Below, in pieces: positions 1 to 39,482 of a DNA stretch of 39,482 nucleotides; position 1 is the stretch's first letter, and each line of letters starts with the position of its first letter. The translations under genes were made by a program, and so were the position numbers. The stretch spans positions 1 through 39,482 of the forward strand of contig WQYX01000035.1 in NCBI GenBank assembly GCA_009781005.1, given 5' to 3'. This DNA comes from Polyangiaceae bacterium. Its GTDB lineage: Bacteria > Myxococcota_A > Polyangia > Polyangiales > Polyangiaceae. Under the pieces are notes generated by a model. That model saw only the letters and a list, made by a program, of their open reading frames with translations. It had not been told where the DNA came from and ran no database searches.

Positions 1-612
1 GCGCGCGATTTGGCCATTCGTTGGGATGAGAGCAATCCCAAAATTGGGATTGATCCGGATGTCTGCGTGCTCCGCCCCGCGCCGCCTCTGGAAAATGGAG
101 ATTTGCGCAGCGTTCGCACGTGGGTACCAGGTCATAAGGCGCCGATTTTTGCCGCTGAAGTGGTGAGCAATACGAATCCGCGCAAGGACTATGAGATGGC
201 GCCTGAGAAGTACGCGGCGAGCGGAACAGGGGAATTGTGCATCTTCGATCCGATGCTTGCGGGCCCCAAAAGCCACGGCGGGCCATATCGACTCCAGCTT
301 TGGCGCCGCGGCGAAAACGGGGAATTCAGGCGAGTTTATGCGGGCAGCGGTCCGGTCTATTCCCCTGCGCTCAATGGCTATCTTGTGCCTATCGAGAAAG
401 GCCGCAAGTTGCGAATTGCCGACGACGAGGCAGGCCTTCACTTGTGGCCCACCGCGGAAGAAGCCGCGCGCGCCGCGGAAGAAGCCGCGCGCGCCGCGGA
501 AGAAGCCGCACGCCTGGCCGAAGCGCAGGAGCGCGCAGCGAAAGAAGAGGCGCTCGTGCGCATCGCGTTGCTCGAAGCAGCTCTTCACAAAGCCACGAAG
601 GGGCGAGACTGA
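1..612 (+). CDS. Uma2 family (DUF820) endonuclease-like protein, 5' end outside window
   Basis: The reading frame is open from the first base, and a TTG at position 10 falls inside what looks like conserved Uma2 sequence, so the true start lies to the left. The visible part has the Uma2 core: the segment DPDVCVLRPAP, then EVVSNTNPRKDYEMAPEKY, then ELCIFDP, which match the strand-helix-strand of this PD-(D/E)xK-type restriction-like fold. The acidic residue of DPDV, the E of EVVS and the K of RKD are the likely catalytic set. The C-terminus (about residues 148-200) is an Ala/Glu/Arg-rich charged helix built from heptads, a tail often seen in this family. Substrate and role of Uma2 proteins are poorly defined; they are abundant and often multicopy in myxobacteria and cyanobacteria. 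Family assignment is fairly secure; activity is inferred. Confidence 0.8.
   Translation, partial: ARDLAIRWDESNPKIGIDPDVCVLRPAPPLENGDLRSVRTWVPGHKAPIFAAEVVSNTNPRKDYEMAPEKYAASGTGELCIFDPMLAGPKSHGGPYRLQLWRRGENGEFRRVYAGSGPVYSPALNGYLVPIEKGRKLRIADDEAGLHLWPTAEEAARAAEEAARAAEEAARLAEAQERAAKEEALVRIALLEAALHKATKGRD
454..516 (+). repeat. Three tandem 21-bp units encoding heptads
   Basis: Two identical 21-base units (454-474, 475-495) and a third with a few changes (496-516) are in frame with the Uma2 gene and each encode AEEAARA or AEEAARL. Each unit is one alpha-helical heptad, so copy number could change without shifting frame. Confidence 0.9.
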
Positions 613-640
613 CGCGAGCGGACGCCAAACATCGGTAGCG

Positions 641-1724
641 ATGATTTTCCTCAGCGGATTCGAGCCGATCGCGCTGGACGAGGCGGTAGAGATCTCTCCG
701 CGGAGTCGAAGATGGAAGGCGATCTCGCCGAGATCGCGACCATGCTTGATTGCGAGCCGCCGGTCCTGAAGTGGGCTGCGTCCCTTGCCCGAACGCTCGA
801 CTGGGGGCCGCTTCGAACACGGCTCCTCCGCGGATCGTCGCTCGCGAAGGCACCGTGGCACGAGGACGTCGCAAAGGTGGTCGCGGCGCAGTCGCCGGAA
901 GAGCGGACTCTGCTCGCGACCCTCGCAGCTTGCGACGCGCCGTTCGCGTGGGACGTCCTCGAGGCCGTCATTCCCGACGTCTCCATCGACGGGATCTGTC
1001 GGCTCGAAGATGCGCGCCTGCTCCGCCGAAGCGAGAGCGCAGGTGTCGTCGCGTTCGTGGTTCCGTACGCCATGCGCGCGCACTTGCAGGAAGAGCGCTC
1101 CGCCGCGGCGGAGCGCTGGCTCGACGCATGGGTGGCACGCGCCGAGGTCCTCCATCGAGCAGGCTACGGCCCGAGCGCGCGCGTGACGTTGGCCGAACTC
1201 CGCATCGCGGTGCCACTCGCCGCGCGCGCACTCTTCAGCGACGCGACCGCGGAGCGAGGTCTTTCGCTCTGGATCGCGACCTCGGACGCGACGTTCTTCG
1301 GCGACGCGATCGCGTTCGATGCGCCGGCGTTTTCACGAGCGGTTGCCGTTGCCGATGCTGCGGACGTGATCGAGCCACGCGTCCATGCGCGTCTCGTGGC
1401 AAGTCGCGCGCTGCTCGAACGAGGCGATCCGAAGGACGCGGGCTCATTCTCTCGAACGGCGAGACGCACGATCTCACGCGACATGGCCCGGTCCGGCGCA
1501 TCCTTTGGGCGCTCGCACGGCTGCACCAAGATCGCCCGGGCGCAGCGACGAGCACGCTCGACGTGATCGAGGCGGGCTGGGCGGGCGAAAAGATCCGGCA
1601 CGAAGCGGCGACATTGCGCGTGTACACGACGATCCGCCGCCTCCGCAGCTTCCTCGGCGACGCACTCGTCACGCGCGACGACGGATATCTATTCGATCCC
1701 GAGGTCGCGGTTCGCGTCGAGTGA
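641..1724 (+). pseudogene. Frameshifted relic of an ATPase/winged-helix regulator
   Basis: Coding-like sequence is split over at least three frames. A first piece near 650-690 reads SGFEPIALDEAVEI. The frame then shifts, and 712 to about 1440 reads a helical segment including EERTLLATLAACDAPFAWDV, which resembles the region after the P-loop ATPase in myxobacterial AfsR/LuxR-like regulators. A second shift near 1440 leads to a C-terminal winged-helix DNA-binding domain ending at 1724, with GPVRRILWALARLH and TLRVYTTIRRLRSFLGDAL. The Walker-type ATPase that normally precedes these parts is absent. The order of the pieces is the expected one, so I read this as a decayed gene, not three small genes. 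A sequencing error could explain one shift but not the missing N-terminus. Confidence 0.6.
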
Positions 1725-1730
1725 TGGGAT

Positions 1731-2042
1731 CTACCCACCGTCGACATCGGCATCGCCACCATCAGCATCATCAATGCCGGTTGCACATCGCCCATCCATG
1801 CAAGAGGCCCCCTCGCTCGTCCGGCAATCCGCATCTACTTGACAGGTTGCAAAGTCATCGCTCGATTCCGAAGGCGGGGGTTGGATCGATCCGCAGGTGC
1901 CTTCGTCGCACGTGAATGCAACCGGGCAGTCGGCGTCGACGGTACAGGACTCCATGCATGTTCCGACGCCATCCTGGTCAATTCGGCACCGTGCTTCGGT
2001 TCGGCAATCGAGATCGCGGATGCACAAACCACCCAACGACAT
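1731..2042 (-). CDS. Cysteine-rich DADC-repeat protein, probably a fragment
   Basis: The frame encodes spaced cysteines in the pattern seen in secreted myxobacterial proteins: CIRDLDC, CRIDQDGVGTC, CTVDADC, CQVDADC. It ends in an Asp/Gly-rich tail. The ATG at 2042 has no signal peptide after it. The same frame stays open upstream to about 2296 and reads KCKCNYKSGG just before the ATG, so the cysteine pattern starts upstream of any good start codon. I therefore suspect the 3' part of a larger surface or lipoprotein gene whose 5' end has been lost. It faces the regulator relic tail to tail with only six bases between. A real small protein cannot be excluded. Confidence 0.4.
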   Translation of the reverse strand: MSLGGLCIRDLDCRTEARCRIDQDGVGTCMESCTVDADCPVAFTCDEGTCGSIQPPPSESSDDFATCQVDADCRTSEGASCMDGRCATGIDDADGGDADVDGG

Positions 2043-2128
2043 AGGCGTAGGCTCAGACAGCGCATAGGTGCTGCTGCCACCAGACTTGTAATTGCACTTG
2101 CACTTGTCGTGATCGAACCGTGCGTGGT

Positions 2129-2350
2129 CCTCACGCGTCCTGCCGCCTCTTGGCGACCGAGGCCGATCCGACCGCGTATCCCATCCACTGGCGTGGAATC
2201 GAACCTCCGCTGACCGACGGTGCCATGGGCAGCCCCCTGCTCGTGCCGTTCGTGCACGAAGCGCTCGCGGGGCGCGGACCGTGCGTCGCCGACGTCATCG
2301 CGGCCCACTCCGTGGCACTCGCGGCGGACAGCATGCTCGACGAGCCGACT
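2129..2350 (+). pseudogene. Possible decayed enzyme fragment (oxidoreductase C-terminus-like)
   Basis: One plus-strand frame reads like real protein over roughly 70 residues, with ADPTAYPIHWRGIEPPL, then GSPLLVPFVHEALAGRGP and AAHSVALAADSMLDEPTAL. The pattern loosely resembles the C-terminal part of Gfo/Idh/MocA-type oxidoreductases, but I cannot assign it firmly. It has no start codon context, no N-terminal domain, and runs into the 3' end of the opposite-strand RCC1-like gene. This is the only content I see in the 319-base gap between the cysteine-rich fragment and that gene. Confidence 0.2.
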
Positions 2351-2361
2351 GCGCTTCGCGC

Positions 2362-3888
2362 TCATTCCGCGCCGTCGTCCGGGGCGGACGGATTGAGACC
2401 GTCGCACGGGGTATTCCACTCCGCGTTATGCGGGCAGGGAAATAGCGTGGTGTCCGCGTGACGGATCGAGACCGCCACGCGGGGGCCGTTGTGACGCACG
2501 CGCGCCCAGCACTTCATGTCGCCCGAGACGAGCGTGGCACAGTCGACGGCGTCGGCGCCGAGCGCGCGGAGGTACCAGGCGGTGCTACCGAAGACGTCGA
2601 AGACGGGCGCCGAGAGCGCGACGCGTTCGGCCTTTGGTTCGAAGGGCGGAGTCGGCGTTGCGCAGTCCTCGTGCGGTCCAATTCGAGCTTCGGAGTCCTC
2701 GGAACGACGTGCCCAATGAAAAAGCTCACCGCTCTCGGTGATCGCGTAGCCGTCGGTTGCGCCGAGCACCATGCGCGCGACTTTCGGCGGAAGACCCGCG
2801 ACCGCTGCTGAGCGCCAGGGCTGTTTCGGCGCGCAGAGGTTACGTTCCCAGCACCGTACGGCACCCGAGGCGAGCATCGCGCAGCCGCCCTCGTCGAAGC
2901 TGCCCTGATAGACGCGGCGTTCCGATTCGCGATCGGAGTAGCGATCGCGCTGATAGAGTGCCAGCGTTTGCGCCGGATCCGCGCCACCGAGGCCGGGGAC
3001 CGCCTCGAGCAGGCGTTCGAACGTGCGGCGAGCATCGTAACTCGGCTCGACAAGTGGGCCCATGGCCATCTGTCCGCTTATGCGAGAGCCGCCGCAGCGA
3101 ACATGGCTCTTGCCGCGGAGCTCGCACACGTCGTTCGAAGTCCCCAGCGATCGCGAGCACAAGATCGCGCCCGCACGCGTTCGGACGCAGAGCGTGAGCC
3201 ACGGCATCATCGCGATGTCGATAACATCATGAAGGTTGGGCACGGCGGCAGGGTGCGGGAGCACGGCCACTTCGACATTCTCGTTAAAGCCAAAGAGCGG
3301 TTCGCTCCAGCACCAGACGTCGCCGGTTTTCGTGAGCGCGCACGTCGCATCATCGCTCTCGGCGAGGCGCTCAATGGGCGGCAGCTTCTTTACCGCCTCG
3401 ATGCGTAGTGGCGTCTGCAAGACTTCCGGATCATCGTCATCATCGCTTTTTGGCGGCACAACCGTGATCGATCCGTCGGCGAGGAGCAGATACGGCGCCG
3501 CCTCCACGCTCCTCACATTCCGCGCTACCTCGCGAAGAGAATGTCGACGTTTGCCAATCCAGTCTTCGATGTCATGGCAAAACGCGACGCCGTCGCTGCG
3601 AAGCCAACAGTGCCGCCGCTTTGCCGCTTCAACGAGCCCGGCCATCCGTGGTTCGGGACTGCGCGGACTGCGGATCACTTTACGCCCGTCGGGCCAAAAG
3701 CATTCGACCGCGTGCCCGTCGTTGACGCAGAGCCCGCTTTCATATCCAAAGAGCCTTCGCTGAGGAGGCGACGGTGCCTCGACGCTCTCGTCCGCCTCTA
3801 TTTCCACGCCCGGCGATGGCAGCGACGGTTTCCGACAAGCGCCGAAGAGTCCGAAGAGAACGAGTGCGATGAGCGAAACGTGCCGCAT
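2362..3888 (-). CDS. RCC1-like repeat lipoprotein
   Basis: The 508-residue product starts with a lipoprotein signal peptide (LVLFGLFGAC, lipobox cysteine at about residue 18), so it should be anchored in the envelope. The rest contains repeated short blades of the type CALTKTGDVWCW, GCAMLASGAVRCW and DCATLVSGDMKCW. This Cys-x-L-x(2)-G-x-V/M-x-C-W pattern is typical of the RCC1/BLIP-II-like beta-propeller repeats common in myxobacterial secreted proteins. Blades are separated by variable loops, one holding a run of five aspartates near residue 150. Ligand is unknown. The next two minus-strand genes upstream are also lipoproteins and the gap to the first is 15 bases, so co-transcription is likely. 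Confidence 0.75.
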   Translation of the reverse strand: MRHVSLIALVLFGLFGACRKPSLPSPGVEIEADESVEAPSPPQRRLFGYESGLCVNDGHAVECFWPDGRKVIRSPRSPEPRMAGLVEAAKRRHCWLRSDGVAFCHDIEDWIGKRRHSLREVARNVRSVEAAPYLLLADGSITVVPPKSDDDDDPEVLQTPLRIEAVKKLPPIERLAESDDATCALTKTGDVWCWSEPLFGFNENVEVAVLPHPAAVPNLHDVIDIAMMPWLTLCVRTRAGAILCSRSLGTSNDVCELRGKSHVRCGGSRISGQMAMGPLVEPSYDARRTFERLLEAVPGLGGADPAQTLALYQRDRYSDRESERRVYQGSFDEGGCAMLASGAVRCWERNLCAPKQPWRSAAVAGLPPKVARMVLGATDGYAITESGELFHWARRSEDSEARIGPHEDCATPTPPFEPKAERVALSAPVFDVFGSTAWYLRALGADAVDCATLVSGDMKCWARVRHNGPRVAVSIRHADTTLFPCPHNAEWNTPCDGLNPSAPDDGAE

Positions 3889-3903
3889 CGAATACTCCGC
3901 GCG

Positions 3904-4551
3904 TCACGAAATCCAACGCATCTCGTCTTTGGTCACTGTCCAGCCGTCCGCTTTGCGCTCAAGATAGTAGTCGTTTCCCGAAGCCGACATGCTCGCCTCG
4001 TTGTAGCCACCGCTCACGACCGGGTGGTTTGCATCCACCCAGCGGATTGCGTCGACGCGAAGAATGATCCCTGGGCCACCGTTCGATTTGTCGCGAACGT
4101 TGCAAGCGTTGCATGAGACATCGTCGCAGGCGCTCACGGGTTTGACCGGGATCTTGTTGCCGTTGAAGCGTGCGAGGAACGCAGGCGGCGGATCGGCGTT
4201 GCCTGGGAATTTGATGCAAAATACACGCGAGCTCTGCTGAAGCATCGACGCGTTGTGGTGGAACATGTACCGGAGCGCGCTCTCGTAGACGTTTTCTTCG
4301 TCCGCCGGTGTGATGCCGGGCGGCGCGACGCTCGTAGCAGGCGCGGGCGGCGCGAGCCCAAACGATGTCATGCCGAGCGGCGCCTTCGACGTCGCGCTGG
4401 CCGAAGACGAGGCGGCGAGTTCCACGGTTCCCGCGTCTGCACTCGCAACGTTCGCGCTGGCTGCCGGAGTTGGATTGGAAGACGGCGACGACGACCCGCG
4501 CGTGCATCCGAAGAGCATCACCACAATCCCGAAGAGCCAATATGTGCGCAT
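3904..4551 (-). CDS. Lipoprotein of unknown function
   Basis: The 215-residue product has a lipoprotein signal (LFGIVVMLFGC) followed by a low-complexity Ser/Ala/Pro/Thr linker to about residue 80. A compact C-terminal domain then starts at ENVYESALRYMFHHNAS and contains three cysteines in CDDVSCNAC that could form disulfides. It ends with GNDYYLERKADGWTVTKDE, which resembles the last strands of an NTF2/DUF4440-like fold where the final strand carries the W-x-V motif. I do not recognise a named family and no catalytic residues are evident. It lies 15 bases upstream of the RCC1-like gene on the same strand. Confidence 0.65.
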   Translation of the reverse strand: MRTYWLFGIVVMLFGCTRGSSSPSSNPTPAASANVASADAGTVELAASSSASATSKAPLGMTSFGLAPPAPATSVAPPGITPADEENVYESALRYMFHHNASMLQQSSRVFCIKFPGNADPPPAFLARFNGNKIPVKPVSACDDVSCNACNVRDKSNGGPGIILRVDAIRWVDANHPVVSGGYNEASMSASGNDYYLERKADGWTVTKDEMRWIS

Positions 4552-4608
4552 TCCCCCACTACGCGCGGCAACCCGCCAAAGTTCTAGAAAGAAAGCGATG
4601 GCGCCGGA

Positions 4609-5064
4609 TCAATCCACCTTGTGGCAGCCGCCGCAGCCGAAGCCCTTGTGCGTGGCCGGATCATAGGGCTTCTCGTTCATGACTGCGGCCATCGCGGGCG
4701 TGACCTTTTCGCTCATGAACTTGGTCACGGCGGGCTTTGCAGCCTTCAGCTTTTCGAAGCCACCGCCAGAGAGTGTGAGCGGGCGCAGGAACATGTGTGG
4801 ATCCTGCTTCTTGTCGCCATGACAGGACTTGCAGCCGAAGTCGGCGTACTTCTGGGCATCCTCTTCCTGGAAGACTTTCTTCATGGCAGGCGTGACCACG
4901 GTCTTCATGTGATCGAGCCTCTGCTCCTTGGTCATGGTGGAATAGAGGGCGGTGGCCGGCGCAGCCGGTTCTGCGGGCGCGGGTGGCGTGGCCGGCTCCG
5001 GCGCGGCCGGACCGCAGGCGATGAGAGCAAGAGTGAGGGACGTGACGAGGCTCGAGATACGCAT
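4609..5064 (-). CDS. Di-haem c-type cytochrome lipoprotein
   Basis: From the ATG at 5064 the product is about 151 residues. It begins MRISSLVTSLTLALIACG, a lipoprotein signal with lipobox LIAC, then a Pro/Ala linker. Two CxxCH haem-binding motifs follow, CKSCH in the middle and CGGCH six residues from the C-terminus. The repeated phrases TPAMKKVFQEEDAQKY and TPAMAAVMNEKPYDPA suggest an internal duplication, each half carrying one haem. The open frame extends to 5151, but only the start at 5064 gives a signal peptide at the N-terminus. The likely role is periplasmic electron transfer. No partner oxidase or reductase is adjacent. Confidence 0.8.
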   Translation of the reverse strand: MRISSLVTSLTLALIACGPAAPEPATPPAPAEPAAPATALYSTMTKEQRLDHMKTVVTPAMKKVFQEEDAQKYADFGCKSCHGDKKQDPHMFLRPLTLSGGGFEKLKAAKPAVTKFMSEKVTPAMAAVMNEKPYDPATHKGFGCGGCHKVD

Positions 5065-5110
5065 GCGGCAACTCTTTATCCGAGCACCGAGCTCAAGGCT
5101 AGGCATGTCG

Positions 5111-5284
5111 CTAGATTCTGGACCGATGCGGCGAGTTACGGCACCCGCCACCCCCAGCGGCCTTCATGCTGGTGCCGAACTGCAGCACCTCCACCTCGTA
5201 GTCCGTCCCGCATTCCTCCAGCATCCAGCGCGCCATGCGGCCACGCGACCAGGGGTGAGTGTAGAGGGTGATGGTGGCGCTCAT
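5111..5284 (-). pseudogene. Glutathione S-transferase N-terminal stump
   Basis: From the ATG at 5284 the frame reads MSATITLYTHPWSRGRMARW and continues to LQFGTSMKA. This is the thioredoxin-like N-terminal beta-alpha-beta of a glutathione S-transferase, including the position of the Ser/Tyr that contacts glutathione. After about 43 residues the homology stops and the frame runs through Gly/Arg-rich sequence to a stop at 5111. The rest of the thioredoxin fold and the whole helical domain are missing. The ribosome binding site GGAAAGGA sits about six bases before the ATG, so the 5' end looks intact and the 3' part has been deleted, with the break near 5156. Confidence 0.7.
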
Positions 5285-5331
5285 GTTCGTCCTTTCCGAT
5301 GGAGAGAGACGCACAATCTATACACTAAAAT

Positions 5332-5367
5332 CGTTATACGTAGCTTTATGATACTCTGCGTATAACG
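5332..5367. promoter_or_regulatory. 9-bp inverted repeat overlapping a gene start
   Basis: CGTTATACG (5332-5340) and CGTATAACG (5359-5367) are perfect inverted copies separated by 18 bases, in an AT-rich island between the GST stump and the nucleotidyltransferase. The right arm ends one base before the GTG start of the latter. A TATGAT sequence at 5347-5352 sits between the arms and could be a -10 element. This looks like an operator. As RNA the arms could also pair and block translation of the downstream gene, which has no visible ribosome binding site. Confidence 0.55.
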
Positions 5368-5368
5368 C

Positions 5369-6412
5369 GTGACTCCCCTTCCCATCCTCACGCAGACGGC
5401 GTACGCGGAGCTCCTCGACCAGCTCACGGTGCTCGACGCGCAGCGCTCGATTGGACACGCACCGGGGACGTTCATCACGAAGACTATCCGCGAGCGAACG
5501 TACTTCTACTTTCAGTATTCGACGCCGGAGGGCGGCACCAAGCAGGCATACGTGGGACCCGCGCGGCCGGAGCTTGCAGCGCTCGTCCGACGATTCGCGA
5601 GGGAACGCGACGCGATCCGCGCCGACCGCGAGCGCATCCTCGCGCTGTCGGCGATGCTTCGCGCCGGTGGCGCCGCGACTACCGACGCTTCATCCGCACG
5701 CGTCATCGGCGCGCTCGCCAACGCCGGCGTGTTCAAACTCGGCGGCGTCCTGGTAGGGACACATGCGTTCCTCGTTCTCGGAAACGTACTCGGCGTGAGA
5801 TGGACGGGCGGTCATGATCGCACCGACGACATCGATCCCGCGACGACGCGCACACTCGAGATCGCCGTACCGGAGCTCGAAGCGAACATTCCAAGTGCCC
5901 TCGAGAACCTCGGCATGGGGTTCCTTCCTGTCCCCGGATTCTCACCGAAACATCCGTCAACATCGTTCCACGTACGCCGGCGGGGTCTTCGCCTCGACCT
6001 CGTGACACCGGCGAAGACTGGGCGCAACGGGGTGGACGGCCCGATCCCCATCCCGCGCTTCAACGCCGCCGCCGCTCCCGTCCGCTACCTCGATTACGCC
6101 ATCGAAGATGCCGCAACGGCCGCAGTGGTCAACGGCGGCGGCATCCTCGTCCGCGTCCCCGAGCCCGCTCGCTTCGCGATCCATAAGCTTCTCGTCGCGC
6201 AAGACCGCCCGGTCACGTTCCAGACGAAGTCGCGCAAGGATCTCGCGCAGGCGGCGGCACTCATCGAAGCTCTCGAGGAGCTCCGCCCGGGCGATCTCCC
6301 GATCGCGCTCGCGCACGCGAAGACGCGCGGACAGCGGTGGATTCGAGCGCTCAACGCCGCGCGAAAGCTCCTCGCACACCACTATCCCCACGCAGCAGCA
6401 CTCCTCGCTTGA
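5369..6412 (+). CDS. GSU2403-family nucleotidyltransferase-fold protein
   Basis: The 347-residue product matches the GSU2403 nucleotidyltransferase-fold family (PF12281). It has an N-terminal helical segment, then YFQYSTPEGGTKQAYVGP, then the core RVIGALANAGVFKLGGVLVG. Next come the acidic motif TDDIDPA, which would be the metal-binding pair, and LRLDLVTP, which would be the third acidic position. C-terminal FAIHKLLVAQDRP and SRKDLAQAAALIEAL are typical of the AbiEii-like/minimal nucleotidyltransferase group. The GTG start at 5369 has no Shine-Dalgarno and lies next to the inverted repeat. Relatives include antitoxin- or toxin-linked transferases, but no partner gene is visible here. It ends eight bases before a convergent gene. 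Family call is firm; substrate unknown. Confidence 0.8.
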   Translation: MTPLPILTQTAYAELLDQLTVLDAQRSIGHAPGTFITKTIRERTYFYFQYSTPEGGTKQAYVGPARPELAALVRRFARERDAIRADRERILALSAMLRAGGAATTDASSARVIGALANAGVFKLGGVLVGTHAFLVLGNVLGVRWTGGHDRTDDIDPATTRTLEIAVPELEANIPSALENLGMGFLPVPGFSPKHPSTSFHVRRRGLRLDLVTPAKTGRNGVDGPIPIPRFNAAAAPVRYLDYAIEDAATAAVVNGGGILVRVPEPARFAIHKLLVAQDRPVTFQTKSRKDLAQAAALIEALEELRPGDLPIALAHAKTRGQRWIRALNAARKLLAHHYPHAAALLA

Positions 6413-6419
6413 TGCGCAA

Positions 6420-7727
6420 TTACTTACCGAGGCCGAGCTCGCCAGCATGCGCCTTCGTCTTTTGGAGGAGGGCGGTGCGCTCGGCTTTGCGCTTGTCGAT
6501 GAAGGTCACGAGCGTCGTCTCGAAGCGATCGAGCTCACCGCGGCAGGTTGCCTGCGTTTTGACGGCAAAGCCCTTTGCGTCCTGCAACGTGAATCTCCCG
6601 ATCTCGATCTTCGCGTTGGCGGGTTTCCACACGCGTTGTGCGCAGGCGTTCCACGCGCCGTCGATCTTCTCGAGCTCGGTCCGCACGGTCTTCGCAGCGG
6701 GATCGAAGTTTCCGAGCATGCCGACTGCCGTGTAGTCGAGGAAGGGATCCTGCACCTCCTTCGGCCAACCGGATGACGGGCCCGTTCCCGCCTCGATCGG
6801 AGAGCCCTTCTCTCCGGCGGAATTGAAGGCATTGAGGTTGACGTCGTAGCGACCGCCGTCAAAGGTGACGAGGATCACCGAGTTGTCGTCGACCTCCCAA
6901 ATGAGGCCGGGGGTGCCGGATGCGAGCGGTGGGGTGTCCGTGCGATCGACGATGACGTGATTGCCCATCGACTGTGCGTCCGAGTAGCCGCGCGTGCGAG
7001 CGCCATAGACGGCGAGCTTCTTGTGCTTGGCCTCCTCCTTTTCGTCCGTCGCCCAGTTCTGCCGGCCGAAAGCGGGACTCGAAGCGTTGCTCGGACCGAA
7101 CGTGATCTTCGGAGGGAAACCGTCCTTGTCGTTCTTGACGTAGTGCACGAACATCGCCTTGTCGGCCTTCGCGTACGCTTCGGCGATCTTGTCGAGGCGG
7201 CTCGCGTCCTCAAGTTTGAACTCGGGAAAGCGCTTCATCACGCTCTGCGCTGCGAGCGCATCGGATTGGGCCTTCCACGGAGCCTCGGACTTCTTTGGCG
7301 CTCCGGCGATGGTTGCCGCGCCGAGCGGCGCCGCATCTCGGTCGTTCGTCACGCGCAGCTCGTCGGTCCCCACGAAGTAGGTGAGCAAACCTCCGGGCGA
7401 GAGGAACAAGCGCGGCTTATTGCTTGGATCCACGAGGCGATATCCGTCGAGTCCGCCCCGCGTCCGAACTTCTTCTTCGGTGAGTTCGATGACGTCGTTC
7501 GTCCCGTCGACCTTGAGTTTGGCCTTCGCGCCGGTGCGATCAAGCACGAAGCCGTGCCTGCCGTCGGCGGTCGAGAAGTGTCCGAGCTTCACCTGGCCCG
7601 TCGTTGATGCAGCGGTAGTATCGGCGGGGGGCGAAGTCGGATGCGTATCCGTTGGAGGCTTGCTGCCGCCGCAAGCGGCGATGCTGACGGTGACGAGGGC
7701 GAGAGCGAACGATGAGCGCATATGCAT
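6420..7727 (-). CDS. Large lipoprotein of unknown function
   Basis: From the ATG at 7727 (a second ATG at 7721 is equally possible) the product is about 435 residues. It has a lipoprotein signal, SSFALALVTVSIAAC, and a Pro/Thr linker. The first part of the mature protein (DGRHGFVLDRTGAKAKLKVD, then DGYRLVDPSNKPRLFLSPGG) looks like short beta repeats. The second part is helical and Lys-rich. It ends in a charged helix. GGAGAA lies about ten bases before 7727. I recognise no domain. Similar long lipoproteins with no assigned function are common in myxobacteria. The 3' end faces the nucleotidyltransferase gene. Confidence 0.65.
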   Translation of the reverse strand: MHMRSSFALALVTVSIAACGGSKPPTDTHPTSPPADTTAASTTGQVKLGHFSTADGRHGFVLDRTGAKAKLKVDGTNDVIELTEEEVRTRGGLDGYRLVDPSNKPRLFLSPGGLLTYFVGTDELRVTNDRDAAPLGAATIAGAPKKSEAPWKAQSDALAAQSVMKRFPEFKLEDASRLDKIAEAYAKADKAMFVHYVKNDKDGFPPKITFGPSNASSPAFGRQNWATDEKEEAKHKKLAVYGARTRGYSDAQSMGNHVIVDRTDTPPLASGTPGLIWEVDDNSVILVTFDGGRYDVNLNAFNSAGEKGSPIEAGTGPSSGWPKEVQDPFLDYTAVGMLGNFDPAAKTVRTELEKIDGAWNACAQRVWKPANAKIEIGRFTLQDAKGFAVKTQATCRGELDRFETTLVTFIDKRKAERTALLQKTKAHAGELGLGK

Positions 7728-8084
7728 GTGGGTCGTGTTCTCCGCGTACGAGGCTACACAGGGCACGTTGGGTCCCACAACTTTAAAGTCGCTGCGCCCC
7801 TTTGGCGATCGCCGCCTCGGGTCCGGAATCTAGGGATAGTCCCTACAACGCAACGGAGTGAGTCTGAGTGAGCCACGGATTTCGGGCTCGACGCAAGTGG
7901 GGGCCGCCATCATTTCCTTGTCGGCAACTGCAGCATTGCGCAGCATAAGAGTACAAAGGCGCTGTTCTTTTTACTGAATCAAATTTCTATTTTAGACTCA
8001 CTCTCCAGCAACGGAGCGGGCTCCAGATGGAGCTGCGCCCAGTGCCATGGAAATGGAACATCGATGAGACATGCGAGGATTGTA
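7728..8084. other. Intergenic region with a short palindrome
   Basis: These 357 bases separate two divergent genes, so both promoters should be here. TAGGGA (7831-7836) and TCCCTA (7840-7845) form a six-base palindrome around TAG. The stretch 7965-8000 is AT-rich (ACTGAATCAAATTTCTATTTTA) and is the best place for the promoter of the cellulase-type gene. No open frame with coding character is seen. Confidence 0.4.
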
Positions 8085-9623
8085 ATGAGACTCAAATTTT
8101 TGAGTAATTTGATAGTGGTGCCCTGCCTTGCCGCATGCAGTGGCGACGGATTGTCGGGGATGGATGGACTTGGCGGGAACGACACGGACAGCCATTCGAT
8201 CGGCAGCAGTCAGGCTACCCTCAGCACATCTGGCAATGCATTTACGCTCGATGTCAGTAGGACGGGCAGCGGCAACATCAGCGCTGGAACTACTCTTGGC
8301 TGCACGGCCTCCGGTTGCAGTCCCTGCACTGCCAGCTACGCCTCTGGTACCAGCGTGACTCTGACCGCCACACCGGTTGCAGGCTACACTTTCTCCGGAT
8401 GGGGCGGTGATTGCGCCGCAGGCGGCGCTTCGCTTAAAGCCACCGTGACAATGAATGCAAATAAAACTTGCAGCGCGCGCTTCACCAGAAATACCCCACC
8501 CCCTGCGCAGTTCCGTGGCGTCAACATCACCGGCATGGAGATGGGTTATGAGTGGTACGACCGAACCACCGGCCCCGTCGCTGGTACGAGTTACCCGATT
8601 CTTAATACGCGCCTCATCGATTACTTTCTATCAAAAGGGATCTCTGCAGTCCGGCTGCTCTTCCAATGGGAAGCAATGCAGCCGAACCTTTACGACCCAA
8701 TTCCCAACGTCGCCAACGCCCCCAACTATCTAACGTATTTCAGCAACTTGATACGCGTCGTCAATTACGCCACCAACGCCGGCATGCAAGTTGTCATCGA
8801 GCCGTGGCAAGCGAACTCCAGCAACGGGGTGGGCGGCGGGCGCTGGCGTGGCTGCGAGATTGGCTCGACAGCAACGTGTCCAACCTCGAATCTGAAGCCA
8901 GTTCCGGTTCCCATGGATGCATTCGCCGATTTCTGGAGCAAGATGGCCGCCCTCTTCAAGGGTTACCCTCGCGTTGCCTATGGGCTCGTCAATGAGCCAA
9001 ACAGCCAATCGACAACGACCTGGTTCAAAGCCGCGCAGGCAGCCATTACCGCAATTCGTAATACTGGTTCCACGCAGCGCATCTTCGTGCCTGGCAACGG
9101 TTGGACGTCTGCGAGCGATTGGACCAGCACGGGGTACGACACGGACAAGCCGCAAGTGTCGAATGCCAATGGGTGGCTCAACGCGAATGGGTCCGGCAAA
9201 CCGCTTTTCGACCCATTGAACAATATCGCGATCGAAGCGCACACTTATGTCGATTCGGATCAAAGCGGCGGCCATACCGACATCACCTCCGTGACGGCCG
9301 CGTGCGATCATGTCAAGGTGACGCTCGACTGGGCCGCCGCCCATGGATTGAAGGTTTACTTGGGTGAAATTGGCTTTTATGCCAATGCCTCCACCAAAGG
9401 ATTCACCCCTGCCAATGCGTGGGCGGACTTTGTCGGCTATTTCAATTCCAACCCGGACACGTTTCTCGGTTACACGTGGTGGGCTGCCGGCGATCCGACT
9501 TGGTGGAAGGATGTGGCTGCGAATGGCGGAGGCCATTTCAGCGTCTCACCAACCAACAGTACAACGTACACGGGGGATACAGTGAACATGCAAATGATCC
9601 AAAACGACTTTCAAGACTTCTGA
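8085..9623 (+). CDS. GH5 cellulase-type glycoside hydrolase lipoprotein
   Basis: The start at 8085 is chosen because GAGG lies six bases before it and a lipoprotein signal follows (lipidation cysteine at residue 18 in CLAACSGDG). Residues about 54-135 form a Cys-containing beta-repeat domain (GYTFSGWGGDCAAGG) of the kind called bacterial repeat or InlB-like, probably for cell-surface display or binding. Residues about 142-512 are a family 5 glycoside hydrolase barrel. The acid/base is E304 in GLVNEPNS and the nucleophile E428 in YLGEIGFY; WEAMQPN and GYTWWAAGD are further conserved parts. The expected activity is endo-1,4-beta-glucanase or a related beta-glycanase outside the cell. The sequence looks less GC-rich than its neighbours and the gene stands alone, so recent acquisition is plausible. 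Confidence 0.88.
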   Translation: MRLKFLSNLIVVPCLAACSGDGLSGMDGLGGNDTDSHSIGSSQATLSTSGNAFTLDVSRTGSGNISAGTTLGCTASGCSPCTASYASGTSVTLTATPVAGYTFSGWGGDCAAGGASLKATVTMNANKTCSARFTRNTPPPAQFRGVNITGMEMGYEWYDRTTGPVAGTSYPILNTRLIDYFLSKGISAVRLLFQWEAMQPNLYDPIPNVANAPNYLTYFSNLIRVVNYATNAGMQVVIEPWQANSSNGVGGGRWRGCEIGSTATCPTSNLKPVPVPMDAFADFWSKMAALFKGYPRVAYGLVNEPNSQSTTTWFKAAQAAITAIRNTGSTQRIFVPGNGWTSASDWTSTGYDTDKPQVSNANGWLNANGSGKPLFDPLNNIAIEAHTYVDSDQSGGHTDITSVTAACDHVKVTLDWAAAHGLKVYLGEIGFYANASTKGFTPANAWADFVGYFNSNPDTFLGYTWWAAGDPTWWKDVAANGGGHFSVSPTNSTTYTGDTVNMQMIQNDFQDF

Positions 9624-9640
9624 ACAGGATTAGGCGGGGA

Positions 9641-9707
9641 GGGCAGGCACGGGGGCCTGCCCCTACAAGCCGACGCAACTCGTAGGGGCGGCCCCCCGTG
9701 GCCGCCC
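9641..9707. repeat. REPIN-like pair of inverted palindromic repeats
   Basis: Unit A (9641-9666) folds as GGGCAGGC / GCCTGCCC with loop 9649-9654 and ends CCTAC. Unit B (9682-9707) reads in reverse as nearly the same 26 bases, folding as GGGCGGCC / GGCCGCCC. The two units are inverted around a 15-base spacer. The pair lies between the 3' ends of two convergent genes, starting 17 bases after the stop of the left gene and ending 8 bases before the stop of the right one. It is the layout of a REP doublet (REPIN). It may also terminate transcription, though there is no T-run. Confidence 0.75.
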
Positions 9708-9715
9708 AATTCGGG

Positions 9716-10693
9716 CTAGCGGCGGAAGGACACGCTGGACTGAACGATGCCCGGTGAAAGGTTGCCGATCGGACCATCGTATTTGGCATCCGACTTCTTG
9801 AAGAGAAATACTCCACCCGTCACGAGGCCCCCGGCGAGGACGATGCCGCCGACAACCCAGACCGCCGCGGGAATACCTTTGCTTGGCTCGGGCTCGAGGG
9901 TGACCTCGATGTCGCGAACCTGGTTATCCGAGACGAGCACTTCAGACTGGTAAGGGCGCATTCCGTTTTTCGTGACGCGTAGCGTGTGCCCCCCGCTCGG
10001 GAGCACCCCTGACCAGTTGCCCGTGCCGACGAGATGGCCGTCCACGTAGACGGCGGCATCGCTCGGGGCACGCACGTGGACGCGGCCTTGGTGGACGATT
10101 TTCACCATCCTGACGTCGACCGTCACCTCGGCGTTGCCGACGACGACGTCGCGCACGACTTCCTCGAACTGGGCTTTTTTCACGTGCAGCTTGCGCGTCC
10201 CGATGTCAACCATGAGCGGCTCGACAGGGCTCTGGCCGAGCGATTCGTCGTCGACCGTCACATCGGCATCGGGCTCGCTGACGGTGATCTTGAGTTTTGC
10301 CGTGAGCGGCTCCAGGACGTTGATGAGTTCCTCGGCGTCGACGCGGTCTTGCGGCGTGAGTTTGTCGCCGCCGTTGGCGAGATAACCGCGAACGAGTTTG
10401 ATGGCTCTGGCGTAGTGACGAAGGTTCTTCTCACACGCAGCCATGTTCCACTCGAGGCGCGCATCCTTCGATTTGTCGTAGGCGTTTGTGAACTTGACGA
10501 GGGCACTGGCGAAATCACCGTCCGCGTAGAGGATTTTGCCTGATTCGTAATCTGCCTTGGCGTCGCCGCTGAGTGAATCGCTGAGGGAGGGAATGGTGGC
10601 GTTCGCAACGCGCGCAGACGAAGGGGGTTCTGCGAACGCCAACGAGGGGAATACGACGAGCGCGGCGAGGATGGCGATCCGGATTCTTTTCAC
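9716..10693 (-). CDS. PEGA/TPR membrane protein, kinase-linked
   Basis: The GTG at 10693 overlaps the stop of the upstream kinase gene (GTGA), indicating translational coupling. The product is 325 residues: a signal peptide (RIAILAALVVFPSLAFA), a TPR-like helical part (ADYESGKILYADGDFASAL, KDARLEWNMAACEKNLRHY), then two or more PEGA beta domains (ADVTVDDESLGQSPVEPL; AAVYVDGHLVGTGNWSG). A C-terminal transmembrane helix follows (about 276-298) with a short tail. The TPR-PEGA-TM order is common in Myxococcota envelope proteins beside Ser/Thr kinases. The gene being third in the operon suggests a partner or substrate of the kinase. A longer open frame upstream of 10693 is only the antisense-free shadow of the kinase gene. 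Confidence 0.8.
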   Translation of the reverse strand: MKRIRIAILAALVVFPSLAFAEPPSSARVANATIPSLSDSLSGDAKADYESGKILYADGDFASALVKFTNAYDKSKDARLEWNMAACEKNLRHYARAIKLVRGYLANGGDKLTPQDRVDAEELINVLEPLTAKLKITVSEPDADVTVDDESLGQSPVEPLMVDIGTRKLHVKKAQFEEVVRDVVVGNAEVTVDVRMVKIVHQGRVHVRAPSDAAVYVDGHLVGTGNWSGVLPSGGHTLRVTKNGMRPYQSEVLVSDNQVRDIEVTLEPEPSKGIPAAVWVVGGIVLAGGLVTGGVFLFKKSDAKYDGPIGNLSPGIVQSSVSFRR

Positions 10694-12156
10694 TTGATCC
10701 CCATATTCATTGGATTCTTTTTCGGGTTTGCGGACGTGGGCTGACCCGCCGGCGCGGCGGGCTTCGCAGAGATTGCGGACGCGGACGGTGCTGAGGCGGC
10801 GGACGCAGCGCGCGCATTCACGGGCTTCGGCGGCGCCGGCGCTTTCGTGCTGCTCGCCGTTGCCGCCGTCGTTGCGTCGGCGTCGATCAACGAGGCGTCT
10901 AGCGCAGCGGACTCGGACGTCGCCGCGGTCATCGCGGATGCGCTCGGTGTCGGTGTCGCGGTTGCTGTCTCGGGCGCAGCAGCCGATGTCGCAACGGGTT
11001 CTGGCGTGGGCGGGGGCCTTCGTGCAAAGAAGGCCGTTACGCCGAGAGCCACCGCGACCCCCGCCACGACGCCGCCGACGAGGAGTCGCGAGCGCTTTGC
11101 GGCCCTCGGTGCCTCGGTCGGCGTTGCCACCCCGGCCGCCGTCGATGCTGCAACCACCGGCGCGGCTGAAGTCATGTTGGCGGTCGGCAGCAGTGGAGCG
11201 AGCGATATCGCCGGGCTCGATGCGTTGCTCTGCGTTGACGGGGCCGCTGTCTCGCCGAGCACGCGCGCGGCGATCTGGACACTCTCCCGGTCCGCGGGTG
11301 AGGCGTACGGTTCGAGCGCCTGCGCAAGTCGCGCTACGTTTGCAAAACGATCCGCCGCGTTCAGTTGCATGCATTGTGCAGTGACACGTACGAGACCCTC
11401 TGGGACGTCGGGGCGATGTTGGGTGAGCGGCTCCGGCTCGTTGGCGAGAATGGCGACGAGGATCTCTGGCACCGTCTCGCCCAGGAATGGCGGCCTACCC
11501 GCGAGTAGCTCGTAGAGGATGACGCCGAGCGACCAGATATCCGAACGTGAGTCGACGGCTTTCGGCGTTCTCAGTTGCTCGGGTGACATGTAGAAAACTG
11601 TCCCCATGAGCTCGGACGTCTTCGTGAGAGCCTGGCTTGGTGGGCTATCCCCGATTTTCGAGATACCGAAGTCGAGCACTTTGATGGATCGCTTGCCTGG
11701 TCGATTTGCGAGAAACAAATTCGAAGGCTTCAGATCGCGATGAACGATCTTGGCGGCGTGTGCCTCCGAGAGCGCCTCGCACGTCTCGAGGATGTAGCGG
11801 ACTGCATCTACGACGGGCATGGGCCCTTGCAGTTGGAGCTCTTTGGCGAGATCGTTGCCCTCGAGATACTCCATCACCATGAACGGCGAGCCGTCGTCGA
11901 ACTGACCAACATCGATGACGCGCGTGACGTGCTCACCGCGGATCTTCGAGGCTGCCCGCGCTTCACGGGCGAAGCGTGCGACGAACTCCGGGTTCGCCAG
12001 CGCCGCGGGCAGCAGGAATTTGATGGCGACGGTTTGCTCGAGCTGCAGGTGCTTCGCCGCTACGACAATGCCCATGCCACCGACGCCGAGCACCCGCTCG
12101 ACCTGGTATTTCCCGGCGAGAATCGTTCCGGGTTCGGCAATGCTCGGGATCGTCAT
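10690..12156 (-). CDS. Transmembrane Ser/Thr protein kinase, PknB type
   Basis: From the ATG at 12156, five bases after an AAAGG ribosome binding site, the product is 488 residues. The N-terminal kinase domain has the glycine loop GVGGMG (24-29), the ATP lysine K46 in [14 protein letters not shown] (139-146), DFG (162-164) and SPEQ, so it should be active. A Ser/Thr/Ala/Pro juxtamembrane region follows, then one transmembrane helix (about 358-378, [20 protein letters not shown]). An Ala/Thr/Pro-rich tail with no folded domain comes last. The kinase faces the cytoplasm. It lies between a secreted protein gene (gap 21 bases) and the coupled PEGA/TPR gene, which suggests an envelope signalling operon. 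Confidence 0.9.
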
Positions 12157-12177
12157 CACGACCTTTCGTTCAAGGGT

Positions 12178-14160
12178 TTAGTTACAATCCGGCGGAATCG
12201 GAACGGCGTAAATACCACCGTTGCCCGTTCCCGTATCCGTATCGAAAGACGCGTATTGTGCGACGTAGATGGCTGGCTGATTCTGAAAAGTGCCCAGCGT
12301 CAACCCGAGCAGTCCGTCCTCCGGTTGGTAGAGGAGATTTGGTGCGGCGTTTTCTGCGTCCTTGGCTGCCCACGCGAGGCCATCGTTGCTCGTGAAGAAG
12401 ACGCATTTGGCATTCGTCACGAGACCGTGGCGATATGTAAAGTCACCGTCCAGGATCGTGTCCGCGGCCGTTGACACAATCTGCTTAGGGGCGGCAGGGA
12501 TATCTGCGCTGTCTGCGCTGAAACTGCGGACGCTGTCTTGCGCGAGCACATAACCAATTCCTGCCGAATCGAAGGTGAGTGCTTGGATGGGGAACGGGAC
12601 CTCCCCCAGAGTCGAAGGCATCGTGCCCTGCCAAAGATTCAGGCCACCGGTGTTGTCGCCAATGACGACTTTGCCACTGCTTGGTGATGCAATGACCGTC
12701 CCATTCGATCCTACCCATAGGAGTTGCGGGGTCATGCCGTTCAACGCGGTCGATGAATACAATCCGTAGTCCGTGAGCCAATAAAGCCCGTCCTCGCTCG
12801 ACGTCACATCGAAAACGGCGCTCGAGTTCGGTATCGAAATCGGCGGAACTATATTCCCGTCCTGGACGAGGTAGGCCGTTGCGCTACCGTTCACGATGCC
12901 GAGCGTTGGTGACGGCGTGGACGTGAACGCCATGTGCCACGATGTTTGGACGTCGGACGGAAGGACGCTGGTAGTGTCTGCCGGACCGCTCGGATCATTA
13001 TCAAAATAGGCAATGCCGTCGCGACTCCCGAAATACATCTCCCCGTTGCCTTGCACGACGGAGTCCGGGAAATTCGCTGAGACGGCGCGTTGTGTGCTGA
13101 AGGGCGTGCCGGAGTCGACGCCTCCATCGTTGATGCCATTGCCGCTGCTGCTATTGATGCAAACCGGTGTTGAATTGGTTTTTGGTGAGCAGCCCCCGAA
13201 CACCCCAGCGAGGGAATAGCCCTCGTCTTTGTTGAGGAGATTGCAAACATAGGGAGGCAATGTCACCGTGCCGTTTTGCGCAGTCCAGCCGCCCTCGCCT
13301 TGATCGATAGGCACGTAGCACTCCCCCGGATGGATGCATGCGCCGATATCGGGTGTGACAATGGCCAGATTGAGCGTTGCCGGATCTCCGCTCATGGCCA
13401 ACGTGCACGTGTTGGTGTCGGGCGTGACGGGGACCGCGCTCGAGAAGCATTGGCCAACGTCGAAGCAGGAACTGCCCTGCACGTTGTTCGGCGTACCGCC
13501 AACCCCGAACACGAGGCTGTCGTCATAGTCAGGTAAGCTGTTTGAGTCGACGTAGGCGTCCTGGCACTCGCCATCAATCCAGGTGAAGTCGGGATCCGGG
13601 CAATTCGACATGAAGACGAATGGATCGAACTCGCCCGCTCCGAGGCCGCTCGGGTCGTCGGTGAGGCGCACGTTCGTGGTCCTGAGGGTGATGGGCACCG
13701 ACGAGTTTCCGCTTGCCGTCGAGTCCAGCGATGCAGGAAGGTTGCCGTCGACCGATCCGACGTCCGCGAAGTTGAGCGGCAGGCGCAAGAGCGCGGTCCG
13801 TCCGCCGCGTGGAATGGTCGTGCGCACGTCACGCAGGACCATGGCCTTCTGCTCCTTGAAGGCCATCACGCGGATGCGGATCGACGCGCTCGGATCGTCG
13901 GGCTGCACGATCGCGAGGGTTGCCGGAAGAAGCACTTCGCCCTCGGGTGTCACGCGCCCGAGAAAGTTATATTTGATTTGGTTATTCGTGCTGATCGTGA
14001 GCGAGACAGCATTGACGTCTTTTGGCACTTGCATGTCGGTCGCCACTGCGAGCATGAGCGAGCCCTGCTTCTCTCCACTGCACGCCTGCGTGACCGTGGC
14101 CCCTGTGCCCACCAATCCAAGCGTAAAGATTCCGAGTATGCGCGGTAGGCGTTCATACAT
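12178..14160 (-). CDS. Large secreted/lipoprotein, first gene of kinase operon
   Basis: The ATG at 14160 gives about 660 residues; a TTG two codons upstream is less likely. A hydrophobic leader ([16 protein letters not shown]) ends at TQAC, a weak lipobox, so lipidation is uncertain. The N-terminal part (residues about 35-150) resembles a beta-sandwich ([38 protein letters not shown]). The middle is Cys-rich ([29 protein letters not shown]). The C-terminal half reads like a beta-propeller ([44 protein letters not shown]). It would be an extracytoplasmic protein upstream of a transmembrane kinase. I do not recognise a named family. Confidence 0.7.
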
Positions 14161-14229
14161 GCGCAAGAGAATAGGGAATGGAGGGCAATATGCAACAGTC
14201 CGCGGTCAAGGCACGGTGTGAACTCCAGC

Positions 14230-15459
14230 CTACTCTCGCGCTTTCGTGTTCGATCGGCGTGCGCGCAGTGTCACGAGCGCGACCGCCGGGGCAACGCCCA
14301 GGCGAATGGGGGGGCCCGTCGTTCCAAGGCCTGGATGCACGTACAATGTGGATCGCCCGCTCTTGTAGGTCCCGAGGTGATAGCGGTGCGCAAGCCTCGA
14401 CATGTTCACGTGGCGCGCCAAGAACGGCAACGCGATCTGTCCGCCGTGGGTATGCCCCGACAGAACGAGATCGACGTTGCGCATGGCGGCGTGAGGGAAG
14501 GAGACGGGATCGTGAGCGAGCAGGACCGTGGTCATCCCCTCGGGGCGTGCTGCCAAGGAGAGATCCATGTTCGTGCGTTTGGTCCACGTGTCATCCACGG
14601 CGGCGAGGAAGATGGCTTTTTCATCGCGCTCGATGCGTGTTCCATCGTTGCGCAAGACACGTGCACCTTCTTCCCCGAGCAGCGTGATGAGCGGCTCGCC
14701 TTCGCCGAAGTAGTCATGATTGCCCATCGCAATGAAGACGCCGTCTCGGGCGCGCAGGCTGCGGGCGAACGTCGCGATGTCCTCATGGAACGCGGTGCCG
14801 CTCGTCACCATGTCGCCGGTGATCACCACCATGTCTGGTGACATGGCGTTCGCCGCGCGCGCCCAGCGCATGGCCCACGAGAGCGGCGTGAAGTTGCCAA
14901 TGTGCAGATCCGACAGGTGCGCGATCTCGTAGCCGTCGAAGCTCGGATCGAGATCCTCGATGTCGGCATCGATCCGGCGCACCACGAACCAGTACCGGCG
15001 CAGCGTGGCGCCATACGTGCAGAGTACAAACGCCGCCGCGTACGTCGTCAGAAAGAAACTTGACGAGAGCATGACGGGCGCGCCCGCCGCGAGACGGACG
15101 AGCGGCGCGATCACGACGTAGGCGAGCGATGGCACGACACAAAAGATGCATGCACACCAATGCACGAAGTAAGGCACGTCGATGAGAAACGTGCGCCAGA
15201 GCGGCCGCCGCTCGTCGTTCATCATGTTCTTCGCGCGGCCGAAAAAGAGCCCTACGCCTGCGAGCGAAAGAACGAACGCAAGAACCAGGGCGGAAAGAGG
15301 TGCGAGGCCCGCGCGGCGTCCTGCCTCCGCTGCTGCGATGGCGAAGGGCACATGGGCGAGCACAGTCACGGTGACGACGATGCGTAGGACGCGACGCCGC
15401 CGGAACTCTCTCGGGTCCGCGGGTTGCGATCGCTCGCGATGCTTCTTGCGCAGCGTCAA
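14230..15459 (-). CDS. Membrane-anchored metallophosphoesterase (YaeI-like)
   Basis: The 409-residue product has four or five N-terminal transmembrane helices (roughly residues 24-155), then a calcineurin-like phosphoesterase domain. Metal ligands are clear: D184 and H186 in SDLHIG, D216 in TGDMV, N247 and H248 in GNHDY, and H336/H338 in GHTHGG. The layout matches the YaeI/YkuE group, some members of which act on lipid or UDP-sugar phosphates at the inner membrane; the substrate here is not shown. It starts nine bases after the thioredoxin stop on the same strand, so the two are probably co-transcribed. Confidence 0.88.
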   Translation of the reverse strand: MTLRKKHRERSQPADPREFRRRRVLRIVVTVTVLAHVPFAIAAAEAGRRAGLAPLSALVLAFVLSLAGVGLFFGRAKNMMNDERRPLWRTFLIDVPYFVHWCACIFCVVPSLAYVVIAPLVRLAAGAPVMLSSSFFLTTYAAAFVLCTYGATLRRYWFVVRRIDADIEDLDPSFDGYEIAHLSDLHIGNFTPLSWAMRWARAANAMSPDMVVITGDMVTSGTAFHEDIATFARSLRARDGVFIAMGNHDYFGEGEPLITLLGEEGARVLRNDGTRIERDEKAIFLAAVDDTWTKRTNMDLSLAARPEGMTTVLLAHDPVSFPHAAMRNVDLVLSGHTHGGQIALPFLARHVNMSRLAHRYHLGTYKSGRSTLYVHPGLGTTGPPIRLGVAPAVALVTLRARRSNTKARE

Positions 15460-15468
15460 CGCCGCCGG

Positions 15469-15792
15469 TTAGCTTTCGAGCATTTTGACGAGCGTATCCT
15501 TGTTGGTCACACCGACGTGCTGCGCTTTCCTTTCGCCATTTTTGAAGACCATGACCGTGGGCACGCCGCGAACGCCATAGCGTTGCGTGACGGCAGGCGC
15601 TTCGTCGATATCGAGTTTGCCAATCTTGTACTTGCCGGCGAACTCGTCGGCGAGGCCTTCGACGACGGGCGAGAGGACTCTGCAGGGGCCGCACCATGTG
15701 GCGGTAAAGTCCACGAGGACGGGGACGGAAGACTTGAGGACCTCTGCGTCGAAGTTGGCGTCCGTGAATTCGATGACGTTCTTTCCGGCCAT
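15469..15792 (-). CDS. trxA: Thioredoxin
   Basis: A full-length 107-residue thioredoxin with the active site WCGPC at residues 33-37, preceded by VLVDFTAT, and the cis-proline loop GVPTVMVFKNGE. There is no signal peptide, so it is cytoplasmic and reduces protein disulfides using thioredoxin reductase, which is not in this window. AAAGGA lies about eight bases before the ATG. The metallophosphoesterase gene follows on the same strand. Confidence 0.95.
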   Translation of the reverse strand: MAGKNVIEFTDANFDAEVLKSSVPVLVDFTATWCGPCRVLSPVVEGLADEFAGKYKIGKLDIDEAPAVTQRYGVRGVPTVMVFKNGERKAQHVGVTNKDTLVKMLES

Positions 15793-15883
15793 GATGATTT
15801 CCTTTTGCTTGTGTGGTGAGTGAAGACGAAGACTGCGTTTCTAGCACACGCCGATCCTCTCCGATCCTTCGTCGCGTGATCTA

Positions 15884-16933
15884 CTAGCGCCAACGTATCG
15901 TGCGATCGATCGCGCCGGAGAGTGTGCTCGCGTTCACGCTCGTCGTCGCGCGGAGGTGCGCCTCATTTCCCTCAATCTCGAGCGAGTCGACGAGCGAGCC
16001 GAAGCCCGCCGCGCGCAGGCCGAGATCGCGCGACCAATCGAGCTTCTTCTGCTCCAAGAGCTTCTTTACGGCGGCGCATGCTCCTGCGCCGTCGCAGACG
16101 AGTTCGGCGCGTGCTTCGATGTTCTGTCCGGCTTCGCCTGCACGCAGAGCCAACCCGACCGCCGAGACGCCGAGTACGCCGCTCATGATTGCCGCCGAGG
16201 AATCGCTCCCGCTTTCTTCCGATGCCATTTCGCTCTTGAGCCGATCGCGCATCTTTCGTGGCAGAAGCGCAGTGACGACGATGATGGGCGTGCGAGAACC
16301 GCTCTCGTCCGCCATGGCCCTTCGAAGCGCCGCGTGCTCGCGCGCGTCTTCGACGTTCGGCGTTCGATGTTCTGCGGTGCTGAGCATTGCGTCGAACCAC
16401 GCCCCCTTGCCGACGATGAGCAATCCACCCTCCCCATAGGCAATCTCTCGGTGCGCGGGATCTTCGAGGACCGTAAAGTGATCGATCTTGCGACGGATCG
16501 AGCCGCCCGCTTGCTTCTGGAGAGCGCGCGCGCATGTCTCGAGCTCGCTCGGCGTGACGTCCACGTGCGCGATGACGCCGAACTCGCCGTGGTCGCCTTC
16601 CTCCGGCACTGCAACCGCGAGGTTGCGCACGCGCTCGAGCGGATCGAATCCGCATGCGTCGGCGAGGCCGCCCAGGCCGAGCCCTTTTGCGATCGTGAGC
16701 TCCGAATCTTTGGCGAAGTCGTCCGTGCCGAAGATGCTTTGGAAGAGCGATGAACGCCGCAGCGCCGTGACGTCGATCGTGGCGACGAGGAAGGTGTCTT
16801 TCGGTACGGCGTCGATCGGTTGCGTCGTGGGGCCACTGCTGCGGAGACCGCGCGCACCACCGAAGACGAAGAACGACACGATGGCGCCAAGGACGCCAAC
16901 CATCACCGCACGAGTCGTTTCAGAGAGATGCAC
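15884..16933 (-). CDS. Membrane-anchored protein of unknown function
   Basis: The 349-residue product has one N-terminal membrane segment (AVMVGVLGAIVSFFVFGGA) and a large domain presumably outside the cytoplasm. KDTFLVATIDVTALRRS after the anchor and GSLVDSLEIEGNEAHLRATT near the end resemble the repeated beta-alpha halves of DUF3352-like proteins, but I cannot assign the family firmly. No catalytic motif is visible. It begins 11 bases after the stop of the small lipoprotein gene, so the two form an operon. Confidence 0.6.
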   Translation of the reverse strand: MHLSETTRAVMVGVLGAIVSFFVFGGARGLRSSGPTTQPIDAVPKDTFLVATIDVTALRRSSLFQSIFGTDDFAKDSELTIAKGLGLGGLADACGFDPLERVRNLAVAVPEEGDHGEFGVIAHVDVTPSELETCARALQKQAGGSIRRKIDHFTVLEDPAHREIAYGEGGLLIVGKGAWFDAMLSTAEHRTPNVEDAREHAALRRAMADESGSRTPIIVVTALLPRKMRDRLKSEMASEESGSDSSAAIMSGVLGVSAVGLALRAGEAGQNIEARAELVCDGAGACAAVKKLLEQKKLDWSRDLGLRAAGFGSLVDSLEIEGNEAHLRATTSVNASTLSGAIDRTIRWR

Positions 16934-16944
16934 GGCCCGCGAGT

Positions 16945-17409
16945 CTAGTATGTGCCGCCATCGGTGCGCCGGTTGGGTGGTAGAACGTCTGGCAGTTCGA
17001 GCTCGATGTGCCAGGTTCCAGCCTCACGCACGCAGTGGACCTCGGCGCGCTCGTCTGGGCCTTCACCTCGAACTTCGACGATCGCTTCGTCATCGGTGAT
17101 GTGTGACTTCATCGACTTCGGTCGAAATGCGAGACCGAAGCGTCCCTCGGCCATCATTTCGTAGGGCTCATAGCGCCGTCCCTGACCGCGGCTTGCTCGG
17201 TCGGCGCGTTCCTTCAAGTTCGTGCGCGCCCGCGGACCAAGGAGCTGGTAGGCGTCACGCATCGCGCGCGGATCGTCGTTTGCAGATTCCATCTTTTCGA
17301 TCCACGCGCGCACCGCGCCGTCCGGCGTTGCTTCGGGAGGCGTGTGCGAACATCCCGCGAAGCAAAGAATCAGGAGGATACACACGAGGACGGCAGCGCA
17401 CTTTCTCAC
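16945..17409 (-). CDS. Small lipoprotein, NTF2-like
   Basis: The 154-residue product has a strong lipoprotein signal (VLVCILLILCFAGC). The mature part starts with ATPDGAVRAWIEKMESAN and ends with EVHCVREAGTWHIELELPD. This order, a helix opening with P-x-x-A-V-x-x-W and a final strand with W-x-I-E, is typical of NTF2-like/DUF4878-type lipoproteins. Function is unknown. It is the first gene of a minus-strand pair. Its 5' side, 15 bases before the ATG, is the hairpin array, so its leader or promoter must involve that element. Confidence 0.7.
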   Translation of the reverse strand: MRKCAAVLVCILLILCFAGCSHTPPEATPDGAVRAWIEKMESANDDPRAMRDAYQLLGPRARTNLKERADRASRGQGRRYEPYEMMAEGRFGLAFRPKSMKSHITDDEAIVEVRGEGPDERAEVHCVREAGTWHIELELPDVLPPNRRTDGGTY

Positions 17410-17423
17410 GGAGTCCGCTATTT

Positions 17424-17609
17424 TAGCGCTGCTGCCGGAAGTATTCCGGCAGCAGCGCTAGAAAAGCCGCGGGAGCGGCTTTTCGGAGGGGTGAATTGCC
17501 CGCGAAAGCGGGCAAGAGGGGGCGCCGCGCCCCCTTGAGACAAGGGAACACGACGGGTTTCCGCGGAGCGGAAACGCGTAGCCCGGAACGAAGTTCCGGC
17601 AGTCGTGTT
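17424..17609. repeat. Tandem array of perfect hairpins ending in a three-way junction
   Basis: Six or seven stem-loops follow each other. H1: 17424-17440 pairs with 17444-17460 (17 bp, loop GTA). H2: 17461-17470 with 17475-17484 (10 bp). H3: 17496-17503 with 17508-17515 (8 bp, GAAA tetraloop). H4: 17517-17523 with 17529-17535 (7 bp). An outer stem, 17547-17554 with 17602-17609 (8 bp), encloses H5 (17557-17564 with 17568-17575, loop GGA) and H6 (17583-17589 with 17593-17599, loop GAA). No two hairpins share the same stem sequence. The array fills most of the 249-base gap between two divergent genes, so it lies at the 5' side of both and is not a normal terminator. Confidence 0.85.
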
Positions 17610-17658
17610 AAGCTTGGAAGTTGCTCGCGTACGATTTGTTTTCTTACTCTTTTAAATC

Positions 17659-18678
17659 GTGAAAAAGGCCGCGGTCACGCTCTTCTGGAAGGGCAAAAAG
17701 GACTCCCGAGATTGTGTGGTCAATGAACGACTGCCAGAAGTGTCGTTGGCCGAACACGGACGCGGCTGTCTCGTGCAGGGCGACAATCTCGCGGCGCTGA
17801 AGTCTCTTCTGCCCGATTTCGCGAGCAAGGTGATGCTCGCATATCTCGATCCGCCGTTTCTCACGAATCGCGCCTTCGAGGCCATTGTGCCATCCGACAT
17901 CGCACCGAAGGACCGCGGGCCGCTCAAGGCGCGTGAGAAAAGATTCGCATTCGACGATCGTTGGTCGGGACGCGCCGAATATCTCGCATCCCTCGGCCAG
18001 CGCCTCGAGTTCGTCCGCGAATTGCTCGCGCCGAATGGCTCGGTGGTCATTCACGTGGACCCGAAAACGAGCCACTACGTCAAAGTTCTGGGCGACGAGA
18101 TCTTCGGCGACGATGCCTTTGCGAGCGAGATTATCTGGCGCTATCGCCGCTGGCCGAGCAAAACCCTGAATTTCCAGCGCGTGCACGACGTGCTCTTGCG
18201 CTTTCGAAAAGATCCAAAGATAAAACCTCGCTTCAACATGACTTATGAACCCCTCGCGCCGTCGACGGTTGCGACGTGGGGGAGAAACAAACAGCGCGCT
18301 GTTTTCGAGGCCAACGGGCGCCGTAAGCGATCGGAAACAACCGACGAAGCAACCAAAGGTGTGCCGATGGGGGATGTTTGGGATATCGGTGTCATCGCGC
18401 CCATGTCGCGCGAACGAACCGGTTATCCTTCCCAAAAGCCAGAGGCACTGCTCGACCGACTCGTTACCGCGCTGACCTGTCCGGGCGATATCGTGCTCGA
18501 TCCATATATGGGTAGCGGGACGACGCTGGTGGTCGCCGCGAAACGGGAGCGTATGTTCGTGGGCATCGACGAAAGCGAGGTTGCCCACGAAATCGCTCGC
18601 ACGCGACTGTCATCCTTGGGGGTACGATTCGGAATCACACCTATCAGCCCTGCGCCTCCAGTGGCGCGCTCGGCCTGA
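17659..18678 (+). CDS. Orphan beta-class DNA methyltransferase (Mod-like, N6/N4)
   Basis: The 339-residue product belongs to the N6_N4_Mtase family (PF01555). [15 protein letters not shown] comes first, then the catalytic motif YLDPPFLTN (DPPF in place of the usual DPPY). [20 protein letters not shown] resembles the type III Mod/EcoP region. [15 protein letters not shown] and the SAM-binding [15 protein letters not shown] come last. Motif IV before motif I defines the beta class. The target would be adenine N6 or cytosine N4. No Res or other nuclease gene is next to it, so it is an orphan. The GTG start at 17659 has no Shine-Dalgarno; a T-rich tract and the hairpin array lie upstream. The chemoreceptor gene follows closely. 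Confidence 0.88.
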
Positions 18679-18707
18679 TCTTGCTCCTATTGAATTCGTA
18701 TCTTGCC

Positions 18708-20285
18708 ATGACGCTCCATCAGAAAATCATCATTCCCATTTTGCTTGCGACGTGCGCCGTGATCGCCGCCTACCTCCTGGTGCCGAACAATCCGCTCGCC
18801 GTCACGGTGGTCGGGGCGGCTGCGGGTTTCGTTGCAGTGTTGCTCGCGGCAAACAGTTGTGCGGGCGCGGACGTCGGCCCGCTCGTCGATGCCGTGCGCC
18901 GCGCGCGCGAGGGTGAGCGCCCCCGCGTTCCCGCGGGCGCTGGCCCCGATGCAGCGCGTGTTTACGACGAGCTCTCGCGGTTTGCCGAAGACGAAGCGCG
19001 GCGCGATCGTGCAATCAGGAGCGTGCACGAAGATCTCGGCGTGCTTTCGAAGAAGCTCCAGAGCGGCATCCATGCGCAGCTTGGCGCCGCCGACGAGACT
19101 TCGCGGCTCATCAAAGAGATTGCGGGTGCCATGCGCGAATTCGGGGCAAGCGTCGAGGCGCTCACGCAGAGCGCCGAGGAGTCGAGTTCGTCCATCCTCG
19201 AGATGACGGCAACGAGCTCGGAGGTCGCTGGCAATCTCAGCGAACTCACCAAGAGCGTGCGCGAAACCGTGACGTCGATCGAAGAGATGTCATTTTCGAT
19301 CAAGGAGGTTGCCAAGAACGTCGATGCTCTGTCGCTCACCGCCGAGGAGACGAGCTCGTCGATGAACGAGATGGACGTGTCGATCGATCAGGTCCAATCG
19401 AACGCGAACGAGACCTCTCGCCTGTCCGAGGAGGTTGCGTTGGACGCCGAGAAGGGAGCCGAGTCCATCCTCAAGACCATCGGAGAAATCTATCGCATCA
19501 AGGAGAGCTCGCAGGAAGCGGTGACGGCCATCAGCACGCTTGGTTCACGCATCGATGCGATCGGTCAGATCGTCAATGTCATCGATGATGTTGCCGAGCA
19601 AACGAACCTTCTTGCGTTGAACGCCGCCATCATTGCGGCTCAGGCCGGCGAGCAGGGCAAGGGCTTTGCCGTTGTCGCTGACGAGATCAAGGACCTCGCC
19701 GAACGCGCAGGCGCGAGCACGCGCGAGATCACCGATCTCATCAAGACCGTGCAGCGCGAGAGCAAGAACGCGATCACCGCGGTCGAGCGGGGCGCGCACA
19801 ACGTCGATCGCGGTGTCGAAGTTTCGAACGAAGCTGAGCGTGCGCTCAAGAAGATTCTCGAGAGTAGTCAGAAGTCGACCAACATGGTGCGCGCCATTGC
19901 ACGCGCGACCGTGGAGCAGGCGAAAGGCTCGAAGCAGGTCACCGACGCCATAGGGCGCATCGCCGAGACCGTGCAGCAAATCGCGGCGGCAACCGGACAA
20001 CAAGCGCGCGGCTCGGAACTCATCATGAAGAGCGCAGAGAAGATGCGGCTCATCACGCAGCACGTCGAACGCAGCGCACAAGAGCAGGCGAAGGGCGGGC
20101 GGCAGATCTCGACCGCCGTTGAACATATCTCGGGCATGGTCTCCGAGCTCAATGCATCGCAGCGGTCGCAAGCGGACGGGACGAAGTTGCTCGTGTCGTC
20201 GGCCGCGAAAGTGGAAGACATGGCGCGAGCGCAGGAAACCACGGTCGACAAACTTGTGACGACGATTGCGTCCCTACGTTCTTGA
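18708..20285 (+). CDS. Methyl-accepting chemotaxis protein without sensor domain
   Basis: From the ATG at 18708 the product is 525 residues (a TTG at 18681 is possible). Two N-terminal hydrophobic helices (about 7-24 and 29-47) are separated by only a few residues, so there is no periplasmic ligand domain. A long coiled coil follows, with the signalling tip around [20 protein letters not shown], then [20 protein letters not shown], which contacts CheA and CheW. The second half of the coil, to the C-terminus, is intact. The [11 protein letters not shown] variant is known from other deltaproteobacterial-type receptors. No che genes are nearby. The input is probably a membrane or cytoplasmic signal. 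It begins 29 bases after the methyltransferase stop. Confidence 0.9.
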
Positions 20286-20311
20286 CCGCCTTCAAGTCGA
20301 CGAAGGCGGTC
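20284..20311 (+). terminator. Stem-loop at the end of the chemoreceptor gene
   Basis: GACCGCCTTC (20284-20293) pairs perfectly with GAAGGCGGTC (20302-20311) around an eight-base loop. The stem starts within the stop codon of the chemoreceptor gene. There is no T-run after it, so it is either a weak terminator or an RNA-stabilising 3' hairpin. Its left half resembles a motif seen again near 21518, 36919 and 39303. Confidence 0.6.
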
Positions 20312-20349
20312 CGCGACTCGTTGACCCGTTGATGCCATGACGCTAACAC

Positions 20350-21516
20350 GTGTGCATGGGTGAACCCCCGCATCCCGCCGATAAAACTGGGATCTCTGCG
20401 CATGTTTCGATTGGCGACACATTGACGTCCCGAAATCAGGTACATGCAAGTGCGAGTGTCCTGGGCATTCCTTTCATTCGCACGATGATGCCGCGGCCGC
20501 GCCCCGCGGATGGCCGTCTTGGTTTCGGTCGCTACCTCACCGATCACGTGCTCGTTGCCGAACATGAAGCCGCCACGGGTTGGCATCCGCCGCGTATCGT
20601 TCCCGCAGGCACTCCGCATGCGGAATATGCATCGGCCGCCATTCAATATGGCCTCTCCGTCTTCGAAGGCCTCAAAGCTTTCAAGTCGGACCGCGGTGAG
20701 ATTCGTATCTTCCGCCCGGACGCACACGCGAGACGTCTTGAAGCGAGCGCCAAACGTTTTTGCATGCCGGAAGTCCCGGTCGAAATGTTCATCAATTCCG
20801 TGCGTGCGATTGTCCGTGCCGAAGCCGACTGGTGCCCGCCGCACACCGGAGGCGGCGCGTTGTACATTCGCCCCACGCTTCACGCGAGCGAGGCCTTCCT
20901 CGGCGTGCGTCCTGCAGCGCAACACGTCTTCAGCATCATTCTCTCGCCTGTCGATTCGTACTGGGATGGCGAGGCGCACAAGCTTCGTCTCTGGGCAGAG
21001 CGCGAATTCACGCGCGCCGCGCAGGGTGGCGTGGGTGCGGCGAAGACGGGAGGCAACTATGCGTCGAGTATGCTCGCGGCCAAGCGCGCCAAAGAGCATG
21101 GCTTCGATCAAGTCATGTGGCTCGACGCCATCAAGCATGAGTACCTCGAAGAAGCCGGCACGATGAACGTGCTGGTCCGTATCGGCGACACCGTTGTCAC
21201 GCCGCCGCTCGAGGGAACGATCCTTCCCGGCATCACGCGCGACTCGTGTCTCACGTTGCTTCGCTCGTGGGGTATTCGTGTCGAAGAGCGCCGCATTTCG
21301 CTGACCGAGCTCGCGGAGTCCGCGCGCGCCGGCAAAGACATTGAGATGTGGGGTTCGGGCACGGCGGCCGTGATCTCGCCCATCGGAGAACTCGTGTGGG
21401 ATGGTGGCTCGGTCAAAGCCACGAGCTCGTCAATCGCGCCGCGCCTCAAAGCGGCACTCGACGGCATTCAATCGGGCCGCGCGGCAGATCCCTTCGGCTG
21501 GCTCATCCCAACATGA
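20350..21516 (+). CDS. ilvE: Branched-chain amino acid aminotransferase
   Basis: A class IV PLP aminotransferase that transfers the amino group between glutamate and the 2-keto acids of valine, leucine and isoleucine. Family signatures are all present: LGFGRYLTDHVLV, QYGLSVFEGLKAF, ALYIRPTLHASEAFLGV, the PLP lysine at about residue 232 in GAAKTGGNYASS, EYLEEAGTMNVLV and GTAAVISPIGELVW. It resembles the Bacillus-type IlvE of about 360 residues. The frame begins with a GTG at 20350 followed by about 45 poorly conserved residues. An ATG at 20485 (MPRPRPADG) is close to where homology begins, so the true start may be internal. It stands alone after the chemoreceptor terminator. Confidence 0.92.
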   Translation: MCMGEPPHPADKTGISAHVSIGDTLTSRNQVHASASVLGIPFIRTMMPRPRPADGRLGFGRYLTDHVLVAEHEAATGWHPPRIVPAGTPHAEYASAAIQYGLSVFEGLKAFKSDRGEIRIFRPDAHARRLEASAKRFCMPEVPVEMFINSVRAIVRAEADWCPPHTGGGALYIRPTLHASEAFLGVRPAAQHVFSIILSPVDSYWDGEAHKLRLWAEREFTRAAQGGVGAAKTGGNYASSMLAAKRAKEHGFDQVMWLDAIKHEYLEEAGTMNVLVRIGDTVVTPPLEGTILPGITRDSCLTLLRSWGIRVEERRISLTELAESARAGKDIEMWGSGTAAVISPIGELVWDGGSVKATSSSIAPRLKAALDGIQSGRAADPFGWLIPT

Positions 21517-21536
21517 TCGCTTTCGATTTGGCGCGA

Positions 21537-21559
21537 TTGTACTCTCATTAGGAGTACAA
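21537..21559 (+). promoter_or_regulatory. Palindrome upstream of gpmI
   Basis: TTGTACTC (21537-21544) and GAGTACAA (21552-21559) are perfect inverted copies with a seven-base centre, in the 66-base gap between ilvE and gpmI. The right arm ends seven bases before the GGAGGG ribosome binding site (21567-21572). It could be an operator for a dimeric repressor or a leader hairpin. There is no T-run, so it is not a strong terminator for ilvE. Confidence 0.5.
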
Positions 21560-21582
21560 CATCTCTGGAGGGTGATGGAGCT

Positions 21583-23148
21583 ATGGTCCGGCGCATGTCA
21601 GGCGGACCATCGATTACGAAGCGACCTCGTCCCGTTGTCCTCATGATCCTCGACGGTCTCGGTGACCGCGCGGAGACCGACGCAAACGCCGTTCGTCTCG
21701 CGAAGACGCCGGCGCTCGATGCGCTCGTTGCACGCTATCCTCACGGCGTTATCGGCACGAGCGGGCCGGACGTCGGATTGCCGCCCGGGCAGATGGGCAA
21801 TAGCGAAGTAGGCCATCTGAACTTTGGTGCGGGCCGCATTGCGCTGATGGACATCATGCGCGTCGACAATGCCGTCGCGTCCGGCGAGCTTGGAAGCAAT
21901 CCAGTCATTGCCTCGGAGATCGCGAGCGCCAAAAAGAAGGACGGGCGTCTGCATCTCTTCGGGCTCGTGTCCGACGGCGGCGTACACAGCATGAATACGC
22001 ATCTTTATTCGCTCATCGATGCAGCGCACGCGGAGGGAGTGCCGGTGGTCGTGCACGCGTTCCTCGACGGGCGCGACGTGCAGCCGGGCACCGCGCCGGG
22101 CTATCTCGAGGAGCTCGATAAAAAGCTTGCGGGCAAGGGCGTCATCGGCACCGTCAGCGGTCGCTACTGGGCCATGGATCGCGACAACCGATGGGAGCGC
22201 GTCGAGAGAGCGTACCGCGCGATCGTGGAAGCGAGTGCGCCGAAGCAGCAAGGTGCCGCTTCGGGCGTGCGCGCGAGCATCGCAGCGGGCAAGACCGACG
22301 AATTCGTCGAACCTTTCGTGGTTGGAAATTACGCGGGCGTCGACTCGAGCAAAGACGCGGGATTGCATTTCAACTTCCGCCCGGACCGTGCGCGCGAACT
22401 CACGCGCGCCCTTGCCCTGAAAGACTTCCACGAGTTTTCGCGCAAGAACGACGCCCCACCCTTTCGCTCTTACGCGTGCATGACGATGTACGATTCGAAA
22501 TTCGGTTTGCCCATTGCTTTTCCGAAGGAGACGTATCCAGACATCTTTCCGGAAATCATTGCACGAGCTGGCTTCACGCAGTTTCGCTGCGCGGAGACGG
22601 AGAAGTATGCCCACGTGACGTACTTCTTCAACGGCGGTCGCGAAGAGATCTTCAAGGGCGAAGAGCGCACGATGATCCCTTCGCCCAAAGATGTTCCAAC
22701 GTACGATCACAAGCCCGAAATGAGTTCGGTGGGCGTGGCGGATGCGGTGGTCAAAGCCATCGAGAGTGGCAAGTTCGATTTCGTACTCGTCAATTTCGCG
22801 AATCCGGACATGGTTGGGCACACGGGTGTGTTGTCTGCGGCGATCTCGGCGGTCGAGGCCGTCGATGCGGGCATTGGCAGGATTGCCGATGCCGTTCGGA
22901 AGCAGGGTGGCGCGCTCATCATCACTTCCGATCACGGCAACTGCGAGCTCATGATCGACCCGAAGTCGGGTGATCCACACACCGCGCATACGCTGAATCC
23001 CGTGCCGCTCATCTACGTGAACGACGCGGACCGAGACGCCAAGATTCGTTCGGGCGGGCGCATCTGCGACGTTGCTCCGACCATGCTCGAGATCATGGGT
23101 CTGCCCCAGCCGGCAGCGATGACGGGGCAGTCGCTGTTTGCGCGTTGA
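21583..23148 (+). CDS. gpmI: 2,3-bisphosphoglycerate-independent phosphoglycerate mutase
   Basis: Interconverts 3- and 2-phosphoglycerate in glycolysis and gluconeogenesis in the cytoplasm. The 521 residues match the family length. The two-metal alkaline-phosphatase-like centre is visible: D24 in LMILDGLGD, the phosphoserine S74 in QMGNSEVGHLNFG, VNFANPDMVGHTG, ITSDHGNCE and HTAHTLNPVPLIYV. The transferase-domain residues HAFLDGRDV and GRYWAMDRDNRW are intact. The start at 21583 has GGAGGG ten bases upstream; an ATG at 21595 is possible. A Ser/Thr kinase gene starts three bases after the stop, suggesting co-expression. Confidence 0.95.
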   Translation: MVRRMSGGPSITKRPRPVVLMILDGLGDRAETDANAVRLAKTPALDALVARYPHGVIGTSGPDVGLPPGQMGNSEVGHLNFGAGRIALMDIMRVDNAVASGELGSNPVIASEIASAKKKDGRLHLFGLVSDGGVHSMNTHLYSLIDAAHAEGVPVVVHAFLDGRDVQPGTAPGYLEELDKKLAGKGVIGTVSGRYWAMDRDNRWERVERAYRAIVEASAPKQQGAASGVRASIAAGKTDEFVEPFVVGNYAGVDSSKDAGLHFNFRPDRARELTRALALKDFHEFSRKNDAPPFRSYACMTMYDSKFGLPIAFPKETYPDIFPEIIARAGFTQFRCAETEKYAHVTYFFNGGREEIFKGEERTMIPSPKDVPTYDHKPEMSSVGVADAVVKAIESGKFDFVLVNFANPDMVGHTGVLSAAISAVEAVDAGIGRIADAVRKQGGALIITSDHGNCELMIDPKSGDPHTAHTLNPVPLIYVNDADRDAKIRSGGRICDVAPTMLEIMGLPQPAAMTGQSLFAR

Positions 23149-23151
23149 TGA

Positions 23152-24129
23152 ATGAGTTCCCATCCGGGCGAGATCCGCTTTGGCAACTATCGCGTCGAAG
23201 AGGAGCTCCGTTCGGGTGTCGTCTCGACGACGTACAAGGCGGTGCATGAGCCGCTCGGTAAGCACGTCGCGATCAAAACGCTCAACATGCAGCTTCTTGA
23301 GACTTCGTCGTTCGCCGATCACCTCGATCGCGAAGCGAAAGTCCTCGCCGATCTCGCGCACCCGAACGTCGTGCTCTTGCTCGAGGCCAAGCGACTCGCG
23401 TCGGGCCGGCCGTATCTCGTTCTCGAATATGTCGACGGCTGGTCGCTCCACGATTTACTCGCCAAGAAACACTGTCTCGGTGTCGACGTGGCGCTCGCCG
23501 TCGCGATCGGGATTTGCGCCGGGCTCGATCACGCGCACGAACGTGGCATCGTTCATCGCGACATCAAACCAAGCAACGTGTTGCTCGCGAAGTCGGGCAC
23601 CGTCAAGATCATCGATTTTGGTATTGCGCAGCGCACGCGGTCGGAACGGGTCGAGCCTGAGACCGAGAACGAAGCCTTCGGCACGCCCGCGTACATGTCG
23701 CCTGAGCAAATCCTTGGCGACTTCGTGGATGGTCGGAGTGATCTGTTCTCGCTCGGCGTGGTGCTCTACGAGATGTTGGCTGGCAGTCGTCCCTTCGACG
23801 CCGCATCTGCGCCGCGCCCTGTGCAGCGGATTCGTCGCGATGCGCCTCTGCCGCTGAGCGGGCGCGTTCGCTCCGTGCCGCGTTCTGTTGAGCGCGTCGT
23901 GATGCATTTGCTCGAAAAGTCCCCTGATGATCGTTACGCGAATGCAGGCATCGCGCTCGATCGGCTGCGTGCTGCACTTCGATCCATCACCAAGGAGGAC
24001 CCTTCGATGATCGTGCGGAATGCACTTATCGAGGCAGGCCTTCTCGAGGGCAAGGTACGGCGGAAGGAGGCCACCCTTGGGTGGGCACGCGCATGCAGGC
24101 AAGTCCTCCGCCGGTGGTTTTCGGGTTAA
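23152..24129 (+). CDS. Soluble Ser/Thr protein kinase with unusual glycine loop
   Basis: The 325-residue product has a nearly complete Hanks-type kinase domain: the ATP lysine K42 in VAIKTL, HRDIKPSN (135-142), DFG (155-157), GTPAYMSPEQ and DGRSDLFSLGVVLYEM. The glycine loop is degenerate, reading LRSGVVSTTYKA where active kinases usually have GxGxxG, so activity may be reduced or nucleotide binding altered. There is no transmembrane helix or sensor domain; the C-terminal 60 residues are basic and helical. The ATG lies three bases after the gpmI stop. A link to glycolytic control is an inference from this position only. Confidence 0.85.
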   Translation: MSSHPGEIRFGNYRVEEELRSGVVSTTYKAVHEPLGKHVAIKTLNMQLLETSSFADHLDREAKVLADLAHPNVVLLLEAKRLASGRPYLVLEYVDGWSLHDLLAKKHCLGVDVALAVAIGICAGLDHAHERGIVHRDIKPSNVLLAKSGTVKIIDFGIAQRTRSERVEPETENEAFGTPAYMSPEQILGDFVDGRSDLFSLGVVLYEMLAGSRPFDAASAPRPVQRIRRDAPLPLSGRVRSVPRSVERVVMHLLEKSPDDRYANAGIALDRLRAALRSITKEDPSMIVRNALIEAGLLEGKVRRKEATLGWARACRQVLRRWFSG

Positions 24130-24190
24130 TTTGGCTGCACCGTCGCTTCATTCGGTCTATTGGACTTTCCAGCCCCGTTCGGGGTGCTTC

Positions 24191-25705
24191 ATGAACCGCA
24201 CTTTCCATCTTGCTTTACCGGACGCGTGGTCCCGCCTCAGGTTCGCCGTCCTCTCGCTCATCACCTATGCCTATTTCTATCAAGGCGCCGATCCGAACCA
24301 GCATAGCCGGATCTTTCTGACGGACGCGCTCCTCCGGCGCAGCGTCGATATCACGCCGGATCATGGCTACACGATCGACAAGAGCTTCTTCCACGAGCGT
24401 TTTCTCGCAGACAAAGCCCCCGGGATCTCGGCGCTCGCTGTTCCGATCCGCGCCGTGATGGGCTGGCTCGATCGCCTCGTCGGCGCGGGCACAGCGGTCG
24501 ACAGCGAACGCGCAAGAATGCATTTTTTGGCGATCGTGCTCTGCGGGATCGCGGGTGTAGTCTCCACGCTCTGGGTCGGCGATATCGTCGAGAGCTACGG
24601 TGCCAACCGGCGCGAGAAGACTCTGAGCATGGTGGCCTACGGGTTCGGTACGCTCGTCTTCCCATTCTCCACGGTCCTCTTCGGCCATTCGTTCGCGGCC
24701 ATGCTCATCCTCGCGTGTTTCCGCGTCGTGCGGGGCGACTTTGGCGGGCGTCTGTCGCTCCGCGGGCGCTCGGCGCTGTTCGGCTTTTTGGGATCACTCA
24801 CGATCGTGACCGAGTACCCGACGGCGGTGATGATCGGCGTCCTCGCCATTTCGCTCGTGCTAGGACGTGGCGGCAAACCGTCGCGAGCGATCGAGGTGGT
24901 GATCGGCGGCGCGCTCGGCGCCCTACCGCTCCTCGCGCTCCACGCTTATTACCTGAAGGTGGCGTTCGGCTCTCCGTTCTCGATGCCGTATTCGCACGTC
25001 TTCGAGCCGGTGTTCCGCATGAACCACGACAAGGGCTTATTGGGAATCAACCTCCCGTCGCTCGGCGGCATTTACGGAATCAGCCTCAGCCCTTATCGCG
25101 GGCTTCTTTTCATGTGTCCACACCTTTTGCTCGCGATATTTGGATTCGCCTACTGGCTGCGTGACGGAGGCGAGCGCGATCTCCGACTCGTCGCGACGCT
25201 CCTCGTTGCCTATCTGCTTTTCTCGTCAGCTTATTACGCATGGGACGGCGGTGGCAGCACGGGGCCTCGCCACTTCATCCCTGCGCTCGCGTTCCTCTCG
25301 ATTCCCTTCTTCTTCTTTATTCGCCGTTCGAATTGGCATTTCTGGCTCGGCGCGGCGCTCGCGGCGCTGAGCGTCTTTTTCATGTTCACGTCGACGGCGG
25401 TGCTCGTGCATCAACCGGAGGGAGAGGTGTTTCGCTCTTCACCCTTGTATGAAGTCATTCTCCCTTCGTTCTTTCGTGGTGAACTCGCGCTCAACACGCA
25501 GGATGTACGCACGCTCGGCCCGCGCGCCGATGCTGCCTATAACCTGGGGATGTTGGCTGGCCTGAAAGGTCTTTGGTCCCTCGCTCCGCTCGCCGTGCTC
25601 TGGCTCGGCGCCTATCTCTCGGACATCGTGCGCTCACGCACCAGAGGTCCCGCCGAAGGCGGGCCGACACGTGATCCCCCGGCTTCAGAGGTCACCGCGC
25701 GATGA
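24191..25705 (+). CDS. Polytopic membrane protein, GT-C glycosyltransferase-like
   Basis: The ATG at 24191 gives about 504 residues with ten or so predicted membrane helices. The frame is open further left, but that part has no coding character and overlaps the kinase gene. The first loop holds the conserved-looking YTIDKSFFHERFLADKAPG. An acidic/charged first loop is where GT-C transferases such as the ArnT and PMT groups keep their catalytic acid. Later helices include CPHLLLAIFGFAYWL and FHWL-like aromatic segments. The donor would be a lipid-linked sugar and the acceptor an envelope molecule; both are inferred. Its stop overlaps the next start (ATGA), so the two are coupled. Confidence 0.6.
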   Translation: MNRTFHLALPDAWSRLRFAVLSLITYAYFYQGADPNQHSRIFLTDALLRRSVDITPDHGYTIDKSFFHERFLADKAPGISALAVPIRAVMGWLDRLVGAGTAVDSERARMHFLAIVLCGIAGVVSTLWVGDIVESYGANRREKTLSMVAYGFGTLVFPFSTVLFGHSFAAMLILACFRVVRGDFGGRLSLRGRSALFGFLGSLTIVTEYPTAVMIGVLAISLVLGRGGKPSRAIEVVIGGALGALPLLALHAYYLKVAFGSPFSMPYSHVFEPVFRMNHDKGLLGINLPSLGGIYGISLSPYRGLLFMCPHLLLAIFGFAYWLRDGGERDLRLVATLLVAYLLFSSAYYAWDGGGSTGPRHFIPALAFLSIPFFFFIRRSNWHFWLGAALAALSVFFMFTSTAVLVHQPEGEVFRSSPLYEVILPSFFRGELALNTQDVRTLGPRADAAYNLGMLAGLKGLWSLAPLAVLWLGAYLSDIVRSRTRGPAEGGPTRDPPASEVTAR

Positions 25706-27045
25706 AGAAGATCGGCGTTCGCATTCTCTTCGGCTTCGCGTTTCTCGCGACGATCTACGTCCTCTATGCCCACCTGGCCGGGGTGCGCGCCGCGCGCCAT
25801 CGCGAGAGCTCCGTCGGTTGGACGACGCGTTTTTCCGAGCCGGCCGCCTTCGTCTCCGATTTTACACCCGACGTGACCCCCGATTTTCACGTTGAGCCGC
25901 GCGTGGGATCGCTGTTCATCCAACGCACTGGTCGCGTTGGCGTGCCCGGCGAAGGGCACGCGATCTATCGCTCGAAGCCGTTCCACTTCGACGGCGGAAT
26001 GGCGCGTCTGCGTTTCCGCACGCGGCAGCTCGACGACTACGATGTCTTGCTCGGCTTCGAGAGCGCCGACCGGCCCGACAAGCGCCTCTGGTTCGTGATG
26101 CGCAACGATTCGCAGACGCCTTCTTTTCAGCTCGAGGGGACCGACGGTATGCTTGGTCCGACGCCGGCAGGCGACTCGCTCCTCCAATACGTCGACGGTG
26201 CAGAGATCATCCGTGGCAACGACGAGTGGCACACGCTCGGCGTTCGCTTCGAGGCCGCGTCGCAGCAACTACAGATGTTCGTCGACGACATCCCGGTCGC
26301 CTCGCGCGTCGTCGGTTGGGATGGCGGCATTGCCGCGCGCATCGTTTTCGGCGTGCGCGATCGGAAGGACTCCGAGATCGGCGTCGAGATCGGCGAGCTG
26401 AATTGGGATCCGCAGGAGGGCCGCGAGCCGATCCGACTACCGAATTACGTCGACGAGTTCGTCGGCGGCCGGCTCGATCCGCTCCGGTGGCACGCGTACT
26501 TCCAACAAGAATGGCGCGTCGATGGCTCGCTCCGCCCTTATGAGACAGGTAACGGCCTCGTCCTGCGCGGTCGAGGGCTCCAGCAATCCGCACCTGGAGT
26601 CATGTCGCCGGTCACGATTTGCACGCTGCCCTTCGCGCTGACGCCGACGCGCGTGGAGGTCGACTGGGACATCGACACGCTCGAACACGCCGCCATCGAC
26701 ATGACAATAGGAAATCTCAACAGAACTCGCTGGGTGAGTGTCGATATCGCAAACGACGACAAGCCGGAGCCGTATTTCGTCTTCCGTGGTCAGGAGGACC
26801 GAAACATCGACCCCACGGTTATCGACGGTCCGCCTCTCCCCGACAAGCGCACGCACCTCTTGCTCGCGTACGATCCGTGGCTCCGGAGCCTCCGAGTTTC
26901 GCGAGACGACCACGAGATCTTCTCGCATCGCTTCGGCCTGCAGCGCAATGAATTCGTCCGCATCTGCGTCGGTCTTCAGGTCTTTCCCGAGGGCAAGGCA
27001 GAGGCTCGCTTGAGGCGCTTTTACTTGCACCGCGCTCCTTATTAA
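25702..27045 (+). CDS. Membrane-anchored protein with laminin-G/ConA-like domains
   Basis: The 447-residue product begins with one membrane anchor (IGVRILFGFAFLATIYVLYAHL). The rest is beta-rich and appears to be two jelly-roll units. The first covers about residues 60-240 (GMARLRFRTRQLDDYDVLLG; EWHTLGVRFEAASQQLQMFV; DDIPVASRVVGWDGG). The second covers about 250-440 (VDEFVGGRLDPLRWHAYF; HLLLAYDPWLRSLRVSRDD). The R-F/L-x-V-x-x-D-x-x-x-v pattern resembles LamG/concanavalin-like folds that bind glycans. No catalytic residues are evident. It overlaps the upstream GT-C-like gene by four bases and is followed after eight bases by another membrane gene. I infer a role in surface polysaccharide handling. 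Confidence 0.6.
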   Translation: MKKIGVRILFGFAFLATIYVLYAHLAGVRAARHRESSVGWTTRFSEPAAFVSDFTPDVTPDFHVEPRVGSLFIQRTGRVGVPGEGHAIYRSKPFHFDGGMARLRFRTRQLDDYDVLLGFESADRPDKRLWFVMRNDSQTPSFQLEGTDGMLGPTPAGDSLLQYVDGAEIIRGNDEWHTLGVRFEAASQQLQMFVDDIPVASRVVGWDGGIAARIVFGVRDRKDSEIGVEIGELNWDPQEGREPIRLPNYVDEFVGGRLDPLRWHAYFQQEWRVDGSLRPYETGNGLVLRGRGLQQSAPGVMSPVTICTLPFALTPTRVEVDWDIDTLEHAAIDMTIGNLNRTRWVSVDIANDDKPEPYFVFRGQEDRNIDPTVIDGPPLPDKRTHLLLAYDPWLRSLRVSRDDHEIFSHRFGLQRNEFVRICVGLQVFPEGKAEARLRRFYLHRAPY

Positions 27046-27053
27046 CGCGAGTC

Positions 27054-28868
27054 TTGGACTGTCGAAACGTCGTGATCGCGAACCTCCAATTGAAACCTTG
27101 GTTGATGGGCGCTGCCGCCGTCGTGTTCGCCGCGTGCGCAGCGTGGCTTATCGCTTATGTCGATCAGAACGTCAGCGCGAATCCAACGGGGGTGCCGCTT
27201 GTCGTCGCGCCGGAGGGCGACGTGGTTCTCTTTCAAGCGATCATCTTCAAGACTATCGCCGACACCGGGCATTGGGGAGTGACACCCTTTCTCGGTGCGC
27301 CGTCCGGCACGGATTTGATGGACTTTCCGGTGTTCGACGCGCTCCTCATTCTTTATTGCAAGATCGCGCGCGTTTTCACCCGTTCTTGGGTATCGATATA
27401 CAATTTCGGATTCGTGATGACCTACGCGCTAAGCGCCGGTTTCGCCGCCGCTGCTGCGCTCAGTGTGGGCGTACGCCGGCTCGAGGCAATCGCGCTCGGA
27501 CTCCTCTTTTCGTTTTCCTGTTATCACCACCACCGAATCACGGGTCACCCGAATCTGGGGTGGTTTTTGTGCGTGGTGCCTGGAGGAGTCGCGGTCGCAT
27601 TCCAGCTTATGCGCCGTGAGCCGATGGGATTCGTGGCGCAAGGCAAGTGGCGCGTCGGAATCAGGGATTGGCGCGTGGCTGTGCCGTTCGCGATTCTGGC
27701 ACTGTTCGCCGGACTCTCGGGCACTGGGTATTATGCGTATTTCACGCTGTGGCTCATGACGTTCGCGACGCTCTTCGCGTTCGCGCGCGAGCCGTCGGTC
27801 GCGGTGATCGTGCGAGGGATCGCGGCGGGGGCGTGCACGGTGTTCGGCGTGGTCGTCGCGGCGGCGACGGCTCTTTTGCACGCTCACGAGGCGGGAATGC
27901 CCGTGGTGCATCGCGCGCCGATGGACACCGAGATCTTCGCGCTCAAGCTAACTCATCTGCTTTTGCCGATGCCGGGCCATCGGATTCGGATGTTCGCCGA
28001 GCTGCGTAACGTGTACGAAGCGGCCAACCCGCTCCGTACGGAGGCGTCCGTCGCGGCGCTCGGGCTCTTGGGATCGATCGCGTTTGTGTGGACGGTGGTC
28101 GTGGTGCTCGGTCGCCCGCAAGCAGTGTCTACTTCTTCGAGCTCCGATACGCGCGACCTGGGGCTGCTCAATCTGTGTCTCTTCTTGCTCGGGACGATGG
28201 GCGGGATTGCCTCGTTCGTCGCGCTCGCCGGGCTGACGGTCTTTCGTGCGATGAACCGCGTCAGCGTCTTCATTCATTTCGCGTCACTGCTCGCGATCGG
28301 TCTCGCGGTCTCGCGGTCGGAACTTCTCGCGCGCCTTGAGCGGGCGAAGCCGCGTGCGGCGCTTCTCGCGCGCTCGGGGCTATTGGCTGTCGTCGTGGCG
28401 GCATCGACGTGGGAGACGACCTACGAAGGTCCGACCGACGAAGGGCGCGCGAGCTTCGGCGAGACGTATCTCGCGCGTCAGCGCTTCTTCGCGAAGGTCG
28501 AAGAGCGTCTGCACGGCGCGACGGTCTTGCAGCTTCCGGTTGCATCTTTTCCTGAGGGTCCGAAAGTAGAGAAACTCGATCCCTACGCCCAACTCGAGCC
28601 GTATCTCCATACCGAGACGATGCGTTACTCGGCTTTCACGATACGCGGCCGCGAAGAAGACGCTCGCCTCCACGCGCTCGCCGAAGGATCGCCGAGGGAG
28701 ATCATTGCCGCCGCGCGCTCACGCGGTTTTTCGGCGCTCTTTCTCCATCGCGCGGGTTATGCGGACGGCGGCGAACGCATCTCGACGGAGCTCCGCGCGT
28801 TGCTCGGCCCGCCGCTTTTCGAGCTTGGCGAGGCTCATCTCGAGATCTTCGAGCTCGTTCCTCGCTGA
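27054..28868 (+). CDS. Large polytopic membrane protein (YfhO/GT-C-like)
   Basis: The frame begins with TTG at 27054; a GTG at 27072 is an equally good start, and neither has a clear ribosome binding site. The product is about 600 residues with roughly 12 membrane helices. An early loop reads APEGDVVLFQAIIFK and FLGAPSGTDLMDFPVFDALL. After the last helix comes a soluble C-terminal domain of about 150 residues (ATVLQLPVASFPEGPKVEKL; GFSALFLHRAGYADGGERI). This layout is that of YfhO-like proteins and related GT-C glycosyltransferases. The 600-residue gene at 32179-33981 has the same layout, so the two are probably paralogues. It ends six bases from a convergent gene. Confidence 0.6.
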   Translation: MDCRNVVIANLQLKPWLMGAAAVVFAACAAWLIAYVDQNVSANPTGVPLVVAPEGDVVLFQAIIFKTIADTGHWGVTPFLGAPSGTDLMDFPVFDALLILYCKIARVFTRSWVSIYNFGFVMTYALSAGFAAAAALSVGVRRLEAIALGLLFSFSCYHHHRITGHPNLGWFLCVVPGGVAVAFQLMRREPMGFVAQGKWRVGIRDWRVAVPFAILALFAGLSGTGYYAYFTLWLMTFATLFAFAREPSVAVIVRGIAAGACTVFGVVVAAATALLHAHEAGMPVVHRAPMDTEIFALKLTHLLLPMPGHRIRMFAELRNVYEAANPLRTEASVAALGLLGSIAFVWTVVVVLGRPQAVSTSSSSDTRDLGLLNLCLFLLGTMGGIASFVALAGLTVFRAMNRVSVFIHFASLLAIGLAVSRSELLARLERAKPRAALLARSGLLAVVVAASTWETTYEGPTDEGRASFGETYLARQRFFAKVEERLHGATVLQLPVASFPEGPKVEKLDPYAQLEPYLHTETMRYSAFTIRGREEDARLHALAEGSPREIIAAARSRGFSALFLHRAGYADGGERISTELRALLGPPLFELGEAHLEIFELVPR

Positions 28869-28874
28869 TCGTCT

Positions 28875-29972
28875 TCAAAGCGGAAGGGTAAGTCCTCCGC
28901 AAAGATCGTCGGCGATGACCGAGCTTGGACTCACATCGAGCTTCACACGTGGGCGCACCCATTGCGTGGCATTTTGCATGAAGGCGTCGATCTCTCGAAG
29001 TGGATCACTCGACAGAAGCACGTTCTCGCCGAGGCCCTCGATGCGTTCGGTGATCCGTCGCATCAAGAGACAAGGTTTGCCAAGGTAATAGGCTTCTTCT
29101 TGATTACTGCCGCCATCAGTGATTAGGTATTCGGCTCGCGCTAAGATGTTTGAGAAAGCAATATATGGTTGGCGCGGAAGAAGAAAAAAGGTCGGATCGG
29201 TTTCGAGCTCGTTCATTAAACCTTCGCGTTGAAGCGCAGCTCGTGTGAGCGCATGCATGACGAATATGCATTTCGGACGCGCGCGTGCGGCGCGTATTTT
29301 TTTGACGATGGAACGGAGAAAGACGCCGCGCAATAGGTTTTCTTGTCGATGCACCACGAGAACGAAATACGGAGAATCGATTCTCTTGATTGGCTGTTTC
29401 TCCGAAGAATCGATCACGAGGTTGAGGGCGTCGTAGAGCGTATTCCCGCCGGTGACGATCTTTCGGAGATTGCGGCGATCGAGGTGATTCGCTGCCCAGT
29501 CGTTCGGGCAATACGCCACGTGCGCAAGTCGCGAGACTATCACGCGGCAGATTTCCTCCGGGAACGGCTCGGTAAGGCGAAAACTCCGAAGGCCCGCCTC
29601 CACATGATGCACGGTCACGCCGAGGGCAGAAAACAGCAACGCGCCCATGAGGGTCGAGACGGTGTCACCATGGACGACTGCTTTGACATCCTTCAAGCGA
29701 TGACCGCGCCATGCGCGCTGCGCATCGCGCAGGCCCGTCACGCTCGTGCGTGCGAGAAACATCGCGAGCCCAGATGCGCGCGGTGGAATCGGGCATGTCG
29801 AAAGAACGATGTCGGGGCCGTTGACATTGGCGAGCTTCCAGAGTTCAGAGCCGCGCAAATCATTCTGGCCTGATGAGATGACCGATAGCGGCGCGCCACG
29901 ACGTTTTACCTCGCGGATCACGGGCGCCATCTTCACAAGTTCGGCTGCAGTCCCGACGAAGAAGACGACCAT
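28875..29972 (-). CDS. UDP-N-acetylglucosamine 2-epimerase-like protein
   Basis: The 365-residue product has the two-lobe GT-B fold signatures of WecB/MnaA-type epimerases: FFVGTAAELVKMAPVIREVK at the start (the usual GTRPE is changed to GTAAE), VVHGDTVSTLMGALLFSAL, HHVEAGLRSF, VVHRQEN and DGGSNQEEAYYLGKPCLLMR. The reaction would convert UDP-GlcNAc to UDP-ManNAc for polysaccharide synthesis. The changes in the nucleotide loop and in the region after TERIEGLGE mean a different NDP-sugar is possible. It is the last gene of the minus-strand polysaccharide operon, six bases after the glycosyltransferase. Confidence 0.8.
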   Translation of the reverse strand: MVVFFVGTAAELVKMAPVIREVKRRGAPLSVISSGQNDLRGSELWKLANVNGPDIVLSTCPIPPRASGLAMFLARTSVTGLRDAQRAWRGHRLKDVKAVVHGDTVSTLMGALLFSALGVTVHHVEAGLRSFRLTEPFPEEICRVIVSRLAHVAYCPNDWAANHLDRRNLRKIVTGGNTLYDALNLVIDSSEKQPIKRIDSPYFVLVVHRQENLLRGVFLRSIVKKIRAARARPKCIFVMHALTRAALQREGLMNELETDPTFFLLPRQPYIAFSNILARAEYLITDGGSNQEEAYYLGKPCLLMRRITERIEGLGENVLLSSDPLREIDAFMQNATQWVRPRVKLDVSPSSVIADDLCGGLTLPL

Positions 29973-29978
29973 CGAAGG

Positions 29979-30971
29979 CTATCGGTCGTAGGGTTTCGGC
30001 AAGACGGACTCTTCCACGTTCAACGTGGCGCGCACGGTAAAGAGTGGCCGCGCGAGAACCTCCTCGTGGATGCGTCCGACGTACAGCCCAACGACGCCGA
30101 TCGCCGTCAACAAGATGCCGATGAGAAGCGTGTTAAAGACAACAGCTTGCGCAAGGGGTGTATAATACCATTTTGGGCTGATGAAGTAGAACGCGAGAAA
30201 CATCCACGCGAGCGATAGTGTCGAGGCCGTCGCGATCAAGAGCCCGACGTAGAGAAGAAGCCTGAGCGGGACCGACGAGTGCGAGACGATCATGTCGATC
30301 GCAAGATCCCATAGTTTCGACAGCGAGTAGGTGGGTTTGCCCTCGAAACGCTCGGCGGCGTCGAACTCCACGGTGACACGTTTGAAACCGAGCCAATCGA
30401 CGATCTGCCGGTACGCGCGACGGCGTTCGCGCACCAAGAGAAACGCGGCGCGGACTTTCTTGTCGATGAGACGATAGTCCGTCCCTTCCTCCATTGGCCG
30501 TCCACCGGAGAACAGTCGTGCAAGCCACCTGAACACAGTCGACGAGGCGCGGCGCGCGATGGACTTCTTCGCCGTTGCGCCCCTTGCCGCGACGACGACA
30601 TCGGCGCCCTCGCGCCATTTGGCGACGAGCTCCAACAAGAGTGTTGGTGGGTGCTGCAGATCTGCGTCCATCGTTACGATGGCATCGCCCGCCGCGTAGG
30701 TGACGCCCGCCGTGAGGGCGAGCTCCTTGCCAAAGTTTCTCGCAAGCGAGATGACCTTCACGCCGGAGTATTGCTCGGCAAGCTTTGCGAGGATGAGTAG
30801 CGAGTCGTCGCGACTGCCGTCGTCGACGAACACATACTCCCAGCGGAGATCCCCGAGTTTCGAGATTACGTCCTGGAGTGCACGATGGAGTGGTTCGATG
30901 TTTTTCTCTTCGTTGAAGATAGGGACCACAATGCTCACGAGCCGCGTCTTTGAGGGAGCTGCCGACGTCAC
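29979..30971 (-). CDS. Family 2 glycosyltransferase, GtrB/DPM-like
   Basis: The 330-residue product has a GT-A catalytic domain (SIVVPIFNEEKNIEPLHRAL; VFVDDGSRDDSL; TMDADLQHPP with the metal-binding DAD). Two C-terminal membrane helices follow (about 235-265 and 275-300), separated by a short loop and ending in YVGRIHEEVLARP. This is the GtrB/YfdH/ArnC arrangement, in which a sugar is moved from an NDP-sugar to undecaprenyl phosphate on the cytoplasmic face. The lipid-linked sugar could feed the GT-C-like proteins of this region. Its start overlaps the stop of the flippase-like gene by four bases. Confidence 0.9.
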   Translation of the reverse strand: MTSAAPSKTRLVSIVVPIFNEEKNIEPLHRALQDVISKLGDLRWEYVFVDDGSRDDSLLILAKLAEQYSGVKVISLARNFGKELALTAGVTYAAGDAIVTMDADLQHPPTLLLELVAKWREGADVVVAARGATAKKSIARRASSTVFRWLARLFSGGRPMEEGTDYRLIDKKVRAAFLLVRERRRAYRQIVDWLGFKRVTVEFDAAERFEGKPTYSLSKLWDLAIDMIVSHSSVPLRLLLYVGLLIATASTLSLAWMFLAFYFISPKWYYTPLAQAVVFNTLLIGILLTAIGVVGLYVGRIHEEVLARPLFTVRATLNVEESVLPKPYDR

Positions 30972-32191
30972 GGGCGGAGGTTACATGAATGCGTTTTGGA
31001 ACGCATGAGTTGCAGCCGAACGAATGCAAGGTTCAATGTGTCCCCGATCAAAGCACCAAACACGTAGTAGATCACGGTTTTCGTGCCGCCACCAACGTAC
31101 GCAGCTGCCGCCGCGGCGGTGCTTGTCGCGAGCACTCCAGCAACGCACGCCAAGGCTGTCCGCAGTTGACTGCGCACGGCGAGCGTTTGAATGTCACTGA
31201 GTAAGGCAATAAGGAAAGCTGCTCTCAAGCACGATCCAAAAAGCCATATGCGCTCTTGCCCTTGGGGGCGAAGGATGGCGTGATCAAGTGTGAGCGCGAA
31301 CAGAAGAGCAACGATCACAAGGGTGGGCGCGAGAAGGCGCTGCATACGAACAACAAAACCAGGCAGTGGTGCTCTTGTCCGCGCAGCATGAAGCTCGTGG
31401 GGGAGAAGAACCTGCAAGAGCGCCGCGCCTCCGAAAAAGACCATTCGCGCGGCCAGCGCGATGCGCGAGAACGCGCCGGTCGTTGCCGCATCATGGGTGG
31501 ACGAAACGGCGAGGATATCGATAAGCGGAAATACCACAGTCGCAAATGCAAGAAGAATAGGCCTAGCCAATCGGATTAACAAGGAACCAACGTGCGAGGT
31601 GGATACTTTAGAATAAGTGGGCTTAAATCCAGCATTCTTTGCCGAAGCCTCGGGTTTCACCGAAAACACGATTGCTGCCACCACGATTGCGGCATAGGAG
31701 CATACCGCCTGCGCCATATAGAATGACAGGGCTCGCGACGACCTTGGCCAGGCAAAGGGAAGCGCAAAGCGCAGCGTTGCCACGATGATGATTGTGATTG
31801 CCGCGTCGCCAAGCCGCAGGCGTGCTTGCAGTTGGCCAATGATTGCATAGAGAAGGACACTGCCGAAAACGGAAGCTATACCAAAAAGAAGTGGTGTATA
31901 CCGGTTTTCGAGAATCACGAGCGATACGACGACCCCGAGCGAGACGATGCCGGCAGTGCGGACAAGCGAGCCCAAGGGGGCTTCGCGTATTGGCATGTCG
32001 AGCGAAATATACTGAATGACCGTCGCCACAGTGCCGACGAGCGTAGTCTGCGCAAGCCACGCACTGAGAAGTCCGAAGGATGTCGTGTCGAGTACGGTGG
32101 CCGCATGTACCTGATAAAGATAATTAAATACCCCCGCTGCGACGTTCGCGATCGTTAGAGCAAGCGCAGCGCGTGCACTCACGGCACACAC
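30968..32191 (-). CDS. Flippase-like polysaccharide export protein (Wzx/MATE-type fold)
   Basis: The 407-residue product has about 12 membrane helices and a start (ANVAAGVFNYLYQVHAATVL, then FGLLSAWLAQTTLVGTVATV) that matches lipid-linked oligosaccharide flippases and related polysaccharide biosynthesis proteins. Helix 7 to 8 contains IDILAVSSTHDAATTGAFSR, resembling the IDxxxV...GxYs signature of this superfamily. It would move lipid-linked units across the inner membrane. It overlaps the downstream glycosyltransferase by four bases and the upstream membrane gene by 13 bases. Codon use looks less GC-rich than in housekeeping genes of this window. Confidence 0.75.
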   Translation of the reverse strand: MCAVSARAALALTIANVAAGVFNYLYQVHAATVLDTTSFGLLSAWLAQTTLVGTVATVIQYISLDMPIREAPLGSLVRTAGIVSLGVVVSLVILENRYTPLLFGIASVFGSVLLYAIIGQLQARLRLGDAAITIIIVATLRFALPFAWPRSSRALSFYMAQAVCSYAAIVVAAIVFSVKPEASAKNAGFKPTYSKVSTSHVGSLLIRLARPILLAFATVVFPLIDILAVSSTHDAATTGAFSRIALAARMVFFGGAALLQVLLPHELHAARTRAPLPGFVVRMQRLLAPTLVIVALLFALTLDHAILRPQGQERIWLFGSCLRAAFLIALLSDIQTLAVRSQLRTALACVAGVLATSTAAAAAAYVGGGTKTVIYYVFGALIGDTLNLAFVRLQLMRSKTHSCNLRP

Positions 32192-33981
32192 TCGCGCGTA
32201 GGGCGTACCGGCCCAATGGAGGCGGGATTGCCTCTACACGCGTTGCTTATCACGAAAGACCAACCCATCTCCGTGCAGAAGTCTTTCTTGAAGGTTTCCG
32301 GCACATTCAAACGAAACATGACCCACGAGGCTCGTGTGCACCGCGCAAACGAGACAGCGCGGGAGAGATCTTCGGTGCCAAACGTGTCCTTCGACAAGGT
32401 CTGAATGAGTGCATGCTCTTCTGCACCCTGGTAAGGGGAATGCACGATCTTGCAAGACGAGCCGCGAAGTTCTGTGAAAGCTTTATAGTAATCGGTTTCG
32501 TTTGCGTTCCAGGTGACATACGGGACCGTAATTCCAGCTCCGCATTCGCCGCCCGAAGGGGGTAACGGAGGATGTGCCGGTGAAACGGGAGCAAGCATCA
32601 CGGGATGCAGAGGCAAATACTCGACGACGATAAGCGTGAGTAGTGAAATCCCTACAAATACACGGCGCCTCCCAGACCTTGCGTGCGACCAGAGACGGGT
32701 GAAGACGACGCCTGCTCCGAGCGTCGCCGCAAACGCAACGAGAACCCCCACCCGACTCGGTACTCGAAATGCGGGAATGAGACGAGCGATGAGGAGCGCT
32801 GGACCAACCTCGATATCCTGAAAACGAATTGCCTGCGGCGAGAGCGATGTGAAAAATGCCGTTGCGCCAAGCAAACACGCAAAGATCGCAAGCTTCCGCT
32901 CCTCAAGGTGCAGCCGACGACGAAGCCCTCGTTTGGAAACTATGATTGCGAGCACGACGTCGGCGCCCAGCACCGTCCAGCGAATGCCATTCGTGCGTTC
33001 GTGGTAATCTCCACCCGTGGATGCGCGAATCTTGCGTGTGACGGCGCTACGCCACGGGAGAATATCGCGATCTCCAAAACGAACATCACCTCCGACATAG
33101 TCCTCGGCGCGTGCACCATACACGCGGAGAAAATTGTTGGCGGTTTCGCGAACATCCGCGGCGGATACCTCGGAGCTGGCGAGGCGTGCAGCATCTGCAG
33201 GCGACACTGGCATGATGCGCGTGAAGAGGAGGAAAAAAAAGGCCGGAGACCCCGCAAGCACTAGGCGAATCACCGCACGAATTTTTGGAACTCGGTGCGG
33301 AGCCAACATCGCATAAAGGATGATGAACAGCGGGCAAAAAGCGATAAGGATGATTGCGTAGTAGTGCGCTGCCATGACGGAAAAAAGGAGACATAACGCA
33401 GAAACCCAAAGATCGGTGTGTGACGACCACCCAAGCTTTTGGGGAGATCCGGCGAGAATACGAATCCCAATGGCAGCAAGTGGTGCGAAGTACACACCGA
33501 CGAGGGCAATGTGAACCATGGCGCGCGCACGGGTGTAGGGGCAAACGGCGAAGGCAAGCGCGAGCGCAAAGGCAACAATACACGGGAAACCAAAAAGGCG
33601 TCCGCAGATATGCATTGCAAGACCGCTGAGGACAATATAACTCCAGACCACCGCCGTTGGCATGAGATTGATGCTGAGAAACGGTGCAAGGGCGAGAACG
33701 ATGAGCCGCTCACTCCAGGGGATGAACACGGCCTGCCCGTTCGGGAAGCTAACGCTGTCGGTGTAGATTGCACCGAACAGAATCCGGAACGGATTATGAC
33801 GAAATGTGTCGAGGACGAGTTGGTATTGCCAAGGGTTCGTGATGGAGTCGGTGCCATCACCGATCATCACCGAAGTGTTGCCAGCGAGAAGCTCGCGTGA
33901 CGCGGGATGAAGCCAAATAAAGCCCGCAAGCGCGAAGAGTGCTACAATGACAAGCAGCTCAACAATGATGCGCCGGCACAC
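32179..33981 (-). CDS. Large polytopic membrane protein, YfhO/GT-C-like, first operon gene
   Basis: The 600-residue product starts with GTG at 33981 and a membrane helix (IIVELLVIVALFALAGFIWL). The first external loop reads GDGTDSITNPWQYQLVLDTF and SVSFPNGQAVFIPWSER. Ten or more helices follow, with LIPAFRVPSRVGVLVAFAA late in the core, a phrase typical of YfhO-like and DUF6311-type glycosyltransferases. A soluble C-terminal part of about 120 residues has several cysteines. The layout matches the gene at 27054-28868. The function is probably glycosyl transfer from a lipid carrier, but this is not proven. It is divergent from the methyltransferase at 34094. Confidence 0.6.
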   Translation of the reverse strand: MCRRIIVELLVIVALFALAGFIWLHPASRELLAGNTSVMIGDGTDSITNPWQYQLVLDTFRHNPFRILFGAIYTDSVSFPNGQAVFIPWSERLIVLALAPFLSINLMPTAVVWSYIVLSGLAMHICGRLFGFPCIVAFALALAFAVCPYTRARAMVHIALVGVYFAPLAAIGIRILAGSPQKLGWSSHTDLWVSALCLLFSVMAAHYYAIILIAFCPLFIILYAMLAPHRVPKIRAVIRLVLAGSPAFFFLLFTRIMPVSPADAARLASSEVSAADVRETANNFLRVYGARAEDYVGGDVRFGDRDILPWRSAVTRKIRASTGGDYHERTNGIRWTVLGADVVLAIIVSKRGLRRRLHLEERKLAIFACLLGATAFFTSLSPQAIRFQDIEVGPALLIARLIPAFRVPSRVGVLVAFAATLGAGVVFTRLWSHARSGRRRVFVGISLLTLIVVEYLPLHPVMLAPVSPAHPPLPPSGGECGAGITVPYVTWNANETDYYKAFTELRGSSCKIVHSPYQGAEEHALIQTLSKDTFGTEDLSRAVSFARCTRASWVMFRLNVPETFKKDFCTEMGWSFVISNACRGNPASIGPVRPTRECVP

Positions 33982-34034
33982 AGTTGCCTTCTACCACGGT
34001 GGCGAGTATTCCGCGAGTGAGGCATTCGCGAGTT

Positions 34035-34063
34035 TTGACATCGACACAGGCAAAGACTAACGA
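34035..34063 (+). promoter_or_regulatory. Candidate promoter for the methyltransferase
   Basis: A perfect TTGACA (34035-34040) is followed after 17 bases by TAACGA (34058-34063), a poor -10 match. It lies 30 bases before the start codon in a 112-base divergent gap, the right place for a promoter. The weak -10 keeps confidence low. Confidence 0.35.
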
Positions 34064-34093
34064 ATCGGCGAGGCTCATCAAAGGAGGCGCGGT

Positions 34094-34810
34094 TTGGACA
34101 CAAACGCCGATGTCGAAATGTATGCGCGCAGCCATCCGCAGTTCGACGATGACATCGTCCCTGCGTTGCTCGAGCGGTATATATCGAGCAAATCGTTTCC
34201 AACCATTCTGGACGCGGGGTGCGGAGAAGGCTCGCTCGTGCGCGCCCTCATCAAACGGAGTTATGTGGGCGAGCGAGTTCTCGCGTGCGACGCGTCGTCG
34301 ACCCGCGTTGCCCATCTCGCGAGAGAGCGAGCCCCCATCCATGCATTTGTTGACGACGTCGAAGAGCTCAAAAACGTCAAGTCAGGGTCCGTCGACTTTT
34401 TCATTTCGTCGCAGGTGATCGAGCACGTTGACGACGTACGCATGCTCAATGCGGTTGCGCGCGTTACCTACCCCGGATCGCTCATCTATCTCTCGACGAT
34501 CCAGAAGCGCTGGTATGGTTGGTACTTCTATCGGAGTAAGGCTGGCTGGGCACTCGATCCAACGCATCTCCGCGAGTATCGCTCCGATGAAGAGTTGTTC
34601 GATCGAATCGATCCGAAGAAGTTTGTGGTCATCGAAAATCAGAAGACTCCACTGTTATTTCCAATCGCCGATTTTATCCTCCGCTGCATGCGTGAACAGA
34701 ACCACGACCCTTTTATCTATCGCCGAAACGCATTGCTTAAGACCCTGCGAAAGATCGCGTTCCCCGTCATCGGATATTCGATGTGGGAGCTCATTCTCGA
34801 GCGCCGCTGA
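34094..34810 (+). CDS. Class I SAM-dependent methyltransferase
   Basis: The 238-residue product starts with TTG. AAAGGAGG ends seven bases upstream (GGAGG at 34083-34087) and is one of the best ribosome binding sites in the window, so the TTG is well supported. SAM-binding motif I is ILDAGCGEGSLVRAL, motif II ends in VLACDAS, and FISSQVIEHVDD is the post-I region. The C-terminal part (YGWYFYRSKAGWALDPTHLR; REYRSDEELFDRI) is like methyltransferases of polysaccharide loci. The substrate is probably a glycan or lipid-linked sugar. The last 94 bases overlap the 3' end of the convergent glycosyltransferase gene. Confidence 0.85.
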   Translation: MDTNADVEMYARSHPQFDDDIVPALLERYISSKSFPTILDAGCGEGSLVRALIKRSYVGERVLACDASSTRVAHLARERAPIHAFVDDVEELKNVKSGSVDFFISSQVIEHVDDVRMLNAVARVTYPGSLIYLSTIQKRWYGWYFYRSKAGWALDPTHLREYRSDEELFDRIDPKKFVVIENQKTPLLFPIADFILRCMREQNHDPFIYRRNALLKTLRKIAFPVIGYSMWELILERR

Positions 34811-35892
34811 ATCCCCACCCATTGTTCGACGGCGTATCCACGGCGCCGAGACTGTTTTCGATTCGTTCGTCCGGTTTTCGAGCAGTAGCGACGCTCAAAC
34901 TGTTGCTGGGCATTCACAGCGAGACCGCGAAGAATACTTGCGCCGAAGGTTGCGACGACCGCCACATGAAGCGGTGCCATCCGTACGGCTTCGCGAACAG
35001 ACTTCGCAAAGAGTGCGGTTGACGCAGCCGTCACCACCAATGCGCCTCCAGCAAGGAGCGGAGCCACAGGCGGCACGGCGAGCGAAAATCCAACGAGCGA
35101 AACGAAAACCAAGCCCCCTGCGAACACAATCCAGAAGAAGCGGCCGCGGTGTTCAAGCACGTGGTACTCGACGAATCCAGGGCCACGATCCCAGATACGG
35201 GCGATGAAGTCCCGTGCGTTTTCTCTCGGCACCCACTGAATGCGCACGTCAGGGCAGAGGACAATGGGCGTTGTTGCGACCATATCTTTCATGAGCAGGG
35301 TGTCGTCGCTAAAGAGATCTCCGTATTTCGCACTTGTCTTTAGGAATAGCTCACGTTCGCATAGCAGTACGCCCGTGCCCTTCAGATATAGGTCATAATT
35401 GTCTTTCGTGAGTGTGAGTACTCGGCGCGAATCTTGGAAGTGTCGACGGAAAATGAAGCGATGCGAGCGATCCCAATAGAGGCAGAAAACATTGCGTGTG
35501 ATGTCAATATCAACGTGACCCATCACCGAACGATGCGCCTTTGCGACTGCCGCAAGTCTCTCGCCGAAGTTGTCGGGCAAGACGAGGCGCGTGTCGAGAA
35601 AAAGAATGCGCTCGCTTTGTGCAACCTTCGCGCCTTCGAGGCGCGCTCGAAACCTTCCAACATTCTTGGGCATATGCACCAGTCTAAGAAACTCTCCGCG
35701 GGGGCCCCCCGCAAGCTCGTTGAGAACCTCGCGTGTGCGATCGGTTGAACCGTCATTGACGACCACGATCTCGCGTGCGATGTCCAGCACGCCAGATTTG
35801 TGGAGGCTTGCCCATAGGTCCAGCAAGAATGCCGACATATTAAACGTTGGGATGACAACGGAGATATCGAGAGAGGTGGCAATGGATGGCAT
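34717..35892 (-). CDS. Family 2 glycosyltransferase with membrane segments
   Basis: From the ATG at 35892 (a GTG one codon upstream is possible) the product is about 391 residues. The GT-A domain has ISVVIPTFNMSAFLLDLW, VVVNDGSTDRT, MPKNVGRFRARLEGAK and, where DxD is expected, LFLDTRLVLP, which reads DTR. A region after 150 (FSDDTLLMKDMV) and two or three hydrophobic segments (about 255-310) follow, suggesting membrane attachment. The last 60 or so residues are very basic and have no counterpart in the family. They are encoded where this gene overlaps the methyltransferase gene from the other side, so an original stop was probably lost. The donor sugar is unknown. Confidence 0.8.
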   Translation of the reverse strand: MPSIATSLDISVVIPTFNMSAFLLDLWASLHKSGVLDIAREIVVVNDGSTDRTREVLNELAGGPRGEFLRLVHMPKNVGRFRARLEGAKVAQSERILFLDTRLVLPDNFGERLAAVAKAHRSVMGHVDIDITRNVFCLYWDRSHRFIFRRHFQDSRRVLTLTKDNYDLYLKGTGVLLCERELFLKTSAKYGDLFSDDTLLMKDMVATTPIVLCPDVRIQWVPRENARDFIARIWDRGPGFVEYHVLEHRGRFFWIVFAGGLVFVSLVGFSLAVPPVAPLLAGGALVVTAASTALFAKSVREAVRMAPLHVAVVATFGASILRGLAVNAQQQFERRYCSKTGRTNRKQSRRRGYAVEQWVGIQRRSRMSSHIEYPMTGNAIFRRVLSNAFRR

Positions 35893-35930
35893 CACAGGCT
35901 CTTTGCGTCAATGGCTCTTCAAGCAATTGG

Positions 35931-35954
35931 AGGACTCGCCAAAGCGGGAGTCCT
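35931..35954 (-). terminator. Stem-loop after gluQ
   Basis: AGGACTC (35931-35937) pairs with GAGTCCT (35948-35954) around a ten-base loop, three bases beyond the stop codon of gluQ on the minus strand. There is no T-run, so it is a weak or Rho-assisted terminator at most. It occupies most of the 65-base gap before the glycosyltransferase start. Confidence 0.45.
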
Positions 35955-35957
35955 TCT

Positions 35958-36905
35958 TTACTCCCACTCATGCGGGATTCGCCATGGATTGCGCCGCCAC
36001 GAGGATGGCGGACGGAGCGCTCGGGCGACCTCGGTGGCGGAGCGCGAGCGCAAATTCTCGACGAGCCCGAGTCCAAAGGCGAGTGTGCCGACGATCTCTT
36101 CGGGGGTGACGCCGCGAGCGCGAAGCTCTCGCACCGTGTTTGGGTGATCGTGGCGTTTCGCGAGTCTCTCGCCCGTTGGTCCGACGACGAGCGGCACGTG
36201 CGTGTAGCGAGGGATCGCTTCTGGCGGCGTGCCGAGCATGCGCATGAGCAAGATCTGCCTCGCCGTCGAGCCGAGTAGATCGGCGCCGCGCACCACGTCG
36301 GTGATCTCCATGGCCGCGTCGTCCACGGCGACGACGAGCTGGTAGGCGTAAATGCCGTCGCCTCTACGCAAAACGAAATCACCGACGCTCACGTCGACGT
36401 GCTGCTCGACCCTGCCATGAATGCGATCGACGAAGGATACGGTGCTGCCTTCGGGCACGCGTAACCGAAGCGCCGGCGGCCTTTTGAATGCGCGATTCTT
36501 TGGCAAGTTGCGACACGTGCCCGGATACATCACTTCCTCCCCCGCATGTGGAGCGCTCGCCTCCCGCGCAATCTCTGCTCGCGAACAATCGCACGGATAG
36601 ATGAGGCCTCGTGCATTCAGCGCCTCGAGCGCGGCTTCGTATTTCGTCGCGCGCATCGACTGTATGTAGGGCGCATGCAATCCATCCATGTTGGGGCCTT
36701 CGTCCCAATCGAGCCCGAGCCATGCGAGGTCCGTCTCGATGCGTGCCGCCGAGCCCGCAACGATGCGTGGTGCGTCGATGTCCTCGAGGCGCAGCGTGAC
36801 GTGGCCGCGTTCGTGGCAAGCGAGCGCCCATGACGCCAGCGCGGTCCACGCTCCACCGAAGTGCAGATCACCTGTGGGGGATGGGGCGAAACGCGTGCGG
36901 ATCAA
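35958..36905 (-). CDS. gluQ: Glutamyl-Q tRNA(Asp) synthetase
   Basis: The 315-residue product is a short GluRS-like enzyme without the anticodon-binding domain; it attaches glutamate to queuosine in tRNA(Asp). RFAPSPTGDLHFGGAWTAL carries the HIGH-type motif (HFGG at 15-18), RLEDIDAPR is the ATP/Glu site, YPCDCSRAEI and YPGTC give the zinc ligands, and ERLAKRHD is the KMSKS-type loop. All are in the expected order. It is a lone gene on the minus strand, with egtD ending 57 bases upstream of its start. Confidence 0.93.
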   Translation of the reverse strand: MIRTRFAPSPTGDLHFGGAWTALASWALACHERGHVTLRLEDIDAPRIVAGSAARIETDLAWLGLDWDEGPNMDGLHAPYIQSMRATKYEAALEALNARGLIYPCDCSRAEIAREASAPHAGEEVMYPGTCRNLPKNRAFKRPPALRLRVPEGSTVSFVDRIHGRVEQHVDVSVGDFVLRRGDGIYAYQLVVAVDDAAMEITDVVRGADLLGSTARQILLMRMLGTPPEAIPRYTHVPLVVGPTGERLAKRHDHPNTVRELRARGVTPEEIVGTLAFGLGLVENLRSRSATEVARALRPPSSWRRNPWRIPHEWE

Positions 36906-36917
36906 GCGCCCGATTGT

Positions 36918-36946
36918 AGACCGCTTTCAAGTTGACGCGAGGTCAT
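36918..36946 (+). repeat. Left copy of 29-bp imperfect direct repeat flanking egtBD
   Basis: The segment starts AGACCGCTTTC and matches 39302-39330 at 24 of 29 positions in the same orientation. It lies between gluQ and the egtD stop. CCGCTTTC at 36921-36928 can also pair with GAAAGCGG at 36954-36961. Confidence 0.5.
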
Positions 36947-36962
36947 ACCGCTCGAAAGCGGT
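36947..36962 (-). terminator. UUCG-tetraloop hairpin at the egtD stop
   Basis: On the minus strand the sequence reads ACCGCT-TTCG-AGCGGT, a six-base stem closed by a TTCG tetraloop, directly after and partly within the egtD stop codon (36962-36964). UUCG loops make unusually stable RNA hairpins. No T-run follows. Confidence 0.55.
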
Positions 36963-37942
36963 TATGCGGCCTGCAACTCGAGGACGGCAAAGGTGCGCTC
37001 ATCGTCGATCCAGGCGTCGACGAGAGTAAGTCCTGCTTTGTGCGCCAGCCTCTCCGCTGAGGGCAGATCGTACTTGTACGAACACTCCGTGCGTATCGAC
37101 TCGCCCTCGGCAAACGAAAAACTCCGTCCCGCGACCGAAATGGTTTGCCGCTTGCGGCTTACGAGGTGCATCTCGATGCACCCTTTCCGCGGCTCGTAAA
37201 AGGCGTAATGCGAAAAAGAATCGACGTCGATGTTGCCATGGAGCTCGCGGTTCATCCGTACGAGCACGTTCTTGTTGAACGCTGCAGTGACCCCGGCCGC
37301 ATCATTGTAGGCTGCATGAATTCGGGATGGCTCCTTCCTCAAGTCGATGCCGAGCACGATGAGCCCACCCATGCCTGCAGCCACGCGGAAGTGTGTGAGC
37401 AATTGCTCGGCCTCGGGAGGCTCGAAGTTGCCAATCGTAGAACCCGGGAAATAGACGACGTTGCGTGCATTGTCGTCGCTCGGAGGAAGCGGCAACTCCA
37501 GAGTGAAGTCCGCGCAGATGGGTACGATGTGCAGCCAGGGAAGCTCCGAACGCATGCGCACCGCGGTCATGGCAAGGTGCTCGCGCGCGATATCCATGGG
37601 AACGTACGAGCTGCATCGCGCGGCGCCGAGCTCGCCGAGAAAGAGCCGTGTCTTCGTTCCGCTGCCCGCGCCAGGTTCGACGACGCGAACGCGAGGGCCC
37701 CACGTGGCGGCAATCTCGCCTCGCTTGCGCTCGACGATCGATAGCTCGGCACGCGTGACGTAATACTCTGGAAGCTCGCAAATGGAATCGAACAGGGCCG
37801 AGCCGGCGCGGTCATAAAGCCATTTCGGTGAGAGCGTTTTTCGCTCTGCGCCAAGGCCGGCGATGACCTCACGCGTGAAGCGCTGACGTGTCACGGAGAC
37901 CGAAGACGGCGGACAATCCGTATTCTCGTGCAGGGTCATCAT
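36962..37942 (-). CDS. egtD: L-histidine N-alpha-methyltransferase (ergothioneine synthesis)
   Basis: The 326-residue product matches EgtD, which trimethylates histidine to hercynine with three SAM. Family landmarks: LSPKWLYDRAGSALFDSICE, LPEYYVTRAELSIVE, the SAM loop VVEPGAGSGTKTRLFL, YVPMDIAREHL, VVYFPGSTIGNFEP, then IHAAYNDAAGVTAAFNKNVL with the histidine-binding N and Y positions, and ECSYKYDL near the end. It follows egtB by 24 bases on the same strand; the two catalyse consecutive steps. Confidence 0.95.
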   Translation of the reverse strand: MMTLHENTDCPPSSVSVTRQRFTREVIAGLGAERKTLSPKWLYDRAGSALFDSICELPEYYVTRAELSIVERKRGEIAATWGPRVRVVEPGAGSGTKTRLFLGELGAARCSSYVPMDIAREHLAMTAVRMRSELPWLHIVPICADFTLELPLPPSDDNARNVVYFPGSTIGNFEPPEAEQLLTHFRVAAGMGGLIVLGIDLRKEPSRIHAAYNDAAGVTAAFNKNVLVRMNRELHGNIDVDSFSHYAFYEPRKGCIEMHLVSRKRQTISVAGRSFSFAEGESIRTECSYKYDLPSAERLAHKAGLTLVDAWIDDERTFAVLELQAA

Positions 37943-37966
37943 GCTTGAATCTCTCCATTCAGATCA

Positions 37967-39292
37967 TCAATCGCGCGCGAGTCGAATTCCCGAAAACTGC
38001 CATTGGTCCTTTGGGTAAAAGAAGTTTCGATATGTGATGCGCGCGTGCCCTTTCGGCGTGGCGCACGATCCGCCGCGCAGCACCATTTGGTTGACCATGA
38101 ACTTGCCATTGTATTCGCCGAAAGCCCCCTCGGCTGCACGGTAGCCGGGGTATGGCAAATAGGCACTTTGCGTCCATTCCCAGGTGTCGCCCATCATCTG
38201 AGTGAGCTCGGGCCTGCCGTCCGAGGAGGCTCTCTCAGGCGCGGCGGCGATGGGGTGGAAGTGTTCGTCATCGACCCAGTGAGCCTGCACTCCTTGGCTC
38301 GATGCCGCGGCGATTTCCCATTCTGCCTCGGTTGGCAGGCGTGCACCGGCCCAGCGTGCGTAGGCTGCGGCTTCGTAGTAGTTGGCGTGGCACACGGGGA
38401 CGTCGCTCTCGAGATCGCGCTCCCCGCGGAGCGTGAAGATGCGCGGGCGTTCGCGCGAGCCACGCTCGGGCATGGCCCAGTAGAGCGGGCCGCGCTGGGC
38501 ATTCGCATTTACCCACGCCCAACCGTCCGAGAGCCATAATTCGGGGCGCTCGTAACCGCGGTCTTCGATGAATGCGAGGTATTCGCCTTCGGTCACGAGA
38601 CGCGTCGCGATCGAGAAAGGTGCAAGATACACCTTGTGCCGCGGCCCTTCGTTGTCGAAAGAAAAGCTCCGCCCATCGTGACCAATCTCAGCGACGCCGC
38701 CTTCGAACGTGCGGAATGCGAGCGGCAATGTCCCGCTGGAACGTTCCGGAGCACGCAGCGGCGGGTGCGCGGCATAAGCGGGCAAGAGCGGATTCGAGGA
38801 GAACATATGCTTGATATCGGTGAGCAAGAGCTCCTGGTGCTGCTCCTCGTGATGCATGCCCAATTCGAGCGCCGGTGTGATTTCCGCAAGGCGCGGTGAG
38901 CCTTCGAGATCCGCGAGGCGCGCGTCGATGGCGCGTCGATACGCGACGATCTCGTCGAGAGGAGGGCGGGTGAGCATGCCGCGCCGTGGCCGCGGATGGC
39001 GTTTTCCGACGGCGTCGTAGTACGAGTTGAAGAGATAGTCATACTGCTTGCGGATGGGCGGAAGCCCCATTGGCTGCAGCACGAATCTGTCGAAAAACCA
39101 GGTTGTGTGGGCCAAGTGCCATTTGGCCGGGCTCGCATCCGGCATGGATTGCACAACCATGTCTTCAGGCGAGAGTGGCTCTGCGAGCCGACTCGTCGTG
39201 CGTCGGGTGGCAAGGAGCTCAGAAATGATCGTCGCGCGTCCGCTCATGGCCTTTGCGATGTAGGAGCCCAAGGGCGCTACGACAATGCTCAA
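37967..39292 (-). CDS. egtB: Hercynine sulfoxide synthase (ergothioneine synthesis)
   Basis: The 441-residue product matches EgtB, the iron enzyme that joins hercynine to a thiol using oxygen. The N-terminal DinB-like domain has SPAKWHLAHTTWFFD and MHHEEQHQEL, which supply the three histidine iron ligands (one of H59/H62, then H148 and H152). The C-terminal sulfatase-modifying-factor domain has PTEAEWEIAAA, GDTWEWTQSAY, MVLRGGSCAT and YRNFFYPKDQWQFSGIRLA. The ATG at 39292 is used; one at 39247 is also plausible. There is no egtA, egtC or egtE here, which suggests the cysteine-using type of pathway, not the gamma-glutamylcysteine type, but I cannot prove this by eye. Confidence 0.93.
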   Translation of the reverse strand: MSIVVAPLGSYIAKAMSGRATIISELLATRRTTSRLAEPLSPEDMVVQSMPDASPAKWHLAHTTWFFDRFVLQPMGLPPIRKQYDYLFNSYYDAVGKRHPRPRRGMLTRPPLDEIVAYRRAIDARLADLEGSPRLAEITPALELGMHHEEQHQELLLTDIKHMFSSNPLLPAYAAHPPLRAPERSSGTLPLAFRTFEGGVAEIGHDGRSFSFDNEGPRHKVYLAPFSIATRLVTEGEYLAFIEDRGYERPELWLSDGWAWVNANAQRGPLYWAMPERGSRERPRIFTLRGERDLESDVPVCHANYYEAAAYARWAGARLPTEAEWEIAAASSQGVQAHWVDDEHFHPIAAAPERASSDGRPELTQMMGDTWEWTQSAYLPYPGYRAAEGAFGEYNGKFMVNQMVLRGGSCATPKGHARITYRNFFYPKDQWQFSGIRLARD

Positions 39293-39482
39293 AAGCGCCG
39301 CAGACCGCTTTCGATTTGCCGCGATCTCATCGTTGGGGCCTGCGGTGCGGTCAGTTGGAGCCCCATCCGCGCGCTCGCTACGCTCGCTGCGCTGCCTTGT
39401 ATGAACCGTCTGGTGGAAGCGAAGGGAATTGGTGGTCGAAGCGAGGAGGGGGCGCAGGGGAAGAGACGAAAAAGTTGTAAGC
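39293..39482. other. Non-coding right end, upstream of egtB
   Basis: No gene with coding character is seen. It holds the right copy of the 29-bp repeat (39302-39330), ten bases before the egtB start as read on the minus strand, and a GC-rich stretch with repeated CGCTCGCTACGCTCGCTGCG-type phrases at 39371-39393. Confidence 0.4.
39302..39330 (+). repeat. Right copy of 29-bp imperfect direct repeat flanking egtBD
   Basis: This matches 36918-36946 at 24 of 29 positions, same orientation. Its inner 20 bases (39306-39325) also match 21518-21537 upstream of gpmI at 19 of 20 positions. Confidence 0.5.

Follow-up and report, generated by a model that had tools for sequence, protein, structure and literature searches.

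The window, i.e., the complete stretch of 39,482 nucleotides analysed in this study, contains a dense array of hairpins between a small lipoprotein-like gene and a divergent gene for an N6/N4-type DNA methyltransferase (Table 1). An inverted-repeat search and folding recovered the array at positions 17417-17610. The first-pass annotation had placed it between two gene starts; this agrees with divergent starts 13 bp (lipoprotein-like gene) and 47 bp (methyltransferase gene) away from the element. The lipoprotein-like protein showed no match in Pfam or NCBIfam.

In order, the array consists of hairpins with stems of 17, 10, 8, and 9 bp and a branched module, in which an 8-bp outer stem encloses two hairpins of 8 and 7 bp. 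Four hairpins and a branched module with perfect stems had been described from the sequence before. This layout was recovered, except that the fourth stem comprises 9 bp with a loop of a single nucleotide instead of 7 bp. The GAAA tetraloop reported there is the loop of the 8-bp hairpin 3. The stems had also been considered unrelated, which does not hold: a 14-bp end sequence is common to hairpin 1 and the right module (17427, 17444, and 17594). With the 4-bp flanks included, the natural unit spans 17423-17611.

The hairpin array was confirmed as real and well above chance. Among the 186-nt stretches of the window it has the lowest energy on either strand (-118 and -113 kcal/mol versus means of -68 and -66 kcal/mol), and none of 200 dinucleotide shuffles was equally stable (z = -7.4 on the plus strand, -9.3 on the minus strand). 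An alternative three-way fold can also form, in which GGAGGGG at 17485-17491, 5' of hairpin 3, binds the CCCCC arm of hairpin 4 (17531-17537); the outer pairs of this fold partly covary.

Table 1. Parts of the window copy of the element and its neighbouring genes (positions in the window)
Feature	Position	Strand	Basis
Left neighbour, small lipoprotein-like gene	16945-17409	-	
Left 4-bp flank TTAG (YTAR target/direct repeat)	17423-17426	+	copy alignment
Hairpin 1 (17 bp): terminal repeat followed directly by its inverted copy (17444-17457)	17424-17460	+	
Left terminal inverted repeat CGCTGCTGCCGGAA (consensus CACTNCTGCCGGAA)	17427-17440	+	copy alignment
Hairpin 2, 10-bp stem 17461-17470/17475-17484: AAAAGCCGC GGGA GCGGCTTTT	17461-17484	+	
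Linker GGGGTGAAT between hairpins 2 and 3, near-invariant across 40 copies of three lineages	17488-17496	+	
Hairpin 3, 8-bp stem 17496-17503/17508-17515: TTGCCCGC GAAA GCGGGCAA	17496-17515	+	
Hairpin 4, 9-bp stem 17517-17525/17527-17535: AGGGGGCGC C GCGCCCCCT	17517-17535	+	
Linker after hairpin 4: TTGAGACAA in G000; variable in G103, mostly TGGGGACAA	17535-17543	+	
Right branched module: outer stem 17547-17554/17602-17609, hairpins 17557-17575 and 17583-17599	17547-17609	+	
Right terminal inverted repeat (TTCCGGCAGTCGTG on the plus strand)	17594-17607	-	
Right 4-bp flank TTAA	17608-17611	+	copy alignment
Right neighbour, N6/N4-type DNA methyltransferase gene	17659-18678	+	PF01555, E 3e-43

Copies of the array were gathered by DNA search. 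The genome of origin (G000, 4.77 Mb in 199 contigs) contains 20 long copies with 89-100% identity, most of which share both end points relative to the query, as well as fragments. Thirteen more full copies with 80-93% identity were found in a metagenome-assembled genome of the same genus (G009, Polyangiaceae MAG Emb289P4bin44), which, judging by its isolate label, would originate from the gut of a higher termite. A cousin element with the same plan and different stems is present in a third lineage, a member of another genus of the family (G103). The DNA search gave no comparable match in 36 other relatives, and a plasmid collection yielded a single weak partial match.

The element measures 181 bp between its direct repeats, has a GC content of 65%, and contains no called gene. 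Terminal inverted repeats of 14 bp (CACTACTGCCGGAA, consensus CACTNCTGCCGGAA) are located at both ends. When the copies were aligned together with their flanks, similarity dropped abruptly outside YTAR-[CACT...AGTG]-YTAR. The flanking 4-mers differ among copies (TTAG, TTAA, CTAG, and TTCG), and the left one equals the right one in 12 of the 18 full copies of G000, whereas 5.1 matches were expected from partner shuffling and none of 20,000 shuffles reached 12. When all three genomes are pooled, the two 4-mers are identical in 26 of 38 full copies against an expectation of 10.2, and again none of 20,000 shuffles came as high. The matches in G009 alone (9/11) or G103 alone (5/9) did not exceed their own shuffles, because the flanks hardly vary there. 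The window copy itself has imperfect flanks.

Among 184 genomes of the order, six, which all belong to one family, contain the exact terminal repeat, TARCACTNCTGCCGGAA; among 379 genomes sampled evenly across the phylum, it was detected solely in G000 and G009. It also occurs in nine viral contigs; these showed neither an exact second end nor an IS701 gene and were attributed to chance. Furthermore, 31-bp palindromes made of two facing terminal repeats stand alone at many places in G000, some of them between identical 4-bp flanks (L095:2362, L096:1788, L099:1554, L100:1321, and L102:1410). In 10 of 18 of these palindromes the arms are not identical, a higher share than for hairpin 1 in full copies. 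They are probably relics of full elements that were deleted between the inner and the outer repeat.

The insertion site was analysed for the window copy. The order of lipoprotein-like gene, divergent methyltransferase gene, and chemotaxis-type (MCP) gene is conserved in relatives, and the element is absent from all 15 orthologous methyltransferase loci. Since the lipoprotein gene is about 1 kb more distant in many of these loci, and not found within 1.5 kb in G009, the closest clean empty sites are L253, L261, and L262, where the lipoprotein and methyltransferase genes are directly adjacent. Subtraction of the element leaves a native intergenic distance of ~60 bp in the window.

None of the 18 copies in G000 overlaps a gene called by a simple codon-usage script, though 29 of the 46 YTAR sites of the window fall in coding sequence. 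The neighbouring genes are arranged in tandem (8 and 11 cases), divergently (8), or convergently (7), and in this small sample no orientation bias of the copies toward their neighbours was found. Twelve of the 31 copies in G000 and G009 touch a TAA or TAG stop codon and several begin exactly at one. A preference for stop codons was rejected: the YTAR target itself predicts such contacts, and of the window's 17 YTAR sites outside coding sequence, 6 also touch a stop.

A link to a transposase was obtained from a further genome, G165. Here, the terminal repeat starts an element whose inner end overlaps a second contig by exactly 130 bases, and we infer that both contigs belong to one element. The joined element is 2151 bp long, has CTAG on both sides, and ends in CACTACTGCCGGAAACT and CACTACTGCCGAGAACT. 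It encodes an IS701-family transposase (NF033540, 401 bits; PF13546, 224 bits) and, beside it, a four-helix-bundle protein of the 23S rRNA intervening-sequence type (TIGR02436, PF05635), as noted at L264:8-337 and L265:1-476. Its interior differs from that of the 181-bp element. Related four-helix-bundle genes were also seen elsewhere in G165, in G103, and in G115, without these ends.

IS701-family elements are reported to generate direct repeats of exactly 4 bp and to have ends of the type ---YACT-Y--YR (PMC2266710). The sequence CACTACTGCC fits the YACT-Y--Y part of this consensus; it carries C at the position of R and begins at YACT, not three bases earlier. Like IS701 (PMC2266710), the element has 4-bp direct repeats and, apart from these deviations, YACT-type ends; in the joined element of G165, its 14-bp end flanks a gene for an IS701 transposase. 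It differs in its size of ~181 bp and in encoding nothing. The YTAR target duplication is also known from IS5 (PMC10359306), but no IS5-type transposase linked to the ends of the element was found. Matches to DDE_Tnp_1 in G000 include an intact ISAs1 transposase (L135), which lacks matching ends on both sides and was rejected as a partner. At L135:106-119, 25 bp upstream of the ISAs1 gene, a terminal-repeat-like sequence with two mismatches precedes CTAA; this is probably a chance occurrence. The IS701-type domain PF13546 was not found in G000 or G009, both of which are fragmented assemblies; the present mobiliser in these genomes is missing, lost, or absent from the assemblies. Multicopy elements with an identical terminal repeat, a CTAG/TTAG flank, and a different interior (TCTTTGCCGCGAGGACGCC...) were observed in G115 (L271, L272, L273, and L274). 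They break the assembly within ~70-100 bases and their body was not recovered.

The element is shorter than ~500 bp and non-coding, with terminal inverted repeats, a target-site duplication, and, for the window copy, empty orthologous sites. Because it is multicopy, has terminal inverted repeats, 4-bp YTAR repeats, and empty sites, and shares its ends with the element of G165, we regard it as a new family of miniature inverted-repeat transposable elements (MITEs), probably with IS701-type mobilisation. The matching ends suggest that an IS701-family DDE transposase moves it in trans.

The fold was then compared over 40 full copies from the three lineages (G000, G009, and G103). In this set, 93.6% of the stem cells are paired and 21 of 61 pairs show double changes. 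Double-changed cells numbered 163 versus 48 in shuffles, and the signal was lost when one arm was slid. Such compensatory changes in relatives had been proposed as a check in the first-pass annotation, which had also named many unrelated genomic copies as a sign of a passive repeat cluster. Both were found, the latter as the 20 long copies in G000, and the two findings can be reconciled in an element that is mobile and retains its fold in the active copies.

The arm of hairpin 2 reads AAAAGCCGC, CGAAGTCGC, or GGGCGGCCGC depending on the lineage, and the partner arm matches except for one mismatch in G103; the stem was replaced via compensated changes in G009 and G103. Hairpin 3 shows compensated changes between lineages and also within G103. 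In G103, the terminal repeat recurs in full as the left arm of the right module (CTAGCACTACTGCC), so that the element has a palindrome of this repeat at either end. The arms of hairpin 1 agree in 13 of 17 copies of G000, compared with 5 of 17 for the element ends, and thus pairing is kept locally.

Within genomes, stem changes are compensated in 12 of 62 cases, as opposed to 10/18, 12/17, and 5/8 between the lineage consensus sequences (Fisher p = 0.005, 0.0001, and 0.017; these values serve as a guide, since pairs and copies are not independent). As lineage differences are mostly compensated and differences within a genome mostly are not, the source copies kept their structure. In our reading, the fold persists in copies that give rise to new ones and is lost from dead copies. 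Plain MITE decay fails to explain the covariation of so many internal stems. Taken as a whole, the array is very likely one copy of a dispersed new MITE family that is probably moved by an IS701-family transposase and whose fold is kept in source copies.

The strong covariation, together with the conserved linker GGGGTGAAT and the GGAGGGG/CCCCC pairing that could act as a switch, might instead mean that a mobile element carries a structured non-coding RNA. The plus-strand RNA fold would then be selected for stability, processing, or a trans partner, and the DNA ends would serve for spread only. Departures from pairing on the plus strand are more often G-U than A-C (21 vs. 13), but this excess is not significant (p = 0.11), and omission of the outer stem of the right module, which would strengthen it, was chosen after seeing the data. 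A strand-specific RNA signal was not found by this comparison. Moreover, both strands fold about equally well, the copies are unbiased in orientation to neighbouring genes, and neither a conserved promoter nor a T-run was found. Rfam gave no match in the window at the gathering score and only sub-threshold matches in permissive mode. We regard this explanation as unlikely. Nor is the array a single-locus RNA: it is one copy of a dispersed element. A passive cluster of palindromes, in which template-switch correction during replication maintains the identity of the arms while the fold is unselected, appears quite improbable. Local copying would produce the better agreement of the hairpin 1 arms than of the element ends, but mutational correction should affect all copies alike, and 50 of the 62 stem changes within genomes are uncompensated whereas those between lineages are mostly compensated.

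A cis-regulatory leader (an option of the first-pass annotation), insulator, or attenuator of the methyltransferase or lipoprotein gene would suit the position of the array, which must separate the promoters of two divergent genes. However, the orthologous loci of the relatives lack the element, other copies adjoin unrelated genes in either orientation, and positions 17300-17750 yielded no site resembling a promoter or terminator. A conserved intrinsic terminator (GC hairpin plus T run) was not found either, and in G009 and G103 other bases take the place of the AAAA/TTTT in hairpin 2. A regulatory function for these genes is very unlikely. The solo 31-bp hairpins and the GTAG before one stem resemble REP sequences, and mobilisation of REP/REPIN-type palindromes by a REP-associated Y1 transposase was considered. 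REP/REPINs are defined by a RAYT/Y1 transposase and lack target duplication. The elements described here have 4-bp direct repeats and matching terminal inverted repeats, and Y1_Tnp (IS200-type) is represented by one gene in G000 (L145, contig C187) and by none in G009, which makes this assignment extremely unlikely. Of the four earlier options, a cluster of inserted palindromic elements came closest, with the correction that the array is one discrete mobile unit present in many copies.

For the MITE, we propose that an IS701-family DDE transposase would be supplied in trans and would cut and paste the element into YTAR sites with a 4-bp stagger. The window copy would have landed in a short divergent intergenic region, and a function for the neighbouring genes would not be required. 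The hairpins would be kept in copies that yield new copies. The likeliest reason may be that the fold, chiefly the palindromic ends, aids transposition or keeps the insertion tolerable, and a role of transcribed RNA is conceivable. More tentatively, and with doubt prevailing, the folded array (as RNA or single-stranded DNA), with its near-invariant GGGGTGAAT linker and covarying stems, might be required for spread or tolerance of the element, such that a DDE-transposed MITE relies on its internal fold besides its ends.

Bacterial MITEs (PMC10969869) are likewise short, non-coding, multicopy, intergenic, and strongly folding, with terminal inverted repeats and direct repeats. Unlike these, the present element is not AT-rich (65% GC), each of its ends is palindromic, and its stems show compensated changes across genera. 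The palindromic ends and the compensated changes are its most unusual features. BOX, RUP, and SPRITE of Streptococcus pneumoniae are also modular, highly folded dispersed repeats, which are thought to be non-autonomous mobile elements, with BOX and its relatives enriched between convergent genes (PMC3049150). The element resembles them in its modular, strongly folded, and dispersed nature. Sequence, host, and target differ, and a preference for convergent genes was not seen in our small sample.

A description of this hairpin-packed MITE family was not found in the literature searched. Our results hence add a MITE family undescribed in that literature to the Polyangiaceae, with ends linked to an IS701-family transposase. 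MITEs as a kind are already known; the kept fold is the part worth an experiment. Should the internal fold prove necessary, the interior of MITEs could no longer be regarded as filler between two ends. Annotators should avoid labelling such arrays as leaders or non-coding RNAs of the adjacent genes. With its 40 full copies from three lineages, the family offers a clean natural data set for separating structure-preserving changes from decay. One contig of G000 (C68, L097) carries three copies within ~5 kb, one of which has an internal deletion.
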